Origin: Chloroflexota bacterium
GTDB taxonomy: Bacteria > Chloroflexota > Anaerolineae > Anaerolineales > Villigracilaceae
Direction of reading: 5' to 3'
Assembly (NCBI GenBank): GCA_021414245.1
Contig: JAIOOU010000017.1
Span: 186,001 to 250,000, forward strand
DNA: 64,000 nt
Under the pieces are notes generated by a model. It made no database searches. It was given only the letters and a program-made list of their open reading frames with translations, and was not told the origin of the DNA. The position numbers and the translations under genes are program-made. This document shows, in pieces, positions 1 to 64,000 of the stretch. Position 1 is the first letter of the stretch; each line of letters starts with the position of its first letter.

Positions 1-168
1 GGCAGGCTGAAACCCCCGCCTGCGCCGCCCAAGGTATATCCACCCGCCACCGTTCCCCTGCCGCCCATGATGGGCGACCTAAGTCACTCCGTAATTGATG
101 TGCTGCTCGATATGCCGGAACGCCTGCATACCACCGACTCGGGCGAACAACGGCAGGATCTGGATTGA
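1..168 (+). CDS. 3' end of an unidentified protein (partial)
   Basis: Frame 1 is open from the window edge to a TGA at 166-168, giving 55 C-terminal residues. The first twenty or so are very rich in proline, followed by a more ordinary acidic tail ending in EQRQDLD. The stop lies 10 bases before the thioesterase start, which fits a tightly packed co-directional pair. There are no recognisable motifs, and the body of the gene lies outside the window. It could also be a chance open frame, so confidence is modest. Confidence 0.4.
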   Translation, partial: GRLKPPPAPPKVYPPATVPLPPMMGDLSHSVIDVLLDMPERLHTTDSGEQRQDLD

Positions 169-178
169 GATCCTGCTC

Positions 179-652
179 ATGAACCAAGACCTCACCCCGA
201 AAAATACCCGCGCTTCGCACGTGACCCTGTCACAGCTCATGCACCCCGAGCATGCCAACCTGTTGGGCAATGTGCACGGCGGCTGGATCATGAAACTGGT
301 CGACGAGGCCGGTGCTCTGGCCTGCATGCGGCATGCCCAGAAAAAAGTCGTGACCGTGGCGATCGACTCGATGACCTTTCGCGAGCCCATCAAGATCGGG
401 GACCTGGTGGTGCTCAACGCCGAAGTAACCTACACCGGGCGCACTTCAATGGAAGCCGAAGTGCAGGTGCTGGCGGAGAATCCGATCACCGGGGAACAAA
501 CCCACACCAACACAGCCTATTTGGTCTATGTCGCCCTGGATGATCTAGGCCTGCCAACACCGGTTCCACCTTTGATCGTGGAAACGGCCGAAGAAAAGGC
601 GCGCATGGAAAAGGCGCAAAAACGACAGGCCCACCGCATTTCACTAAAATAA
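179..652 (+). CDS. Acyl-CoA thioesterase (hotdog fold, YciA/ACOT type)
   Basis: 157-residue hotdog-fold protein expected to hydrolyse acyl-CoA to free fatty acid and CoA in the cytoplasm. Visible family features are the N-terminal LSQLMHPEHAN segment, then GNVHGGWIMKLVDEAG on the central helix with the conserved acidic residue, and the VTVAIDSMTFREPIKIGD strand. The frame is open further upstream, but the extra residues are unlike the family and overlap the preceding gene, so I chose the ATG at 179. The last 25 residues are charged and probably unstructured. The acyl-chain preference cannot be read from sequence. Confidence 0.85.
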   Translation: MNQDLTPKNTRASHVTLSQLMHPEHANLLGNVHGGWIMKLVDEAGALACMRHAQKKVVTVAIDSMTFREPIKIGDLVVLNAEVTYTGRTSMEAEVQVLAENPITGEQTHTNTAYLVYVALDDLGLPTPVPPLIVETAEEKARMEKAQKRQAHRISLK

Positions 653-653
653 A

Positions 654-2219
654 TTGCAGGTAAACCCTCCCCCCGCCTTGCAAATAATCCGCAGGCATCC
701 CATTATTCTTCTGCTGGTCATCAACCTGGTGATCGGAATCTTCACTTTCCGTGGATACGGTTATTCATGGGATGAGCCGCTTTTTTACGACTATGCCAAA
801 TCGCTTGGTTACGCCTACTCCCCCACGGAATGGTTCAGCGGGCATTTCAACCTGGAGAATGCCTTCGGCGCCAGCGCCACCGATCACGCCAACCGCGGAC
901 CGGCTTACATCGTGCTGGCACAACCCCTCGTTTCCCTGGCCGAAGCACTGGGACTCGATCAGGCTTCGGCCTGGCATTTAATAAATTTCCTGACCTTTCA
1001 GTTGGGTGTGTACTTTTTGTATCGTCTTGCCCGCAGATGGATGAGTCCCGAGGCTGCGCTCGGTGCCGCGGCCTTGTTTACCTGGCAGCCCTTGTTATGG
1101 GGGCATGCCTTCATCAATCCCAAGGACCCGCCTTTTCTGGTCTTCTTCAGCGGCGCGATGTGCTTCGGACTGGAGATGGTCGATGACCTTGTCCAGGGGG
1201 CAAAATCAAAAGCCGCCAAACTCCTGCTTGCCTCCTTCTTTTTGGGGATCGCCACTTCCATTCGCGTATTGGGACCCCTGGCAGGCGTCCTGGTCGGAGT
1301 GTACGCCCTCGGCCATTTAAAAAAGATCAGCCTGCCGGTGCTTGTAAAATACTTTGCAGGCTTTGCGCTCCTCACCCTGCTGGTTGCCTTCGCGACCTGG
1401 CCGTATTTATGGACGAACCCCCTGCAGAAATTCATCGAAGCCTTTGGTTTCATGTCCGATAATCCCACCCAGTTGAACGTGCTGTTCAACGGTCAGATCT
1501 ATCGCGCCTACGACCTGCCTCACCGATACCTGCCGGTCCTGCTGGTCTACACCCTGACCGAACCGGTCTGGTTCCTGTTCGCCGTGGGACTTGGCATCGG
1601 GTTCTTGAGATCAGATCAGCGCACTCGTTTCGTGCTTGCCCTTATTCTGCTGTGGTTCCTTATTCCGGTTGCCTATGTGCTCCTGCGCAAGCCGCCCATG
1701 TATGACGGCTTCCGGCACTTTCTCTTTATGCTTCCGCCGGTTTTTCTTTTTGCCGGTTTCGCATTTGAAAAAATACTCGAACTCATCCGTCCGCGCTGGG
1801 CCACTTTAACTCTGATCGCCGTTCTGCTGGCTCCGGGTGTGTACAGTTCGGTTCAACTTCATCCCTATGAATATGCCTACTACAACGCGTTTGCCGGTGG
1901 GACAGGGGGAGCCTTCCGCACGTACGAAACCGAATACTGGTTGACCTGCTATCGCGAAGCGCTGCTGCAATTCGATCAACAGGCTCCGCAGGGGGCGCAG
2001 GTATTTGTCAAACGTGAACCGTATATCGCCGCTTATTACGCGGGGCCCAACATCACGATCCGTGATTACCGCACCGAACTCAAGGACATCCAATCGGGCG
2101 ACTTCCTGCTGGTCAATACCCGCTCCAACGAGGATCGCTCCGGTTTCAAGGACGCACCGGTCGTCGTGCAGGTCGGGCGCGCAGGCGCGGTATTTTGCAT
2201 GATCAAACAGATTCCCTAG
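654..2219 (+). CDS. Membrane glycosyltransferase, family 39 (PMT/ArnT-like)
   Basis: 521-residue polytopic membrane protein with about ten or more hydrophobic segments. Near the N-terminus, after the first membrane span, is SWDEPLFYDYA, which resembles the acidic first extracytoplasmic loop of GT39-type lipid-linked sugar transferases, where an Asp/Glu is catalytic. The likely role is transfer of a sugar from a polyprenyl-phosphate donor to a surface protein or glycan. The start is TTG at 654, directly after the thioesterase stop; no better start lies nearby. The deacetylase and FemAB-like genes downstream suggest a cell-envelope locus. Acceptor and donor are unknown. Confidence 0.7.
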   Translation: MQVNPPPALQIIRRHPIILLLVINLVIGIFTFRGYGYSWDEPLFYDYAKSLGYAYSPTEWFSGHFNLENAFGASATDHANRGPAYIVLAQPLVSLAEALGLDQASAWHLINFLTFQLGVYFLYRLARRWMSPEAALGAAALFTWQPLLWGHAFINPKDPPFLVFFSGAMCFGLEMVDDLVQGAKSKAAKLLLASFFLGIATSIRVLGPLAGVLVGVYALGHLKKISLPVLVKYFAGFALLTLLVAFATWPYLWTNPLQKFIEAFGFMSDNPTQLNVLFNGQIYRAYDLPHRYLPVLLVYTLTEPVWFLFAVGLGIGFLRSDQRTRFVLALILLWFLIPVAYVLLRKPPMYDGFRHFLFMLPPVFLFAGFAFEKILELIRPRWATLTLIAVLLAPGVYSSVQLHPYEYAYYNAFAGGTGGAFRTYETEYWLTCYREALLQFDQQAPQGAQVFVKREPYIAAYYAGPNITIRDYRTELKDIQSGDFLLVNTRSNEDRSGFKDAPVVVQVGRAGAVFCMIKQIP

Positions 2220-2265
2220 GTCACGCCGCCCAGCCTGTTTCCATGAATACAAAAATCCCGCATGC

Positions 2266-2271
2266 TATAAT
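2266..2271 (+). promoter_or_regulatory. -10 box for a leaderless transcript of the deacetylase gene
   Basis: A perfect TATAAT lies nine bases upstream of the ATG at 2281, so transcription would start at or next to the start codon. There is no Shine-Dalgarno sequence and no good -35 box. The same geometry is seen before 40298 and 59333. Confidence 0.55.
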
Positions 2272-2280
2272 TATTTGCAT

Positions 2281-3117
2281 ATGACGCCTTCGCCACGCCT
2301 GTTGCTGACCATTGACTATGAATCCTGGTTCGCCCCCTCCCGCAGATATGATTTTCTCAGCTCACAGGATCGCCGCATCCTCGACGACGGCTTTGTATAT
2401 GACGCGATCGACCCCCTGCTTGAAAAATTAAGTCCGGTGAAAACCAGCGTGTATCTGGTGGGGGAATTCGTGGATTGGTATCCTGACCTGCCGCAAAAGA
2501 TCGCACAGGCCGGCCACGAGGTCGGTTTTCATTGCCAGGTGCATCGTCCGTTGAACACCGTGGCAGACATCAAGGATGATCTGGAAAAATCCAGGGAGTG
2601 GCGCGCCAAATATCACGTCACCGGATTCCGCGCCCCGATGATCAACACCATCGAGGAAGTCTATCCGCTCCTGGAGCAAAACGGTTTTTGTTACAGTTCC
2701 TCGCTGTACGCCCCGGCCGGGACCCTGATCCAAAAAGGAAAAATCTGGGAAGTCCCGGTCAGCACCCTGCCCCTACTCGGCCATCCAAAACATATCCTCG
2801 CGCCGCGCCGCATGAACATCCCGTTGGTGCTGGGCGGAGAATTTCCCTATGGCTCGAGCATGATGAGCGGATTGTTCCGCCCGGTTGTATTCAAGATCAT
2901 CGAAAGACAGCTCAAGGCTGGTTTTAGCCCGGTTATCTTCCTGCACCCGTATGAGATCATTTCTCCGGACAACTGGCCGGCTCGTTTCCGCCGCGATCTG
3001 CTCGCCAATCCCCTTCTATATCCCTTCACCTTGAACAAATCCGATTTTCTGCGCGATATCGTAAAAGCCTTCCCCATCTCGACCGTGGCCGAATATGTCA
3101 AAGAGAGCCTGCAATGA
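2281..3117 (+). CDS. Polysaccharide deacetylase family protein
   Basis: 278-residue NodB-homology protein. The first catalytic motif appears as LLLTIDYESW near residue 10 (the Asp expected to act as base), then GHEVGFHCQVHRP around residue 80 supplies metal-binding histidines, and GFRAPM around residue 120 matches the conserved RxP motif. It probably removes N- or O-acetyl groups from a surface glycan. A TTG two codons upstream is possible, but ATG 2281 sits at the right distance from the -10 box. It overlaps the FemAB-like gene by 4 bases (ATGA), implying translational coupling. Confidence 0.75.
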   Translation: MTPSPRLLLTIDYESWFAPSRRYDFLSSQDRRILDDGFVYDAIDPLLEKLSPVKTSVYLVGEFVDWYPDLPQKIAQAGHEVGFHCQVHRPLNTVADIKDDLEKSREWRAKYHVTGFRAPMINTIEEVYPLLEQNGFCYSSSLYAPAGTLIQKGKIWEVPVSTLPLLGHPKHILAPRRMNIPLVLGGEFPYGSSMMSGLFRPVVFKIIERQLKAGFSPVIFLHPYEIISPDNWPARFRRDLLANPLLYPFTLNKSDFLRDIVKAFPISTVAEYVKESLQ

Positions 3118-4136
3118 TCGTTGAAAGGGTCGCAGCGATTAACCTCCCGGACCTGGAGAAGCAGCTTGGCTTCTCCGGTTTGGATTCGTGGATGAAGGTC
3201 GCTCACACGATCTATGCCTACCCGGTCCACCGCCTGATCGCCACCGAAGGGACTCAGCCCTTGGGGGCGCTCTCGCTGGTGGAAGTGACGCATCCGGTTT
3301 TCGGTCATTATCTCGTGACAGCACCCTTCGGCAGCTACGGCGGATTCGCGTATCGATCCATCGAGGCCCGTGACCTGCTGCTTAGCGAGGCGGGCCGGCT
3401 GGCTCGGGAATTGAAAGTCGAATATGTCAATGTACGCTTTGATGAAGGCGAAGCCGTACCGCCCGCAGATTGGGTGCAGCTGCCTTCTTATCACACCTAT
3501 CTGGTGGACCTGCCCGCGACCTCCGAAGAGATTCTCAAGACCTCTTCCTCCGACCACCGCAATCACATCCGCAAATCCTTGAAAAAGGGCTTCAGTGTGC
3601 GCTTCGGCGGCCTCGAATTACTGGATGATATTTACAAGGCCCTGTCGCGCAGCATGCACGAACTGGGTTCGCCCTATCATGCAAAGGATTACCTGAGGAC
3701 CCTGGCTGAGTCACTCGGGAACACGTTGGAATTTGCCGTGCTGTACGACCCGCGCAGGAAGATCGCCGGCGGCGGGGTATTCATCTACCAGGGCGATACG
3801 GTCTCGAACCTGCATGCCAACATCCTGCGCTATGTCCGCTCGAATTACGCGGGCGAATACCTGTATTGGAGCGTGATCGAGCGCGCCATCCAAAAGGGAC
3901 TTAAGACCTTCGATCTCGGCCGCAGTCTGGCTGGTTCGGGCAACGAGGTCTTCAAAATGAAATGGGCCCCGCGTAAAAAACTGCTCGCCTACTGGCACTG
4001 GCTTGCGCCCGGTCACGAGCTTCCGTCTCTGAACCAGAAGAATCCCAAATTTCAGCTCGCCATCGCGGTCTGGAAAAATCTGCCGGCCTTTGTGGTCCGC
4101 CCACTGGGACCACATTTAGTACGAGGCTTGGCTTAG
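3114..4136 (+). CDS. FemAB-like / GNAT-superfamily acyltransferase
   Basis: 340 residues with the tandem-GNAT organisation of FemAB-related proteins. The segment SSSDHRNHIRKSLKKGF, then AGGGVFIYQGDTV and the C-terminal FDLGRSLAGSGNEVFKMKW match the family pattern (GGG followed by a strand, and K-W near the end). Members attach amino acids to peptidoglycan precursors, or act in exopolysaccharide and PEP-CTERM loci. It is coupled to the deacetylase by an ATGA overlap, which favours an envelope glycan role. The actual substrate is unknown. Confidence 0.65.
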   Translation: MIVERVAAINLPDLEKQLGFSGLDSWMKVAHTIYAYPVHRLIATEGTQPLGALSLVEVTHPVFGHYLVTAPFGSYGGFAYRSIEARDLLLSEAGRLARELKVEYVNVRFDEGEAVPPADWVQLPSYHTYLVDLPATSEEILKTSSSDHRNHIRKSLKKGFSVRFGGLELLDDIYKALSRSMHELGSPYHAKDYLRTLAESLGNTLEFAVLYDPRRKIAGGGVFIYQGDTVSNLHANILRYVRSNYAGEYLYWSVIERAIQKGLKTFDLGRSLAGSGNEVFKMKWAPRKKLLAYWHWLAPGHELPSLNQKNPKFQLAIAVWKNLPAFVVRPLGPHLVRGLA

Positions 4137-4144
4137 GGCAATCA

Positions 4145-4747
4145 ATGAACTACATCCTTCACGACTTGCACGGCATTTCTCCCGACAGGCTTCCGCGTCT
4201 CGCGGAGATTCACATGGGCGACCGGGGACTGCTTGCACGACTTGGATATCCCTTCGTGCTGCGCTATTTCGAGATCGCATACAAGGACCCGCGCGTAATC
4301 GGAGTGTACGCTCAGGAGAACGAGAGCGGCGAATTACTCGGATATGGCATCGCTTCGCCCGAACCAGAGTCGTTAACCTCACAGCTGAAGAATGACAGGC
4401 GCTGGTTCATCAAAGAGATTGTCAAATTATTTTTTACGCGCCCGCACGTGTTCATCCAGCTTGTGATTTCGAGCATCACAATTAAAGGACAGATGAACAA
4501 CGAAAGCGACGCCATCGAATGCGTATATTTTTCGGTGGACGCGAAATATCGTGGACAAAAGTTGGGACGCACTTTACAAAGGGCCTTGATGGACGAGTCG
4601 CGCAAGGCGGGCTATAAAAAGATGTTCGCCAGCATAGAGACCTGGAATCAGGCCAGCCTGATCGCCACCCAGTCCAACGGCTTTGTGATTGCGAAGACCT
4701 TCCGCGAAGGGATCTATCATCGCTATCGGATGGAATGCAAGTTATAG
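4145..4747 (+). CDS. GNAT family N-acetyltransferase
   Basis: 200-residue GNAT. The acetyl-CoA-binding motif appears as KYRGQKLGRTL around residue 137, preceded by the strand AIECVYFSVD. The region SIETWNQASLIATQSNGF is the usual C-terminal part, with the Asn and following helix. The start lies 8 bases after the FemAB-like stop, so the two are probably co-transcribed. The substrate cannot be inferred; the context suggests an envelope precursor, but that is speculative. Confidence 0.75.
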   Translation: MNYILHDLHGISPDRLPRLAEIHMGDRGLLARLGYPFVLRYFEIAYKDPRVIGVYAQENESGELLGYGIASPEPESLTSQLKNDRRWFIKEIVKLFFTRPHVFIQLVISSITIKGQMNNESDAIECVYFSVDAKYRGQKLGRTLQRALMDESRKAGYKKMFASIETWNQASLIATQSNGFVIAKTFREGIYHRYRMECKL

Positions 4748-4767
4748 TCATGTACCGGAAGGAAATC

Positions 4768-5742
4768 ATGCTCACACATCGCGAACGAATGCAGGCTTGT
4801 TTGAAAGGCGAACAGACCGACCGCACGCCGGTGGCCTTGTGGCGCCACCATCCAGTCGATGACCAGGACCCCGAACTGCTGGCGGCCGCCACCTTGCATT
4901 TCCAGAACACCTATGACTTCGATCTGGTCAAGGTCACACCGGCCTCTTCGTTTGCGGTCAAGGGTTGGGGCGTGCAGGATCAATGGCTTGGCGATTCGGA
5001 AGGCTCGCGCAGATACACCCGGCGGGTCATTCAAGAGCCGGGCGATTGGGAAAAGCTAAAGCCGCTTGACCCAAACTCCACGCATCTTGCGGGACAACTG
5101 GCCTGCCTGCGCCTCGTCAAGCAGGGACTGGCCCCCGAGACTCCCCTGCTGCAAACCATTTTCAGTCCGCTGGCGCAGGCCAAGAACCTGGCCGGCAACG
5201 ACTTGTTGATCCGGCACCTGCGCGAATATCCCGCAGCCGTGCTGCAGGGACTGCAGACCATCGCAAAAACCACCGCGGACTTCATCGAAGCGGTGCGCGG
5301 GGTCGGCGTGGACGGAGTCTTTTATGCCATCCAGCACGCGCAGGGCGCCTTGTTATCGCTCGACGAGTACAAGACCTTCGGCGTGCCCTTCGACCAGCAC
5401 GCGCTTGAAGCGTCAAAGGACCTGTGGTGCAACATGCTGCACCTGCACGGCAGGGATGTATACTTTTCATTGCTGCGATTTTATGATTTCCAGATCGTCA
5501 ACTGGCATGACCGCGAAACCTACCCCAGCCTGTCCGAGGCGCACAGTCTCTTTCACGGCGCCTTGTGCGGCGGCCTGAGACAGGATACGCTCGTGCTTGA
5601 GGATCAGGCCAAAGTTAAGCAGGAAGCGGCCGATGCCCTCGCGCAGACCAAAGGTCAGCGCTTGATCCTGGGCACAGGCTGCGTCGTGCCCATTACGGCT
5701 TCGCATGGAAATCTGCTCGCGGCCAGAAGGAGCGTCGAATGA
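4768..5742 (+). CDS. Uroporphyrinogen decarboxylase (URO-D) family protein
   Basis: 324-residue URO-D superfamily protein opening with MLTHRERMQACLKGEQTDRTP, typical of the family. The core has LHLHGRDVYFSLLRFYDFQIVNWHDRE, and the C-terminus has ILGTGCVVPITASHGN, which resembles the zinc- and substrate-binding end of corrinoid methyltransferase-like members. I chose ATG 4768 because GGAAGG precedes it; ATGs at 4735 and 4750 are in frame but overlap or abut the GNAT gene and lack a site. Members are either haem-pathway HemE or methyltransferases. No haem genes are nearby, so I do not assign hemE. Confidence 0.7.
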   Translation: MLTHRERMQACLKGEQTDRTPVALWRHHPVDDQDPELLAAATLHFQNTYDFDLVKVTPASSFAVKGWGVQDQWLGDSEGSRRYTRRVIQEPGDWEKLKPLDPNSTHLAGQLACLRLVKQGLAPETPLLQTIFSPLAQAKNLAGNDLLIRHLREYPAAVLQGLQTIAKTTADFIEAVRGVGVDGVFYAIQHAQGALLSLDEYKTFGVPFDQHALEASKDLWCNMLHLHGRDVYFSLLRFYDFQIVNWHDRETYPSLSEAHSLFHGALCGGLRQDTLVLEDQAKVKQEAADALAQTKGQRLILGTGCVVPITASHGNLLAARRSVE

Positions 5743-6293
5743 CATTACGAGTGATCGCCGGATCGGCGAAGGGCAAGAAATTACTGTCGGTGCCGGGCGA
5801 TGCCACCCGCCCTGTCATGGACCGCGTCAAGGAGGCCCTCTTCAACATCCTGCAGGGCGACGTGCAGGACTCGCGCTGGTGGGACACCTTCGGCGGCACC
5901 GGCGCGATCGGCATCGAGGCCTTGAGCCGCGGCGCGGCCTTTGTGCGCTTCTCAGACCTGGGGCGTGAGCCGGTCGAGACCATCTTGAAGAATCTGGCCA
6001 ATTGCCGCTTTACCAACATGGCCGAAGTCCGCAAAGGCGATGCCTTCAGCATGCTTTCGGCGCAGGCCGACCGCCAGTTCGAATATATCTATATCGCGCC
6101 GCCGCAGTACAAGGGCATGTGGTCGCAAGCCTTGAAGATCGTGGACGAACACATGAGTTGGCTGACGGAGGATGGCACGGTCATCGTGCAGATCGATCCG
6201 AGTGAATATGAAGAGATCGATCTGCACAATCTGGTCGAGGGTGAACAGCGCAAGTATGGCAAGACCCTGCTGGTCTTTTACGACCGCGCTTGA
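5739..6293 (+). CDS. rsmD: 16S rRNA (guanine966-N2)-methyltransferase RsmD family
   Basis: 184 residues with the RsmD signatures: LRVIAGSAKGKKL at the N-terminus, RPVMDRVKEALFNIL, and the SAM-binding DTFGGTGAIGIEALSRGA. RsmD methylates G966 of 16S rRNA in the assembled 30S head. It is unusual that motif IV, normally DPPY/F, reads IAPPQY, so the catalytic Asp is replaced by Ala. The rest of the fold looks intact. It overlaps the URO-D gene by 4 bases (ATGA). It may be a divergent but active enzyme or one with altered substrate. Confidence 0.8.
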   Translation: MTLRVIAGSAKGKKLLSVPGDATRPVMDRVKEALFNILQGDVQDSRWWDTFGGTGAIGIEALSRGAAFVRFSDLGREPVETILKNLANCRFTNMAEVRKGDAFSMLSAQADRQFEYIYIAPPQYKGMWSQALKIVDEHMSWLTEDGTVIVQIDPSEYEEIDLHNLVEGEQRKYGKTLLVFYDRA

Positions 6294-6402
6294 GCGGGAA
6301 CACGCAGGAAACCGGAAAGCGCGCCTTGTAATTTCAGTTATACTTATGGCTCCGCGTAAAAATAAAAACGAACCGCGCACGTGCGGTAAAGGAGACAACC
6401 GT

Positions 6403-6873
6403 ATGAAATTACCATTTAAACAACTCATCACCGGCGCCCTAGCGGCAGTCACCCTGCTTTCGGCTTGTGCGCCGCAGGCCACGCCGACAGGCCCCTCCGA
6501 AGCGGATCAGATCGCCACGCGCGCCGTCGAACTGGCTTCCATGATGTTAACCGCCACTGTGGCGGCTTATTCGCCCACACCCCCGCCCACCCACACCCCC
6601 GAACCGACCGCCACCGCCACCATCGAACCCACCCCGGCCGTCGTGCGCCCGCTGACTGTGATCGGCCCGGCCTCCTGCTATTTGAAGCCCGATATCTATG
6701 CCGTCCTGTCCAGCAACATCGAAGACAAGAAACCGGTCGAGATGCTGGCCATCGGCTCCACGGCCGGCTGGTACAAGATCCTCAACCCATATTTCAAGAC
6801 GCCCTGCTGGATCAAGGCCGAGTTTTTGGATATCGACCCGAACATGGATCTCTCGGTCTACCCGACCGAGTAA
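6403..6873 (+). CDS. Lipoprotein with Thr-Pro linker and SH3-like domain
   Basis: 156 residues. An N-terminal lipoprotein signal ends in LLSAC (Cys about 21). A helical stretch follows, then a Thr-Pro linker (residues about 60-85), then an SH3b-like module with CYLKPDIYAVL and a WYKIL strand, ending with CWIKAEFLDID. The two Cys in that module may pair. The start is set by GGAGA before ATG 6403; the frame continues upstream into rsmD but without a signal peptide. The protein is probably anchored outside the membrane. The ligand is unknown. Confidence 0.65.
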   Translation: MKLPFKQLITGALAAVTLLSACAPQATPTGPSEADQIATRAVELASMMLTATVAAYSPTPPPTHTPEPTATATIEPTPAVVRPLTVIGPASCYLKPDIYAVLSSNIEDKKPVEMLAIGSTAGWYKILNPYFKTPCWIKAEFLDIDPNMDLSVYPTE

Positions 6874-6899
6874 AGGCGCTTTCACCGCGAAGGTTAAGA

Positions 6900-6932
6900 A
6901 AACAGGTCCGGCTTGCGTAGCCGGACCTGTTT
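6900..6932 (+). terminator. Hairpin terminator after the SH3-like lipoprotein gene
   Basis: A perfect 14-bp stem (6900-6913 with 6919-6932) around the loop TGCGT, GC-rich in the middle and flanked by A and T runs. It fits a Rho-independent terminator, though the T run is short. Confidence 0.7.
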
Positions 6933-6971
6933 GTATTGAAAATCGTTCCTGCAATCCCGAGTCAAAGTGTG

Positions 6972-7005
6972 TCACATGGTCCTATTGTGTTTTGGGACCA
7001 TGTGA
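6972..7005. repeat. Inverted repeat in intergenic region
   Basis: Perfect 11-bp arms TCACATGGTCC (6972-6982) and GGACCATGTGA (6995-7005) around a 12-base loop. The intergenic stretch 6874-7160 has no convincing gene. It also carries a near-direct repeat of CGAAACCCTTTT at about 7019 and 7098, 80 bases apart. It may be an operator or a transcript structure; there is no T run, so it is not an obvious terminator. Confidence 0.5.
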
Positions 7006-7160
7006 GGGAGCAAAGCTGCGAAACCCTTTTGAAGGGCAGAATAAGAAGTTTATGGTCAGGTATACTTGGGATAGTCGGCAGGGAAAACCCCCATTATCGA
7101 AACCCTTTTAAAGACCAACAAAGAGAAAAACTGATTACCTTCTGCTGATCGGAGGTCTCA

Positions 7161-7541
7161 ATGAACCATAATCGTTTCGCCATTCTTTCCGCGTTTCTGG
7201 TCATGCTCGGAGTCTCACTCTCCTGTTATCCGTCCTTTCACGCGCGCGGTCCGCTCGAATTCAAGCCGGATACCCTGCCTGCCTCGCAAGTGGGCGTCCC
7301 CTATGAAACCAAGATCCATGTCTCACAAAACGATACGCCCGTGATCGACTTCACAGTCTCGCAAGGCGCTCTGCCGCCGGGCCTGGAACTGGTCCGCGTG
7401 CAGGGCGAAGACACGGTCAAATTGAGCGGCATCCCAACTCAATCGGGAACTTTTACGTTTACGATCAGTGTCAGTTGTTATGGAACCAATGTCAGCGGGC
7501 AGACGGGCCAAAAGGAATACAGCATCGTGGTAGAGGAGTAA
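7161..7541 (+). CDS. Lipoprotein with putative Ig-like (He_PIG-type) domain
   Basis: 126 residues. The signal peptide ends at a VSLSC lipobox (Cys about 22). The mature part contains LPASQVGVPYETKI, GALPPGLEL and LSGIPTQSGTFTFTI, the standard pattern of putative Ig / cadherin-like He_PIG domains used in bacterial surface proteins. GGAGG lies before the start. It is probably a small surface-anchored protein. No partner is evident; the genes downstream are small membrane proteins. Confidence 0.65.
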   Translation: MNHNRFAILSAFLVMLGVSLSCYPSFHARGPLEFKPDTLPASQVGVPYETKIHVSQNDTPVIDFTVSQGALPPGLELVRVQGEDTVKLSGIPTQSGTFTFTISVSCYGTNVSGQTGQKEYSIVVEE

Positions 7542-7599
7542 AATCAACCCGGCATGCACTGACTCTTTGGGAGGAAGACAACACTTCAAGGAGAACCAC

Positions 7600-7914
7600 A
7601 TGAACGACCAGAATCAACCGCAATATTTGCCCCCGGCCATCCTGCCCACCAGCACGCTGGCCATCATCAGCCTGATCGCGGGCGTCCTGGGCTTTTTGGG
7701 ACTGCCGATCATCGCCAGCATCGCCGCCATTGTGACGGGCTATGCGGCCCGCAACGAGACCCGTTCGGTCCCGCCCAAAGCGGCCGGTGACGGCATGGCT
7801 ACCGCCGGCATCATCATGGGCTGGATCCAGATCGGCCTGGGCGTGATCGCGATCTGCTGTTTCATCGCCTACTTCGTATTCGTGATCGGCATCGTCAGCA
7901 GCGGCAATAACTAG
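7600..7914 (+). CDS. DUF4190 domain membrane protein
   Basis: 104 residues. After a Pro/Gln-rich N-terminus there are two hydrophobic hairpins: TLAIISLIAGVLGFLGLP with IIASIAAIVTGYAA, then a short polar loop with GDGMATAGIIMGWIQIGLG and a last membrane helix. This is the DUF4190 layout of small two-to-four-span proteins with no known function. The start is ATG 7600, preceded by AAGGAG. It heads a run of closely spaced genes up to 10287. Confidence 0.7.
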   Translation: MNDQNQPQYLPPAILPTSTLAIISLIAGVLGFLGLPIIASIAAIVTGYAARNETRSVPPKAAGDGMATAGIIMGWIQIGLGVIAICCFIAYFVFVIGIVSSGNN

Positions 7915-7928
7915 TCAAGGAGACCCGT

Positions 7929-8213
7929 ATGAAAAACCTCAGCCTTGCAGCCAGGTCCATGCTTTTCCTGGGCCTGTCCATCCTGATCCTGATCGTCGCC
8001 ACCCTGGCGGAGTCTTCGCTGGGCGTCATGTCCCTCGCCGTGCAGCGTATCGTCACCCTGCTCGGGTTCGTGCTGCCCGCCGGGGTGGGCTGTGCGCTGG
8101 GCGTGCTGAGCTGGGTCCGCAAGGAGGGGCATCCCTGGCTGGCATCCGCGGGCGTGATTCTGAACGGTCTGTTCGCCGCCTTTCATATCATGATCGTTTT
8201 GTTTGCGGGATAA
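7929..8213 (+). CDS. Small membrane protein of unknown function
   Basis: 94 residues with three predicted hydrophobic segments (about 12-27, 40-60 and 72-92) separated by short polar turns such as SWVRKEGHPWL. GGAG precedes the start, and the gene lies 14 bases after the DUF4190 gene. I do not recognise the family. The spacing suggests co-expression with its neighbours. Confidence 0.6.
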   Translation: MKNLSLAARSMLFLGLSILILIVATLAESSLGVMSLAVQRIVTLLGFVLPAGVGCALGVLSWVRKEGHPWLASAGVILNGLFAAFHIMIVLFAG

Positions 8214-8225
8214 ACGGAGGGACTC

Positions 8226-8969
8226 TTGATCGAAAAATATTTTGGCCTCGTGTATGACGGTCCGCCGTTCGTCTTGTTCGGGCCGGCACATCTGTCCGCG
8301 CTGGCGGTCATCACACTGTGTTGTTTTTCCTATCTGTATTTTCGCAAAGTCTGGGGCGAACGGGAAAGAACGATCGTGCGCTGGGTCTTCGCCATCGCCA
8401 TAGTAGTGAACGAGACCGCCCTGCACATCTGGTCCATCTATTGGGGCATCTGGAACATACAAACCCTGCTGCCCCTGCACCTGTGCAGTGTCATGATCTG
8501 GCTCTCCGCCTACATGTTGGTCACCAAAAATTACACCATTTACGAGATGGTTTATTTTCTGGGACTCGGCGGCGCCATGCAGGCGGCTCTCACTCCCGCG
8601 GATGCGGCCGCCTACAACTTCCCGCATTTTCGCATCATGCAGACCTTCATCGCCCACGGCCTGTTGATCAACATCGCCGTCTATATGACCGTCGTGGAGG
8701 GCTTCCGTCCCACCCTGGCCTCCTTCAAACGCATCTTCCTGTGGACGAATGTCTACATGGTCATCATCTTCTTCGTCAACCGCGCCATCGGCAGCAACTA
8801 TCTCTTCATCGCCGCCAAGCCGGCCTTCCCCACCCTGCTGGACATGCTGGCGCCCTGGCCGTGGTACATCCTGGAGTTGGAAACGATTGGCTTCGTGATC
8901 TTCTTCATCCTGTATATTCCCTTCCTGATCCAGGACCGGCGCGCGCAAAGCCGCGCCGTGGCATCGTAA
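8226..8969 (+). CDS. TIGR02206 / YwaF-family membrane protein
   Basis: 247 residues and about seven membrane spans, matching the TIGR02206 family of integral membrane proteins. Conserved features are FGPAHLSAL early, LPLHLCSVMIWL in the middle, and NFPHFRIMQTFIAHG with its histidines. The function of the family is not known. The start is TTG 8226, with GGAGGG placed about 6 bases upstream; no ATG gives full length. It lies between a small membrane protein and a SnoaL-like gene in one apparent operon. Confidence 0.75.
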   Translation: MIEKYFGLVYDGPPFVLFGPAHLSALAVITLCCFSYLYFRKVWGERERTIVRWVFAIAIVVNETALHIWSIYWGIWNIQTLLPLHLCSVMIWLSAYMLVTKNYTIYEMVYFLGLGGAMQAALTPADAAAYNFPHFRIMQTFIAHGLLINIAVYMTVVEGFRPTLASFKRIFLWTNVYMVIIFFVNRAIGSNYLFIAAKPAFPTLLDMLAPWPWYILELETIGFVIFFILYIPFLIQDRRAQSRAVAS

Positions 8970-8983
8970 GAGGAGCATGCACA

Positions 8984-9433
8984 ATGAGCGCAGAAGACAA
9001 CAAGAACAAGATCCTGACCGGCCTGAAAGCCGTCAAGGCCCATGATGTCGAGGGCTTCACGCGCCTGCTCGAGCCGGGCTTTAAGTTGTATGTCATCACC
9101 AAACCGGAACAGCTCTTTCCGCAGGGCAGCCTTAACGGACGGGAGGGCTTTGGCACCTATCTGAATATGTTATATACCGCCTTTGCCGATGTGGATTTTC
9201 AACAGCTCAACATCGATGCACAGGGCAACATGGTGCACCAGGAATTCCGCATCACCGGCAAACATACCGGTCCGCTCGTGCTGCCCAACGGCGTCAAGGT
9301 CCCGCCCACCGGCATTAAGATCGACCTGCAGATCGAGGTCTTTCACACCTTCAATGCCGAAGGCGGGTTCATCAGCAGCACCGGCTATGCCAACCTGCTC
9401 GATATCATGAAAATGTTCACAGGCAGAGCATGA
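8984..9433 (+). CDS. SnoaL-like (NTF2 fold) ester cyclase family protein
   Basis: 149 residues with the NTF2-like pattern: an N-terminal helix HDVEGFTRLLEPGFKLY, GREGFGTYLNMLYTAFADVDF, and VHQEFRITGKHTGPL. SnoaL-like proteins include polyketide cyclases and many uncharacterised hydrolases. ATG 8984 has GAGGAG upstream; the frame runs on upstream inside the previous gene, but that part is out of family. It overlaps the next gene by 4 bases. Confidence 0.7.
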   Translation: MSAEDNKNKILTGLKAVKAHDVEGFTRLLEPGFKLYVITKPEQLFPQGSLNGREGFGTYLNMLYTAFADVDFQQLNIDAQGNMVHQEFRITGKHTGPLVLPNGVKVPPTGIKIDLQIEVFHTFNAEGGFISSTGYANLLDIMKMFTGRA

Positions 9434-10287
9434 TCCCCACTTTGTCATTCGGCCGCACCGGCCACACCAGCACGCGGGCAATTTTCGGCGCAGCGGCCTT
9501 TTGGGAAACGCCGCAAAAGGACGTCGATGCGACCATGGAGCTTGCCCTGCAAAACGGGGTCAACCATGTCGACGTAGCGGCCAGCTATGGGCAGGCCGAA
9601 CAGCTGCTCGGTGACTGGATCCGGCGGCATGGCCGGCCCTTCTTCCTCGCCACGAAAACCGAGGAACGCACGCGGCAGTCCGCCTATGATCAGATCCGCC
9701 GCTCCCTCGACCGCCTGCATGTCGTCCAGGTGGACCTGATCCAACTGCACGCCCTGCATGAAGAGCCGGATTGGAGCACTGCCTTTGGGCCGGGCGGCGC
9801 CCTCGAAGCGGCCATTCGGGCGCGGGAGGAGGGACTCGCGCGCTTCATCGGCGTAACCGGTCACGGGGTGCCCGTGCCGGAATTTCATTTGCGGTCCCTT
9901 GAGCGCTTCGATTTTGATTCCGTGCTGCTGCCCTACAACCATATCATGATGCAGAATCCGCGCTATGCCGAAGCTTTCAATAAACTGCTGGCCGTGTGTA
10001 AAGAACGTAATGTGGCCGTGCAGACCATCAAAGGCATCACGCGCTCGCCCTGGAACGATACCGTCCAGAACCGCACCACCTGGTATCGTCCGCTCGAGGA
10101 ACAGTCCGAGATCGACCTGGCCATGCACTGGGTGCTCGGGAATCCGCAGGTCTTCCTGAACACCGCGGGCGATATTCACCTCCTGCCCGCCATCCTGGAC
10201 TCGGCCCAACGCTTCAATTCGCGCCCTTCCGAACAGCAGATGCAGGAGCTCAGCGAAAAACTGAAAATGGAGCCGCTCTTCAAGTAA
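9430..10287 (+). CDS. Aldo/keto reductase
   Basis: 285-residue AKR-family TIM-barrel oxidoreductase using NADPH to reduce carbonyls. The catalytic tetrad is visible as the Asp and Tyr of HVDVAASYGQAEQLLG, the Lys of LATKTEER and the His of LIQLHAL. The C-terminal half is shorter and less typical than in well-known AKRs. The substrate is unknown. It is translationally coupled to the SnoaL-like gene by an ATGA overlap. Confidence 0.8.
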   Translation: MIPTLSFGRTGHTSTRAIFGAAAFWETPQKDVDATMELALQNGVNHVDVAASYGQAEQLLGDWIRRHGRPFFLATKTEERTRQSAYDQIRRSLDRLHVVQVDLIQLHALHEEPDWSTAFGPGGALEAAIRAREEGLARFIGVTGHGVPVPEFHLRSLERFDFDSVLLPYNHIMMQNPRYAEAFNKLLAVCKERNVAVQTIKGITRSPWNDTVQNRTTWYRPLEEQSEIDLAMHWVLGNPQVFLNTAGDIHLLPAILDSAQRFNSRPSEQQMQELSEKLKMEPLFK

Positions 10288-10396
10288 AGCCCACTGGTCA
10301 TTTATGAGGGGGCGCATTGCCATACAAAGCGTATTGTCCCCTTCCTGGAGGCAGGCTATGCTTGTGCATCATGCCCGCGTAAAAGGAGATTTCCTG

Positions 10397-11071
10397 ATGA
10401 CCACAGTGCTTGAAAGCTACCGCGTGACCGCCGCATTATTGAACATGCGCTCCGGCCCCACGACCACATCCAAAATTCTCGGCCAGATCAAGAAGGACCA
10501 GGTCGTTGAGAAGCTCGCAGAATCCTCAGACAGTCAGTGGCTGCAATACCGCCGCAACAACCTCGACGTGTGGTCCGCCAAAAAATTCCTCGAGAAGATC
10601 CCCGAGGAGGATCCCACCATTGTCTACCCGTGGATGGCGATTGCCGACAAGGAGTACGGAGTGGTCGAGATCCCCGGCGCAAAACATAATCCGCGCGTGC
10701 TGGAATATCTTAGCACGGTCAACAATATCAGCACACATTGGAAGTCTCGCGATGAAACCGCCTGGTGCTCGGCCTTTGTCAACTGGTGCGTCGAAAAGGC
10801 GGGCTACGTCGGAACCAAATCGGCCGTATCCACCGACTGGCTGGCCTGGGGCAGAAAGGTCTACAAGCCGGTCAAGGGTTGCATTGCAGTCTTCTCGAGG
10901 GAGGGCGGCGGAGGCCACGTGGGATTTTATTTCGATGAAACCCCGGCTCTGTCCGAGACTTATATCCGCGTGCTGGGCGGAAACCAGGAACATATGGAGA
11001 CCGAGATCGGCGGGGTCAACCTGAAGCATTATAAAAAATCAAGACTGCTGGGCTACCGCCTTCCGAAATAA
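10397..11071 (+). CDS. SH3-domain and TIGR02594/CHAP-like amidase family protein
   Basis: 224 residues. The N-terminal SH3b domain (about 5-65) has LNMRSGPTTTSKILG. The C-terminal domain (about 75-224) matches TIGR02594: EIPGAKHNPRVLEYL, then TAWCSAFVNWCVEKAGY with the candidate catalytic Cys, and GGGGHVGFYF with the His. Such domains cleave cell-wall peptides or act in toxins and phage lysis. There is no signal peptide, even if the upstream ATG at 10358 is used. GGAG precedes 10397. Export route and target are unclear. Confidence 0.75.
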   Translation: MTTVLESYRVTAALLNMRSGPTTTSKILGQIKKDQVVEKLAESSDSQWLQYRRNNLDVWSAKKFLEKIPEEDPTIVYPWMAIADKEYGVVEIPGAKHNPRVLEYLSTVNNISTHWKSRDETAWCSAFVNWCVEKAGYVGTKSAVSTDWLAWGRKVYKPVKGCIAVFSREGGGGHVGFYFDETPALSETYIRVLGGNQEHMETEIGGVNLKHYKKSRLLGYRLPK

Positions 11072-11079
11072 GGGAACTC

Positions 11080-11113
11080 AACATCTCCGGGCAATCCACA
11101 GCCCGGGGATGTT
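11080..11113 (+). terminator. Rho-independent terminator
   Basis: 13-bp GC-rich stem (11080-11092 with 11101-11113, one G-U pair) followed by TTTTATTT, 8 bases after the amidase stop. Confidence 0.85.
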
Positions 11114-11133
11114 TTTTATTTGCGGGTGCAGGC

Positions 11134-11163
11134 TTAACATGAGAAACAAATTCGGGTTATAAA
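11134..11163 (+). promoter_or_regulatory. Candidate promoter for the small TPR-like gene
   Basis: TTAACA (11134-11139), an 18-base spacer and TATAAA (11158-11163). It lies between a terminator and the gene starting at 11210. Confidence 0.45.
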
Positions 11164-11209
11164 TGGGCAGACCAGAGGTCATCCCAACCTTCAACAGGCA
11201 AACCAACAA

Positions 11210-11446
11210 ATGGATATCCACCCTGAGTTGTCCACACTAAGCGCGCAGGAACTGACCGCCCTCGGCCGGGAGTTGATCCTGGCCGAAAAATATGATTACG
11301 CCTTTATTGTGCTGCAAAAGTCGCTTGAAAAAGACTCCGGCATTTCAAAAACATACTCGCTGCTGGCCTATCTCCTGGAATTGCACGGCAATTTTGATGC
11401 GGCCGATGAACTGCGCCAAGATGCAAAGTGGCTGAAGAAAAAGTAG
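11210..11446 (+). CDS. Small helical (TPR-like) hypothetical protein
   Basis: 78 residues, predicted all-helical. The segment LGRELILAEKYDYAFIVLQKSLEKD followed by KTYSLLAYLLELHGNFDAADEL resembles two tetratricopeptide-like helical pairs. There is no signal peptide or membrane span. It stands between a terminator and its own promoter-like box, so it is probably monocistronic. Function unknown. Confidence 0.55.
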   Translation: MDIHPELSTLSAQELTALGRELILAEKYDYAFIVLQKSLEKDSGISKTYSLLAYLLELHGNFDAADELRQDAKWLKKK

Positions 11447-11543
11447 ATCCGGCCGGGGCTTAAACGCACGGCGGAAATTCCGTATACTGATTCTCATGGA
11501 CCCGGGCTTTTCCCGGTCAGGCCATCGAGAGAGGAGCTGAAGG

Positions 11544-12239
11544 ATGTCTGCAAATAAATTGGTTGAAAAAAAGAATACTAAAATGGAAACAGAATCGAGA
11601 AGCCCGGATTCCCTGGTCATTTCGTATCTGGTCCTGAGAAAGACCGTTGGGATCCTCGGGATGGCGCTGCCCGTCGTGGTCTACCTGGGCGCGCGGTTGT
11701 TTTTCCAGACCGGAATCCAAAGCTCGATCAGCAGTTATTATCACACCGGCATGCGCGACGTCTTCGTCGGCATCCTGTGGACCATCGGTTTTTTCCTTTA
11801 CTCGTATAAAGGGTATGAAGCCATCGACAACATCGCCGGCAATCTGGCCTGCCTCTTCGCCGTGATGGTCTCGATCTTCCCCACCACGCCCGACGGGCCA
11901 ATCACTGGCGCTCAAAAATTCATCGGGGGCATCCACCTGGTCTCTGCCAGCCTGTTCTTTTTGACCCTGATCTACTTCTCCTATTTTCTGTTCACCAAAA
12001 CCCATAAGAACGGACAGTCGACATCCAACAAATTAAAAAGGAACATGGTTTACAAGGCCTGCGCCTATCTCATGTCCGCATGCATCCTGTTGATCGCGCT
12101 GTACAAGATACTGCCCGACAGCACAACCACCGGCCTGGAATCGATCCATCCCATTTTCTGGCTCGAGGCCCTGGCGATATTTACGTTTGGCATTTCCTGG
12201 TTTACAAAAGGGGAAGCCATCTTGTGGGATGAGAATTAA
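11544..12239 (+). CDS. Polytopic membrane protein, possibly DUF998-like
   Basis: 231 residues with about six membrane segments. A charged N-terminal 25 residues is followed by YLVLRKTVGILGMALPVVVYLG, then SSISSYYHTGMRDVFVGILW and repeated hydrophobic segments ending in WFTKGEAIL. The SSYYHTGMRD loop with Tyr, His and Asp is the most distinctive stretch. It resembles DUF998-type proteins, but I am not sure of the family. GAGAGGAG precedes the ATG. Confidence 0.55.
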   Translation: MSANKLVEKKNTKMETESRSPDSLVISYLVLRKTVGILGMALPVVVYLGARLFFQTGIQSSISSYYHTGMRDVFVGILWTIGFFLYSYKGYEAIDNIAGNLACLFAVMVSIFPTTPDGPITGAQKFIGGIHLVSASLFFLTLIYFSYFLFTKTHKNGQSTSNKLKRNMVYKACAYLMSACILLIALYKILPDSTTTGLESIHPIFWLEALAIFTFGISWFTKGEAILWDEN

Positions 12240-12262
12240 TGAAAATAAGCTACCCTGCTGCA

Positions 12263-12315
12263 AAATCGGTCAGATAAAAGACCCGACAAAGCCGGGTCTT
12301 TTATCTGACCGATTT
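12263..12315. terminator. Bidirectional terminator between convergent genes
   Basis: A perfect 23-bp inverted repeat (12263-12285 with 12293-12315) with a 7-base loop. AAAAGACCCG and CGGGTCTTTT form the loop-proximal part of the stem. It lies 24 bases after one stop and 3 bases before the stop of the opposite gene, so it serves both strands. Confidence 0.85.
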
Positions 12316-12317
12316 GA

Positions 12318-13322
12318 TCATTTCCAGGGGGCAGTAATAAGGGGTGTTTGCGGGTCCGCCGCGTGCCCAAGCTTGCGCAATCCCCAGGCCTCGGAAATGG
12401 TCTTCAAAATGGAATAATGCGAATACGGCGTATTGTCTTGAAAGTTTTCCTTTACCTGTGGTGAGATCAGGATCGTGGCGATCCGTCCTCCGGCGATCTC
12501 GGGCATGCCGCAGCAGGAATGGGAACCCTGGCCTTCATCCCAGGTCAGGATGATCAGAAAAGGCTCGCCGCTTCCGTCCAGCACCGGATAAAGTTTGTCA
12601 ACCTGATCCTTCAGCCAGCTGTCCGCCAGTTCGAGCGGACAATCATGGGCTGAATAACAAATGTCGGGCGTAATGAAAATAAAATTCGGCAGGTCATTGG
12701 CGGCCAGGTCCGCATCCAGCTGCGTGAGAGGGACGATGCTGTGCGTGCAGCGTTCGATATTGGTGCGGATGGGATCAAAGAAAATAAATGGATTGTGTTT
12801 GCGAACATAGCGAAGCGTGCTGCCCGTGAAACACGGTTCCGGCATGTCATCCTGATAGGTCTTCCAGGTCCGGCCGCTGGCCTCGATCAGATCCGGCAGG
12901 GATTGCGCATCGATATAACAATCCGAAAAATCGCAATCATCGACAATACCAAAGGTATCCCCGCCGATCAAGGAAAGATAATTGGGCAGGCTGGGATGTG
13001 CAGGCGCATAATGTTGATTCAAGAGGGTATAGGTGCCGGCCAGGAGATTGAAATATGGCATGCCCGGGTTGCCAACGACCGTGCTGTATTCCTTGTTTTC
13101 AAAAATGATGATGACAATATGGGAAAAATCCGGCACCAGCGGCAAGGGCGTGGGCGTGGCTGCCGGCGTGAAAGTCGGTTCGGGGGTTTGGGTGAAGACC
13201 GGCGTGGGGGTTGAGGTGGGAGGGACGGGCGTCGGCGTGGAAAAGATCAAGGCGGGCAGGCAGGCCGAGGTCAGAAGGGAGGCGATGATCGTCATCCGGG
13301 GAATACGTGATTTGATTTTCAT
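12318..13322 (-). CDS. Secreted/lipid-anchored phosphoesterase (acid phosphatase AcpA-like)
   Basis: 334 residues. The N-terminal signal contains LLTSAC (candidate lipobox), followed by a Thr-Pro linker of about 40 residues. The catalytic domain belongs to the phosphoesterase family (PF04185): HIVIIIFENKEYSTVVG has the metal-ligand Glu-Asn, APAHPSLPNYLSLIGG the central motif, and LTWDEGQGSHSC the C-terminal metal site. It may release phosphate from organic phosphates outside the cell. I chose MKIKSR at 13322; the longer upstream frame would hide the signal peptide. A TATAAT on the minus strand lies at 13355-13350. Confidence 0.75.
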   Translation of the reverse strand: MKIKSRIPRMTIIASLLTSACLPALIFSTPTPVPPTSTPTPVFTQTPEPTFTPAATPTPLPLVPDFSHIVIIIFENKEYSTVVGNPGMPYFNLLAGTYTLLNQHYAPAHPSLPNYLSLIGGDTFGIVDDCDFSDCYIDAQSLPDLIEASGRTWKTYQDDMPEPCFTGSTLRYVRKHNPFIFFDPIRTNIERCTHSIVPLTQLDADLAANDLPNFIFITPDICYSAHDCPLELADSWLKDQVDKLYPVLDGSGEPFLIILTWDEGQGSHSCCGMPEIAGGRIATILISPQVKENFQDNTPYSHYSILKTISEAWGLRKLGHAADPQTPLITAPWK

Positions 13323-13472
13323 TTCCGGGTCCTGTAGGAGGGTGGCTTTATTATAAGGATAAATGTTTTGAAATCGAAATCCAGTTTTCAATCCGGCTTG
13401 GATGGAAATTTCCCGCGGCAAAAACCGGCATTTTCAGGTTCGTCACGTGATAAAATAAAAAATCCCAGTCCC

Positions 13473-14645
13473 ATGACAACCATCCGCACCCCAGCCAAGA
13501 TCATCCCGCGCGCATTTCCCGGCATCAAACCCGAAGAGGTCCAGGAAATCATCATGAATAGTCGCATCAAGACCTACGCACCGGAAACCGTGGTGTGCAG
13601 GGAGGATGCGATCGAATTCACATTTTACATGATCCTGGAAGGAACCTTCGAAGTCACCAAGACCATCAACAATAACGAAAAGCGCCTGTTAAAGACCCTG
13701 CAACCGGGTGATTTCTTCGGTGAAATGGCGTTGATCCACAATGCGCCGCGCGCCGCGACCGTCAAGGCTGTCAGCAATGTGGTGGTGCTTGAATTGGACA
13801 AGGAGGGATTCAACCGCGTGTTGAAGTCCAGTCCGAGCGTGGCCATGGCCATGGTCGGCGAGATCAGCAGCCGCCTGCGTCAAAACGATCAGCTGGCCAT
13901 CGAAGACCTGCGTCTGCGGGCTTCGGAACTGGCCGACGCCTATCAGAAACTTGCCGAACAGGATCTGGCCCGGCGCGAATTTTTGACCAATCTCGCCCAT
14001 GAAGTGCGCACCCCGCTGATGATCGCAAGCGGATATTTGCACGCCATGAACAAGGACATGATCCCCGCCGAACAGCTTGCCACCATCGTGGAAACGGTCA
14101 CACGCAACGTGGACCAGATCGCCACCCTGACGAACGACCTGCTTTTTCTGCAGGAAATGGAACTGGTCCTGCCCGAATTCCAACCGGTTGACATTACAGC
14201 CATCGTGGACTCGGTCATCAAAAAATATGAGGGCAAGGCCCAGGCACGCCAGGTCGGCATAAAAGTAAAGGGGAATCGTTCCATTCCCAATGTACATGGC
14301 GATGCGCAGTCACTCGAAAGGGCCATCACCGCCTTAATCGACAATGCCATCAAATTCAGTTCCCTCAACGGAGAAGTGATCGTCAGCTTTTTAGAACGGG
14401 AGGAATGGGTGGAGATCGCCGTTCAAGACCACGGCATTGGCATCGATCCTGAGATCCGGCCGCGCATCTTTGACCGTTTTGTACATCTGGAAAAAAGCGG
14501 GGACGAGCTGTACGGTGGCCTGGGCATCGGTTTGTCGATCACCCGGCAGGTGATTCAACAGCACAAGGGGTCTCTCAATGTGGAAAGCACACCCGGCAAG
14601 GGCAGTACGTTTACAATCTCGCTATTGAAGCGGAAGAAATCCTGA
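13473..14645 (+). CDS. Soluble histidine kinase with cyclic-nucleotide-binding domain
   Basis: 390 residues. The N-terminal cNMP-binding domain (about 20-135) has GDFFGEMALIHNAPRAATV, matching the phosphate-binding cassette. A coiled coil at 145-170 leads to the H-box REFLTNLAHEVRTPL (His about 178). The C-terminal HATPase domain has LIDNAIKFS (N box), DHGIGIDPEIRPRIFDRF (G1/F boxes) and GLGIGLSITRQV (G2). There is no membrane span, so it senses an intracellular ligand. No response regulator gene is adjacent, so its partner is elsewhere. ATG 13473 is chosen because the upstream extension is not conserved-looking. Confidence 0.8.
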   Translation: MTTIRTPAKIIPRAFPGIKPEEVQEIIMNSRIKTYAPETVVCREDAIEFTFYMILEGTFEVTKTINNNEKRLLKTLQPGDFFGEMALIHNAPRAATVKAVSNVVVLELDKEGFNRVLKSSPSVAMAMVGEISSRLRQNDQLAIEDLRLRASELADAYQKLAEQDLARREFLTNLAHEVRTPLMIASGYLHAMNKDMIPAEQLATIVETVTRNVDQIATLTNDLLFLQEMELVLPEFQPVDITAIVDSVIKKYEGKAQARQVGIKVKGNRSIPNVHGDAQSLERAITALIDNAIKFSSLNGEVIVSFLEREEWVEIAVQDHGIGIDPEIRPRIFDRFVHLEKSGDELYGGLGIGLSITRQVIQQHKGSLNVESTPGKGSTFTISLLKRKKS

Positions 14646-14674
14646 ATACCCGCGCGGCTTCAGGGTCTTGACCA

Positions 14675-15175
14675 CTACTCCCCGATTACAACCTTCAACT
14701 GATCGCTTTCATCATAAAAGGAGCGGGCCGCAAAAGCCGGATCGCCCTTTTTCATTTTATGGATCCTGGCCAGCAGGACGGGCAGGTCCTCTACCACGGG
14801 AAGACTGGAAACCGCATCCTTCTTAATCCAGTCAACGGCTCCTTCCGCGGAAGCCTTGATCTCACCCGAAACATCTTCGCCACAAAACACGAACAGACAG
14901 ATCCCCGTGGAAGGGTCGGCATCCACGATGACCGTGCCGCACAACCAGAGATCCGCCAGCAGGCCGGTCTCCTCCAGCAATTCCCTCTGTGCGGAAAATT
15001 GGATGTTCTCGCCCCGTTCGACATGCCCGCCCAGACAATTGTATTTGCCTGCCCATAACTTTTTGGTTGGGGCGCCCTTAATTAATAAATACTCATCCCC
15101 GCGGCGGACGAATATCGCCGTGCGGGGAATGAGCATATATCTGTCTTTCAAAACACCCTGATCCGATCTGGGCAT
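14675..15175 (-). CDS. NUDIX hydrolase
   Basis: 166 residues. The Nudix box is complete: GHVERGE, seven residues, then RELLEETGL (residues about 51-73). The protein would hydrolyse a nucleoside diphosphate-X substrate with Mg2+. The N-terminal strand pattern RTAIFVRRGDEYLLIKGAP is typical of MutT-like enzymes. It starts 17 bases after the aldolase stop on the same strand, so the two are probably co-transcribed. An internal ATG at 15136 is an alternative start. The substrate is unknown. Confidence 0.8.
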   Translation of the reverse strand: MPRSDQGVLKDRYMLIPRTAIFVRRGDEYLLIKGAPTKKLWAGKYNCLGGHVERGENIQFSAQRELLEETGLLADLWLCGTVIVDADPSTGICLFVFCGEDVSGEIKASAEGAVDWIKKDAVSSLPVVEDLPVLLARIHKMKKGDPAFAARSFYDESDQLKVVIGE

Positions 15176-15192
15176 ATTAATCCTGCAGTTTT

Positions 15193-16611
15193 TTAATCCG
15201 CCAGATCACTGACGTCTTCCGCCGCCACTGCATCCTTGACGTAGTCAGCCGGAACCGGGGGAACCTGCGCGGATTTAATGTATTTCGTCACGTACTGCCG
15301 GGTGTCCTTCACGCCCAGCAGGTTGAAGAGCTTATCAAACTGGGCCTCCCAGGCCGCCACCAGCCTGGCCTTGTCTTTTTCCGGCAGGGCGTAAGACTTG
15401 GCCTTGAAGGGTCCGACGGCATTTTTGCGGGTCTTGTAATAGAACTGCTCGTCCGTCATCCCCGGTTTACGGTCCCCAGCCGCATTGGCATCCAGCCAGG
15501 CATACATTTCCTTTTTGAAATCGGCGGGGATGTTGTCGAAGAACATGGTCGTGAAATTCGTGGCGAGATGCACTTCAATGGCTTCATTCTGCACGAATTT
15601 GTTAAAGTTCTCCTCCGCCACAGTGGAAGCGCCGTGCTGCACGGTGCCGCCCATGCCGTATTCCTTGCGGGCCACTCGGCTCAAGTCGCGCAGCACATCG
15701 AAGGCAATGGTGACCTCGGCCAGCGAACCATCGGCCAACACGGTCCCTCCATGGGAAGTTCCGGTTAACACGCTGATCTTGCTCAGACCCGGCTTGCCCG
15801 GCGCAAGCTTCTTCATCTCGGCATTGTAGCCATCCATATAGGCGCGCAATTCAGGCTCGGTGGAATTGGTGGTTCCCACTTCGCCGATCTCACCACCGAT
15901 GGAAATGGTCACGCCTTTCGGCTCATGCTCACGAATAAATGCGGAGAGCTGCGACGAAAGTTCGCAATTCAATTTTTGTTGTTCGGGAACGGTGGGCAGA
16001 TGGATGTCCACCAGTGTGGAGGTATCCACATCGATATTGAAGAACCCGGCCGCGATCGCCTCAATGGAAAGGTCACGAACAGCTTTCAATTCGGCCTGGG
16101 GATCGGTCGCATATTTTTTTGCAGAGACCTGGAAATGGTCACCTTGAATAAAGACCGGGCCGGTGAATCCCTCCGCTACGGCAGCGGCAAGAATATTGGT
16201 GGCATATTCGGAAGGCCGCTGGGCAGTATAGCTCATCTCGGAACGGGCAAGCTCGAAAATGAACGCGCCGGCATTGATCTTGTTCGCCGCGCGAAACATC
16301 GCGCGCGAGGCATGAAAAGAGAGCGCGCGCAGGTTAAAGGCCGGGGTGGTGAAGGTCATCGGCACCTCCCCGCGTCCACGCGCCATGTACAGGTCGTGGA
16401 TCGAAGCGGGATAAACACCCAATTCGAGGGCGGCCGCGCGGATCAGGAAGCGGGCCCAGCCGGCCGATTCATCCGAAGCAAGCGCGGAGCGCTCCACCAG
16501 TTTGTCGATATTCCTCCTGAATTTGGCCGCATCCGTGACCTTCACGTTCGTTCCCTCAACAGACAAGCTGTTGTCCACTAACTTGAGTAATTCCTTGATC
16601 TGGTCCGACAT
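15193..16611 (-). CDS. Class II fructose-bisphosphate aldolase (long form)
   Basis: 472 residues, longer than the usual 280-360 of class II aldolases; an extended form exists in several bacteria. Zinc and substrate motifs are visible: FIQGDHFQVS (Asp/His), SIGGEIGEVG, LTGTSHGGTV and VQHGASTV. The enzyme interconverts fructose 1,6-bisphosphate with two triose phosphates in glycolysis and gluconeogenesis. Start ATG 16611 has AGGAG about 7 bases upstream; the frame is open further but leads into the promoter region. It is divergent from the 16789 gene. Confidence 0.8.
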   Translation of the reverse strand: MSDQIKELLKLVDNSLSVEGTNVKVTDAAKFRRNIDKLVERSALASDESAGWARFLIRAAALELGVYPASIHDLYMARGRGEVPMTFTTPAFNLRALSFHASRAMFRAANKINAGAFIFELARSEMSYTAQRPSEYATNILAAAVAEGFTGPVFIQGDHFQVSAKKYATDPQAELKAVRDLSIEAIAAGFFNIDVDTSTLVDIHLPTVPEQQKLNCELSSQLSAFIREHEPKGVTISIGGEIGEVGTTNSTEPELRAYMDGYNAEMKKLAPGKPGLSKISVLTGTSHGGTVLADGSLAEVTIAFDVLRDLSRVARKEYGMGGTVQHGASTVAEENFNKFVQNEAIEVHLATNFTTMFFDNIPADFKKEMYAWLDANAAGDRKPGMTDEQFYYKTRKNAVGPFKAKSYALPEKDKARLVAAWEAQFDKLFNLLGVKDTRQYVTKYIKSAQVPPVPADYVKDAVAAEDVSDLAD

Positions 16612-16704
16612 TCTAAACTCCTGGAAATAATTAAGGTGCGCCAACGCGGAGGAGAGGCATCCACTTCGGTATTCCCCTGATTTCCGCGCCGGCAATTGTT
16701 TTGC

Positions 16705-16731
16705 ATTATAACTGGAATTAAACGATATAAT
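16705..16731. promoter_or_regulatory. Divergent -10 boxes between aldolase and the 16789 gene
   Basis: TATAAT on the minus strand at 16710-16705 (towards the aldolase) and TATAAT on the plus strand at 16726-16731 (towards the hypothetical gene), only 15 bases apart. The 5' leaders would be about 90 and 50 bases. -35 boxes are weak. Confidence 0.5.
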
Positions 16732-16788
16732 ATGAACAACCTTGAGACAATTCAATAGCGCGTGCGTATATAAAACCAGGAGGCTCAC

Positions 16789-17313
16789 ATGAGTGATTTC
16801 TTTGAAAAAGTAAGTAGTCAGGCGGACCCGTTCAAAAAACTGCTGTCGTACATCCCCGGTTTTGGCGGATATATTGAAAGGCAAAACCGCCGCGATGCGG
16901 ACAAGCTCCTGCGGGACACCGTGGCGCGCCGCTTCGAGGAACTTTGGGGTCGTGCATCCAACCTTCAAGTCGAACTGGTCAACAACGGCATGATCAAATA
17001 CGTGGACGACATGGAAAAAGCCGCCCTCGGTCTGCGAACCTTTATCGACAAGATCTCCAGGGCGGCCCGCGGATATTCCGGATTATTCGATGCGGTAAAG
17101 ATCAACGAGAAGGAATTGGAGGCCATCTATCAGTTCGATGTCGCCTTCTTCACCCTGGGCGATCAGGTCGGCGCCGCTTTGGACAATGTGGAAGCCAGCC
17201 TCGGTGACGAGACTGCCCTGCCCGCAGCGCTCCGTAACCTGACAACGCTCTCCCGTCTGACCGTCGAAACCTTTGAGCGCCGCTCCGAGGTTGTCACCGG
17301 TGACGGAAAATAA
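16789..17313 (+). CDS. Conserved-looking helical hypothetical protein
   Basis: 174 residues, predicted mostly helical and soluble. The N-terminal part has FKKLLSYIPGFGGYIERQNRRDADKLLRD, and later ALGLRTFIDKISRAARGYSGLFD. I do not recognise the family. CCAGGAGG lies at ideal distance before the ATG, suggesting strong translation. It precedes the Mo-hydroxylase operon and is separated from it only by a hairpin leader, so it may share its transcript. Confidence 0.6.
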   Translation: MSDFFEKVSSQADPFKKLLSYIPGFGGYIERQNRRDADKLLRDTVARRFEELWGRASNLQVELVNNGMIKYVDDMEKAALGLRTFIDKISRAARGYSGLFDAVKINEKELEAIYQFDVAFFTLGDQVGAALDNVEASLGDETALPAALRNLTTLSRLTVETFERRSEVVTGDGK

Positions 17314-17321
17314 TTAATTGA

Positions 17322-17400
17322 TGTCCCTGCGGGAGTCCGGATCAGTTGCGAACCACCCAATACCCGGTCCGTTGAAGATCCCGCTCTCCCCGCAGGGACA
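17322..17400 (+). ncRNA. Strong long-range hairpin leader before the Mo-hydroxylase operon
   Basis: TGTCCCTGCGGGAG (17322-17335) pairs with CTCCCCGCAGGGACA (17386-17400) with one bulged C, closing a loop of about 50 bases that contains further complementary pieces (CCGGA with TCCG). No T run follows and the helix ends 12 bases before the ATG at 17413, so it is not a plain terminator. It could be a cis-regulatory RNA controlling the hydroxylase, but no known class was recognised. Confidence 0.4.
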
Positions 17401-17412
17401 CAAATCAACCTT

Positions 17413-18822
17413 ATGTGGCACGATTACATTCTCGCAACCTCCACCGATGAGGTGGTAAAAATTTTAGGGGAAAAGAAAACAAGCGCCCGCATCGTTGCCG
17501 GCGGCACGGACCTCATCCTTGAACTCGAACGCGGCCTGCGTAAAGGGGTCGACACTTTGATCGATGTCACCCGCATCCCCGGCCTGGATCGGATCACGAT
17601 CGACGAAGACGAAGTGATCCATCTTGGGCCGCTGGTCACTCACAACGATTGCGCCGCTTCAAAATTAATTCGCAAACGGGCGTATCCCCTGGCACGCGCC
17701 GCCTGGGAAGTCGGCGCACCGCAGATCCGCAACCGCGGCACGGTGGCCGGCAACCTGATCACCGCCTCCCCCGCCAACGACACCATCACGCCCCTGATGG
17801 CATTGGGTGCCAGGGTAACTCTCAGCTCGGAGGCCGGCGAACGAACCGTTCCATTAAAAGAATTTTATACCGGGGTGCGTAAAACCGTCATGCAGTCAGA
17901 TGAAATGCTGGTGGACATTTCCTTCTCCGCTTTAAAAGCCACCCAGCGTGGGACTTTCATCAAACTGGCGCTGCGCCGCGCCCAGGCCATTTCCCTCGTA
18001 AATGCGGCGATCATTCTGGACCTGAAAGAGGATACTGTCAAATCGGCAGTCATCACCTTGGGGGCCGTTACCCCGATCATCACCCGTGCCGAGGAAGCGG
18101 AAAAATTCCTGGCAAAGAAAAAACTGAACGACAAGAACATCACCCTGGCCGCGGATCTCGCCACCCATGCGGCTCATCCCATTGACGATGTGCGCGGTTC
18201 GGCGGCATACCGGCGCGAAATGGTCAAGGTGATCACTGCCCGGGGATTGAAGGCCATCCGTGATGAAAATGAACAGGATGGCATGCCTGCAAAGCCCATC
18301 CTTCTTCAAAACAAGGAAGTCGCCATACCTGCGCCGGCGGCTTCGGTTGAATTCCCCGCGGCGGCAATCGAAACCACAGTCAACGGAAAAAAATATTCCT
18401 TCAAGAGCGGTCACAGTAAAACCTTGTTGCGCCTCCTTCGCGAAGAAGGCATGTTAACCGGGACCAAGGAAGGTTGTGCCGAGGGGGAATGCGGTGCTTG
18501 CACGGTGTTTCTGAATGGCCGGGCGGTCATGTCCTGCCTTGTGCCTGCCCCGCGCGCGCATGGAGCGGAAATCACCACCATCGAAGGACTCGCCCACGAT
18601 GGAAACCTGCATTCAGTCCAGGAGGCGTTCATTCAGCACGGCGCTGTGCAATGTGGATACTGCACCCCGGGTTTCATCATGTCGGGTGCAATATTGCTCG
18701 AGGAGAAATCCAACCCTACCCGGAATGAGATCGAACAGGCCATCACCGGCAACCTGTGCAGATGCACAGGCTACTACAAGATCGTGAAGGCGATCGAAGA
18801 CGCGGCCAAATCCAAAACTTAA
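17413..18822 (+). CDS. Molybdenum hydroxylase FAD subunit fused to 2Fe-2S subunit
   Basis: 469 residues combining two subunits that are usually separate. Residues about 1-290 are the FAD-binding CoxM/XdhB-like domain with IVAGGTDLILELE, APQIRNRGTVAGNL and SPANDTITPLMAL. Residues about 315-469 are the XdhC/CoxS-like iron-sulphur domain with GCAEGECGACTVFLNG (plant-type 2Fe-2S) and QCGYCTPGF / NLCRCTGY (second cluster). It would pass electrons from the Moco site to NAD or another acceptor. The Moco subunit lies at 19262. There is no clear Shine-Dalgarno before the ATG. Confidence 0.85.
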   Translation: MWHDYILATSTDEVVKILGEKKTSARIVAGGTDLILELERGLRKGVDTLIDVTRIPGLDRITIDEDEVIHLGPLVTHNDCAASKLIRKRAYPLARAAWEVGAPQIRNRGTVAGNLITASPANDTITPLMALGARVTLSSEAGERTVPLKEFYTGVRKTVMQSDEMLVDISFSALKATQRGTFIKLALRRAQAISLVNAAIILDLKEDTVKSAVITLGAVTPIITRAEEAEKFLAKKKLNDKNITLAADLATHAAHPIDDVRGSAAYRREMVKVITARGLKAIRDENEQDGMPAKPILLQNKEVAIPAPAASVEFPAAAIETTVNGKKYSFKSGHSKTLLRLLREEGMLTGTKEGCAEGECGACTVFLNGRAVMSCLVPAPRAHGAEITTIEGLAHDGNLHSVQEAFIQHGAVQCGYCTPGFIMSGAILLEEKSNPTRNEIEQAITGNLCRCTGYYKIVKAIEDAAKSKT

Positions 18823-18832
18823 GAGGTAACTC

Positions 18833-19255
18833 ATGGGAAAATATACAAGCAGTTCAAGAAAAAGGATGAAACCAAAACCCGAGGGGCCGCATGCCATTTG
18901 GCGCGGCATCGGCTGCATCATGATTTTGATCATCCCGGCCATTTCGATTGCGGCCGGCATCGAAACGGTTAATTACGGATTGACGGAAAAATGGACCTTC
19001 CCCGTCCAGCTGCTCGGCTATCCCAAAATGCCGGATTTCTTCTATAAATCCAGCGGCCTGATGGCAATCTTCACACCCATCACCCGCATTCCAAATTTTT
19101 ACGCCCACGCCGCCGTCAGCTTCCTGTACATGGTCGCCATCGGCGGAGTAATCTCGGTGCTCTACGCGTTTGTATACAACATGGTCGGCCCGTCACGCTA
19201 CGGTCCCACCGATGCCCCTCCTCCGAAGATCAAGACCAAAAAATACACCCGATAG
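18833..19255 (+). CDS. Two-span membrane protein inside the Mo-hydroxylase operon
   Basis: 140 residues. A basic N-terminus is followed by a hydrophobic helix (about 24-44), a loop of about 60 residues containing LLGYPKMPDFFYKSSGLMA, a second helix (about 98-122) and a basic tail. GAGG precedes the ATG. It lies 10 bases after the FAD/Fe-S subunit and 6 before the Moco subunit, so it is surely co-expressed. It might tether the hydroxylase to the membrane, but this is only inferred from position. Confidence 0.6.
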   Translation: MGKYTSSSRKRMKPKPEGPHAIWRGIGCIMILIIPAISIAAGIETVNYGLTEKWTFPVQLLGYPKMPDFFYKSSGLMAIFTPITRIPNFYAHAAVSFLYMVAIGGVISVLYAFVYNMVGPSRYGPTDAPPPKIKTKKYTR

Positions 19256-19261
19256 GAACCT

Positions 19262-21442
19262 ATGTCTGAAGATTCTGTAGGCAAATCACTTCCCCGCATC
19301 GATGCCCGCGGCAAGGTGACTGGCGAAACCCAATACTCCGGCGACCTGTCGATGAATGGCATGTTGTACATGAAGATCCTTTTTGCCGAACGGCCGCACG
19401 CACGCGTGAAAAGTATTTATACAGGCACTGCCCAGGGCGCACCGGGCGTCATGGCCGTGTACACCGCCAAGGATGTGCCGGTCAATGAATATGGCCTTCA
19501 GATTCCGGACCAGCCGGTCCTGTGCGGCCCGGGAGCCGAAAAACCGTACACCGACATTGTCCGCTTTGTAGGGGATCAGGTTGCAGTTGTGGTGGCCAGA
19601 TCCGAGGTCGAAGCGGAAGCGGCTCTTAAGTTAATCCAGGTTGAATACGAAGACCTGCCGATTCTTTCCGACCCGATCACTGCCATGCGCCCTGATGCGC
19701 CCCGCCTGCATCCAGACAGGGGCGACTCAAACGTGTGTGTCCACTATAAGATCCGCAAAGGAGATGTTGATCTGGCTTTCGCAAAAGCGGACGTGATCGT
19801 CGAGGGGCAATATCATACCCCAGTGCAGGAACATGCCTTCCTGCAGCCCGAAGCGGGCCTTGCCTATATGGACAAGGACGGACATGTTACCATTCAATCC
19901 GGCGGTCAATGGACCCATGCCGACCGCGAGACCATCGCACACGCTCTTGGCCTGCCCGATGAAATGATCCGTGTCATCTACCCGGCCATTGGCGGGGCTT
20001 TTGGCGGACGTGAGGATCTGTCCGTGCAGATCGTGCTGGCGCTGGCTGCCTGGAAATTACAGCGGCCTGTCAAGATCGTCTGGACACGGCGTGAATCCAT
20101 GATCGGTCATGGGAAACGTCATGCAGTTAGCATCAAGGCTAAATGGGGTGCCACAAAAGACGGAAAACTGGTCGCCGCGGAAAGTGAATTGATCGGCGAC
20201 GGCGGCGCATATATGTATACCTCCAACAAGGTCCTCGGCAACGCTGCGATCACTTCGACCGGACCCTATTTCATTCCAAACGCAAAAGTCGATGTTTACG
20301 GGGTGTACACCAACAATGTCCCCGGCGCGGCTTTTCGAGGTTTTGGCGCACCACAGGCTTTGTTCATGGCCGAACAGCAAATGAACAAGCTGGCTGAAAA
20401 ACTGGGCATGGACCCGGTTGAATTCCGTTTGAAAAATGCCCTGCGGGATGGAGACACGATGGGCGTGGGCACACCGGCGCCAGGCCCGGTCAGTGTGGTG
20501 CAATGCATTGAAGCGGCCCGCGATAAATTCAACTGGAAAAAGACCAAACAAAAATCGAAGAAATCCCATCTTGTCCGCGGACATGGATTTGCCGCCGGCT
20601 TTAAGAATGTCGGTTTCTCCTTTGGCTATCAGGAAAATTGCTGGGCCAAGGTAGAGATCCATGGAAATGGAACCATGGAGAAAGCCATCGTCCATCACGC
20701 CGGTGCGGAAGTCGGACAGGGCACTCATACCGTCATGATCCAGATGGCGGCCCAGGTCCTGGGGATTCCGGAAAATAGAATTGAGCTCAAAACTTCTGAT
20801 TCCTCCACACAAGGCAACCCGGGCTCGGCCTCCGCCTCCCGCCTGACATTCATGGCCGGCAATTCCATCAAGGGCGCAGCCGAAGCCGCGCTGGATAAAT
20901 GGAACAGGGAAGAGCGTCCCGCGATCGCGGAGTTTAAGTATCTTGCGCCCCGGACCACTCCCTTCGATAAAGAGACCGGATATTCCAGTCCGAATTTTTC
21001 GTACGCCTATGTTGCCCAGGCGGCTGAAGTGGAAGTGGACACCGAAACCGGTCACATCCGGGTCCTTCGGATTACCTCAGCTGATGATGTCGGAAAAGCG
21101 ATCAATCCAGATCTCGTGGTCGGTCAGGTCGAGGGCGCAGTGGTGCAGGCTCATGGATATGCCATGCTCGAGGATTACAAGACAAAAGACGGCAAGGTGC
21201 TCACGGACCAATTTAGCACATACCTGATCCCCACCATTTGGGATATTCCCGAGTCGGTCGAATCGGTCCTGGTGGAAGTACCGGATCCCAACGGACCGTG
21301 GGGCGCACGCGGCGTGGGTGAATTACCCTTCCTGACAGTTGCTCCCGCCATCGCGGCAGCGATCCATGATGCGACCGGGGTATGGATCGATGAATTCCCG
21401 TTCACTCCGGAACGCGTATTGCGCTCCCTGGGAAAAATATAA
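19262..21442 (+). CDS. Molybdenum hydroxylase large (Moco) subunit, xanthine dehydrogenase type
   Basis: 726 residues, shorter than many of the family. Visible motifs are GKSLPRIDARGKVTGETQYSGD at the N-terminus, GGAFGGRED near 245, AAFRGFGAPQ near 356, and the C-terminal GVGELPFLTVAP with the catalytic Glu. The FRGFG form is that of purine hydroxylases (the Arg that positions xanthine), not the Cys loop of form I CO dehydrogenase. It probably oxidises a purine or related N-heterocycle. The YqeB, YqeC and MocA genes downstream suggest a selenium-dependent form. The substrate remains unproven. Confidence 0.8.
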   Translation: MSEDSVGKSLPRIDARGKVTGETQYSGDLSMNGMLYMKILFAERPHARVKSIYTGTAQGAPGVMAVYTAKDVPVNEYGLQIPDQPVLCGPGAEKPYTDIVRFVGDQVAVVVARSEVEAEAALKLIQVEYEDLPILSDPITAMRPDAPRLHPDRGDSNVCVHYKIRKGDVDLAFAKADVIVEGQYHTPVQEHAFLQPEAGLAYMDKDGHVTIQSGGQWTHADRETIAHALGLPDEMIRVIYPAIGGAFGGREDLSVQIVLALAAWKLQRPVKIVWTRRESMIGHGKRHAVSIKAKWGATKDGKLVAAESELIGDGGAYMYTSNKVLGNAAITSTGPYFIPNAKVDVYGVYTNNVPGAAFRGFGAPQALFMAEQQMNKLAEKLGMDPVEFRLKNALRDGDTMGVGTPAPGPVSVVQCIEAARDKFNWKKTKQKSKKSHLVRGHGFAAGFKNVGFSFGYQENCWAKVEIHGNGTMEKAIVHHAGAEVGQGTHTVMIQMAAQVLGIPENRIELKTSDSSTQGNPGSASASRLTFMAGNSIKGAAEAALDKWNREERPAIAEFKYLAPRTTPFDKETGYSSPNFSYAYVAQAAEVEVDTETGHIRVLRITSADDVGKAINPDLVVGQVEGAVVQAHGYAMLEDYKTKDGKVLTDQFSTYLIPTIWDIPESVESVLVEVPDPNGPWGARGVGELPFLTVAPAIAAAIHDATGVWIDEFPFTPERVLRSLGKI

Positions 21443-21511
21443 ATTCGATCACCACCGGAACCGGCATGGTTTCTTGTGCAGAGTCCGCCTGGTCGTTTTC
21501 AACCAGCCCTC

Positions 21512-22387
21512 ATGTCCTTTCCCTATTTGGATGAAGTCAAAGAGTTAAACGAGACCACCCGCCGCGAGGCAGGTGGTTCGTTCATCGTTCTTTCGGACGG
21601 GGTCACGCATTATGAACTGGCTGGGGGCATAAACGGCCGATTGGTGGTTCTTGTGCACGGCTTTTCGGTCCCGTCCTTCATCTTCGACAATACTTTTGAG
21701 TTCCTGATAAAAGCCGGCTTTCGAGTGCTCCGCTATGACCTTTTCGGGCGCGGATATTCGGACAGACCCCGCATCGCCTATAACGTGGAGGCCTTTGTAA
21801 GACAATTGAAGGAGCTACTCGATGGTTTGGGATTGAACCACGTGACCCTGGTCGGGCTATCCATGGGCGGTCCGATCACGACCGCTTTTATCGACCGATA
21901 TCCCGATTACGTCGACCGGCACGTTTTAATCGACCCGGCTGGCGCAAAACCTGTCCGGCTCTCCTTTCTTCTTAATTTTGCCAAAATTCCAATTCTCAGC
22001 GAACTGGCACTTGGTCTCTTGGGGAGTGGAAACATGGTTAAAAATATTGCAAGTGATCTGTTTGATTCGAGCATGGTCCGGCAATTTCAAGCCCAGTATC
22101 GAATCCAAATGCAATACAAGGGATTCAAAAGGGCAATACTCTCCACCATCCGCAATGGTTTGCTGGATTCCTTTGAAGATACCTACATCCGTGTGGGGAG
22201 TCTCCGAAAGCCTACTTTATTGTTCTGGGGCAGGAATGACTCAACCGTACCCTTTGACCACAGCCGGATCATCCAAAACGCCCTGCCTCACGCAGAGTTT
22301 CATGTGATCGAAAACTGCGGGCATATCCCTCATTTCGAAAAACCTGAGATCGTCAATCCGATCCTGGCGGAGTTTCTCTCAAAATGA
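21512..22387 (+). CDS. Alpha/beta hydrolase
   Basis: 291 residues with a standard fold. VLVHGFSVPSF is the oxyanion segment, GLSMGGPIT holds the nucleophile Ser, GRNDSTVPF the Asp, and CGHIPHFEKPE the catalytic His. It hydrolyses an ester or similar bond; the substrate is unknown. I chose ATG 21512; an in-frame GTG at 21476 would add 12 residues. It overlaps the DinB gene by 4 bases. It sits between the hydroxylase and its maturation genes, possibly by chance. Confidence 0.75.
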   Translation: MSFPYLDEVKELNETTRREAGGSFIVLSDGVTHYELAGGINGRLVVLVHGFSVPSFIFDNTFEFLIKAGFRVLRYDLFGRGYSDRPRIAYNVEAFVRQLKELLDGLGLNHVTLVGLSMGGPITTAFIDRYPDYVDRHVLIDPAGAKPVRLSFLLNFAKIPILSELALGLLGSGNMVKNIASDLFDSSMVRQFQAQYRIQMQYKGFKRAILSTIRNGLLDSFEDTYIRVGSLRKPTLLFWGRNDSTVPFDHSRIIQNALPHAEFHVIENCGHIPHFEKPEIVNPILAEFLSK

Positions 22388-22878
22388 ATAAAAAGGATAT
22401 TCAACTCTTATTCCAATACAATCAATGGGCAAACCGCAGGATCCTGAATGCCGCCGAAAATCTCACCCAGGACCAATTTCTCGCCCAGGCTTCCTTTCCA
22501 CACGGCGGACTACGCGGCACCTTGACCCACGCCCTGTTTGCGGAATGGATTTGGCGCACCCGCTGGCAGGGGGATTCCCCGGTCAATCGGATGAAAGCAG
22601 AGGATTTCCCAACCTTTTCGCTTCTCCGCGAAAGATGGTCGCAGGAGGAGAAGGCATTGAGCGCTTTTGTGGAAGGATTGGATGACAAAAGGTTAACTTC
22701 AACGTTTTCCTATCACACCACTCGAGGGGAAAAAATGGAGGAAGTGCTTTGGCATGCAATGGTTCACGTGGTCAATCACGGAACCCAACACAGAAGCGAA
22801 GCCGCCGCGATGCTGACTGATTTCGGGTGTTCGCCCGGTGATATTGATATGATCATTTACCTGCGGGAAGCGAAGTAA
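22384..22878 (+). CDS. DinB family protein
   Basis: 164-residue four-helix DinB/YfiT-like protein. The expected metal-ligand histidines are in LTHALFAEWIW (about 49), and HVVNHGTQHRSEAA (about 120-130). Such proteins include thiol-dependent transferases and hydrolases; many have no known role. NQWANRRIL at the N-terminus is a typical DinB signature. It overlaps the hydrolase gene by ATGA. Confidence 0.75.
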   Translation: MNKKDIQLLFQYNQWANRRILNAAENLTQDQFLAQASFPHGGLRGTLTHALFAEWIWRTRWQGDSPVNRMKAEDFPTFSLLRERWSQEEKALSAFVEGLDDKRLTSTFSYHTTRGEKMEEVLWHAMVHVVNHGTQHRSEAAAMLTDFGCSPGDIDMIIYLREAK

Positions 22879-22881
22879 CTC

Positions 22882-23595
22882 ATGTTTAATAAATTAAAAA
22901 CCGGTTTTCAGCGCAATCGCTACAAGATCGCAATATTTTTCCTGATGGCTTCCGCTTCAGCGGTCTGCGTCCTGCTCGTGGCAGCCCGCATCGCTTATAG
23001 TGATTCCGGCCGATATACAACCCTGGTTTGGAACCTGTTTCTTGCCTGGATCCCATTCATTCTGGCCTATTTCGCTTATGCATTCTCCTGGAAAAAATGG
23101 CAGCTATATCTGGTATTGCCGGCCTCCGCCTTCCTCTGGCTGATCTTTTTTCCAAATGCCCCCTACATCCTCACCGATCTGCAGCATCTCGCCAGGGAAA
23201 CCTCGAGCGCGCCAATTTGGTACGATGTCATCGTGATGGTCTGGTTCTCCTGGACCGGCTTGCTGCTTGGGCTGGTGTCCTTGTATCTGATGCACGATAT
23301 TGTCCAGCGTACTTTTGGGCGGTTGACGGGCTGGGCCTTCGTATTTATCGTATCCGGGCTGTCCAGTTTTGGCGTTTATTTGGGCCGCTTCGTCCGATTT
23401 AATTCGTGGGACATCCTGAATGACCCGAAGGAAATCGTCGTGACTATTCTGGGTTTGGCCGTCGATCCTTCAAAACGTCTGGTGGCTTTTACTGCCTTGT
23501 TTTCCATCTTCTACATTTTTGTCTACCTGACACTGTACTCCTTTGCCCACCTGCTTCAGGAGCAGACACATCCCATTCAAAAGGAACTGCCATGA
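22882..23595 (+). CDS. DUF1361 family membrane protein
   Basis: 237 residues with about seven membrane spans. The pattern FPNAPYILTDLQHL in the third or fourth loop, and GVYLGRFVRFNSWDIL later, are hallmarks of DUF1361 proteins, whose function is unknown. It overlaps the YqeB gene by 4 bases (ATGA). Confidence 0.75.
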   Translation: MFNKLKTGFQRNRYKIAIFFLMASASAVCVLLVAARIAYSDSGRYTTLVWNLFLAWIPFILAYFAYAFSWKKWQLYLVLPASAFLWLIFFPNAPYILTDLQHLARETSSAPIWYDVIVMVWFSWTGLLLGLVSLYLMHDIVQRTFGRLTGWAFVFIVSGLSSFGVYLGRFVRFNSWDILNDPKEIVVTILGLAVDPSKRLVAFTALFSIFYIFVYLTLYSFAHLLQEQTHPIQKELP

Positions 23596-24407
23596 AACCA
23601 TTAATTCTCCTGCGCGGCGGCGGCGATCTTGCCAGCGGCATCGCACTCCGATTGCACCGCATTGGATTTCAAATCGTGATCATCGAACTGGACCGGCCGC
23701 TTGCAATCCGCAGGACCGTTTCCTTTTCTGAGGCGATCTACGAGGGTGTCCAAACCGTCGAAGGGACCACCGCCCGACTGGTGTCGCCGGACCAGCTACA
23801 GGTCACGCTGGAACTGGGGGAAATCCCGATCATGGCCGATGCAAATGCCAATATCCTGCGAAACGAATTTTTAATCAGTCCACGCTCGACAGTGGTGATC
23901 GATGCCCGGCTGCTGAAGTCCGAGCCTGAACTTCTCGCCTCGACCGTGGCTCTGCACATCGGTCTTGGACCCGGTTTCACGGCCGGTGAAAATTGCACCG
24001 CCGTCATAGAGACCCGTCGTGGGCACACGCTTGGACGAGTGTACTGGACGGGGTCCGCACAACCGGATAGCGGTCAGCCGGATGGCGATCCAAAACGGGT
24101 CCTGCGCTCGACTGTCAGCGGCAATCTGCTGACGCATGCAGAGATTGGCGATCAGGTAAAGGAGGGGCAGCTGCTGGCTGAGATCCAAACCAGTGCCGGG
24201 GAAAAAATAAAGATCCTCAGCCCCATGGCCGGTGTGTTGCGAGGTATGCTCCGCCCGGGTTTTCAGGTTTCAGAAGGCATGAAGATCGCAGACGTCGATC
24301 CACGAAATGATCCGAGTGCCTGCCATCTGGTTTCAGACAAGGCATTGGCCGTGGCAGGCGGGGTTATGGAAACCGTGTTAACGTATGTAAATTCCGTTGA
24401 GGAATAG
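23592..24407 (+). CDS. yqeB: YqeB / EF2563-type selenium-dependent molybdenum hydroxylase system protein
   Basis: 271 residues. The N-terminal LILLRGGGDLASGIALRLHR is a Rossmann nucleotide-binding loop typical of EF2563/YqeB proteins. The middle has GPGFTAGENCTAVIETRRGHTLG, and the C-terminus GVMETVLTYV. This family is a marker of selenium-dependent molybdenum hydroxylases, whose cofactor carries a labile selenium atom derived from selenophosphate (SelD). It supports a Se-dependent form of the hydroxylase at 17413-21442. No selD is present in the window. Confidence 0.8.
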   Translation: MKPLILLRGGGDLASGIALRLHRIGFQIVIIELDRPLAIRRTVSFSEAIYEGVQTVEGTTARLVSPDQLQVTLELGEIPIMADANANILRNEFLISPRSTVVIDARLLKSEPELLASTVALHIGLGPGFTAGENCTAVIETRRGHTLGRVYWTGSAQPDSGQPDGDPKRVLRSTVSGNLLTHAEIGDQVKEGQLLAEIQTSAGEKIKILSPMAGVLRGMLRPGFQVSEGMKIADVDPRNDPSACHLVSDKALAVAGGVMETVLTYVNSVEE

Positions 24408-24443
24408 TTCAAGGGAAGCGTTGTCTTCCATGACCTGGCAACT

Positions 24444-25772
24444 ATGAATCTTAGGAAAGCATTTCGGCTTGAACTCGCGTCGGCCGGGACCCCAGTTATT
24501 AGTTTCGTCGGTGCCGGGGGGAAAACAACAGCGATCTTTCGATTGGCACGGGAATTTCTCGAGGATTATCCAAGTGTAGTGATCACTGCAACCACCCACT
24601 TTGCCGCAGAACAAATTCAGTTGGCAGATCACCATGTAGTGGATACTGAAAAAAAACAATTCAGCGACCTGCCAACGGAAGGAGTTATCCTCATCACAGG
24701 CGGTGTCATAGATGGCAGAACCGCTCCGATCGGACCGGAGAGCCTAAAATGGCTACGCGAAAGTCATCAGGGGAGAAATATCCCCCTTCTTATTGAGGCT
24801 GACGGCTCCCGCCAAAAGCCTGTCAAATCACCCGCTTCCCACGAACCTCCGATTCCCGATTTCTGCACACATGTCATTGTGGTTTCAGGATTGGCCGCCT
24901 TGGGCCAACCCCTGTCAGATGAATTTGTCCACCGGCCGGAAATATTTTCAGAGTTGAGCGGCCTGCAGAAAAACGATCCCGTCACCGCAGACGCCCTGGT
25001 CAAAGTACTCACCCATCCGCATGGCGGATTAAAGAATATCCCTTTACGTGCACGAAAAACAGCCTTCTTAAATCAAGCCGAATCGACCGAACTGCAGTCC
25101 ATTGGCGGGAACATGGCCATAAAGCTGCTCGATAAATTTGACAGCGTTACAGTCGGAACGCTAAACAGCTCTCATTATCAGGCATTCGAATACACAGCTG
25201 GAATTGTCCTTGCTGCAGGTGAATCCAAACGATTTGGATTGCCCAAACAATTATTGGATTGGAAGGGCAAGCCCTTTGTAAGACAGGTTACAGAGACCGC
25301 GCTTCAAGCGGGACTTTGGCCTGTTGTGATCGTCACAGGCTCTCACGCCCCCGAATTGGAATCTGTTTTACAAGACCTTCCTGTAAAATTAGCATACAAT
25401 CCTGATTATTCCCTGGGACAAAGCACCTCGATCCGGACCGGACTTAAGTCCTTGAACCCAAATACGGGATCAGCTGTTTTTCTGCTTGCGGACCAGCCGC
25501 AAATTCCCGCTGCTGTGATCCGCGCTTTGACAGAGTCGCATTCACAAAAATTACAATCCATCCTTGCCCCCCTGGTTTTGGAGGAACGCCGCGCCAATCC
25601 AGTTTTATTTGACCATGTGACCTTCCCTGATCTCTTAAATCTCACCGGTGATGTGGGTGGGCGGGCCATCTTTGATAAATATCGTGTGGAGTATCTCCCC
25701 TGGCACGACGATATCTTATTATTCGATGTCGACAATCCCGGGGACTACCAGCGATTAATGGAACTGGAATGA
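24444..25772 (+). CDS. YqeC-MocA fusion, molybdenum hydroxylase maturation protein
   Basis: 442 residues. The N-terminal half (1-240) is YqeC-like: VISFVGAGGKTTAIFRLA is a P-loop, followed by TATTHF and LLIEADGSRQKPVKSP. The C-terminal half (about 250-442) is a MobA/MocA nucleotidyltransferase with GIVLAAGESKRFGLPKQLL and LLADQPQIP. MocA adds CMP to molybdopterin to form MCD, the cofactor of bacterial hydroxylases. Both are usually separate genes, so the fusion couples the Se-linked YqeC function to cytidylylation. There is no obvious ribosome site. Confidence 0.8.
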   Translation: MNLRKAFRLELASAGTPVISFVGAGGKTTAIFRLAREFLEDYPSVVITATTHFAAEQIQLADHHVVDTEKKQFSDLPTEGVILITGGVIDGRTAPIGPESLKWLRESHQGRNIPLLIEADGSRQKPVKSPASHEPPIPDFCTHVIVVSGLAALGQPLSDEFVHRPEIFSELSGLQKNDPVTADALVKVLTHPHGGLKNIPLRARKTAFLNQAESTELQSIGGNMAIKLLDKFDSVTVGTLNSSHYQAFEYTAGIVLAAGESKRFGLPKQLLDWKGKPFVRQVTETALQAGLWPVVIVTGSHAPELESVLQDLPVKLAYNPDYSLGQSTSIRTGLKSLNPNTGSAVFLLADQPQIPAAVIRALTESHSQKLQSILAPLVLEERRANPVLFDHVTFPDLLNLTGDVGGRAIFDKYRVEYLPWHDDILLFDVDNPGDYQRLMELE

Positions 25773-26356
25773 CAATCACAGCAATCGTTCTTGCCGCAGG
25801 GCAGTCAAAACGCATGGGACAACCTAAATTGACCCTACCCTGGGGAAACACCACTGTCATCGGAAAAGCGATCGAAACCATTACTCTTGCCGGGATTGAC
25901 GATGTTCTCGTGGTCACCGGTGGGGCGAAGGAAGAAGTGAAAAACGTCATCGCCGGTTTCGGCGTACGATCCATACACAATAAAAACTTCGCCAAGGCTG
26001 AGATGCTTTCCTCCATCCAGCTGGGTTTAAGCGGGCAGACTGCTGAAAGCGAAGCCGTCCTGATTTGCCTCGGCGACCAGCCGCAGGTTACGAAGGAATG
26101 TGTGCAAATTGTCTGCAAAGCCTACTATGAAGGAGATCGAAGCGGCATCGTTGTACCCAGCTATCAAATGCGGCGCGGACATCCCTGGTTAATTGCCAGA
26201 AAATACTGGGTGGAAATACTTCAGATGCAATCCACTGAAACCATGCGCGATTTTATGCACAGGCATGCTGGGGAGATCCACTATGTTCAATGGGACTCGC
26301 CGGCCATCCTTCAGGATCTGGATACACCGGAAGACTACTTGAAATATAGACCCTGA
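25769..26356 (+). CDS. Molybdenum cofactor nucleotidyltransferase (MocA-like)
   Basis: 195 residues. IVLAAGQSKRMGQPKLTLPWG binds the nucleotide, and CLGDQPQVT contains the metal-binding Asp. It is a second MocA-like protein next to the fused one, joined by an ATGA overlap. It probably makes MCD or a variant cofactor; another possibility is a role on a different nucleotide. The C-terminal QDLDTPEDY motif matches the family. Confidence 0.8.
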   Translation: MTITAIVLAAGQSKRMGQPKLTLPWGNTTVIGKAIETITLAGIDDVLVVTGGAKEEVKNVIAGFGVRSIHNKNFAKAEMLSSIQLGLSGQTAESEAVLICLGDQPQVTKECVQIVCKAYYEGDRSGIVVPSYQMRRGHPWLIARKYWVEILQMQSTETMRDFMHRHAGEIHYVQWDSPAILQDLDTPEDYLKYRP

Positions 26357-26388
26357 CGTGCTAGTGTTAAGTTGCAGAGGAGGTCGAC

Positions 26389-26667
26389 ATGTCTGACATG
26401 ACCTTGATCGCCGAAGACATTCTCAACACCATTCATGCCATTGAAGAGGCGCATGCTGCCACAACAGCCCTGCAAAACAACGTTGATACCGGGGCGCTTA
26501 ATGCCTTTCGATTAAAGATGCTCGCTCTGCAGGAGCGCCTTGAGAAATTGAAGGTTGTGCTCGATAACGAGGAGGCTTTTGCAGTCGACGAGCTCGTTGA
26601 TGCCATCAGCAACGCCTACACCGGGCACCCTGCAAAGTATCGCAAGACCCCAAGAATGAACGCATAA
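26389..26667 (+). CDS. Small helical hypothetical protein
   Basis: 92 residues with predicted long helices (residues 5-30 and 40-75, with RLKMLALQERLEKLKVVL). A very good GAGGAGG lies before the ATG. It follows the MocA gene by 32 bases, so it may belong to the same transcript. Not recognised; there is no signal peptide. Confidence 0.6.
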   Translation: MSDMTLIAEDILNTIHAIEEAHAATTALQNNVDTGALNAFRLKMLALQERLEKLKVVLDNEEAFAVDELVDAISNAYTGHPAKYRKTPRMNA

Positions 26668-26673
26668 TTCAGA

Positions 26674-26702
26674 TTGACAATCTGACTTTCAGAAGATACA
26701 CT
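26674..26702 (+). promoter_or_regulatory. Sigma-70-type promoter for the lipid kinase gene
   Basis: Perfect TTGACA (26674-26679), a 17-base spacer and TACACT (26697-26702). Transcription would begin about 25 bases before the TTG start at 26733. Confidence 0.65.
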
Positions 26703-26732
26703 CGCCCCACATTCCAAAGTCGGGAGCGAGTC

Positions 26733-27653
26733 TTGAAATATTACATCATCGTCAATCCAACCTCTGGCCGCGGGCTGGGGCAAAAATCAATCCCCCACAT
26801 CGAATCCAGCCTGCGCAAAAGCGGGTTGGATTTTACACTTGTACAGACCGAACGCATGTGGCATGCAGCCGAACTTGCCGAAACCGCAGCTCGTGAAGGT
26901 TACGATGTCATTGTTTGTGCCAGCGGCGACGGCACCATCAATGAAGCCATCAATGGGATCATGAAAGCCCGCAAGGCCGGGTACACCAAAAGCGCCTTTT
27001 CGGCTCTTAGCATAGGGACGGGCAATGATTTCTCGGGCGGAACCGGCATTCCCACCAATCTAAATGATGGCTTGAAATCCCTGGTAGCAAATCATCGTAA
27101 AAAGATCGACCTGGGGCTGGTCAAGGGGGGTGATTATCCCGAGGGAAGGTATTTTGGCAATGGAATTGGTGTGGGCTTCGATGCGGCCGTCGGCAACGAA
27201 GCCATCAAAGTCCGCTGGACCCGCGGGCTGCCAGCTTATCTGATCGGTGTGATTAAGACCGTCTTCCTCTATTACAACCCTGCCCAGGTCGAAATCGTGC
27301 TCGACGACAGCGAGACCATCGAACAGGTCTCGCTCATGATCTCGGTGATGAATGGCAGGCGCATGGGGGGAGGATTCCAGATGGCTCCCGAAAGTCATCC
27401 TGATGACGGTTTGTTCGATCTGTGCATCGCAGAGTCCGCTTCCAAGGGGCGCATTCTTGCGCTCATCCCGCATTTTATCCGCGGCACCCAGGCGAGCCAG
27501 CCGGAAGTAAAAATGCGGCGCGCCCGAAAGGTGTCCATCAAATCCCTCGACATGACTTTTCCGGCCCACGCCGATGGTGAATTCATCTGTTTGAACGGTT
27601 CACACCTGACCTTGGAATTGCTCCCGCGCGAACTGGAAATCATCTGCGCCTAG
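26733..27653 (+). CDS. Diacylglycerol kinase family lipid kinase
   Basis: 306 residues. YYIIVNPTSGRG at the N-terminus and CASGDGTINEAING with the GGDGT-like loop (here SGDGT) are the nucleotide-binding motifs of the DAGK/YegS family; SIGTGNDFSGG is the third. It phosphorylates a lipid such as diacylglycerol. The start is TTG 26733, with CGGGAGC upstream; no ATG is available before the motif. The acyltransferase gene follows at 27675, a likely phospholipid-synthesis pair. Confidence 0.8.
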   Translation: MKYYIIVNPTSGRGLGQKSIPHIESSLRKSGLDFTLVQTERMWHAAELAETAAREGYDVIVCASGDGTINEAINGIMKARKAGYTKSAFSALSIGTGNDFSGGTGIPTNLNDGLKSLVANHRKKIDLGLVKGGDYPEGRYFGNGIGVGFDAAVGNEAIKVRWTRGLPAYLIGVIKTVFLYYNPAQVEIVLDDSETIEQVSLMISVMNGRRMGGGFQMAPESHPDDGLFDLCIAESASKGRILALIPHFIRGTQASQPEVKMRRARKVSIKSLDMTFPAHADGEFICLNGSHLTLELLPRELEIICA

Positions 27654-27674
27654 AATTTTCCTCGAAAGAAAAAA

Positions 27675-28337
27675 ATGAACTGGCTGATCAACTTTCTCAT
27701 CCGCATTTACACGCGAATTACCTGCCGGATTGACGCACCTGATTTTCAAAAGGTCCCAGCGAAAGGGCCTTTAATCGTGATCTCAAACCATACCGGCCAG
27801 ATCGAAGCTCCCCTTCTGTACGCACATCTTCAGCCGCGTAAAGTCACCGGCTGGGCCAAGGTGGAAACCTGGGACAACTGGTTTCTGCGCTGGGTCTTCA
27901 ACACCTGGGGGATGATCCCGGTCCGCCGCGGTGAAGCGGACATGCACGCATTGAAGGAAGCCTTGCGCGCCCTCGAAAATGAAATGATCCTGGGAATTGC
28001 CCCGGAAGGCACCAGAAACTATACCGGCCGCCTTCGACGCGCCATGCCGGGAGCGGTCATCGTCGCCCTGCATTCCGGAGCACCAATCCTGCCCATCGCC
28101 CATTGGGGCGGGGAGAATTTCATGAAGAATTTCAAGCGGCTGAAAAGAACCGATTTTCACATCCGCGTGGGCGAGCCATTTAAGTTGAATATTGTCGGAA
28201 AAAAAGTCTCAGCCGAGGTGCGTCAGCAAATTGTGGATGAAATAATGTATCGTCTCGCCAGACTTCTCCCGGAGGAATACCGGGGGGAATATAGTGACCT
28301 GAGCAACGCAACGGAAAATTTCCTGGTAAATCTATAG
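27675..28337 (+). CDS. 1-acylglycerol-3-phosphate acyltransferase (PlsC-like)
   Basis: 220 residues. The catalytic motif, normally HX4D, is present as SNHTGQIEAP with Glu in place of Asp. The substrate motif APEGTRNYTGRL is canonical, and GAPILPIAHWGGE follows. It acylates lysophosphatidic acid or a similar lipid at the membrane. There is one amphipathic N-terminal helix. It lies 21 bases downstream of the lipid kinase, suggesting one phospholipid operon. Confidence 0.8.
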   Translation: MNWLINFLIRIYTRITCRIDAPDFQKVPAKGPLIVISNHTGQIEAPLLYAHLQPRKVTGWAKVETWDNWFLRWVFNTWGMIPVRRGEADMHALKEALRALENEMILGIAPEGTRNYTGRLRRAMPGAVIVALHSGAPILPIAHWGGENFMKNFKRLKRTDFHIRVGEPFKLNIVGKKVSAEVRQQIVDEIMYRLARLLPEEYRGEYSDLSNATENFLVNL

Positions 28338-28444
28338 TAAATAGTACATTGGTACTACCATCCTTTCCGTAATGAAAGGCATTGCACTGGTTTTATCACA
28401 TACAATAAAACAGTAAAATGCATTTTGCAAAAAAGGAGAACCAA

Positions 28445-29215
28445 ATGAAAAAACTATTTACCATACTGTTTCTAGCGGCTGCCCTGACGGTTATGACTGT
28501 CGGCACCGCCTTCGCGCAAACGGCCACCCCGATTACTGGCACCGTCCAATCCGTTGTAGTGGAAACGGATGCAACAACAGGCATCAGCACAGTTTTGGTC
28601 ACAATCACGGATGACGCTGGCGCCACGCAAACCCTCCGCCTGGATACCGCCACTGCGGAAACGCTCGGCCTCGTCACAAACACCAGCACGACCGATCCAG
28701 TGACAGGTGCTACCCAAACCGAAACCGTCGTCAATGACGGAGCGGTTGGCACAGCGGTAACGATCGACCCGGCCACCGTGATCGCCGATCCTGCGACCGA
28801 AACAGACCAGCACCCGGTTGGTTCCAAATTATCTGAATTTTTCAGCGGCCTGTTGGGTGTTGACTATGACACCATCATGACCTATCACGAGGACGGTGTC
28901 GGCTTTGGCGTGATCGCACAAGCTTTATGGCTGACCAATGATATTGGCGGCGACACCGCAGCCTTTGAAGCATTGCTGGATGCCAAGAAAAGTGGCGACT
29001 ACAGTGCGATCACCCTGGCCGACGGTTCCACGCCGGATAACTGGGGCGATGTCGTCAAATCCCTGAAAAAAGGGGACAATCTCGGAAGCGTCATGTCGGG
29101 TAAGGCCGATCAGACTGTCGATGGAAGCTCAGAAACGACTGTAAAAGAGCACGGCAAAGGCAATGGCGGGAACAATCAGGGTCACGGCAAGAGCAGTGAC
29201 CACGGACGTCCCTAA
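28445..29215 (+). CDS. Secreted protein of unknown function
   Basis: 256 residues. The signal peptide MKKLFTILFLAAALTV ends at about AFAQ (residues 1-24). A Thr/Val-rich beta domain follows with TGTVQSVVVETDATTG and LVTITDD, then a compact domain with FFSGLLGVDYDTIM and FGVIAQALWLT. The tail (about 215-256) is Gly, Asn and His-rich (GNGGNNQGHGKSSDHG). AAAGGAG precedes ATG 28445. Predicted to be exported; the family is not recognised. Confidence 0.6.
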   Translation: MKKLFTILFLAAALTVMTVGTAFAQTATPITGTVQSVVVETDATTGISTVLVTITDDAGATQTLRLDTATAETLGLVTNTSTTDPVTGATQTETVVNDGAVGTAVTIDPATVIADPATETDQHPVGSKLSEFFSGLLGVDYDTIMTYHEDGVGFGVIAQALWLTNDIGGDTAAFEALLDAKKSGDYSAITLADGSTPDNWGDVVKSLKKGDNLGSVMSGKADQTVDGSSETTVKEHGKGNGGNNQGHGKSSDHGRP

Positions 29216-29234
29216 CCCATGATCGAATTAGATC

Positions 29235-29284
29235 ATTGAAATAAAAACAAGCCGGAGAATTCTCCGGCTTGTTTTTATTTCAAT
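29235..29284. terminator. 50-bp perfect palindrome, bidirectional terminator
   Basis: Positions 29235-29259 are perfectly complementary to 29260-29284, with zero-base loop, and contain GCCGGAGAATTCTCCGGC. The arms hold A and T runs on both sides. It lies between two convergent genes and includes the stop codon of the GNAT gene (29275-29277). Confidence 0.85.
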
Positions 29285-29706
29285 TTCATTTGATAGGCAT
29301 TTGTATCTCTCTTTATGAATCCCATGCGCAAATAAAGCTTATTCGCAGCCACACGCACAGGATTTGAAGTAAGAGAAATGTTGCCCGCCTCTTTTCTTCG
29401 CGCCAAATCGATCGCAAAATTAATCAAAGCCTCCCCAATTCCCTGTCCCCGGAAGACATCATCCACAATAACATCCTCGATCACAGACCGGACGCCGGTC
29501 GGAACCCGATATACCGCAAGAGTTAGAGCGCCAATGATCAATCCCTCATCATTTCGAGCCACCAACAGGGTGGAGGCCGAATCTCGAACCAAAGATGCCA
29601 GATCATCAGGCGATGGGGGCGGATTATTTCGGGTCAACTGCGGGACCAGGCGCTGAAAAGCCTCCCAAAGTTCATCATCCGCCTGGTTGACAATCTCAAT
29701 TTGCAT
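29275..29706 (-). CDS. GNAT family N-acetyltransferase
   Basis: 143 residues. The acetyl-CoA loop appears as VFRGQGIGEALINF around residue 89. VIEDVIVDD precedes it, and AANKLYLRMGFIKRD forms the C-terminal motif. The stop codon is part of a palindromic terminator. It overlaps the phosphatidylcholine synthase gene by 11 bases at its 5' end. Substrate unknown. Confidence 0.75.
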   Translation of the reverse strand: MQIEIVNQADDELWEAFQRLVPQLTRNNPPPSPDDLASLVRDSASTLLVARNDEGLIIGALTLAVYRVPTGVRSVIEDVIVDDVFRGQGIGEALINFAIDLARRKEAGNISLTSNPVRVAANKLYLRMGFIKRDTNAYQMKLK

Positions 29707-30424
29707 GAGCCTTGTCTTTGGGAATCACACTCAATATCAAATAATATCCAACATAGATAAAGGAAGCCCAAACCACCCATCGCGGCTGATCCGGGTACTG
29801 AAGCAGCCCCCAGATTCCGATCGCTCCATAAAGATAGGTGAGTCCGAGTGTTAGGTTCCTTAAATAGCTATTTCGTGAAGGATAGATATATTTTATCGGG
29901 ATAAAGACCATGATATTGAAAAGCATTAAAAAACCAAAATTGACCCAATCTGGGAGATTCATCAACAGCATATACAGGGCGGCAACATTCCAATAGGAGG
30001 GAAATCCTTTGAAATGATGATCATCGGTCTTTGCATCCGTCTGCGTAAACTGATATGCGGAAGTCAGCAGAATCGAACATGCTGAAAGCAAACGCACGCT
30101 TTCAGGCAAGACATCAGCGCGGATCAAAAAGAGGGCCGGGACAAGCACATAGTTGAGATAATCCAGAATGTTATCCAACAGTGCCCCGTCGAGGCCATTG
30201 GCATATTTTTTAACATCGGCCCAGCGAGCGAGCATTCCATCAAATCCATCCACAAGCATGGCGGCGATCATCCAAAGGATCATCGCCTTCCAGTTCCCTT
30301 CAAAAATGGCCAGAATCGCAAGCAAACCACATACCGCTCCACTGGCTGTAAAGAGATGAACCCCCCATGCTGCTGCTACGCGGACCGGATTTGGTTTCTG
30401 TTCGTTTGCTGCAGAATTTATCAT
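29696..30424 (-). CDS. CDP-alcohol phosphatidyltransferase, phosphatidylcholine synthase type
   Basis: 242-residue membrane enzyme. The CDP-alcohol signature is complete: DGFDGMLAR, then GLDGALLDNILDY (DGxxARx8Gx3Dx3D). The segment KTDDHHFKGFPSYWNVAALY is characteristic of Pcs, which condenses CDP-diacylglycerol with choline. About eight membrane spans are seen. The class is inferred from the FKGFPSYWN motif, so another head group cannot be ruled out. It overlaps the GNAT gene on the same strand. Confidence 0.75.
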   Translation of the reverse strand: MINSAANEQKPNPVRVAAAWGVHLFTASGAVCGLLAILAIFEGNWKAMILWMIAAMLVDGFDGMLARWADVKKYANGLDGALLDNILDYLNYVLVPALFLIRADVLPESVRLLSACSILLTSAYQFTQTDAKTDDHHFKGFPSYWNVAALYMLLMNLPDWVNFGFLMLFNIMVFIPIKYIYPSRNSYLRNLTLGLTYLYGAIGIWGLLQYPDQPRWVVWASFIYVGYYLILSVIPKDKAHAN

Positions 30425-30501
30425 GATCTCATCCTTCGTTTTTTTATCTTGAAACCCTGCCAGGTAAAGCCAGTTGGACAGGAGAAATTATACAGGGAAA
30501 T

Positions 30502-30539
30502 AAAAAATTTGACGGCAATCCATCGCCGTCAAATTTTTT
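30502..30539 (-). terminator. Terminator of ileS
   Basis: A perfect 15-bp stem (30502-30516 with 30525-30539) with an 8-base loop. On the minus strand it ends in a T run, placed 11 bases after the ileS stop at 30550. Confidence 0.85.
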
Positions 30540-30549
30540 TAAATTTGTT

Positions 30550-33500
30550 TTACGTCTTTTTTAGTCCAATTTTCACTTTTTCGCCATCGAACTGGTCCTC
30601 AACAACTGCCGAATCGGCCGGCGCGGGCGCAAATGTCAATCTGGATGTCAAAGTTTCCGAGGTGCAGTATTCCTGGTGCGTTTCGATCGCGGACCTCAAA
30701 ACTGGTGAAGCATCGACGAACAATTCCACCCGATCTGCCACATCCAACGCGGCTGTCTTGCGCAGATCCTGCACACGCCGCACAAATTCGCGTGCCAGTC
30801 CCTCCGCGATCAATTCAGGAGTAAGTTCGATGACGAGGGCCGCAACATATGCCCCTTCCTCCGCAATGGCAAATCCCTCCTTGGCCATTGCCTTGACCTC
30901 CACTTCCTCGGGGAGGATCTGATAAGTCTCCCCTTGCGCATGAACTTCCAGCGCCCCTCCCCCATTCAACGTTCTGGCAATCTCTTCGGGATTCATTCCA
31001 AGGATTGCCTTCTGGATTGCAGGGAATTTATTGCCATACTTCTGCCCCAATTGTTTGGGAAGGGGTTTTGCAGTGTGCGAAAGCGCCTCGGTGGCCGAAT
31101 CCAACAGGCGGACCCGTTTCACGTTCAACTCATCCGTGATGACATCTGTATTACCCGCCAAGGCCGCACGCTCCTGGGCGTTGCCCACGGAGAAAGCCGC
31201 TTCCGCCAAAGGCTGGCGAACCTTTCGGTTGGCCTTCTGTCTGGCCGCATGACCAAGAGAGACCAGCTTCATGACAAGATTCATATTCCGATTAAGCGAT
31301 TCGTCGATAAATTCCTCCATCACCTGAGGCCATTCCGCGAGGTGAACTGACTCGGGGGCGGTTTCGTCCACCGAACGAACAAGGTTTTGGTAAAGTTCTT
31401 CGGCCAGGAAAGGCATGGCAGGCGCGATTAACTTCGCCACGGTTACTAGAGCCGTGTACAGGGTCGAATAGGCTGCCTGCTTATCCGAATCAGAATCATT
31501 CTTCCAGAATCTACGGCGGGACCGGCGCACATACCAGGTGGAAAGGCTTTCGACGAATTTTTCCACCGGGCGGGTTGCATTGGTGACATCATAATTTTCA
31601 TAGGCATGGGTTACATCGCGGACAAGGGTGTTTAGTTCCGACAACAGCCAGCGATCCAGATCATTGGTTGCAACAGTCACGGTCAACGCCTGCGGTTTGT
31701 CCAGGTTGGCGTATGTCACAAAGAATGAATAAACATTCCAAAGGGTCAATGTAAAGCTGCGGATGACGTCGCCAACCAGGTCGGAAGAGAAGCGGCGTTC
31801 CTGTCCGGGCGGCGTCGCCGTATATAAATACCAGCGCAAAGCATCCGCTCCATGCACATTTAACACATCCCAGGGTTGGACTATATTTCCCAGGGACTTG
31901 GACATCTTTCGCCCTTCCCCGTCCTGTATATGTCCGAGGCAGATCACATTCTTATAAGAGACGCCATCGTTAAGGAGCGTGCTGATGGCATGAAGCGAGT
32001 AAAACCAGCCGCGGGTTTGATCGACGGCTTCACAGATGTAATCTGCAGGAAATTGCTGTTTGAATTTTTCCTGGTTTTCAAACGGGTAATGCCATTGTGC
32101 GTACGGCATCGAACCGGAATCGAACCACACATCAATCAGGTCCTTGACCCGGGTCATCTTGCCGCCGCACTCCGGGCATTTCCAATGTACATTGTCAACA
32201 TGCGGGCGGTGCAAATCAAGTTGGGTCAGATCCCTGCCGACTTTTCCTGAAAGTTCTTTGACCGAGCCAACACATTCACGGTGTTTGCAATCCTGGTTTT
32301 CACATTCCCAGACCGGAAGCGGCGTGCCCCAATAGCGCTCGCGACTAAGCGACCAATCAATGTTGTTTTCAAGCCAATTCCCGAAACGACCCGAGCGAAT
32401 ATGTTCAGGGACCCAGTTGATCGTATTATTGAGTTCAACCAGCCGGTCCCGCTTCGAACTGGTCCGGATATACCAGGATTCACGCGCATAATACAGGAGA
32501 GGGGTTTTGCATCTCCAGCAGAATGGGTAGGTGTGAACAAGGGTTCCGGCTCGGAATAACAATCCGCGCGCATCAAGATCCTTGATGATCTGGGGATCAG
32601 CATCCTTAACAAAGATTCCCCGCCAGGGAGTGACCTCAGGTATGAAAGTACCATCCGGCAGAACAGTCAGCAGGATCGGCAGGTCGTGCTGCTTGGCCAT
32701 TTCCATATCTTCCGTGCCAAATGCCGGCGCTTGATGAACCAAACCAGATCCATCCTCTGTAGTAACGAAATCGCCAAGAACCACAAAATAAGCCGGCTTA
32801 TCCACTGGCACAAAGGTGAAAAGGGGTTTGTACTTAACCCCTTTTAACTTTTTTCCTTTGAAAGAATCAACCACCTTCACCTCTTCGCCTTTGAAGATCT
32901 TATCGACCAGGTTTTTGGCGAGGATGAGTTTTTCCCGCGAGCCATTGTTGTCCCGCTCGACGGTCACATAATCCACTTCCGGATGGGCAGCGACAGCGAC
33001 ATTGGCCGGCAAAGTCCAGGGTGTAGTTGTCCATACCAAAAGAGAGGTGTCCGGCTTGTCCACAAGAGGCATGCGAACAAATACTGAAGGGTCGGTCGCA
33101 TCGTCATAACCAAGGGCAACTTCATGGTCAGAAAGAGGCGTGCCGCATCGAGGGCAATACGGAACGATCTTGTATCCCTTATAGAGTAAATCCTTCTCCC
33201 AAAAGTTTTTCAGAATCCACCACACCGATTCGATATATTCGTTGGTGTAGGTTACATAGGCATCTTCAAGGTCAACCCAGAAGGCGATGCGATCGGTAAG
33301 TTTCTCCCAATCCTGAATGTAGGTAAATACGGATTTCCGGCACAGCTCATTGAATCGGTCGATGCCATACTCCTCGATCTGATGCTTGCTGTTGAAGCCC
33401 AGCTGTTTCTCCACTTCAATTTCAACCGGGAGTCCATGAGTATCCCAACCGCCGCGCCGCGAGACATGATATCCACGCATGGTTTTATAACGGGGAAACA

Positions 33501-33699
33501 TGTCCTTAAAGGCGCGCGCCAAAACATGGTGTACACCTGGCCGGCCGTTTGCAGTAGGAGGTCCCTCATAAAAAACATAATTGGGGCCATCCTTGCGCTG
33601 ATCCACGGTCTTTTTGAAAATATCCTGCTTCTTCCACATCTTGAGGACATTTTCCTCCATCAAGGGTGCGCTGAATTTTGGGCTTACTGGTTTAAACAT
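30550..33699 (-). CDS. ileS: Isoleucyl-tRNA synthetase, type 2 (IleRS2)
   Basis: 1049 residues, the length of type 2 (eukaryote-like) IleRS. The early segment YVFYEGPPTANGRPG and FPRYKTMRGYHVSRRGGWDTHGLP match that type rather than the E. coli type. The HIGH motif, normally HXGH, reads GVHH (residues 55-58). KMSKSLGNIV is canonical. The editing domain lies around 190-400. It charges tRNA-Ile. GGAGG precedes ATG 33699, and a T-box leader is upstream. Published work links type 2 and GXHH forms to mupirocin resistance. Confidence 0.9.
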   Translation of the reverse strand: MFKPVSPKFSAPLMEENVLKMWKKQDIFKKTVDQRKDGPNYVFYEGPPTANGRPGVHHVLARAFKDMFPRYKTMRGYHVSRRGGWDTHGLPVEIEVEKQLGFNSKHQIEEYGIDRFNELCRKSVFTYIQDWEKLTDRIAFWVDLEDAYVTYTNEYIESVWWILKNFWEKDLLYKGYKIVPYCPRCGTPLSDHEVALGYDDATDPSVFVRMPLVDKPDTSLLVWTTTPWTLPANVAVAAHPEVDYVTVERDNNGSREKLILAKNLVDKIFKGEEVKVVDSFKGKKLKGVKYKPLFTFVPVDKPAYFVVLGDFVTTEDGSGLVHQAPAFGTEDMEMAKQHDLPILLTVLPDGTFIPEVTPWRGIFVKDADPQIIKDLDARGLLFRAGTLVHTYPFCWRCKTPLLYYARESWYIRTSSKRDRLVELNNTINWVPEHIRSGRFGNWLENNIDWSLSRERYWGTPLPVWECENQDCKHRECVGSVKELSGKVGRDLTQLDLHRPHVDNVHWKCPECGGKMTRVKDLIDVWFDSGSMPYAQWHYPFENQEKFKQQFPADYICEAVDQTRGWFYSLHAISTLLNDGVSYKNVICLGHIQDGEGRKMSKSLGNIVQPWDVLNVHGADALRWYLYTATPPGQERRFSSDLVGDVIRSFTLTLWNVYSFFVTYANLDKPQALTVTVATNDLDRWLLSELNTLVRDVTHAYENYDVTNATRPVEKFVESLSTWYVRRSRRRFWKNDSDSDKQAAYSTLYTALVTVAKLIAPAMPFLAEELYQNLVRSVDETAPESVHLAEWPQVMEEFIDESLNRNMNLVMKLVSLGHAARQKANRKVRQPLAEAAFSVGNAQERAALAGNTDVITDELNVKRVRLLDSATEALSHTAKPLPKQLGQKYGNKFPAIQKAILGMNPEEIARTLNGGGALEVHAQGETYQILPEEVEVKAMAKEGFAIAEEGAYVAALVIELTPELIAEGLAREFVRRVQDLRKTAALDVADRVELFVDASPVLRSAIETHQEYCTSETLTSRLTFAPAPADSAVVEDQFDGEKVKIGLKKT

Positions 33700-33767
33700 T
33701 CATGCCTCCGGCAATTAAAAAACTGCGTTCAAGAGTTCTCGATTCAAAATATTGGTCGTGAATTAAA

Positions 33768-34041
33768 TAAAAACTCTCGCCTCATGCAGAGACGAGAGCA
33801 AAGCTCACGCGGTACCACTCTGATTCCCGTCAATGACGGGCGCTCATGCAGGGACCAACATCCCTGCTCCCTGATAACGCCGGGAAAACGGTTACCCTAC
33901 TTTCAACCGGGAGTCTGGTTGATTTCAGCTCACAGCTCCGAGATGATTTTCAACCTGCCTTGTTGACCTGCCTCTCACCTGTCACAGGTTCGCTGACAAC
34001 AATTATCAACAGATTTACTCGTTCTCATCAATGCTTTTGAT
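33768..34041 (-). ncRNA. T-box riboswitch leader of ileS
   Basis: On the minus strand the conserved T-box sequence AGAGTGGTACCGCG lies at 33821-33808, followed by a terminator (CTCTCG/CGAGAG, 33798-33774) with a T run. Upstream is stem I with AGTA on the 5' side and AATCATCTCGG on the 3' side. AUC at 33947-33945, followed by a purine, is the candidate specifier codon and matches isoleucine. Uncharged tRNA-Ile should stabilise the antiterminator and let ileS be transcribed. Confidence 0.85.
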
Positions 34042-34047
34042 TTTCGA

Positions 34048-34076
34048 ATTATACACAGGAGGAACGCAATCAGCAA
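34048..34076 (-). promoter_or_regulatory. Promoter of the ileS T-box transcript
   Basis: On the minus strand, TTGCTG (34076-34071), a 17-base spacer and TATAAT (34053-34048). Transcription would begin near 34041, just before the T-box stem I. Confidence 0.65.
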
Positions 34077-34115
34077 GAGCGGGTTTTACCCACCCGCAAT
34101 CCGACCAATCACCCG

Positions 34116-34144
34116 TTGACGGTTTTTTATCTGGCAGGTATAAT
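34116..34144 (+). promoter_or_regulatory. Promoter of the S1-domain gene
   Basis: TTGACG (34116-34121), a 17-base spacer and TATAAT (34139-34144), divergent from the ileS promoter 40 bases away. AGGAG lies before ATG 34183. Confidence 0.7.
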
Positions 34145-34182
34145 CCTTCTTCGGCATTATTTCAAATAGTAGGAGCAACCTC

Positions 34183-34965
34183 ATGACAACACCCGACAGC
34201 GCACAAGCCGTGGCGCTTGAACCAAAAACCAAACTTAGCGGCAAAATATTAAAAACCACACTTGCGGGGGCGCTTGTAGACATCGGACAAAGCATTCCCG
34301 GTGTGATACACATCTCACAATTGCAGCAGGAAGCAGTTAATAAAGTTGAAGACGTGGTGAAGGAAGGCCAGACAGTCGAAGTCTGGGTGCGGCGCGTGAA
34401 AAAAGACCGTGTTGAATTAACAATGATCGAACCTCTGGCCTTTGAATGGAAAGAGATACAGCCGGATATGATCGTAAAAGGCAAGATCACCCGCATCGAA
34501 ACTTACGGGGCCTTCGTGGATTTTGGCGCGGAAAGACCCGGCCTGATTCATGTCAGCGAACTTACCCGCGGCTATGTGAAAACAGCCGGGGAAGTGGTCA
34601 AGGAAGGTGAGGAGATTGAGGCGAAGGTCCTTGATGTTGACCGCCGCAAACGTCAGATCCGTCTGAGCATGAAAGCCCTTCAACCTGAAAGCGTTGAAGG
34701 GGCCAAACCCGAACGCGAGGATCGCAAGAACCGCGGTGCTGCCGACGGGGCAAAACGGAAAGGCAAGAAGGAAGACGATTATCAAATGGAGACGGAAGTC
34801 TCCAACGAGCCGCAGTTCACCGCCATGCAAATCGCCTGGCAGCAGGCCCTCGAAAAGAACAAGGGCCGCGGCAAAGTTCGCCCGAAATCATACAAATCCG
34901 CTTCTGAAGAACAGGAAAAACTCTTCAACAGCACACTGGAAAAACGACTGCCAACCGGCGGTTAA
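34183..34965 (+). CDS. Protein with two S1 RNA-binding domains
   Basis: 260 residues. The first S1 domain (about 18-82) has GKILKTTLAGALVDIG and GVIHISQLQ. The second (about 98-165) has GKITRIETYGAFVDFG and GLIHVSELTRGYVKT. The C-terminal 90 residues are charged, with a basic KRKGKKED segment. Such proteins bind RNA and may act on ribosomes or in RNA decay, but the family is broader than ribosomal protein S1. It has its own promoter and is divergent from ileS. Confidence 0.8.
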   Translation: MTTPDSAQAVALEPKTKLSGKILKTTLAGALVDIGQSIPGVIHISQLQQEAVNKVEDVVKEGQTVEVWVRRVKKDRVELTMIEPLAFEWKEIQPDMIVKGKITRIETYGAFVDFGAERPGLIHVSELTRGYVKTAGEVVKEGEEIEAKVLDVDRRKRQIRLSMKALQPESVEGAKPEREDRKNRGAADGAKRKGKKEDDYQMETEVSNEPQFTAMQIAWQQALEKNKGRGKVRPKSYKSASEEQEKLFNSTLEKRLPTGG

Positions 34966-34969
34966 TACA

Positions 34970-34998
34970 AAAAGAGCGAGTGTTGAACTCGCTCTTTT
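34970..34998. terminator. Bidirectional terminator
   Basis: A perfect 12-bp stem (34970-34981 with 34987-34998) and 5-base loop, with A and T runs on both sides. It separates the S1 gene from the convergent prfB. Confidence 0.85.
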
Positions 34999-35012
34999 GA
35001 TTCATGCATCTT

Positions 35013-36102
35013 TTATGAACCTGATCCGCTTTTCAAAAACGCCTCCATAAAGCCATCCAGTTCGCCATCCAGTACAGACTGCGAATTCCCAACTTGAAAA
35101 TCGGTACGGTGATCCTTGACCATTTGATACGGATGCAATACGTAAGAGCGGATCTGGCTGCCCCACTCCGCTTTTGTATATTCGCCGCGCAAAATCGCGC
35201 GCTCTTCCTCCCTTTCAGCCTGACGCAATTCCAGCAACCTTGCCCTCAAAATGTTCATTGCGAATTCACGGTTCTGGGATTGCGAACGCTCATTCTGACA
35301 GGTAACCACGATCCCGGTCGGGAGATGCGTTAATCTCACTGCGGTTGCATTCTTTTGAACGTTCTGCCCACCAGCTCCTGAAGAACGAAAAACATCCATT
35401 TTGATATCCCCAGGGTTGATCTCTATATTCGCCTCGTCCATGGACACCTGCGGCAGGACCTCAATCAATGCAAAAGAGGTATGTCTGCGGTGAGCCGCAT
35501 CGAAAGGAGAGAGGCGCACCAGACGATGGACCCCTTTTTCGGAACGCAAATAGCCATAAGCATAACGCCCACCCACGGCAATCGTGATGCTCTTGATACC
35601 AGCCTCCTCACCGGGGGTCGAATCCAATATTTCTGCTGTAAATCCGTGGTCTTCAGCCCAGCGAAGATACATGCGTTCCAGCATGCCCGCCCAATCCTGC
35701 GAGTCCGTCCCACCGGCGCCGGCATGGATCGCAAGAATCGCGCCGTCATGATCATACAGACCTGAAAACATCATGGTAAAGGACCGTTTGTCGAGATCCG
35801 CTTCCAGTTTAATGAGTTCCGCTTCGATCTCCCCGCGCAGAGTTTCATCGCCCAGCCGAACGAGCTCGGTTAAATCATGAACATGCTGTTTAAGGGAATT
35901 CCAGGATTCAACATCCTCCCGCAGCCCCGAGACGGTTTTCATAACCTTCTGGGCATTTGTTGAATCGTTCCAAAAATCCTTGTCTTCCACATCTTTTTCA
36001 AGCTGGGAAAGTTGAAGCTCCTTGCCCACCAAGTCAAAGACGCACCATTAATTGCAAAGTCAGGTCATTCGCGGCCTGCAAACGGTTCAATAGATCCTGC
36101 AT
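35013..36102 (-). CDS. prfB: Peptide chain release factor 2, with programmed +1 frameshift
   Basis: Coding runs on the minus strand from ATG at 36102. After 22 codons ending MVRL it meets TGA at 36036-36034. The sequence there is CTTTGAC, the standard RF2 slip site, and reading continues in the +1 frame as D-L-V-G-K-E. The whole protein is 362 residues. SPF (in VRLSPFDAAH, stop-codon recognition of UAA/UGA) and GGQ (in SSGAGGQNVQ, peptide release) are present. Low RF2 levels let the ribosome shift, so RF2 regulates itself. It follows ftsY by 7 bases. Confidence 0.93.
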
Positions 36103-36109
36103 AATCAGG

Positions 36110-37027
36110 TTACTCCTGTACTCGTGATAGGATTCCGTCCACAAAAGCATCGGGGTCAAATGGCTGTAAATCCTCCGGCTTTTCGCCCAGGCCGGCAAAA
36201 AGAATCGGCAGGGCAAGCTCGCGTTGAATCGCAAAAACCATGCCACCGCGGGCGGACGAATCCAATTTGGAAAGGATCACACCCGTTACATGTACGGCAT
36301 CCTTGAATGAACGCGCCTGCTGCAGGGCATTCTGCCCGATGGTTGCATCCAAAACAATCCAGGTTTCGTGCGGCGCCCCGGGAAGTGCCTTGCCGACCAC
36401 ACGGTTTACCTTTTTCAATTCTTCCATGAGATTAAAGCGGGTATGCAGCCGCCCGGCAGTATCGATCATGACAATGTCCACGCCGCGGGCGATGCCGGCC
36501 TGAACGGCATTAAACGCCACCGCTCCCGGGTCCGACTCAGGAGCGCCTGCGATCACTTCGACCCCAAGCCTGTCACCCCAAACCTGAAGTTGATCCATGG
36601 CTGCGGCCCGAAACGTGTCCGCCGCCCCCAACAGGACTTTACGCCCCTCTGACTGAAATCTGGAAGCCAGTTTGGCAATCGTAGTGGTTTTTCCAGATCC
36701 ATTTACACCCACAACAAGAATGATCGAGGGTTTATGTGCGATCTCAAGCACGGGTGGCGCCTCGATCCTGGCTCTGAGTTCCTGCTTCAAAGCAGAGAAC
36801 AACTGCTCGGCGCGAACCAGCCCATCGGTCCGCGCGATGCGTTTCAGGTTATCCAGAACGGAGGTGACGGTCTCAATTCCCATATCCGCCTGCACCAGCA
36901 AAGACTCCAGGTTCTCCCAGGTATCCTTTGTGATTTCGGAAGCCCCCAGCAATGAAGCGATCTGTCCGAACGCCGACCTGCTGGTACGTGACAAGCCTTC
37001 CTTCCAACGCGAAATAATGTTAGCCAT
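36110..37027 (-). CDS. ftsY: Signal recognition particle receptor FtsY
   Basis: 305-residue SRP GTPase without the long acidic A-domain of E. coli. NG-domain motifs: GVNGSGKTTTIAKLA (P-loop), AADTFRAAA, DTAGRLH (G3), and SKLDSSARGG (G4, TKxD-like). It docks SRP-bound ribosomes at the membrane. The N-terminus has a helical segment that could be amphipathic. It lies immediately upstream of prfB and may share its message. Confidence 0.9.
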   Translation of the reverse strand: MANIISRWKEGLSRTSRSAFGQIASLLGASEITKDTWENLESLLVQADMGIETVTSVLDNLKRIARTDGLVRAEQLFSALKQELRARIEAPPVLEIAHKPSIILVVGVNGSGKTTTIAKLASRFQSEGRKVLLGAADTFRAAAMDQLQVWGDRLGVEVIAGAPESDPGAVAFNAVQAGIARGVDIVMIDTAGRLHTRFNLMEELKKVNRVVGKALPGAPHETWIVLDATIGQNALQQARSFKDAVHVTGVILSKLDSSARGGMVFAIQRELALPILFAGLGEKPEDLQPFDPDAFVDGILSRVQE

Positions 37028-37057
37028 GAGCCGCGATTATATCAGGGAAATTATGTT

Positions 37058-37063
37058 ATACTT
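37058..37063 (+). promoter_or_regulatory. -10 box upstream of thioredoxin gene
   Basis: TATACT within TTATACTTTT, about 90 bases before the ATG at 37152. The -35 is not clear. Confidence 0.35.
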
Positions 37064-37151
37064 TTTTGGCTCGAATTGAGGAATTCAATTTCGATTTCCG
37101 GGCACTAAACAATGCTAATGTCGACTCGATAAGTGAAAGGAACTGAAACTC

Positions 37152-37496
37152 ATGACCGGCGAACCCATACATATTACTGATGAATCCTTTGAAAAAATCG
37201 TAATGCAATCCTCCGTCCCTGTGATCGTGGACTTCTGGGCACCTTGGTGCAACCCATGCAAAATGATCGCGCCAACTTTGGATAAACTCGCGAAGGAACA
37301 GGATGGCAAGCTTATTGTAGCGAAGGTCAACACCGATGAATATTCCCAATGGATGCAGAAATTCGGCGTGCAGGGCATACCGACCCTGCTTTTCGTATCG
37401 GGCGGCAAAATAGTACATCGACAGGTGGGCGCATTGCCAGAGCGCATGCTGCGGGATATTGTGACACAGTTCCTGGATGTCATCAAACAAAACTAA
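37152..37496 (+). CDS. Thioredoxin with CNPC active site
   Basis: 114 residues. The thioredoxin fold is complete: VDFWAPWCNPCKMIAPTLDKLA, cis-Pro in GIPTLLFVSGG, and a C-terminal helix. The redox motif reads CNPC rather than the usual CGPC, which may shift the redox potential. AAAGGAAC precedes the ATG. It probably reduces cytoplasmic disulphides. The lipoprotein genes downstream start 24 bases later. Confidence 0.85.
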   Translation: MTGEPIHITDESFEKIVMQSSVPVIVDFWAPWCNPCKMIAPTLDKLAKEQDGKLIVAKVNTDEYSQWMQKFGVQGIPTLLFVSGGKIVHRQVGALPERMLRDIVTQFLDVIKQN

Positions 37497-37519
37497 GCTG
37501 CAAGCCAAGGAGCCAGGCG

Positions 37520-38203
37520 ATGAGAAAATTGCATTTCCTACTGTTCGTGCTTGCCTTCGGCTTAAATGCATGTCTGCCGGCTGCATTCCAGCAACCAGAG
37601 GCCACCCCTCCCCCTGCTCCAGACTTAAACGCAACTGCGGCAATATTGTCCCAACAAACTCTTGAAGCACTCCCTACACGAACAGAAGAGCCGAGTGCAA
37701 CCTCTGTCCCTGTGACTCCTTCAGAAACCGCCACACAGGCAACCGCCACAGAAACCCAGAATCCGATCCTTCTGACCCTTACGGCCACGTTGGGCACTGG
37801 AACTGTTTCCGCATTGCCTGGCGCGGCAGATTTATCCGGCTCCGGCACACCAACATTCACTGCAACACCAAGCCCGACAGCGGCATCCATCGGCCTGACC
37901 CCCACCGAGACCGCGCATCCCATCCACTCTGGAACGATGCCTCCCAGTATTCCATTCGGCTTTATCGAACTAAGGAACAAGTCGAAAAGTGATGTGTATA
38001 TTTCCATGAGATGTGTCACCAAGGAAGGATATGTCACCATCATCGAGTATCCGGTGGATAGTTTTGTCAACGCAAAGGCTCCAGCCGGCAAGTATACTTA
38101 TGTCGCCTGGGTCGGCGGAAGAAAATTTTTGGGAAGTTTCTCCCTATCCAGGAACCAGGATCTAACAATTACCGTCTTCAAGAAGATGATCACCATAAAA
38201 TAA
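37520..38203 (+). CDS. Lipoprotein with Thr/Pro/Ala-rich linker
   Basis: 227 residues. The signal ends at GLNAC (Cys about 18). A long low-complexity linker rich in Thr, Ala, Pro and Glu runs from about 25 to 145, then a globular C-terminal domain of about 80 residues with FGFIELRNKSKSDVYISM and GKYTYVAWVGG. The domain repeats a theme seen in the next gene. The start is ATG 37520. Not recognised; it should be exposed at the cell surface. Confidence 0.6.
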   Translation: MRKLHFLLFVLAFGLNACLPAAFQQPEATPPPAPDLNATAAILSQQTLEALPTRTEEPSATSVPVTPSETATQATATETQNPILLTLTATLGTGTVSALPGAADLSGSGTPTFTATPSPTAASIGLTPTETAHPIHSGTMPPSIPFGFIELRNKSKSDVYISMRCVTKEGYVTIIEYPVDSFVNAKAPAGKYTYVAWVGGRKFLGSFSLSRNQDLTITVFKKMITIK

Positions 38204-38230
38204 ACTGACCAACAAAATAATGGAGAAAAA

Positions 38231-38836
38231 ATGTTAAAAAGATTATTACCCGTCGTCTTGGCAATTACCGTATTGCTCACCGCATGCGGCCCGCAGGGGA
38301 CCCCCACAATGACCTCAGCAGAGGTGGAAGGGACAGCCGTCTCATCTGCATGGACCATGGTCGCCCTAACCCAGCAAGCCATCCCCACGGCGACCCCCAT
38401 CCCCCCCAGCGAGACTCCAACAGCCACCTTGCCGCCAACCGAAACCCCGCTTGCTTCACCGACTCCGGATCAGCTTTTCCTCCCCACAGCCACCCAAGCT
38501 GCCCTGGGAGATTGCATGGGACCTCTAAACATGGGTGAAGCCGGCCCCACCGTGCCTGTCCGCATTGAGAACCACAGCGGTGGCAAGATTGTGTGGATCT
38601 CCTTTAATTTAAGTACTAATGCCTTTGGACAGTGCGGCGCCCTATCCTATAACAATATCCTAAACAACGATACGCTTACGATTAGGCTTCCGCGAGGATC
38701 ATATTATGTTGGCGCTGGCATAGAATTAAAAAAAGGGAGCTCAAGCTACTCTCAAGGCAACTTCCAGTTGACCATTGGCATGGATGATCTGGTAAGCTTG
38801 GTCGTAAAAGAAAATTCGATTGTCCTCAAGCTATAA
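38231..38836 (+). CDS. Lipoprotein with Thr-Pro linker
   Basis: 201 residues. The signal ends at LLTAC (Cys about 19). A Thr-Pro linker (about 55-85) is followed by a beta-rich domain with VPVRIENHSGGKIVWISFNL and RLPRGSYYVGAGI. It is a neighbour, and possibly a paralogue, of the preceding lipoprotein. GGAGAAAA precedes the ATG. Function unknown. Confidence 0.6.
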   Translation: MLKRLLPVVLAITVLLTACGPQGTPTMTSAEVEGTAVSSAWTMVALTQQAIPTATPIPPSETPTATLPPTETPLASPTPDQLFLPTATQAALGDCMGPLNMGEAGPTVPVRIENHSGGKIVWISFNLSTNAFGQCGALSYNNILNNDTLTIRLPRGSYYVGAGIELKKGSSSYSQGNFQLTIGMDDLVSLVVKENSIVLKL

Positions 38837-38847
38837 CCATTCTAAGT

Positions 38848-38897
38848 CTGAATAATAAAGAGAGCCACTTGATCAAGTGGCTCTCTTTATTATTCAG
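38848..38897. terminator. 50-bp perfect palindrome, bidirectional terminator
   Basis: 38848-38872 is complementary to 38873-38897 with no loop. AGAGAGCCACTTGATCAAGT forms the core and AATAATAAAG/CTTTATTATT the flanks. It includes the stop codon of murA on the minus strand (38890-38892). Confidence 0.85.
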
Positions 38898-40170
38898 TTT
38901 CACGGGTAATCCGCGCACCCAGCATCCTTAACTTCTCATCCACTCTTTCATAGCCCCTTTCGATCTGGACAATGTTTCGAATCTTGGAGGTCCCTTTCGC
39001 TGCCAAAGAGGCCAGCATCAAGGCCATGCCAGCACGTATATCGGGACTTTCAAGTTTTTCAGCATATAGCTGAGTAGGACCTTGAATAAGCACCCGATAC
39101 GGATCGCACAAGATAATTCGGGCGCCCATTCCCACCAACTTGTCTGTAAAATACATACGGCCTGAAAACATCCAATCGTGGAATAAAACTGAACCAGCCG
39201 CCTGTGTCGCCACAGTAATCGCAATACTCGTCAAATCGGTTGGAAATGCCGGCCAGACATTTGTCTTAATCTCCGGAACGGCGCCATCCAGGTCGGACGC
39301 GATCAAAAGGGATTGCCGGGCAGGGACAATTAAATCATTCCCGTCAACAGTCCACTCAATTCCCAGCCTGCGAAAAACTTGAGCCACCATTTCAAGGTGT
39401 TTCACGCCAGCGTTGTGGATTTTGATCTCGCCTTTTGTAACAACTGCCGCTCCAATATAGCTGACCACTTCTAAAAGGTCCGGGCCAATCGTAAACTCTC
39501 CACCTGCCAGCTTTTTTACCCCGGAAATTCGTAATGTATTGGAACCGATACCTTCAATTTTTGCACCTAGAATATTTAAGAATTGGCACAATTCCTGCAC
39601 ATGCGGCTCGGAGGCAGAATTCCTTATTTGCGTCATGCCTTTCGCAAGGACTGCAGCCATGACGGCATTTTCCGTTGCAGTAACACTTGCTTCGTCCAGC
39701 AGAATGTCCGCGCCAGTCAATTCCCTGGCATCTATTTCAAACACACGATCGTACACAACATTTGCCCCCAATGCCCTCAGAGCCAGAATATGAGTGTCCA
39801 ACCGCCTTCTCCCGATAACATCACCGCCGGGGGGAGGCAATCGAATACCGCCAGCGCGCGCCAGCACCGGGCCGGCAATCAGGATGGAAGCACGAATACG
39901 CCGGCACAGTTCCGGATCAAGGTGCGAAACGGTCAACAATGGGGTTGTAATCCGCCAGCTATTTCCGCCTAAATCCTCCACTTCAGACCCAAGACTCTCA
40001 ATAAGCTTTCTCATTGCAAGCACATCTCGGATTTGAGGAACGTTATGAAGTACAACAGGCTTTTCCGTTAACAAACACGCAGCCAGCAACGGCAGGGCGG
40101 CATTCTTGTTTCCTGAGGGTGTAACCTCACCCGTCAAGGGATATCCACCTTCAATTACAAATTCTTCCAT
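38890..40170 (-). CDS. murA: UDP-N-acetylglucosamine 1-carboxyvinyltransferase MurA
   Basis: 426 residues, standard length. It transfers enolpyruvate from PEP to UDP-GlcNAc, the first committed step of peptidoglycan synthesis. Visible motifs are GEVTPSGNKNAALP at the N-terminus (the KN pair), RRIRASILIAGPVLAR, and the loop PPPGGDVIGRRRLDTH. The loop Cys that binds fosfomycin in E. coli is Asp here (residue 117), as in mycobacteria. The enzyme should therefore be active but not fosfomycin sensitive. Confidence 0.9.
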   Translation of the reverse strand: MEEFVIEGGYPLTGEVTPSGNKNAALPLLAACLLTEKPVVLHNVPQIRDVLAMRKLIESLGSEVEDLGGNSWRITTPLLTVSHLDPELCRRIRASILIAGPVLARAGGIRLPPPGGDVIGRRRLDTHILALRALGANVVYDRVFEIDARELTGADILLDEASVTATENAVMAAVLAKGMTQIRNSASEPHVQELCQFLNILGAKIEGIGSNTLRISGVKKLAGGEFTIGPDLLEVVSYIGAAVVTKGEIKIHNAGVKHLEMVAQVFRRLGIEWTVDGNDLIVPARQSLLIASDLDGAVPEIKTNVWPAFPTDLTSIAITVATQAAGSVLFHDWMFSGRMYFTDKLVGMGARIILCDPYRVLIQGPTQLYAEKLESPDIRAGMALMLASLAAKGTSKIRNIVQIERGYERVDEKLRMLGARITRETE

Positions 40171-40260
40171 GAGTGTCTCCTCTTTACCTTGGTGGATTGT
40201 AAGGCAATATCAAAAAAAACGACAAGGAAATTACAAAGCCTTTGCATCAAAGATGCAATT

Positions 40261-40289
40261 TTGCAGCAGAATTGAATTGGAATTATAAT
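40261..40289 (+). promoter_or_regulatory. Promoter giving a leaderless message for the prepilin peptidase
   Basis: TTGCAG (40261-40266), a 17-base spacer and TATAAT (40284-40289). The ATG at 40298 lies 8 bases after the -10, so the transcript would start at or close to the ATG. No Shine-Dalgarno is seen. Confidence 0.6.
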
Positions 40290-40297
40290 AATTTGAT

Positions 40298-41089
40298 ATG
40301 AATATCAATTTAATTATACCTATCCTCTTTGGGTGGTTTTCCGGATACCTGGTCAATTATCTGGTGGATGTTTTGCCGGCAACAAGACGATTGAGCCAAG
40401 CCATCTGCGGCCAATGCGGTGCATCCTTCACGTGGAGAGATTATCTACTTCTGCATTCGTGCAATAACGGTCACCAACGCGGGGCACGAACATGGACAGC
40501 TCAATTCAGCATGCTAATTTTGAGCATTTATATCTGGTCGTCCCCACCGTTAAAAATCGGTTACACATTTGGATTGCTGTTAATCATCTATTTAGCTGTG
40601 GTTTTTGCAATTGATCTGGAGCATCGCCTAATTCTTCACCCAACAAGCATATTCGGGGCCATACTCTGCCTTGCAATAGGCTCATTAAAGTGGGGCTTTT
40701 TCACCTCCCTTTTAGGCGGGGCAGCCGGGTTATTAATTATGCTCGTTTTCTACTATCTGGGCGTGCTTTTTACACGTATTAGATTGAAACGATTACTTGC
40801 CAAAGGTCATGAAATCGATGATGAAGAGGCGCTGGGTGCCGGTGATGTCATTCTTGCCGCAGTTCTCGGACTCCTGCTTGGGTGGCCATTAATCTGGTTC
40901 GGCCTGGTGGTTGGTATTCTCTTTGGCGGGTTTTTCAGCCTGATTCTGATCGTTTGGCTTCTGATCACACGCAAATACGACACGAACGCCTTCATGCTTT
41001 TTATCCCCTACGGCCCGTACTTCATCGCCAGCGCCTTTCTAATCATTTATTTTCCAAAATTTGTTCAACTCCTTGTGCCGGGAAATTAA
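40298..41089 (+). CDS. Prepilin peptidase (A24 family)
   Basis: 263-residue polytopic membrane protease that cleaves prepilin leaders. The two catalytic aspartates are visible in FAIDLEHRLILHP and EALGAGDVILA (GxGD). An N-terminal CGQCG pair is present, the start of the usual zinc site, with a further Cys and His at HSCNNGH. About seven membrane spans are seen. It heads the TadE/TadG-like gene series, so it probably processes pilins made elsewhere or in this cluster. Confidence 0.85.
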   Translation: MNINLIIPILFGWFSGYLVNYLVDVLPATRRLSQAICGQCGASFTWRDYLLLHSCNNGHQRGARTWTAQFSMLILSIYIWSSPPLKIGYTFGLLLIIYLAVVFAIDLEHRLILHPTSIFGAILCLAIGSLKWGFFTSLLGGAAGLLIMLVFYYLGVLFTRIRLKRLLAKGHEIDDEEALGAGDVILAAVLGLLLGWPLIWFGLVVGILFGGFFSLILIVWLLITRKYDTNAFMLFIPYGPYFIASAFLIIYFPKFVQLLVPGN

Positions 41090-41097
41090 AAGCGTAA

Positions 41098-42261
41098 ATG
41101 AAATCTTTATTTTCAGAATCACTCCGAAAGACGAAGGGGCAGGCCATGGTTGAGTTTATGTTGACCCTGCCTCTTCTCTTAGTTCTAATTTACGGAACGA
41201 TTGAAGTCGCGCGATTAATCTTCATCTTCTCGTCTGTTGCAAACGCCTCACGTCAGGCCGCCAGATATGGTTCCGCGGCAGGCCAATTCGATAACATTTC
41301 CTATTACCAGGATTGTGATGGCATTCGGAAGGTGGCAAATGAATCCGCCATCCTGACCACATTTGATGAAATTAACATCACTTATGATCGCGGAATAAAA
41401 CCGGACGGCACCCCCATCCCGATCTCCGGAGTCAATCCAGACCCCTATAAGGATAGCTGTCCAATCGAAAATGGGACCATTCGAAACGGCGATCGGATCG
41501 TGGTGCAGATTTCAGCAAATTACGAGCCGATCATTCCAATTATTCCCATGCAACCATTAAAAATCGTTTCGGCGAGCGCCCGGACCTTTTTGATTTCCAT
41601 TCCAGTATTAGGTTCGGCACTACCCACTGGATTCGCGGCGGAATCCCCAACCCCATCCCTAACGCCATTTCAAACATTCACATTAACCCACACACCGACC
41701 ATGACATTGGTAACAACACCAACCTATACGCCAATTTCGGGACGCACACCTGAAAACGGTGTCCCAACCTGGTCCGGACCTCCTCCATTAACCTTCACGC
41801 CGACCAAAACGATGTTGCCAACCAGTTCTCCCTTGCCAACCTATACACCAACGATTACACCTACAGCGATCAGTTGCACGGGCCTGACCGGCGTAACCCA
41901 TGGCCGGCTTACCATAACCAGTCAATTAAATATCATGGAAATGAAAGTCTTTAACAACAGCGGGCACACATTGACAGCGGCAAATATTTATCTTGAATGG
42001 AATCATGACACCGGCCATGCATTTGGCAACGATCCAGCTATGCGATTAAAGAAGATCCTCTTCGCAAACCAGACATGGGAAGGCGACATCAGTTCCCCGT
42101 CGGCATACATAACCGATTTTTTCCCCGCCATCCCGCCTGGCGAATCGACCATTCAATTCATATTTAATCAATCCTATGACAATCCGGACGGAACAGAAAG
42201 GATTATCATTAATATCGGCACTCCGGGTTGTACAAACTATCCGGTGGATTCAAGAAATTAA
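41098..42261 (+). CDS. TadE-like protein with Thr-Pro linker and C-terminal beta domain
   Basis: 387 residues. The N-terminus KGQAMVEFMLTLPLLLVLIYGTIEVARL is the TadE signature (a short charged segment, Glu and a single membrane helix). Extracellular residues about 45-180 follow, then a Thr-Pro linker (about 180-260) and a carbohydrate-binding-like beta domain (about 265-387, with CTGLTGV at its start). It could be a minor pilin or pilus-associated surface protein. It is the first of six such genes and follows the peptidase by 8 bases. Confidence 0.75.
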   Translation: MKSLFSESLRKTKGQAMVEFMLTLPLLLVLIYGTIEVARLIFIFSSVANASRQAARYGSAAGQFDNISYYQDCDGIRKVANESAILTTFDEINITYDRGIKPDGTPIPISGVNPDPYKDSCPIENGTIRNGDRIVVQISANYEPIIPIIPMQPLKIVSASARTFLISIPVLGSALPTGFAAESPTPSLTPFQTFTLTHTPTMTLVTTPTYTPISGRTPENGVPTWSGPPPLTFTPTKTMLPTSSPLPTYTPTITPTAISCTGLTGVTHGRLTITSQLNIMEMKVFNNSGHTLTAANIYLEWNHDTGHAFGNDPAMRLKKILFANQTWEGDISSPSAYITDFFPAIPPGESTIQFIFNQSYDNPDGTERIIINIGTPGCTNYPVDSRN

Positions 42262-42267
42262 TTCTTA

Positions 42268-42759
42268 ATGAAAACCATGAAAATCTTGCCGGCACAAAAA
42301 GGAACCCGCAAAGGACGCGGCCAAAGCCTTGTCGAACTCGCGATTGCCCTGCCAGTGATCGTATTGATCCTGCTTGGAACAATTGATTTCGGAATGGCAA
42401 TATTTTCCTATGCAATCCTCCGGGATGCCGCACAGGAGGGTGCCTGGTATGGATCTTTCAATCCCGGCAACAAGCTTGAAATTGAAAATCGCGCCCGTAA
42501 CATTTCGCCAAGGGCGGAGGATGCCATTTTTGCCTCACCGGTCAATCTTCGAGATAAAGAATTGGTAAAGGTAAACATTAAGGCATTGGGGGCCTATTGT
42601 CAGGGGTCAACAAACGGGGTTGCGAATAGTTTGCAGGTCAATGTGTCATATAATTATCCGATGATGCTTCCATTTGTAGGTCCCCTCCTCGGATCAAACA
42701 CCATATTGTTAACAGGCACCGCCACCAACATCATCCTTCAACCGCCATGCAGCCAATGA
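42268..42759 (+). CDS. TadE/TadG-like pilus assembly protein
   Basis: 163 residues. GRGQSLVELAIALPVIVLILLGTIDFGM is the TadE-type signature, followed by AILRDAAQEGAWYGSF, the conserved post-helix segment. The rest is a small extracellular domain with two Cys. It belongs to the Tad-like series and is separated by 6 bases from the previous gene. It may be a minor pilin. Confidence 0.75.
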   Translation: MKTMKILPAQKGTRKGRGQSLVELAIALPVIVLILLGTIDFGMAIFSYAILRDAAQEGAWYGSFNPGNKLEIENRARNISPRAEDAIFASPVNLRDKELVKVNIKALGAYCQGSTNGVANSLQVNVSYNYPMMLPFVGPLLGSNTILLTGTATNIILQPPCSQ

Positions 42760-44024
42760 ACAGGTTTTCAATGCCCGCAACAAAGAATATTAAGAATGAG
42801 CGCGGTCAGGCAATGATCCTTATAGTCTTTTCGATTATAGGGCTTTTAGGCATGACCGCACTCGCAATTGATGGCGGCAATGCGTATGTAGATCGAAGAA
42901 GAGCTGAAGCTGCCGCCTCTGCGGCGGCCCTGACTGCGTCCATTACCCGCATTGAGGGTGGGGATTGGCGTGCCGCCGCCCTAGCTGTTGCCAGGACGAA
43001 CGGGTACGATAATGATGGCGTCACCAATACCGTCGAAATGAATACTCCACCATTAAGTGGTCCTTTTGCGGGAAACTCTGAATTTATAGAAGTTCGCATC
43101 ACCTCTCACCTCAGCACTTATTTTGGGGTTGTAGTGGGCATACCCAAAATTACAAGTATTGGTCTTGCGGTTTCACAATCCAAACCGGCTGAATACGGAC
43201 AGATGTTTGACGGATACGCCATCGTCAGCCTGGCGCCTCACAGCGATTGCAACAAAAACATTTCATTCTGGATTCACGAAGAAACCACCATTAACCTGAT
43301 CGGCGGGGGCATATTCGTCAATTCCGATAATTCACAATGCGCCTTTATGTCTTACGGAAGCGGAAGCGTTCGAGTGGAGGACGAGAGTCCCATCAGTGTG
43401 GTTGGGCGGGAACAAATACAAAAACCGAATCTGATTACACCTTATCCGATACAAACAGGCGCGATTCCCATCGCATATCCTCCAGCCTTTCAAATGCCAA
43501 AAGCCGGCTGTGGATCAAAAATCGCAACCGTAAACGAGCTGACAGGTGTCATGACGCCCGGAAGCTGGGACGACGACTTTCCACCCGAGGAAGTGAAAAA
43601 ACTCGAGGGCGGTGTATATTGCATCGGCGGTGACTTTATTGTGGGAGATGGAAAAACTTTGACCGGGAGCGGCGTATTATTAATAATTGACACTGGCAGA
43701 GTACGTATTAGTGGAAGTGCAAAAGTCAAATTATCTGCGTCCAGCAGCGGCCCCGCCCCAAATCTCCTGCTGTACATGCCCATTGAGAACAAAAGCATTT
43801 TAAGCATTGCCGGCGGCGACGAATCAATTTTCAAAGGTACAATCCTCGCTCCAGGAGCGGACGTCCGTATTAGTGGGCCAAGTTCGTTTGGTGGAGGAGT
43901 ATTTAAAAGCCAAATTATTGGCTATACGATAGAATTCAAGGGCCAATCCAATATCCAGCTCATTTATGACGACAGCCAAAATTACGATGCATTTAAAATG
44001 CCCGAGGTAATTCTCAGTCAGTAG
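42756..44024 (+). CDS. TadG-like protein with predicted beta-helix domain
   Basis: 422 residues from ATG 42756, which overlaps the previous stop (ATGA); ATG 42747 is also in frame. The N-terminus ERGQAMILIVFSIIGLLGMTALAIDGGN is the TadG/putative Flp assembly signature, followed by the RRAEAAASAAALT helix. The C-terminal half has repeated strands (GSGVLLIIDTGRVRISGSAKV, then ILSIAGGDESIFKGTILAPGADVRISG) that look like a right-handed beta-helix. It is probably exposed outside the membrane. Confidence 0.7.
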   Translation: MNRFSMPATKNIKNERGQAMILIVFSIIGLLGMTALAIDGGNAYVDRRRAEAAASAAALTASITRIEGGDWRAAALAVARTNGYDNDGVTNTVEMNTPPLSGPFAGNSEFIEVRITSHLSTYFGVVVGIPKITSIGLAVSQSKPAEYGQMFDGYAIVSLAPHSDCNKNISFWIHEETTINLIGGGIFVNSDNSQCAFMSYGSGSVRVEDESPISVVGREQIQKPNLITPYPIQTGAIPIAYPPAFQMPKAGCGSKIATVNELTGVMTPGSWDDDFPPEEVKKLEGGVYCIGGDFIVGDGKTLTGSGVLLIIDTGRVRISGSAKVKLSASSSGPAPNLLLYMPIENKSILSIAGGDESIFKGTILAPGADVRISGPSSFGGGVFKSQIIGYTIEFKGQSNIQLIYDDSQNYDAFKMPEVILSQ

Positions 44025-44109
44025 ATCATGACCCAAATCCGCCTTTTTTCTTACAAAACTGTAAAGGTTGCAGGTTGCCTGCGTGGGATATGCCTGCCCG
44101 GCAATAGTA

Positions 44110-44115
44110 TATAAT
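44110..44115 (+). promoter_or_regulatory. Candidate internal -10 box in the pilin cluster
   Basis: TATAAT in the 202-base gap between 44024 and 44227, which otherwise has no gene. No clear -35 is seen. It may give extra transcription of the last three genes. Confidence 0.35.
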
Positions 44116-44226
44116 GGAACAGATATTAAAGGAATTATTTCATTCCCTGTCAGAGCATGTATTATTTTTTGCAACACCAAAATTATTTTTATTCGGCATG
44201 TGTAGACGGTTTGCGAGCAAAACAAC

Positions 44227-44931
44227 ATGAAAAAAATATTTAAAAAATATTTCGCCTTATTCAAAAAAGCCGATCATCGAATTCATGGTCGGAGACGAAA
44301 TTCAAAGGGTCAAAGCCTGGTTGAAGTGGCGATTGCATTTCCGCTCCTTATCATGTTGTTTTCCGGCATGGTGGAATTCGGATTTATGTTAAATACATAC
44401 CTTTCCCTTTTGGATGCCACCCGACAAACCGCACGTTTTTATGCAAATTTCAACCCATTCAGTCTTGATACCAGCACCGATCCGGACACTGTGGTCGATG
44501 ATATGGGATTTTATACCGGAGCCGCCGGCACAGTTATCGATATTTTGGACCCCCCCACGGATCCAAATGCCAGAAGCATCGTTTTCAATCCCGCCGAGGA
44601 CGACATTATTATTTCGGTCATCAAGGTAAGCGTGAGCGATTCAACGCATGCAATTACTGCGATCGAAAGGTTTCCAGCGGGCCAGCCTGAACCGTATTAT
44701 CAACTTTTTAAGAACCACCCGTCGGCCTACGCAGATGATGCCCGCATTGAAAGCCTGATGACCGTCAATGGGACTGTTCCGGTTCGAACCGGCATATTGA
44801 TTGTTGAAGTGTATTATGGTTATGAGGGAATCCTGAAACTTCCCTGGGTGGAAGCATTCATGGACACCATTATGCTGCACGCTGATACTGTCATGCCTCT
44901 GGTCTCAGCAAAACCCCCGCGAACCCCATGA
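44227..44931 (+). CDS. TadE-like pilus assembly protein
   Basis: 234 residues. A long basic cytoplasmic N-terminus is followed by KGQSLVEVAIAFPLLIMLFSGMVEFG, the TadE signature with conserved Glu, then LLDATRQTARFYANFNPF. The extracellular part (about 60-234) has no Thr-Pro stalk. Part of the Tad-like series. Confidence 0.75.
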   Translation: MKKIFKKYFALFKKADHRIHGRRRNSKGQSLVEVAIAFPLLIMLFSGMVEFGFMLNTYLSLLDATRQTARFYANFNPFSLDTSTDPDTVVDDMGFYTGAAGTVIDILDPPTDPNARSIVFNPAEDDIIISVIKVSVSDSTHAITAIERFPAGQPEPYYQLFKNHPSAYADDARIESLMTVNGTVPVRTGILIVEVYYGYEGILKLPWVEAFMDTIMLHADTVMPLVSAKPPRTP

Positions 44932-44950
44932 CCCATAATAAAGGCGTCTT

Positions 44951-46501
44951 ATGAAAAAACAAAATACTAATTCCTTTCGTATAAAAGAACGCGGTCAGGC
45001 GATCATTCTGGTCGCCTTTGGCATTATTGGGTTGGTGGCCATGGTCGGCCTGGTGATCGACACCGGCATCTTGTTTATTGAATACGGCAAATTAAAAAGA
45101 GGAGTGGATGCCGCATCGATTGCCGCCGCTCAACAATATCGATCGGTTTCAGGCGGAAGTACATTGGATCAGGTTGCCCTGGAAAATGCAGCACGTAATT
45201 TTATTCAGCTAAACCAAACCGACGCCGTTACGATAGAAGTACATTCGTGCGAGGATGTTGTTGTTGCGGATCGCCCCGACCAGTGCAACCCGGATCCTGT
45301 CGGGAATCCTGTGGCGAACCGGAAACTGGTTGAAGTTATTGCGTCGAAGTATGTGCCCTTTGGCTTTCTGAGGGTGATCGGAATTAACGGCACAACCATA
45401 TCCACACGTTCCGTGGGCGAAGCTGCCGCCCTCGATCTGGTCATGATCATTGACACTTCGGCTTCCATGGCTTATGAAACAACAGGCGACCCATTTCTAT
45501 CTGAAGCAGGAGATGATCCGAGTGTCTGCAACCTCGACAACTCCTGTCAGCCGCTTGCAGAAGTTAAGTCAGTCGCGCTTAACTTTATTGACACAATGTA
45601 TTTTCCCTATGATCGCGTGTCCATTATTCCAATGACCAGCCAGTCGCCGGGTGGAGACCGAAATGTATCCGACGCTGAAATCCTGCCTTTAACATCGGAC
45701 AAGGCCACTGTTCAGGCAGCCATCAACAGCATGAAAGTCTTCGAACCGAGAGTCTGTGATGGCACCGATACTCCCGGCTCCTGCTTAAACTACGACGGGA
45801 GTGGCAATTTTGCGGGAACAATTTGCCAGACCTATGAAATTCATTCAAACGATGCAACAGTGGACCCATCCTCCTGCAACTCCAGCAACGTGGGGGGAGC
45901 CCTGCGTAAAGCCGCAGACAGGCTGTCTGATCCCCTGGTTACCCGTCCCGAGTCTTTCTGGGTTGTCGTCGCGCTGATGGGCGGACCCGCAAATGCAACC
46001 GATTCCACGGCGACCTATGTAAACGGATTTTGCCCCGAATATACATGGCTGCCGCCGCCATGGGACAATAACCCATGGTGTCGTGACCGGAAGCCAAGTG
46101 TAAGGCATAGTGACACAGACACGATCGTTTACACCAATCCAAGGGATACCAGTCTTGTCAATCCCACCTCCTCCATCTATGATGCCGACGATTATGCCCG
46201 GGATTGGGCTGATCAATTAGCAACCCTGACCTCGGAGAGCGGTGTTACAATATATACCATTGGATTGGGCGCGCAAATTCAAAGCACCGGCACGGTCGAC
46301 GCCGGCGAGCAACCTGCGGGCGAAAGTTTGCTTAAGTACATCGCCGAATGCGCTGGTGAAGGCTCGCCAGATGATTGCGCCACTCCTGTTGCCAATCCAA
46401 ACATTATCCACGGACAATATTTCTTTGCACCCACCGGCAGTGCACTAGCCGATATTTTTGAGTTAATCGCCAATAATATTGCGACGAGAATCACTCAATA
46501 G
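44951..46501 (+). CDS. TadG-like protein with von Willebrand factor A domain
   Basis: 516 residues. N-terminal [27 protein letters not shown] is the TadG signature. The VWA domain starts near 160 and its MIDAS is visible as [11 protein letters not shown] (residues 168-172 hold DxSxS). VWA-bearing TadG proteins act as adhesive or assembly factors of Tad pili. The long Asp-rich region with many Cys pairs fits an extracytoplasmic fold. It follows the TadE-like gene by 19 bases. Confidence 0.8.
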
Positions 46502-46520
46502 GCTTGATCAAGGAGAATTT

Positions 46521-48347
46521 ATGAATACTCTTACATCACGCAACAAGTCCAAAACGAAAGGTCGCAGACCCGGCCAGGGTATGATCGAATTTGCGCTGGT
46601 ATTACCGGTCTTGTTGCTGATCATGGTCGGCCTGCTTGAGTTTGGACGCCTGCTATTCGCATGGCTGGTAGTGGAAAACTCGACGCGATTCGGCATCCGG
46701 TATGCTGTCGCAGCCACCTATGACATCAACAATTGTTCCGACCTCGATGGAGACTCCACCCCTTGCGATGGCGCCAGCGCTGACGCCGAGATCAAGCAGG
46801 CGCGCCTGCTTTCCATTGAAGACGAGACCCGTAGAATGTTAATTGGCTTCCATTACGACGAAAGCCTGAACAATGCGGAAGATGATTACTTAAATATCAC
46901 TGTTTGCTCCAGGGATAATTTCACCATCCCGCAAATGGGACGCCCGGTTTATGCAGCTTGTGCGGGAGGTGAAGACCCCGGCGACACCGGCGAAAATGTG
47001 TATGTTGCGGCAGACTACAATTTTACATTTATCGTCCTGCCGATTTTCAACATTGAACCATCCGGGGTTCATATCGCCTCCTATCGCGCCGGGGTGAACG
47101 AATTGTTCCGTGTGGCACGGATCGTTAATGCGCCCGCCAATCCCAATCCCCCCGGCGGCGGCGGCGGTTTCGTTTTGGATACCCCCACCCCAACCAACAC
47201 CGCAACAAAAACCAATACGCCAACCAACACATCAACAGCCAGTTCCACGCCGAGTAACACACCCACGGCAACCAGCACCCCGACCGCCACAAATACACCC
47301 CAGCCAATCGTGATATTGTGGTCTGTGCCATCTTCCGATGGACAGACATTGACCGATCCATTACAAACTGGATTTAGGGCCATTGCTTACGACCCCAATA
47401 TAGGCACCATCGATGGCAACGGCATCAGCAAAGTTGTCTTCTCCTTTAGCGGCCCCAGCCCAATTGCCGGCGCTACTGAATTTGCTGCAGCTTATTGTGC
47501 ATTAACAGGGAATCTACCCTGCACGACCATGACGACCTCAGCTTTTTATGCGCTGACCCCGGGGACCTATACGATTTACGCCCAGGCCACAGCAAACAGC
47601 GGGGCTGTTTCAGCGTTGATCTCCAGGACCTTTATTATTCCGGTTTTGGGAACACCTACATTTACCCCCACGAATACCGCAACCAGTACCAGAACCGCGA
47701 CCAGCACGCCGTTCCCGACCAACACTTCGACGGTTACCCGGACACCCACCAATACCAGAACGCCCACTCCAACGGTGCCCACCAATACGCCAACGAAGAC
47801 CGACACACCCAGCAGGACACCGACACGCACGCCGACCGTGCCCACCAACACACCCAGCAGGACACCGACGCTGACACCCACAGTGCCAACCAACACTCCT
47901 ACCCGAACACCTACGCGCACGCCCACGGTGCCTACCAATACACCCACCAGGACTTTTACACCATCCAACACACCAACCCGCACACCCACGGTGCCTTCCA
48001 ACACGCCAACAAGAACCTCTACGCCTACCAGCACCAGGACAGCCACTGCAACGGTGCCCACCAACACACCATCAAGAACACCGACACGAACTCCAACGGT
48101 GCCTACCAATACTCCATCCAATACACCGACCAATACACCGACGAGGACAAGCACGCCATCCTTCACACCGACCCTTACGCCGTCCAATACACCGACCCGG
48201 ACTAGCACTCCAAGCTTTACACCTACGCTTACTCCGACCCGGACATTTACTCCATCGAATACACCGCCGCCAACCGCAACACGGACACCAACCCCATTTG
48301 TTCCGACGCCGACCAAAACAAATACCCCATTTGGCGTTGAAGGCTAA
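46521..48347 (+). CDS. TadE-like protein with a very long Thr-Pro repeat stalk
   Basis: 608 residues. [28 protein letters not shown] is the TadE signature. After an extracellular part to about 225 there is a short Thr-Pro stretch (about 235-275), an Ig-like domain (about 275-390), and a C-terminal tail of about 205 residues made of Thr, Pro, Ser, Asn and Arg repeats such as [11 protein letters not shown]. Such tails are stiff, are usually glycosylated and could hold the Ig-like domain away from the envelope. GGAGAA precedes ATG 46521. The last gene of the Tad-like series. Confidence 0.75.
47640..48340 (+). repeat. Degenerate Thr-Pro coding repeat
   Basis: Tandem imperfect 9-36 base units built on ACNCC, encoding the stalk of the TadE-like protein. 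Because of the composition, two other frames stay open over most of the tract (plus 47495-48205 and minus 47576-48316); I treat these as shadows. Confidence 0.75.
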
Positions 48348-48354
48348 AAAATAA

Positions 48355-48400
48355 ATAACGTAAAAATCCCCGCGGAATTCCGCGGGGATTTTTACGTTAT
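48355..48400. terminator. 46-bp perfect palindrome, terminator of the pilin cluster
   Basis: 48355-48377 is complementary to 48378-48400 with no loop; the core is CCCCGCGGAATTCCGCGGGG flanked by A and T runs. The last three bases of the 3' arm are also the first three of the next promoter's -10 (48398-48403). Confidence 0.85.
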
Positions 48401-48403
48401 AAT
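48398..48403 (+). promoter_or_regulatory. -10 box of the glmS transcript
   Basis: TATAAT within GTTATAATACC. Transcription would start near 48411, about 45 bases before the probable ribozyme cleavage site. It overlaps the end of the palindromic terminator. Confidence 0.5.
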
Positions 48404-48439
48404 ACCAAACCTAACATCAATCGGGAGGTGCATCGAACA

Positions 48440-48660
48440 ATTCAAGGGAAAGCCAGCGCATGGGCTTTGACCATTTTATGGATCAAAGTTGACGAGGATG
48501 AAGGTTCTCCATTGCAAAATGGAGCTAATTCTCCGGGCCAGTGAAAACCATACCATAAATATTCACTGCTCTGGAGAAGAAAATCGAATGATCAGCGGAA
48601 GCCTTCCGGGGATGCCAACCCCGACCATCTTTCCCTCCAAGGATAAAAATCGCCCCCAAT
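48440..48660 (+). ncRNA. Probable glmS ribozyme with enlarged P3 region
   Basis: The order and sequence match glmS ribozymes. CCAGCGCATGG holds the cleavage site between A48455 and G48456. P2 is CTTTGACC (48465-48472) with GGATCAAAG (48480-48488). The conserved TTGACGAGG core follows directly, then P3 GAAGG (48500-48504) pairs with CCTTC (48602-48606) just after GCGGAAGCC. P3 contains about 85 extra bases with two hairpins. The gene downstream is glmS. GlcN6P binding would cleave the message. The 3' part (P4 region) is less clear. Confidence 0.8.
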
Positions 48661-48823
48661 ACCTCACGAGTAATCGTACGGTCAAAAAGGCGATGCATGG
48701 CAAAAATTCAACCGTCTTTTCAAAAAGCACATCTGCTGGCGAGATCCTCCTGACTTTGGGCATGGTTCGCACAGAAGAATATTGCTGTCTGGAAAGATAA
48801 AACTTAATTGGAGGATCCCTAAA

Positions 48824-50665
48824 ATGTGTGGAATCGTTGGATATGTCGGACCGCGAGACGCGGTCTCGATCATTCTCAATGGCCTGAAACGGCTTGAGTA
48901 TCGCGGATATGATTCGGCGGGAGTCGCCGTCATAAACGGCAGCCGGATCGAGGTCAGGAGAGATGCGGGCAAATTATCCCAGTTAATCGATCTCGTAAAT
49001 AAATCGCCATTAAACGGCGCGCCGGGCATTGGTCATACGCGCTGGGCCACTCATGGCGCACCCACCGCGCGCAATGCCCATCCGCATGTCAGCAGTACAG
49101 GCAAAATGGTTGTCGTGCACAACGGCATTGTGGAAAATTTTCTGGAGATCAAGGATGAGCTGGTCAGTGAAGGCGTAAACTTCCTGTCCGATACGGATAC
49201 GGAGACGATCGTCCACCTGGCCGAACATCACCAGGCGGCTGGCATCAGCCTGGAGGAGGCAGCCCGGCGAACCTTCAACCAGATCGAGGGAGCCAATGTG
49301 GTGGTACTGATGTCTGCCGATGAACCGGACAAGATCGTCACCGCTCGAATCGGAAACGCAGGCGGGGTGGTGATTGGTCTGGGTGAAAACGAAAACTTCA
49401 TCGCGTCGGACATCCCTGCCATCCTGGAGCACACCCGTAAAGTTATATTTTTGGAATCCAGACAAATGGCCGTGGTCACACGGGATCATGTTCGGATCGA
49501 AACCCTCGACGGAGTGGAGATCAGCCCTGAAATCCACACCATTGCATGGGACGCAGTCGCTGCGGAAAAAGGGGAATACCGCCATTTCATGCAAAAAGAG
49601 ATCCATGAGCAGGTTCGCGCCTTAACCGATACTCTCGCCGGCCGCGTGGATTTCAAGGAAGGCCGGATTCGCCTGCCGGAATTAAACCTTACCCCTGAAC
49701 TTGCAAAGCGCATTCAACGTATTTACATCACTGCCTGCGGCACGGCGGCTTACGCAGGAATGGTTGGAAAATACCTGATCGAAAAGATCGCGCGCATCCC
49801 GGTGGAAGTGGTCATCGGTTCCGAGTTTCGCTACAGCGATCCGATCGTGGACGAAAACACCGTGGTTCTGGCGATTTCGCAATCCGGGGAAACCGCCGAC
49901 ACTCTGGCAGCCATGGAGGAAGGCCGAAGAAAAGGTGGAATCATCTGGAGCATCGTAAACGCAATCGGGTCCCAGGCCATGCGTGTCTCAGACGGATATA
50001 TTGCGATGCAAACGGGACCGGAGATCGGCGTGGCCTCGACCAAGGCATTTACAGCCCCTCTCGTGGATCAGTACATGCTCGCGATCCTGCTGGCAGACCT
50101 GCGCGGCACGATCGACGAAAAGACCCGTAGAAATCTCGTGGCGGATCTCAGACTCGTGCCCGACCTCGCCGGGCGGGTTTTGGATACCGAGGCCCAGGTG
50201 GAAAAAGTGGCACACGAACTAAAGGATATTACCGGCTGTCTGTACCTGGGACGCGGCATCAACATGCCAATTGCTTATGAAGGCGCCTTGAAGTTAAAAG
50301 AACTTTCATACATCCATGCCGAGGGATATCCGGCCGGCGAAATGAAGCACGGCCCCATTGCCTTGATCGATGAGGCAATGCCGGTTTTGTGCATCGCGCC
50401 AAAAGATCCCTGGCACGAAAAAATGATCTCCCAGATCCAGCAGGCGAAGGCACGCGGAGGCATGGTCATTGCCGTGGCGACCGAAGGCGATGAGCTGATC
50501 GCGGGCATGGCAGATCATGTGTTATGGGTTCCTGAAACACCCTGGATGCTTTCCCCCATCGTTACAGTCTTCCCGCTGCAATTACTGGCCTATCACATTG
50601 CCGCCATCCGCGGCCTGGATGTGGATCAGCCAAGAAATCTAGCAAAAAGCGTGACCGTGGAGTGA
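48824..50665 (+). CDS. glmS: Glutamine--fructose-6-phosphate aminotransferase
   Basis: 613 residues, full length. The N-terminal MCGIVGYVG carries the catalytic Cys that takes ammonia from glutamine. The synthase half has two SIS domains, with ITACGTAAYAG, SQSGETADTLAAM and GPEIGVASTKAF. The C-terminal LAKSVTVE matches the conserved end. It makes glucosamine 6-phosphate for cell-wall synthesis. TTGGAGGA precedes ATG 48824, and the 476-base gap upstream holds the probable ribozyme. murA, which acts later in the same pathway, is at 38890. Confidence 0.92.
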   Translation: MCGIVGYVGPRDAVSIILNGLKRLEYRGYDSAGVAVINGSRIEVRRDAGKLSQLIDLVNKSPLNGAPGIGHTRWATHGAPTARNAHPHVSSTGKMVVVHNGIVENFLEIKDELVSEGVNFLSDTDTETIVHLAEHHQAAGISLEEAARRTFNQIEGANVVVLMSADEPDKIVTARIGNAGGVVIGLGENENFIASDIPAILEHTRKVIFLESRQMAVVTRDHVRIETLDGVEISPEIHTIAWDAVAAEKGEYRHFMQKEIHEQVRALTDTLAGRVDFKEGRIRLPELNLTPELAKRIQRIYITACGTAAYAGMVGKYLIEKIARIPVEVVIGSEFRYSDPIVDENTVVLAISQSGETADTLAAMEEGRRKGGIIWSIVNAIGSQAMRVSDGYIAMQTGPEIGVASTKAFTAPLVDQYMLAILLADLRGTIDEKTRRNLVADLRLVPDLAGRVLDTEAQVEKVAHELKDITGCLYLGRGINMPIAYEGALKLKELSYIHAEGYPAGEMKHGPIALIDEAMPVLCIAPKDPWHEKMISQIQQAKARGGMVIAVATEGDELIAGMADHVLWVPETPWMLSPIVTVFPLQLLAYHIAAIRGLDVDQPRNLAKSVTVE

Positions 50666-50668
50666 ATA

Positions 50669-50705
50669 AAAAGACCGCCCTGCTATTTCAGCAGGGCGGT
50701 CTTTT
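50669..50705. terminator. Bidirectional terminator
   Basis: A perfect 16-bp stem (50669-50684 with 50690-50705), loop ATTTC, with A and T runs. It lies between convergent genes glmS and the FabH-like gene. Confidence 0.85.
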
Positions 50706-50717
50706 GTCATACCATAT

Positions 50718-51965
50718 TTATCCCATTGAGATGGCCATCACGTCGTAATAGGTCCCGGCTCCAAATCCATCGAAAAGAATATGGTCCCCAAGGTGGATGT
50801 CCGGCAGTTTGCGCAAAAAAGCAATGATATTCGAGGCGGCGCTGACATTGCCGAAATCGCTTAAAAGCCACGGCATGGCAAACTCGATGCCCAACTTCGA
50901 AAGTTGTTTGGCCTTCAAGGCGTTGATCTTGTAATTGGCATGATGCACAATTCCCAGTTTGATGGATTTGCCCGACTCTCCCAGTTTTGACATCAGGGAT
51001 TTATAGTCAGTGTATACATCCGTGACCACCTGCACGCCCGTCCTCACGAACAACTTGACCATCCCCATTAATCCCGCCATTACAATGGATGAGCCGTCTT
51101 CAGGTTCGTGCATCAATCCGGCAAAACGAATATGATGAGGAGAATCCTGCTTTACATTAATGAGGGAAGTGTTTGACGAATCCCCTCGGGAATATGGGTA
51201 GCTCATTCGAACTTCAAGCAGACCTTCCTCGTCAAATATTTCAAAACTCTTCCCAACCAGGAATTTCATGTTTTCCCCGGGAATCAAACCGATCACCCCC
51301 ATGCCGTTTCCAAACAACTGAAGTGCATTCTTATCCCTTGCCTGGCACATGATCCGACTCAACCCTTCAATCCCGCCAACAAGCACCTTTTTTCCCTTTA
51401 GTTCCTCTGCAATATTCATCTGGCCCGCCGGTGAGAGTTCTGGGTTTAAGGCCAAATGCAAGGCTCCCATCGATCCATCACAGGCCTTATGAATGCTTAC
51501 CTTTAACGCATCGTCAGGGATGCCAGCCTTTCTTGCAATTTGAGTTACATAATCGGCCGAAACCGGACCTGTGACTCCGATCAAAAGGCCTTCGATTTCC
51601 GAAGGAGCCCACCCGCAGGTGGCCATGGCACGTTTCAACAAACGCGAGCCAACTTCCACCTCCAACTCGAGATTTTCCACTGGACTGAGGGTGGGGATGT
51701 GCTGGCGGCTTTCAAACCCTAATTCGGATAAGTTCAGAAGGTCAGAGTCGGCCAAAGCCTCCCCCAGGCGATTCTCCACGAAAGACTTCAGTTTTTCATT
51801 GCTAAAACTCTCCCCCCAGGAGCCATAGGCTCCTCCAATTCCCAGCTCGGAATTGTATACACTCTCAAAACCAACTGGGATCCCGTCACCAATAGGGATG
51901 ATTTCCCGGTCCACTCCAGGGCGGTCATAGAAGGATGGCAAAGGATTGGATTGATTGTCAGACAT
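50718..51965 (-). CDS. FabH-like 3-oxoacyl-ACP synthase (long form)
   Basis: 415 residues, longer than FabH (about 320). The triad is visible: Cys in HKACDGSMGAL, His in VHHANYKIN, and Asn in DFGNVSAAS. The N-terminal 80 residues are extra and carry no motif. It condenses an acyl-CoA with malonyl-ACP, or does a similar reaction in a secondary pathway. No other fatty-acid genes are near. ATG 51965 (MSDNQSN) has TAGGAG upstream; the frame continues further but is unlikely to be coding. Substrate unknown. Confidence 0.75.
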   Translation of the reverse strand: MSDNQSNPLPSFYDRPGVDREIIPIGDGIPVGFESVYNSELGIGGAYGSWGESFSNEKLKSFVENRLGEALADSDLLNLSELGFESRQHIPTLSPVENLELEVEVGSRLLKRAMATCGWAPSEIEGLLIGVTGPVSADYVTQIARKAGIPDDALKVSIHKACDGSMGALHLALNPELSPAGQMNIAEELKGKKVLVGGIEGLSRIMCQARDKNALQLFGNGMGVIGLIPGENMKFLVGKSFEIFDEEGLLEVRMSYPYSRGDSSNTSLINVKQDSPHHIRFAGLMHEPEDGSSIVMAGLMGMVKLFVRTGVQVVTDVYTDYKSLMSKLGESGKSIKLGIVHHANYKINALKAKQLSKLGIEFAMPWLLSDFGNVSAASNIIAFLRKLPDIHLGDHILFDGFGAGTYYDVMAISMG

Positions 51966-52110
51966 TTTGACTCCTACAAATAAATAATACGCTAAATTCA
52001 ATAACCCCCCAAACAACACAAAGGTACTCTCAAGTTACTCCCCTGACCCTTTGTTTTCAAGGGTAAAATTAAACCGAAAAAGAAAATCATGTTTAGACAG
52101 GAGTTAAACC

Positions 52111-52545
52111 ATGCGCCCCGACTGGGATTCATATTTCTTGAAAATTGCCTATGCCGTCTCCGAGCGCAGCACCTGTGACCGGGCCTTTGTGGGATGCGTA
52201 CTTGTGCTTGAAAAACGCATCCTCACCACCGGATTCAACGGCTCCCCGGCCGGCCAGGAGCATTGCGACGAGATCGGTCACTTAATGGTCGACGGGCATT
52301 GCGTCCGTACCATCCACGCCGAAACCAATGCGATCATTCAGGCCGCGCTGCACGGGGTTTCCACAAAAGGCGCAATGTGTTATGTCACCCATCTGCCCTG
52401 CATCAATTGCACGAAGGTGCTCATTAATGCAGGCATTTCCCGAATCGTATACAGTACCGCCTACCGAACCGATGAAAACGCGATGAATTTTCTCAAAGCT
52501 GCAAATATTGATGTGGTGCAAAAGGAATTCAATCCGGTCAATTAA
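52111..52545 (+). CDS. dCMP deaminase / ComEB-type cytidine deaminase
   Basis: 144 residues. Zinc motifs: TIHAETNAI (HAE) and LPCINCTKVL (PCxxC), with RSTCDRAFVGCVLV before them. It converts dCMP to dUMP for thymidylate synthesis. ComEB in competence loci has the same fold, but no competence genes are here. CAGGAG precedes the ATG. Confidence 0.85.
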   Translation: MRPDWDSYFLKIAYAVSERSTCDRAFVGCVLVLEKRILTTGFNGSPAGQEHCDEIGHLMVDGHCVRTIHAETNAIIQAALHGVSTKGAMCYVTHLPCINCTKVLINAGISRIVYSTAYRTDENAMNFLKAANIDVVQKEFNPVN

Positions 52546-52596
52546 GGAAATTGACGATCTGTCCTGCTCGTATCCAGTAAAAATGGAATCGCGAAT

Positions 52597-53127
52597 TCAC
52601 GCCAGCTTCTCAAAAGACATAATAAGTTCGATTTGGCCGGCTTTGGTATAGTACACCCGCAACCTGGCCCCATCAGGAAATACAGAGTTCATATCATCGG
52701 CAAACGCGAAACGCTTTTTTCCAAAATAAACATAATAGCTTGTAAAGCCTGCCTGGGAGGAATAGGATGAGTCGTGCCGGACAATGCCTTCCGCGGTGAG
52801 CACCTCCGCAGACTCCAGTCTGGCAGCCAGCCTGTTCGAAATGAATAAACTCAGGACGATCATCGCCAAAACAGCCAATACTGTAAAGCACAAACCAGCC
52901 GCCATCTGCGGACCCAAAGTCTGCAGGTTTCGTGCATTAAGGGTCGGCAAAAACAGTGCAAGCAGGATGCACAAACCAAGCATCATGAAGCCCAGGATGA
53001 CCCAAACTCCGTTTTTCGAACTTCCACGAACAGAACCCGCCATTGTACTAAGCAATTCCTTTTGTCTTGGGCTGAGAAATCCATTTCGATTGGATTTCAG
53101 CTCCTCTTCGGTAAATTCAAATTCCAT
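52597..53127 (-). CDS. Membrane protein of unknown function
   Basis: 176 residues. Two predicted spans, one near residues 41-64 (VWVILGFMMLGLCILLALFLP) and one at about 77-97 (AAGLCFTVLAVLAMIVLSLFI), with an acidic N-terminus and a C-terminal soluble domain with YYVYFGKKRFAF and LRVYYTKAGQIEL. It starts 10 bases downstream of the SufR-like gene on the same strand, so they may form an operon. Function not recognised. Confidence 0.6.
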   Translation of the reverse strand: MEFEFTEEELKSNRNGFLSPRQKELLSTMAGSVRGSSKNGVWVILGFMMLGLCILLALFLPTLNARNLQTLGPQMAAGLCFTVLAVLAMIVLSLFISNRLAARLESAEVLTAEGIVRHDSSYSSQAGFTSYYVYFGKKRFAFADDMNSVFPDGARLRVYYTKAGQIELIMSFEKLA

Positions 53128-53137
53128 TATTTACACC

Positions 53138-53722
53138 TCAACCGACTTTAAACAAAAAGGGACATGTTCCACGAGCACCTGTTTCATTCTTCTGTGACCG
53201 GGTCATGGGTCGCCCCAGGGAAAGACCCAACATGACCGTATCCATTTTACATAACTCTGGGTGGCCATCAATCACCTTTGTGTACGGGCATCGTCCAAAG
53301 GTCACCCGCGGACCGTCCGCTGCCGCCTCCCAACGGGCTTGATAATGCATTTCATCCAGTTTTTCCACCAACAGCGCCAGCCTTTTTGTAATAGGCAAAC
53401 TCACAAACTGATCCGGAGCCAAAATATGTTTTGCCGCCGGGGTCACATCCCAATCGGGGCCGGCTTCCATTAATAGCGCATCGGCCAATACAGACAGATT
53501 ATCACCCAATGCCGCCTGGGACAGGGAGTACATTTTCTCCGGACGTCCCCGCCCCTCCCGGGAATTAACCGCTGTTAATTCCACCCGTCCATCCGAACAA
53601 AGGACAGAGAGGTGATGCCTGACATTCGGAGCGGACATTTTAAGGGCACGCGCAATTTCCCTTGCAGAAGAAGGCCGCGACTTCGTTAAATAGCTCAGGA
53701 CTTTTTGTCTGGCTGTGATCAT
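53138..53722 (-). CDS. SufR-like transcriptional regulator (COG2345)
   Basis: 194 residues. The N-terminal winged helix (about 1-65) has SAREIARALKMSAPNVRHHLSVL. The C-terminal domain has GRCPYTKVIDGHPELC and later RGTCPF. The cysteines are C145, C158 and C187 with spacing CX12CX28C; SufR has CX12CX13CX14C, so the outer spacing agrees and the third Cys is missing. SufR represses Fe-S assembly genes when its cluster is loaded. The divergent gene is iscX and the nuo genes follow. Confidence 0.75.
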   Translation of the reverse strand: MITARQKVLSYLTKSRPSSAREIARALKMSAPNVRHHLSVLCSDGRVELTAVNSREGRGRPEKMYSLSQAALGDNLSVLADALLMEAGPDWDVTPAAKHILAPDQFVSLPITKRLALLVEKLDEMHYQARWEAAADGPRVTFGRCPYTKVIDGHPELCKMDTVMLGLSLGRPMTRSQKNETGARGTCPFLFKVG

Positions 53723-53796
53723 CGGGGGTAAAAACCTTTCGGGACAGAATCAAGCTTCGGTTAGGACGGAACCGGAATTGTCATCCGGCGAGGGTG

Positions 53797-53802
53797 ATTA
53801 TA
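53797..53802 (-). promoter_or_regulatory. -10 box of the SufR-like gene
   Basis: On the minus strand TATAAT at 53802-53797, with TTGCAA at 53823-53818 and a 15-base spacer as a weak -35. Confidence 0.4.
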
Positions 53803-53816
53803 CTCACATCTTTATT

Positions 53817-53838
53817 TTTGCAAACATATATTTGTAAA
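53817..53838. promoter_or_regulatory. Candidate operator between SufR-like and iscX promoters
   Basis: TTTGCAAA (53817-53824), six bases, TTTGTAAA (53831-53838): nearly symmetrical 8-6-8 repeat. It covers the likely -35 of the SufR-like gene and ends six bases before the TTGACT of the iscX promoter, so one bound regulator could control both. Confidence 0.4.
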
Positions 53839-53844
53839 ATTCGA

Positions 53845-53872
53845 TTGACTTATGTCCCTACCCTGCTATAAT
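53845..53872 (+). promoter_or_regulatory. Promoter of the iscX-nuo operon
   Basis: TTGACT (53845-53850), a 16-base spacer and TATAAT (53867-53872). Eight bases after the -10 is GTG (53881), which opens a 6-codon frame (V-T-E-S-T-T) ending in a TGA that overlaps the iscX ATG. Confidence 0.65.
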
Positions 53873-53897
53873 TCGAACTTGTGACGGAAAGCACCAC

Positions 53898-54107
53898 ATG
53901 AGCTTAAACTGGGAATCCACCTATGCCATCGCCATGGAATTGCGTCGCCGGCACCCGGAAGTGAATATCGAGGAAGTCTCACTTCAACAGATCTATCAAT
54001 GGACCGTACAACTTAATGAATTTGAGGATGACCTCGCGCTCGCAAATGACGACATCCTTTATGCAATTTACCAAGACTGGTTCGAGGAGAACATTCATGG
54101 ACTATGA
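53898..54107 (+). CDS. iscX: IscX family Fe-S assembly modulator
   Basis: 69 residues, the length of IscX. It matches IscX in order: [15 protein letters not shown], a Pro and acidic stretch [24 protein letters not shown] and a final [12 protein letters not shown], giving the negatively charged face that docks on IscS. E. coli IscX sits at the end of the isc operon; here it heads a complex I operon. It overlaps nuoB by 11 bases. A six-codon frame precedes the ATG and overlaps it as ATGA. Confidence 0.8.
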
Positions 54108-54729
54108 AAAATTAAGTTTGCCCAACTACAACATTCCGGAGGATATCCAGAATGCTGTAGCGATCACCACGCTTGACCGGCTGTATAACTGGGGCCGGCG
54201 TTCCTCCGTCTGGCCGTTGATGTTCGGGCTGGCCTGCTGCGCGATTGAAATGATCGCGGCTCAGACTGCACGTTACGACATGGCCCGCTTCGGGATGGAG
54301 GTCATGCGTCCCACGCCGCGCCAGGCCGATATGATGCTGGTCTCCGGAACGGTCACCAAGAAAATGCTGCCCGCCATCATTCGCCTGTACAATCAAATGC
54401 CCGAACCAAAATACGTTGTGGCAATGGGCGCCTGCGCTTCGAGCGGAGGGCCTTTCAAGGAAGGGTACAACGTCGTCGCTGGAATCGATAAATTCCTGCC
54501 CGTGGACGTTTATATCCCCGGCTGCCCCCCCACCCCGCAGGCACTGATCGCCGGTATGATCAAATTACAGGAAAAGATCGACAAGGAATCCATCAAGACA
54601 GTCACCTGGTACAACAAGGAAAAGGTGGACGGCAATTACGTACCCATGCCCATTCTCGGACCTGACTTGATCGATGTGCGCCGCAATGCGGAAATTCGCG
54701 ACATTGCAGCCACAAAGGAAGGTGCCTAA
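54097..54729 (+). CDS. nuoB: NADH-quinone oxidoreductase subunit B
   Basis: 210 residues. The three Cys-bearing motifs that hold cluster N2 are present: [16 protein letters not shown] and PGCPPTP. NuoB sits where the peripheral arm meets the membrane arm and gives electrons to quinone. ATG 54097 overlaps iscX by 11 bases and gives the right N-terminus; the open frame upstream lies in iscX. The C-terminal 40 residues are charged. Confidence 0.9.
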
Positions 54730-56474
54730 TGGCGACCGCGCTTCAAACCTCGACCGTTGACCTGGCCGCCCGTTTCCCAAACAAAGCCGCCGCTGACACA
54801 CGCCCCGGTTTCACCGGCTTCATTGTAAATAAAGAAAACCTCATCGAAGTGGCAACTGCTGTCCGTGACGAATTTGGCTATGATCTGCTGACCGCAGTCA
54901 CTGCAGTGGACTACATCGCCGAGAATAAAATGGAAGTGGTCTATCACGCATATAAGACCACAGGCGGCCCCGGCCTGACCTTTAAAGTACAGGCCGAGCG
55001 GGTTGACCCCATTGAAGTCCCATCCCTGATCAACATTTGGGCAGGAGCGGATTTTCAGGAGCGGGAAGCCTGGGACCTGTACGGCATTAAATTCACCGGC
55101 CACCCTGACCTGCGCCGCATTTTGATGTGGGAAGGCTATGAAGGCCATCCGCTTCGCAAGGATTGGAAGGAACCCTTCTTTGAGGAGGAGGTTAAGCCTT
55201 TCAAGAGCCGCTGGCCGGAAGGCAAACACACCTTTGCAGAGCAGAAGAATCCCTATCGCGACAATCTAAATTTCCCCAAGGACTTCGACCCCGAAAATTT
55301 CGTGGTTGAAAAAGAAGAAGATCTCTACGCCTCCCTCGAACGCCATACCACGAAGGATATCGAGGGCAACATGAAGACCGATCACATTGTGGTCAATATG
55401 GGACCCCACCATCCGTCCACGCACGGTGTGCTTCGGGTGGCCGTGACCCTGGATGGCGAGACCATCATCGGCCTCAAGCCGGTCATGGGGTACCTGCACC
55501 GAAACCATGACAAGATCGGCGAACGCAACACCTATCTCCAGAACATTCCCTACACCGACCGGCTCGATTATTTCAACTCGATGAGCAACAACTTCGGTTA
55601 CGTGACCACGGTCGAAAAGTTAATGAAGATCCCCGTGGCGGAACGTGCGGAATATATCCGCGTGATCATGGCGGAGCTCTCCCGCGTACAAAACCACCTC
55701 ATCTTCATCGGCATGTTGATGAACGACCTCGGCACGATGTACACCCCCTCGTTATATGCCTTTGAAGAACGCGAGTTGATTCTCGACATTTTCGAGGCGG
55801 TTTCGGGGGCACGTATGATGTGCAATTACTACCGCTTTGGCGGCGTGGTACGCGACATCCCCGACGACGTGCTTCAAAAGATCAAGGACCTGGTTCTGGA
55901 ACGCATCCCGGCCAAAACCGATGAAATGGAACGCTTCCTAAACGAGAATGAGATTCTCGTTGCGCGCTTGAAGGGCATTCATGTCCTCAACGCCGAGGAT
56001 GCGATCAAATTCTCCGTCACGGGACCCGTCCTGCGTGCTTCGGGCGTGCCTTACGATATCCGCCGTGCCGATCCGTACAGCATTTACGACCGCTTTGATT
56101 TCGATGTGGCGGTGCGTCACAATGGCGACATGATGGACAACTATCTGATCCGCTTCGATGAGATCCGCCAATCCCTGAGAATTCTGGAACAGGCGATTAA
56201 ACAAATGCCGCAGGGGCCGATCAACTCCCAGAAACCCGCATACCAGGTTCGGGTCCCGGCTGGTGAAGCGTATGGCCGCATCGAATCCCCGAAGGGTGAG
56301 CTCGGCTTCTACCTTGTCTCCAATGGCAAGCCCAATCCGTACCGCTATCACGTCCGCCCCGCATCATTCGTCAACCTGACCGCTGTCGAGACCATGTGCA
56401 AGGGCGCAAAGATCGCAGACTTTGTCGCCCTGCTTGCCATGCTTGATATCGTCATGGGCGAGCTGGACCGCTAA
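54729..56474 (+). CDS. nuoCD: NADH-quinone oxidoreductase subunits C and D, fused
   Basis: 581 residues. The NuoC part (about 1-190) has [27 protein letters not shown], the conserved end of the 30-kDa subunit. The NuoD part (about 200-581) has [13 protein letters not shown] and [12 protein letters not shown], and GPVLRASG later. The fusion also occurs in some other bacteria, including E. coli. The subunits form the quinone-binding cavity with NuoB. It overlaps nuoB by a single base. No subunits A, H or J-N are in the window. Confidence 0.9.
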
Positions 56475-56489
56475 GAGGAGAATTTATCT

Positions 56490-57116
56490 ATGTATGGAAA
56501 AGGACTTCTAAAATCATTAAAGGTCACCTGGGATCGTTTCTGGGATACCTATACCGAGGATATTTCCTGGATGCTGCGTGGCAAGAAACGCTACAACACA
56601 GTGGAAGGGGTGGCACACCGCTCCAGCAAGAATACACGCGGTATTTTCACGGTGCAGTATCCTGAAGAACAGTTAATCCAGCCTGAAGAATCACGCTTCA
56701 TTCCCTTCCTGGTTTTCAACGAAGGCGCTGACGGTAAAAAGGAAGTGCTTTGCACATCCTGCGGAATTTGCGCAAAGGTCTGTCCGCCTCAATGTATTTG
56801 GATCGTGAGAAGCAACGACCCCGTGACAGGCCGCCCTGTGCCCGAACCGACCGAATTTTATATCGATGCGGATATCTGCATGAACTGCGGTTTCTGCGCC
56901 GAGTATTGCCCGTTTGATGCGATTAAGATGGACCATGATTTCGCGATCGCCTCCTATGGCCGCAATATTTACAATATGCAGAAATTGCTCAAACCGTCCT
57001 CCTATTACGAAAGCATCCGCCCCCAGAACTTCAAGATCGAAGAGGAAGCCCGTAAAGCGAAGGAAGCCGCCAAGGCCGCCAAGGCCGAAGCTGCCGCTTC
57101 CGCACCTGCAGCATAA
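56490..57116 (+). CDS. nuoI: NuoI-like 2[4Fe-4S] ferredoxin subunit
   Basis: 208 residues. Two cluster motifs: CTSCGICAKVCPPQC and CMNCGFCAEYCPFDA (about 88-102 and 130-144), separated by a long loop. The N-terminal 70 residues lack a membrane span, and the Lys/Glu/Ala-rich tail (about 180-208) is a likely linker. It carries electrons between flavin-side clusters and NuoB. GAGGAG precedes the ATG. It could be a complex I subunit or a related ferredoxin-fed form. Confidence 0.8.
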   Translation: MYGKGLLKSLKVTWDRFWDTYTEDISWMLRGKKRYNTVEGVAHRSSKNTRGIFTVQYPEEQLIQPEESRFIPFLVFNEGADGKKEVLCTSCGICAKVCPPQCIWIVRSNDPVTGRPVPEPTEFYIDADICMNCGFCAEYCPFDAIKMDHDFAIASYGRNIYNMQKLLKPSSYYESIRPQNFKIEEEARKAKEAAKAAKAEAAASAPAA

Positions 57117-57213
57117 TTCACTCAACCACAAAGGGCCCTTTTGTGGGCACAGAGGTTTGCCTTTTGTGCTCCATTGAGCCTTTTGTGGTCTATATTTTTA
57201 ATAGGTAAATTAA

Positions 57214-58293
57214 ATGGCAAACCAATTAACCAAAGAAGCTGTTCTGGCCGCATTGAGCAAGGTCCAGGAGCCCGATCTGCACCAGGATCTTGTGACCCTT
57301 AACATGGTGAAGAACATTGAGATCGCAGGAGACAGGGTCTCACTGACTGTGATGTTAACCACACCGGCCTGTCCGTTCCGGGCAAAGATCGAAAGAGATG
57401 TAAAAGCGGCAATTCTCGAAATCGAGGGCGCAAAAGCCGTTGACCTAAAAATGGATTCTGATGTACCCAACGACGGGCGCATGCGGGGATTGGTCAACAT
57501 GCCGATTCGCAATGCGATCGCCGTGGGCTCGGGCAAAGGCGGCGTGGGAAAGTCGACTGTTTCGGTTAATCTCGCCGTCGCCCTGGCCCAGGCCGGCGCC
57601 CGCGTGGGCCTGTTGGATGCAGACATCTACGGCCCCAATACACCCACCATGCTCGGCGTGGACAAACTCCCGCCGCCCAATGGCCAAAGACTGCTTCCGG
57701 CAGAAGCCCATGGGATCAAAATGATCTCCATGGGCCTGTTGGTGAAACCCGGTCAGCCTTTGATCTGGCGCGGCCCCATGTTGAATTCCGCCATTCGCCA
57801 ATTCCTCGGTGATGTGGATTGGGGTGAGTTGGATTACCTCATCATAGACCTGCCGCCGGGCACAGGCGATGCGGCTTTGTCTCTGGCACAAGCACTCCCA
57901 CTTAGTGGAGCCGTTGTTGTCACCCTGCCGCAGTTGGTCTCCCTGGAAGATGCGACCCGGGGTTTGAACATGTTCAAGCAGCTGGAGGTTCCCATTTTAG
58001 GTGTCGTGGAGAATATGTCCTATCTTGACATGCCGGACGGCTCCCGAATGGATCTCTTCGGATCGGGAGGTGGTGAAAAACTGGCGGAAGCCACCAACAC
58101 GCCCTTCCTTGGGAAGGTGCCAATAGACCAAAACGTCCGCATCGGTGGAGATACCGGAAAACCCATCGTCGTCTCGCATCCTGAATCCCCTGTCGCAAAA
58201 GCCCTGCAGGATATTGCGGAAAAAGTGGCCGCAAAAATCAGCGTGGCGGCATTGAGCGGAAAGAACGAATTGCCAATCAATATTGTGGAATAG
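57214..58293 (+). CDS. Mrp/NBP35-type Fe-S carrier ATPase
   Basis: 359 residues. The N-terminal MIP18/DUF59 domain (1-95) has TPACPFRAKIERD. The ATPase has SGKGGVGKSTVSVNLA (deviant P-loop) and IIDLPPGTGDA. The usual C-terminal CxxC, seen as ENMSxFxCPxC in many relatives, is replaced by ENMSYLDMPDGS with no Cys. Mrp-type proteins carry Fe-S clusters, and relative Ind1 matures complex I in mitochondria. It lies about 97 bases after nuoI, possibly in the same transcript. A cyanobacterial-like Cys-less form is the closest comparison. Confidence 0.85.
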   Translation: MANQLTKEAVLAALSKVQEPDLHQDLVTLNMVKNIEIAGDRVSLTVMLTTPACPFRAKIERDVKAAILEIEGAKAVDLKMDSDVPNDGRMRGLVNMPIRNAIAVGSGKGGVGKSTVSVNLAVALAQAGARVGLLDADIYGPNTPTMLGVDKLPPPNGQRLLPAEAHGIKMISMGLLVKPGQPLIWRGPMLNSAIRQFLGDVDWGELDYLIIDLPPGTGDAALSLAQALPLSGAVVVTLPQLVSLEDATRGLNMFKQLEVPILGVVENMSYLDMPDGSRMDLFGSGGGEKLAEATNTPFLGKVPIDQNVRIGGDTGKPIVVSHPESPVAKALQDIAEKVAAKISVAALSGKNELPINIVE

Positions 58294-58311
58294 ATCTATC
58301 CCATTAAGATA

Positions 58312-58354
58312 TCAAAGGGCCTGGCGTGAAATTAACTCACGCCAGGCCCTTTGA
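58312..58354 (+). terminator. Terminator of the nuo-mrp operon
   Basis: A perfect 18-bp stem (58312-58329 with 58337-58354) around AATTAAC, with T run. It closes the operon. The rest of 58294-58647 has no convincing gene; TATAAT at 58608-58613 lies before the next gene. Confidence 0.85.
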
Positions 58355-58607
58355 ATTAAAACTTCCAAAAAACGCCGTTCACCATACGCCCGGAAACAGG
58401 CAATATCTGGTTTAGGCCGCATATTGAACATTACCAGGCAACTCGGCAAACAAAGTGCTATCCTCCAATAGCGTTCGAATAATAAGCTGATAATACATAA
58501 GTGGGGAGAATCCTAAAGGTCTTTTTGAGCAGCAACCGGGACGGTTTGAACCGGAACCATATCGACCTGTACAGGGGCGACACTGGAAGAAGTCAATAAA
58601 AATGACC

Positions 58608-58613
58608 TATAAT
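58608..58613 (+). promoter_or_regulatory. -10 box upstream of the SLOG gene
   Basis: TATAAT about 35 bases before the TTG start at 58648. A clear -35 is missing. Confidence 0.4.
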
Positions 58614-58647
58614 CAGGAACGAATGGTCTAAGAAAAAGGAGAGCGTC

Positions 58648-59310
58648 TTGATCATCGGACAAATAGCCTTTGATCGCAACAATACGATCCCAACGGCCAA
58701 AGTCTCCACACCAGAAGAGGTGGCCGAGGCGTTTAATGCCCTGAAAATATTCCATCCTGCCCCTGTCATTGTTCTGGTGGGCGGTGCCACCAGAATGAAA
58801 TGGCTGGAGGGGCTTTTCATGCGGAAGGCCGTCGGCATTATTGCGAAGGTTGCCGAAGAGACCGGGTGCGTACTCATCGATGGAGGAACCCAGGCTGGCG
58901 TAATGCAAGAAATAGGCAGGCAGCGGAAGGGAAAAAAATATGCCTTTCCCCTGGTCGGGGTGGTGCATGGCGATTTATTATTAAAAAGAAAGCCTCAAGC
59001 CATTTTCGACCCCAACCATACCCATTTTTTTTTGATCCCCGGAGATCGTTGGGGGGATGAATCACCCTGGATAGCAAAGATTGCCACCCTTCTTGCCGGC
59101 CGTCAAAAATCCATAACCGTCCTGGTCAACGGCGGGAAAATATCCAGATCTGATGTCGAAAACAGCCTGAAGGAAGGCCGTACAACGATTGTTTTTCGCC
59201 GCACAGGCCGTCTGGCGGACGAGCTTCAGGCCACTGGACAGATCCTGGAAGTCAGTGCCTTGCAGGGAACATCCAGTCTGCTTTCCTTTTTCAGGTCAAA
59301 ACTTTCATAA
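58648..59310 (+). CDS. SLOG family protein (TRPM-type LSDAT_prok)
   Basis: 220 residues. A Rossmann-like start VIVLVGGATRMKWLEG and GCVLIDGGTQAGVMQEIG match the SLOG domain of bacterial relatives of TRPM channels, which bind nucleotides such as ADP-ribose derivatives. The C-terminal half has ITVLVNGGKISRSDVENSL. There is no membrane span here, so it is a soluble sensor. The start is TTG 58648 with GGAGA before it. RicT follows, and the ligand is unknown. Confidence 0.7.
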   Translation: MIIGQIAFDRNNTIPTAKVSTPEEVAEAFNALKIFHPAPVIVLVGGATRMKWLEGLFMRKAVGIIAKVAEETGCVLIDGGTQAGVMQEIGRQRKGKKYAFPLVGVVHGDLLLKRKPQAIFDPNHTHFFLIPGDRWGDESPWIAKIATLLAGRQKSITVLVNGGKISRSDVENSLKEGRTTIVFRRTGRLADELQATGQILEVSALQGTSSLLSFFRSKLS

Positions 59311-59319
59311 TCCATACGG

Positions 59320-59325
59320 TATAAT
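59320..59325 (+). promoter_or_regulatory. -10 box for a leaderless ricT transcript
   Basis: Perfect TATAAT, seven bases before ATG 59333; there is no Shine-Dalgarno and no clear -35. Confidence 0.55.
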
Positions 59326-59332
59326 TGCGCCC

Positions 59333-60268
59333 ATGCAAACTCAAATTATTGGTGTCCGATTTACAAAAATAGGCAAAATCTACCATTTTGACTCTGCCAC
59401 TCTCCCCGATGTTCAAAAGGGCGAGCATGTCATTGTGGATACAGCACGCGGCAAACATCTCGGTGAGGTTGTCCAGATTTTGGAAGAGGCCCCGGCCCAG
59501 CCAGACGGTGGATGGAAATCCGTGGAGCGCCGCGCGACGCCGCGCGACCTGCTGCTCCAGCAATCCTGGCAAGCCAAGCAAACCGAAGCGATGATCAACT
59601 GCCGCGCCCGCGCCTCCGAACTCAAGCTGAAGGAGGTAAAGATCGTCACAGCAGAATACAACTTTGATGGTTCACGCCTTGCCTTCCTTTTTAGCACGGA
59701 GAGCGAGGAAAAGGTGGATCTGAAGTCCCTTAAAAAGGACATGCAACAGCTATATCCGACCGCTCAAATTGAAATGCGCCAAATTGGTCCGCGGGATGTT
59801 GCCAAATTTCTTGGCGGCATGGGCGCATGCGGCATCGAAACCCGATGCTGCTCTCAATTCCTGACCGACTTCTCCCCCATCTCGATCAAGATGGCAAAGG
59901 AACAGGGTATCTCCCTTACTCCAAATGAGATCACCGGCATGTGCGGAAGATTGCGCTGCTGCCTGATCTACGAATACGAACAATATGTGGAAGCCCGCAA
60001 GACCCTTCCCAAGCGCAACAAACGCGTGATTACCCCCAAGGGGGAAGGCAAGGTCGTGGATCTGATCCCGATGAGCGACAAGGTGGTCGTCCTGATTGAA
60101 AGCGGCACCGACCGGCCGCAACATATGACATTCACACGCGAGGAAATCCAGCCCTGGGATGAGCTGGAAACCTTACGCCGCAAGGCCGCAGCCCCCTGCG
60201 ATCGTCACGAAGGCGGCGGATGCACATGCGGAAAAGCAACAAAAAAGAACGATGACCGGGCTAACTGA
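59333..60268 (+). CDS. PSP1 domain protein, RicT (YaaT) family
   Basis: 311 residues. The PSP1 core has GEHVIVDTARGKHLGEVV, ARASELKLKEVKIVTAEYNFDG and GPRDVAKFLGGMGACG. The Cys set GIETRCCSQ and GMCGRLRCCL matches RicT, whose complex binds Fe-S clusters and affects RNA processing, sporulation and competence in Bacillus. The C-terminal CDRHEGGGCTCG adds more Cys. The start ATG 59333 fits a leaderless message. It overlaps the PIG-L gene by 17 bases. No ricA or ricF are nearby. Confidence 0.85.
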   Translation: MQTQIIGVRFTKIGKIYHFDSATLPDVQKGEHVIVDTARGKHLGEVVQILEEAPAQPDGGWKSVERRATPRDLLLQQSWQAKQTEAMINCRARASELKLKEVKIVTAEYNFDGSRLAFLFSTESEEKVDLKSLKKDMQQLYPTAQIEMRQIGPRDVAKFLGGMGACGIETRCCSQFLTDFSPISIKMAKEQGISLTPNEITGMCGRLRCCLIYEYEQYVEARKTLPKRNKRVITPKGEGKVVDLIPMSDKVVVLIESGTDRPQHMTFTREEIQPWDELETLRRKAAAPCDRHEGGGCTCGKATKKNDDRAN

Positions 60269-60980
60269 TCATTGGGAGACCCCCCAAAAAATTCTGGTCA
60301 TCCTGGCTCATCCGGATGATCCCGAATTTTTTTGCGGTGCCACTCTTGCAAAATGGGCCCGTGCGGGCCACCAGATCACCTACGTTTTATTAACTTGCGG
60401 CGACAAGGGTTTTAATCCGACGACACATCCGGAGATGACAACCGAAAAATTGTGCGGGCTCCGACATGTTGAACAGGCAAACGCAGCCAAAGTCATCGGC
60501 GCCAATCCGCCTCTTTTCATGGACCTCCCGGATGGCTACCTCGTCCCCGACTTGAATCTTCGCCGCGACATTGTCCGCGAAATTCGCAGGCATCGACCTG
60601 ACATCCTGGTCACTTGTGATCCCCAAAACCTCTTTGCGATGTATGGAATCAATCATCCTGACCACCGTGCCTGCGGTCAGGTGGTCATCGACGCGGTATT
60701 TCCCGCGGCCGATAACATTGCCTATTTTCCAGAATTAATCGAGGAAGGCTTCAAACCTCACATGCCGCGGGAAGTGTGGTGCTCCCTTACCAACCAGCCG
60801 AATATTTCTGTAAATGTTACCGAAACCTGGGATACCAAAATGAAGGCGATCCTGGAGCATAAAACACAGGTTCAAGATGCCGAAAAGCTGATTGAAAGGT
60901 TCAAGACCCGCCGGACGGCAGACAGTACGGATGAAAACCCGCGTTACGAGGAAAATTTCAGGGTAGTAAAGTATTCCTGA
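60252..60980 (+). CDS. PIG-L / LmbE-like deacetylase
   Basis: 242 residues. LVILAHPDDPEFFCGATLAKWA contains the zinc site His-Asp-Asp, and INHPDHRACGQ supplies the third histidine. TYVLLTCGDKG is the usual next strand. The family deacetylates GlcNAc-containing small molecules such as mycothiol or bacillithiol precursors; no such pathway genes are in view. ATG 60252 lies inside the end of the ricT gene, as expected for coupled translation. Substrate unknown. Confidence 0.8.
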   Translation: MTGLTDHWETPQKILVILAHPDDPEFFCGATLAKWARAGHQITYVLLTCGDKGFNPTTHPEMTTEKLCGLRHVEQANAAKVIGANPPLFMDLPDGYLVPDLNLRRDIVREIRRHRPDILVTCDPQNLFAMYGINHPDHRACGQVVIDAVFPAADNIAYFPELIEEGFKPHMPREVWCSLTNQPNISVNVTETWDTKMKAILEHKTQVQDAEKLIERFKTRRTADSTDENPRYEENFRVVKYS

Positions 60981-61033
60981 AGACACTTCCTGCCGAAAGC
61001 AGGTTATTGACCCCAGTCTTTTTTAGAATCAAC

Positions 61034-61600
61034 ATGAATATTATTAACGTAGGCTATGACTCGACCAATTATTATCTTCTCGATATACGAGACGGCAAAC
61101 TCCTGGTGGACAGCGGATTTCCCGGCACCCTGCCCAAATTATCGGCTGAATTGAAAAGAAAAGGCTGCTCAATCGGCGAGATTAAATATTTTCTGCCCAC
61201 CCATTACCACCCAGATCATGCAGGGTTGACGCAGGAGTTGAAAAATCATGGTATAAAATTGATCGCACTGGAAGAACAGGCCGGGGGCATATCTGCTTTT
61301 ACCGAGTTCTTCAAAACCAAAAAATATCCCTTTCAGGAAATCCAGCCTGAAGATAACATCAATATGAAATGCACAGATAGTCGCAAGTTCCTGGCAGGCC
61401 TGGGACTTAATGGCGAGATCCTGCACACTCCCGGTCACAGTAATGACAGCATTACCCTGATCCTCGATGAAGGTTTTGCCTTCACGGGAGATTTGCATCC
61501 TGTTTTCGCCCTCCCTGAGAATGATCTGCCCTCAAGAGAAAGCTGGGATAAAATCAACAGCCATAAAATTACACGGATTTATCCAGGGCACGGCAGTTAA
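61034..61600 (+). CDS. MBL-fold metallo-hydrolase
   Basis: 188 residues. THYHPDHAG is the metal site (HxHxDH), TPGHSNDS supplies the later His and GFAFTGDLHP the bridging Asp. GHGS closes the domain. The start is MNIINVGYDS at 61034; an earlier in-frame start at 61007 would add nine residues that are not family-like. Substrate unknown; it sits between a PIG-L gene and an M20 gene. Confidence 0.75.
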   Translation: MNIINVGYDSTNYYLLDIRDGKLLVDSGFPGTLPKLSAELKRKGCSIGEIKYFLPTHYHPDHAGLTQELKNHGIKLIALEEQAGGISAFTEFFKTKKYPFQEIQPEDNINMKCTDSRKFLAGLGLNGEILHTPGHSNDSITLILDEGFAFTGDLHPVFALPENDLPSRESWDKINSHKITRIYPGHGS

Positions 61601-61624
61601 TACTTTTTCCAAGAGGTTTTCCTT

Positions 61625-62818
61625 ATGAATGACTTTATGAAACAAGCCAGGGAACTTTTCTCCTATACACAACTATTGCGGCGTGACTTTCATATGCACC
61701 CGGAACTTGGATACCGCGAATTTCGCACAGGAGGTATCGTCGCAAAGGAATTGGAAGCCCTGGGCTTGGAGGTTACAAAAGGAGTCGGTAAAACAGGCGT
61801 GGTCGGACTGCTGGAAGGCGGCAAACCGGGTCCCACTCTGCTCCTGCGTTTCGACATGGACGCACTCCCCATCATTGAAGATACGGGCGCGGAATACAGT
61901 TCCCTAAATCATGGGGTTATGCATGCCTGCGGTCACGACGGCCATACCGCCATCGGACTGACAGTTGCAAAAATCCTTCAGAGACACAAGGAAGAACTGG
62001 CTGGCACCATTAAATTCTGCTTTCAACCTTCTGAAGAGGGAAACAACGGCGAAGGAGTTGGCGGCGCAGAAATGATGATTCGCGATGGAGTGCTGGATGC
62101 CGGCCCGAAGGTGGACCAGACCCTGTCGCTCCATCTATGGAATGAAAAACCGCTTGGATGGATTCATGTGGCCAAAGGCCCGGTCATGGCAGGTGCCGAG
62201 GAATTCAAAATCAAGATTATCGGCAAAGGCGGCCACGGCGCCGTTCCCAACGCCACCATTGACCCGGTCGTCTGCGCGGCCCAGATCGTCTCCGCCTCCC
62301 AAACCATTGTCTCGCGCAATGTCGGTCCACTCGAAACCGCCGTGGTTAGTTTTACGATCATCAGTGGAGGAACGGCATTCAATGTCATTCCACAGGAAGT
62401 CGGTATGGAAGGGACAATTCGAACTTTCGACCCCGCGGTCAGGAATAAGGTTATCAAGCGCTTTGAAGAGATCGTTCGCGGTGTTGGTACTGCAATGGGA
62501 TGCGAGATTGAAATAATGGTAAAGCAATTGACTCCCGCCTTGATCAACTCGGATGGCATTACAGCAAAGGTTCAGAAAACCGCGCGGCAGCTTCTCCCCC
62601 AGGCAAACCATGACAACACCCCCTACCTTACCATGGGTGCGGAAGATATGGCTTACATGCAAGCCCGGGTCGATGGCTGCTACTTTTTTGTAGGTTCAAA
62701 CAACAAGGAGCAACATCTTGATTTTGGTCATCACCACCCCAAATTTGATTTCGACGAGCAGGCCCTTATTAATGGCGCCGCTCTCATGGCTGCCGCAGCT
62801 GCGGATATTCTGAAATGA
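61625..62818 (+). CDS. M20 family amidohydrolase (hippurate/IAA-amino-acid hydrolase type)
   Basis: 397 residues. RRDFHMHPELGYREFRT and HACGHDGHTAIGL hold the metal site, and FCFQPSEEGNNGEGVGG contains the catalytic Glu pair. The C-terminal HHHPKFDFDE is another His-rich ligand region. It hydrolyses N-acyl amino acids or a similar amide. It overlaps the next gene by 4 bases (ATGA). Confidence 0.85.
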   Translation: MNDFMKQARELFSYTQLLRRDFHMHPELGYREFRTGGIVAKELEALGLEVTKGVGKTGVVGLLEGGKPGPTLLLRFDMDALPIIEDTGAEYSSLNHGVMHACGHDGHTAIGLTVAKILQRHKEELAGTIKFCFQPSEEGNNGEGVGGAEMMIRDGVLDAGPKVDQTLSLHLWNEKPLGWIHVAKGPVMAGAEEFKIKIIGKGGHGAVPNATIDPVVCAAQIVSASQTIVSRNVGPLETAVVSFTIISGGTAFNVIPQEVGMEGTIRTFDPAVRNKVIKRFEEIVRGVGTAMGCEIEIMVKQLTPALINSDGITAKVQKTARQLLPQANHDNTPYLTMGAEDMAYMQARVDGCYFFVGSNNKEQHLDFGHHHPKFDFDEQALINGAALMAAAAADILK

Positions 62819-63747
62819 AGTATTTATTTTCCTCACTTCTTATCCTGACCTTTCTGCTGGGGGCATGTTCAGAGACAAGCGCCCCTCAGACTCTTGCCGC
62901 TGAAATTCCTGGGGTGACGGGCGAACCAGTCACAAATGAAACTCCAACCGGCTCAAATATCCCCGCCCGCGAAGCCGTTTTGTCTGAAATCGAAAATACA
63001 GTTCTAGTCCGAACTTCAGCGAGCGGTGAAGCAATGCCCGCATCGAACGGAGCGCACGTGCTTGAAACAGATAGCGTGGAAACCGGCGACAACAGCCGTG
63101 CCAGGCTGGACCTGGTCCCGGACGGCACCATTGTCCGCCTTGCCCCAAATACATCCTTCGTTTTAAATACCCTAGCCAGTGACGAAGGTACACCACAAAC
63201 AAAATTACAGCTTCTGTTTGGCCAGGTTTTTATTCTTCTAAATGGCGGTTCCCTGGATGTCGAGACGCCTTCCGGTGTGGCTTCTGTAAAAGGCAGTCTA
63301 ATGAGTGTCACCTATTCCAAGACACAGAACCGTACAACTGCCACCTGTCTTGAAGGCCATTGTGTGGTTACGGATGAAGACGAAGAACTCAAATTAACCG
63401 AAGGTCAGGCAGCTGATTTTTTTGAGGGCGAACTTGAAGATCAATATCGTGAGATGAGTTTCGAGGAACTTGGATTGTGGGTTTTGGACAACCCGGATCT
63501 TGAAGAGCATATCGAGGAATTTCCGGACCTGCCGGATCTTCCTGACGATTTCGACTGGAATTACAACTTCTATGATGATCCCCAATTTGATTTCTTCTTT
63601 GATCCCGAATACGACCCAAGCCAGGAGAATTTTGACGAAGGTTATCCCACCGAAGAAGGATATTCCACTCAGGATCCGGAAGCGACACTTGTACCCGAGA
63701 GTATGGATACTCCAATCCCCGAAGAAGGCGACCCGGCCTCTCCATAA
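62815..63747 (+). CDS. FecR domain lipoprotein
   Basis: 310 residues. The signal ends at LLGAC (Cys about 18). The FecR-like domain (about 45-200) has GDNSRARLDLVPDGTIVRLAPNTSF and GSLDVETPSGVASVKGS. The tail (about 215-310) is extremely acidic and aromatic, rich in Asp, Glu, Tyr, Phe and Pro. FecR domains here are extracellular rather than part of a sigma-factor system. It is translationally coupled to the M20 gene. Confidence 0.75.
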   Translation: MKYLFSSLLILTFLLGACSETSAPQTLAAEIPGVTGEPVTNETPTGSNIPAREAVLSEIENTVLVRTSASGEAMPASNGAHVLETDSVETGDNSRARLDLVPDGTIVRLAPNTSFVLNTLASDEGTPQTKLQLLFGQVFILLNGGSLDVETPSGVASVKGSLMSVTYSKTQNRTTATCLEGHCVVTDEDEELKLTEGQAADFFEGELEDQYREMSFEELGLWVLDNPDLEEHIEEFPDLPDLPDDFDWNYNFYDDPQFDFFFDPEYDPSQENFDEGYPTEEGYSTQDPEATLVPESMDTPIPEEGDPASP

Positions 63748-63756
63748 ACGAAATTC

Positions 63757-64000
63757 ATGAAGCGCAATCGAAACTTGATCATCGGCGTCATTCTTACGGC
63801 AGCAGCGATTTTTGTCGCCCTGCAAAATGCAAATGACTCCACAGTGGATGGAAACCCGGGATTACGTGCGAGCACCATTACTCCCGCATTCCCCATCACC
63901 AGCACCCCCACCTACGAGAATTGCGGATACATGTGGGCATATCACGATTATCCAGAATTGACGGAAAAGGTCAACCTGGGTGTACACGACCTCAATCCTG
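63757..64000 (+). CDS. N-terminal part of a membrane-anchored protein (partial)
   Basis: 81 residues to the window edge. MKRNRNLIIGVILTAAAIFV is an N-terminal membrane anchor or signal (residues 7-22), followed by a Thr-rich linker with ITSTPTYENCG and an acidic segment. It begins 9 bases after the FecR gene. Too little is present to name a family. Confidence 0.55.
   Translation, partial: MKRNRNLIIGVILTAAAIFVALQNANDSTVDGNPGLRASTITPAFPITSTPTYENCGYMWAYHDYPELTEKVNLGVHDLNP

Follow-up and report, generated by a model that had tools for sequence, protein, structure and literature searches.

We found that positions 17413-26356 of the window (the whole 64,000-nucleotide stretch of DNA analyzed here, from a Chloroflexota bacterium of the class Anaerolineae) encode a fused FAD-2Fe-2S subunit, a Moco subunit, YqeB, a YqeC-MocA fusion, and a second MocA, each identified in profile searches by matches far above chance level. 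The account we favor, with moderate confidence, is that these genes belong to an operon for a molybdenum hydroxylase and the last steps of its cofactor, in which selenium is put on the molybdenum via YqeB and YqeC and is probably optional. Gene content and order, co-occurrence, motif conservation, and predicted folds are reported below, and on this basis we infer transcription as an operon, the nucleotide used, the selenium chemistry, and the selenium client. In the proposed sequence of events, the MCD form would be made by cytidylylation of Mo-molybdopterin, a step carried out by the MocA domain and by the second MocA; SelD, encoded elsewhere in the genome, would supply selenophosphate; and YqeB, acting with YqeC, the P-loop domain attached to MocA, would put selenium on the Mo of the cofactor before the cofactor is transferred to the apo-enzyme. 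The enzyme also occurs in relatives in which YqeB and SelD were not found, so selenium is probably an option rather than a necessity; in some families of such relatives XdhC lies nearby and would supply sulfur. In our reading, YqeB and YqeC form a selenium module that is linked to synthesis of the MCD cofactor and serves a hydroxylase able to live without it. The passages of PMC11448449 that concern this step describe the route of selenium onto molybdenum hydroxylases as unknown, and find it puzzling that YqeB and YqeC seem unequal, a C. difficile strain deleted for yqeC having shown no obvious phenotype. The YqeC-MocA fusion that is widespread in the class, a triple fusion, and a motif change in one family, all presented below, point to a position for YqeC that can be tested, alongside YqeB and at cytidylylation.

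Gene content and order of the run

The first gene of the run (17413-18822; all genes lie on the forward strand) encodes a 469-aa protein with the Pfam domains FAD_binding_5 and CO_deh_flav_C in its N-terminal part and Fer2 and Fer2_2 in its C-terminal part, as the initial annotation had proposed in placing the FAD and 2Fe-2S subunits in one protein. A 140-aa protein (18833-19255) lies between this subunit and the 726-aa Moco subunit (19262-21442), a member of the xanthine dehydrogenase superfamily with Ald_Xan_dh_C, MoCoBD_1, and MoCoBD_2 domains. An alpha/beta hydrolase (21476-22387; Abhydrolase_1), a DinB-family protein (22384-22878; PF05163), and a DUF1361 protein (22882-23595; PF07099) follow, and the run closes with YqeB (271 aa; 23592-24407), the YqeC-MocA fusion (24444-25772), and the second, stand-alone MocA-like nucleotidyltransferase (195 aa; 25769-26356). 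The 140-aa protein, the hydrolase, and the DinB and DUF1361 proteins are four further genes of the same tight run that were absent from the initial annotation. From the coordinates, spacing within the nine-gene run is -4 to +36 nt, with 99 nt before the first gene and 376 nt after the last; promoter and terminator scans of the locus gave no signal above shuffles.

The order enzyme, YqeB, YqeC-MocA was found again in loci of relatives from several families, and in 27 of the 100 class loci fetched YqeC is preceded, on the same strand, by a window-type Moco gene. We also scanned named genomes, taking the best 80 of 548 confirmed places, for which every title is of Chloroflexota (some by genus names that we take to belong there). 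YqeB and the Moco gene occur together in 38 of these 80 loci, including those of Bellilinea caldifistulae GOMI-1 and Thermanaerothrix daxensis GNS-1, which have the same gene order; with this order present in cultured relatives, the question can be approached by experiment. The FAD-2Fe-2S fusion is present in all 32 of the 80 that show the FAD part, and in one further locus (L152) the FeS piece alone is visible, near the locus end. A homologue of the 140-aa protein is found in 22 of the 32 of these 80 having both enzyme genes. Its gene is single copy in the genome, and its product matches no Pfam or NCBIfam family and appears membrane-protein-like, with two hydrophobic stretches by eye.

According to the part of PMC2276186 that bears on these families, selenium-dependent molybdenum hydroxylase (SDMH) loci in E. 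coli, Enterococcus faecalis, and C. difficile are marked by YqeB (TIGR03309), YqeC (TIGR03172), and YgfJ/MocA (TIGR03310). The same accessory families adjoin a Mo hydroxylase here, and selD is in the genome. Unlike those loci, the one described here has its FAD and 2Fe-2S subunits fused and a small membrane-protein-like gene between the subunits. In the E. coli K-12 locus YqeC and MocA are two genes, whereas here they form one protein, and E. coli YqeB, annotated as XdhC-CoxI family, has 541 aa as compared to 271 aa here.

The hydroxylase and its substrate

The Moco subunit had been called purine-type, a label that is doubtful: the Moco domains are present, but the Arg that binds xanthine is replaced and the profile scores fall under both the PucD and XdhA cut-offs. 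Its best NCBIfam match is TIGR03196 pucD (602.4 bits; cut-off 783.65), and against TIGR03311, the profile for selenium-dependent XDH, it scores 487.5 bits (cut-off 830.45). The domain plan is that of xanthine dehydrogenase (PucD, XdhA, bovine XDH), and a counted alignment pairs E251, F361, and E687 with bovine XDH E802, F914, and E1261. In contrast, the R880 position is N327, and it is Asn in all 38 window-type sequences; the roles of Glu802, Arg880, and Glu1261, including that of the xanthine-binding Arg, are taken from the portion of PMC3509653 that deals with them. Because the Arg is missing, purine substrates are less likely, but they keep some probability since E. coli XdhA, annotated as a putative xanthine dehydrogenase, lacks it as well. 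The large molybdopterin subunit of Eubacterium barkeri nicotinate dehydrogenase (PDB 3hrd), which we take to be a Mo-Se enzyme, aligns with the window enzyme at 287 bits; the Moco part of the former is two chains, whereas it is one here, and the former has, by eye, an Arg at the R880 position where the latter has Asn. Among 46 enzyme sequences, no mark splits YqeB-positive from YqeB-negative genomes, the best column separating them partly.

YqeB, YqeC, and the MocA domains

YqeB, a candidate selenium-insertion factor, and the YqeC part of the fusion both pass curated cut-offs (TIGR03309, 265.8 vs 220 bits; TIGR03172, 157.2 vs 73.05 bits), and an NTP_transf_3/MocA domain (residues about 250-442) follows YqeC (about 1-235), in agreement with what had been claimed for these two proteins. 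The second MocA was likewise recognized correctly, as its NTP_transf_3 match shows, although both copies score under the TIGR03310 cut-off of 186.45 (139.8 bits for the fusion domain and 160.3 for the stand-alone protein). The predicted structure of YqeB (pLDDT 94.4) has a Rossmann-like part and a biotinyl-carrier-like barrel. We considered an XdhC origin for the Rossmann part, which resembles 3on5 (Z 10.5) and 2we8 (Z 9.8), presumably XdhC-family chains; because GAPDH chains match equally well, these scores are no evidence of such an origin. The model of the YqeC-MocA fusion (pLDDT 94.3, pTM 0.92) has a MobA-like fold in its MocA half, which matches the MocA/MobA nucleotidyltransferase Rv0371c (2we9; Z 25.4, rmsd 1.9 Å over 188 residues) but differs from it in having YqeC at its N-terminus. 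In the same structure comparison no PDB neighbor was listed for the YqeC half, the MocA half alone being listed; the YqeC part carries P-loop-like GxGGK and EADG motifs, and its profile has weak P-loop matches alone (FtsY, E about 0.008).

The initial annotation had proposed counting the YqeC-MocA fusion, and we found it in 92 of the 100 class loci and in none of 20 loci from other Chloroflexota classes; one locus (L138) has a YqeB-YqeC-MocA triple fusion. By alignment we surveyed the YqeC motifs of 109 of the 264 YqeC-positive class genomes (92 YqeB-positive, and 17 of the 49 YqeB-negative). The Gly of EADG (G121) is kept in 92/92 YqeB-positive genomes and changed in 8 of the 17 YqeB-negative ones, all eight in a single family (f23), where it is changed in every YqeB-negative genome examined (8/8; YqeB absence here meaning no match at E ≤ 1e-10). 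It is kept in the other nine, including two of the six also without SelD. The occurrence of YqeC-MocA in SelD-negative genomes had led us to consider that YqeC is unrelated to selenium, an idea we withdrew because EADG is altered in the YqeB-negative genomes of this family. The suggestion that the fusion couples selenium insertion to cytidylylation is plausible, though an inference: among the sequences examined, the Gly is altered solely in genomes without YqeB.

Selenium supply and the selenium client

The genome encodes SelD (350 bits; cut-off 125), for which the initial annotation had recommended a search, its absence being taken as an argument against selenium. All three markers of the selenium-cofactor trait (SelD, YqeB, and YqeC) are thus found, with a Mo hydroxylase in the same cluster. 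Because SelB and tRNA-Sec are present too, selD proves little by itself, and we dropped it as deciding evidence: it also serves selenocysteine here, and most class genomes (326 of 396) have SelD in any case. One could envision that the genes serve MCD-cofactor maturation in general and that this organism has no selenium step, with selD, which has one in-frame TGA, serving selenocysteine alone. We consider this improbable, although it would fit family f23, where the enzyme occurs with YqeC-MocA and XdhC and neither YqeB nor SelD was found, including in a single-contig genome (G326). The change of the EADG Gly in that family speaks against it, and within the class YqeB and SelD tend to occur together (SelD in 219/241 YqeB-positive vs 107/155 YqeB-negative genomes, in a test that ignores relatedness). 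Moreover, in the C. difficile results given in the relevant part of PMC11448449, a yqeB deletion resembles a selD mutant in its behavior on xanthine and urate.

YqeB and YqeC occur together in 215/396 class genomes, and YqeC adds no significant SelD association beyond that of YqeB (p = 0.27 and 0.46; relatedness ignored). Eighteen genomes have both and no SelD match at E ≤ 1e-30; when six of these were re-searched with a laxer threshold, none had a match over 125 bits, and four had lower-scoring matches (86.8-94.5 bits), perhaps divergent relatives. The enzyme is not associated with SelD (173/212 enzyme-positive genomes against a background of 326/396; p = 0.69, relatedness ignored), and in 30 of the 396 genomes it was found where neither YqeB nor SelD was, so the enzyme does not seem to depend strictly on selenium. 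It was scored on at most two candidates per genome, which makes its absence calls unreliable; one genome (G084) has it in locus L045, yet under the scoring threshold. A more detailed possibility, which we put forward tentatively, is that this is a facultative selenium enzyme and that Anaerolineae lineages switch it from one of sulfur and selenium to the other through loss of YqeB (and SelD) while keeping the enzyme, XdhC, and MocA. YqeC would then be a MocA-borne P-loop partner of YqeB coupling the selenium step to MCD synthesis, and EADG would decay after YqeB loss, the fused protein being kept for its MocA half.

The claim of a maturation and enzyme unit supplied with selenophosphate from elsewhere thus agrees with the presence of selD and the YqeB-SelD association, and is weakened by the sharing of selD with selenocysteine, by the 30 genomes, and by two other hydroxylases that are possible clients. 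YqeB and YqeC could act on one of these, with the window enzyme carrying sulfur from XdhC, an alternative we regard as unlikely. All the xanthine-binding residues checked are present in hydroxylase B (C6:470-475 kb), which reaches 760.8 bits on TIGR03311, well above the window enzyme, and hydroxylase C (C1:362-370 kb), with the same residues as E. coli XdhD at the checked sites, reaches 701.4 bits on TIGR03313 (cut-off 1101.9); the genome also has one XdhC_C match, and the 30 genomes also count in favor of this alternative. However, it is the window-type enzyme that YqeB and YqeC adjoin in several families. Among the 100 class loci, a B-type match occurs in 1 and a C-type gene in 6, as compared to 27 for the window type, and among the best 80 of 548 places in named genomes a C-type gene occurs in 14 and the window type in 40.

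Gene run and the YqeC-MocA fusion

The genome holding the window (3.87 Mb in 17 contigs, 98.25% complete, the window lying on contig 1) carries at 17413-26356 on the + strand nine genes spaced by -4 to +36 nt, in the order FAD-2Fe-2S fusion, 140-aa protein with two hydrophobic stretches (judged by eye), molybdenum cofactor (Moco) subunit, alpha/beta hydrolase, DinB-like protein, DUF1361 protein, YqeB, YqeC-MocA and MocA; profile matches bear out the identities that the initial annotation had assigned to five of these proteins. From the spacing we infer a single transcript; promoter and terminator scans gave signals no better than in shuffles. A passage of PMC2276186 proposes YqeB, YqeC and YgfJ as accessory proteins of selenium-dependent molybdenum hydroxylases and reports YqeB-XdhC fusions, and the signature used in a passage of PMC5029168 is YqeB with YqeC.

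The YqeC-MocA fusion, which the initial annotation had suggested counting, is common in the class Anaerolineae: 100 of 102 YqeC loci with room on the contig were fetched, and in 92 of the 100 YqeC and MocA share one frame. Frames of at least 430 aa hold 136 of the 150 strongest YqeC matches, those listed in our class survey. A recurrent order of C-type hydroxylase (a relative of hydroxylase C of this genome), XdhC, FAD-2Fe-2S, small protein, Moco subunit, YqeB and YqeC-MocA is seen in named genomes (Bellilinea caldifistulae, L207; Thermanaerothrix daxensis, L185). The fusion is no peculiarity of the window's genome, which is taken to belong to this class and whose YqeC-MocA is about 60% identical to proteins of records labelled Anaerolineales bacterium and Chloroflexi bacterium. 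Among the named loci, the best 80 of 548 confirmed places, 40 have the window-type Moco gene, 32 the fused FAD-2Fe-2S gene and 54 YqeB. Our phylum sample of 251 genomes held 37 of other Chloroflexota classes with YqeC; 20 of these were fetched, and the fusion was found in none of the 20 loci (0/20). YqeC and MocA lie close together, unfused, in L237, L238 and L244 from other classes. At L138:8684-10996 (genome G181), YqeB, YqeC and MocA follow in that order in a single 771-aa frame, the first two parts over their cut-offs and the MocA part under its own. Our literature search, with most subscription-journal papers outside it, found no paper on the YqeC-MocA fusion or on YqeC with a cytidylyltransferase.

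The predicted structure of the fusion (pLDDT 94.3, pTM 0.92) suggests that its two domains are held in a fixed arrangement. The YqeB model (pLDDT 94.4) combines a carboxyl-carrier-like barrel at about residues 165-238 (e.g., 5gu9, Z 11.0) with a Rossmann-like part; a likeness of YqeB to carrier proteins is noted in a passage of PMC11448449.

Two further arrangements were seen. An SsnA gene over its cut-off (L132:6778-8109) lies near YqeC-MocA, L132 being the scanned representative of a BLAST cluster of 12 loci in which the window-type enzyme is missing upstream. Locus L069, from a genome in the window's order (G253), has SelD, YqeC and YqeB next to a frame that matches XdhC twice, and its YqeC is unfused to MocA.

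Companion hydroxylases and the active site

A MoCoBD_1 search found three hydroxylases in the genome. In hydroxylase B (contig 6, 470-475 kb) the FAD part has its own gene and the FeS and Moco parts share one; the genes come by eye after a predicted ABC transporter, and the score against the selenium-dependent XDH profile is 760.8 bits (cut-off 830.45). The small gene between the FAD and FeS-Moco genes of B (L037:5391-5807) appears by eye unrelated to the enzyme. Hydroxylase C (contig 1, 362-370 kb) is separated from the window's genes by about 150 kb and reaches 701.4 bits with TIGR03313 (cut-off 1101.9); about 4 kb past its Moco gene is the single XdhC_C match of the genome. By family, XdhC would serve in sulfur insertion and MocA would use CTP. 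The window's enzyme is not the sole candidate client of YqeB.

In a counted alignment with bovine xanthine oxidase, the window's Moco subunit has E, F and E at the equivalents of E802, F914 and E1261, and N327 at that of R880. According to a passage of PMC3509653, the human residues that correspond to E802, R880 and E1261 act in substrate binding and catalysis, the Arg being crucial for hydroxylation at the 8-position. Asn occupies this position in 38/38 window-type sequences (18 in alignment A2 and 20 more), whereas hydroxylase B has Arg. The initial annotation had called the subunit purine-type; with Asn for Arg throughout, purine activity is not indicated, though it is possible because E. 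coli XdhA and XdhD likewise lack this Arg.

A DUF6909 protein (PF21850) is encoded between the FAD-2Fe-2S and Moco genes at L055:13416-15167, L256:5511-7229 and L268:6171-7916, and a PNP_UDP_1 (phosphorylase superfamily) gene, a possible substrate hint, lies near the cluster in L055, L266 and L268.

Selenium supply and distribution

The selD gene that the initial annotation had proposed seeking is present on a different contig from the window (350 bits, cut-off 125), with one in-frame TGA through which the frame continues when translated as Sec, but it is not specific for cofactor selenium, because the genome also encodes SelB (325.6 bits against a cut-off of 242.25) and has a tRNA-Sec that scores 66.4 bits (gathering score 47). 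The class survey of 396 genomes, the window's own among them, found YqeC in 264 (E 1e-3), SelD in 326 (1e-30) and YqeB in 241 (1e-10). SelD accompanies YqeB in 219/241 genomes versus 107/155 YqeB-negative ones (Fisher p = 6e-8, relatedness ignored), and YqeC adds no significant association with SelD (p = 0.27 within YqeB-positive and 0.46 within YqeB-negative genomes). Eighteen genomes have YqeB and YqeC without SelD; a laxer SelD search of 13 YqeC-positive, SelD-negative genomes, six of them from these 18, gave no match above the 125-bit cut-off, and four of the 13 (G084, G325, G135 and G056) have matches of 86.8-94.5 bits. A selenium role for YqeB and YqeC is likely.

The window-type enzyme, called at a best E ≤ 1e-235 (a chosen threshold, the list being read by hand), occurs in 212/396 class genomes, 173 of which have SelD (Fisher p = 0.69, relatedness ignored). 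Its association with YqeB is weak (142/212 versus 99/184 others; p = 0.01, relatedness ignored); 30 enzyme-positive genomes lack both YqeB and SelD, and 22 lack YqeB, YqeC and SelD. On a tree of 46 window-type enzymes plus outgroup, for which SelD-negative genomes were chosen deliberately, the SelD label switches 8 times, at least 7 via well-supported branches. Overall the enzyme family does not appear tied to selenium, and the window's enzyme is unproven as a selenium client.

Two selD matches were found in each of G243, G263, G049 and G375, including one that lacks a TGA and lies in a long frame (743-772 aa); for the long frame of G263 (L230), the SelD part is at the C terminus.

Possible coupling of YqeC to YqeB

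Our YqeC alignment covers 109 genomes of the 264 with YqeC, namely 92/215 with YqeB and 17/49 without. The P-loop-like GxGGK is present in all 109, and G121 of the EADG motif is intact in 92/92 YqeB-positive genomes and altered in 8/17 YqeB-negative ones (p = 6e-8). All eight changes (to N, T, T, Y, N, A, D and D) fall within one family, f23, where a single ancestral loss could explain them, and they therefore amount to less independent evidence than their number suggests. In these eight genomes YqeC-MocA adjoins the enzyme, XdhC is in the locus in 6/8, and the MocA site residues checked are intact save Ala to Gly in two genomes and Leu to Met in one. G121 is intact in the other 9/17, two of which (G016 and G162) also lack SelD; in some such genomes the YqeB gene may be missing from the draft. 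It is likewise intact in 75 full-length named fusions (73 by pattern, 2 by eye) and in 20 loci of other classes (19 by pattern, 1 by eye). G357, of the window's order, gave no matches for SelD, YqeB and YqeC and keeps the C-type hydroxylase, XdhC, enzyme and stand-alone MocA; SelD, YqeB and YqeC are all found in G320, G327 and G387 of its genus. On these sequence comparisons, the pattern fits YqeB and YqeC acting as one functional module.

The MocA half reads LAGG in L266 and L268 (G326 and G356), the other 13 checked having Ala at the third place, a residue present in at least 90% of 50 sequences compared.
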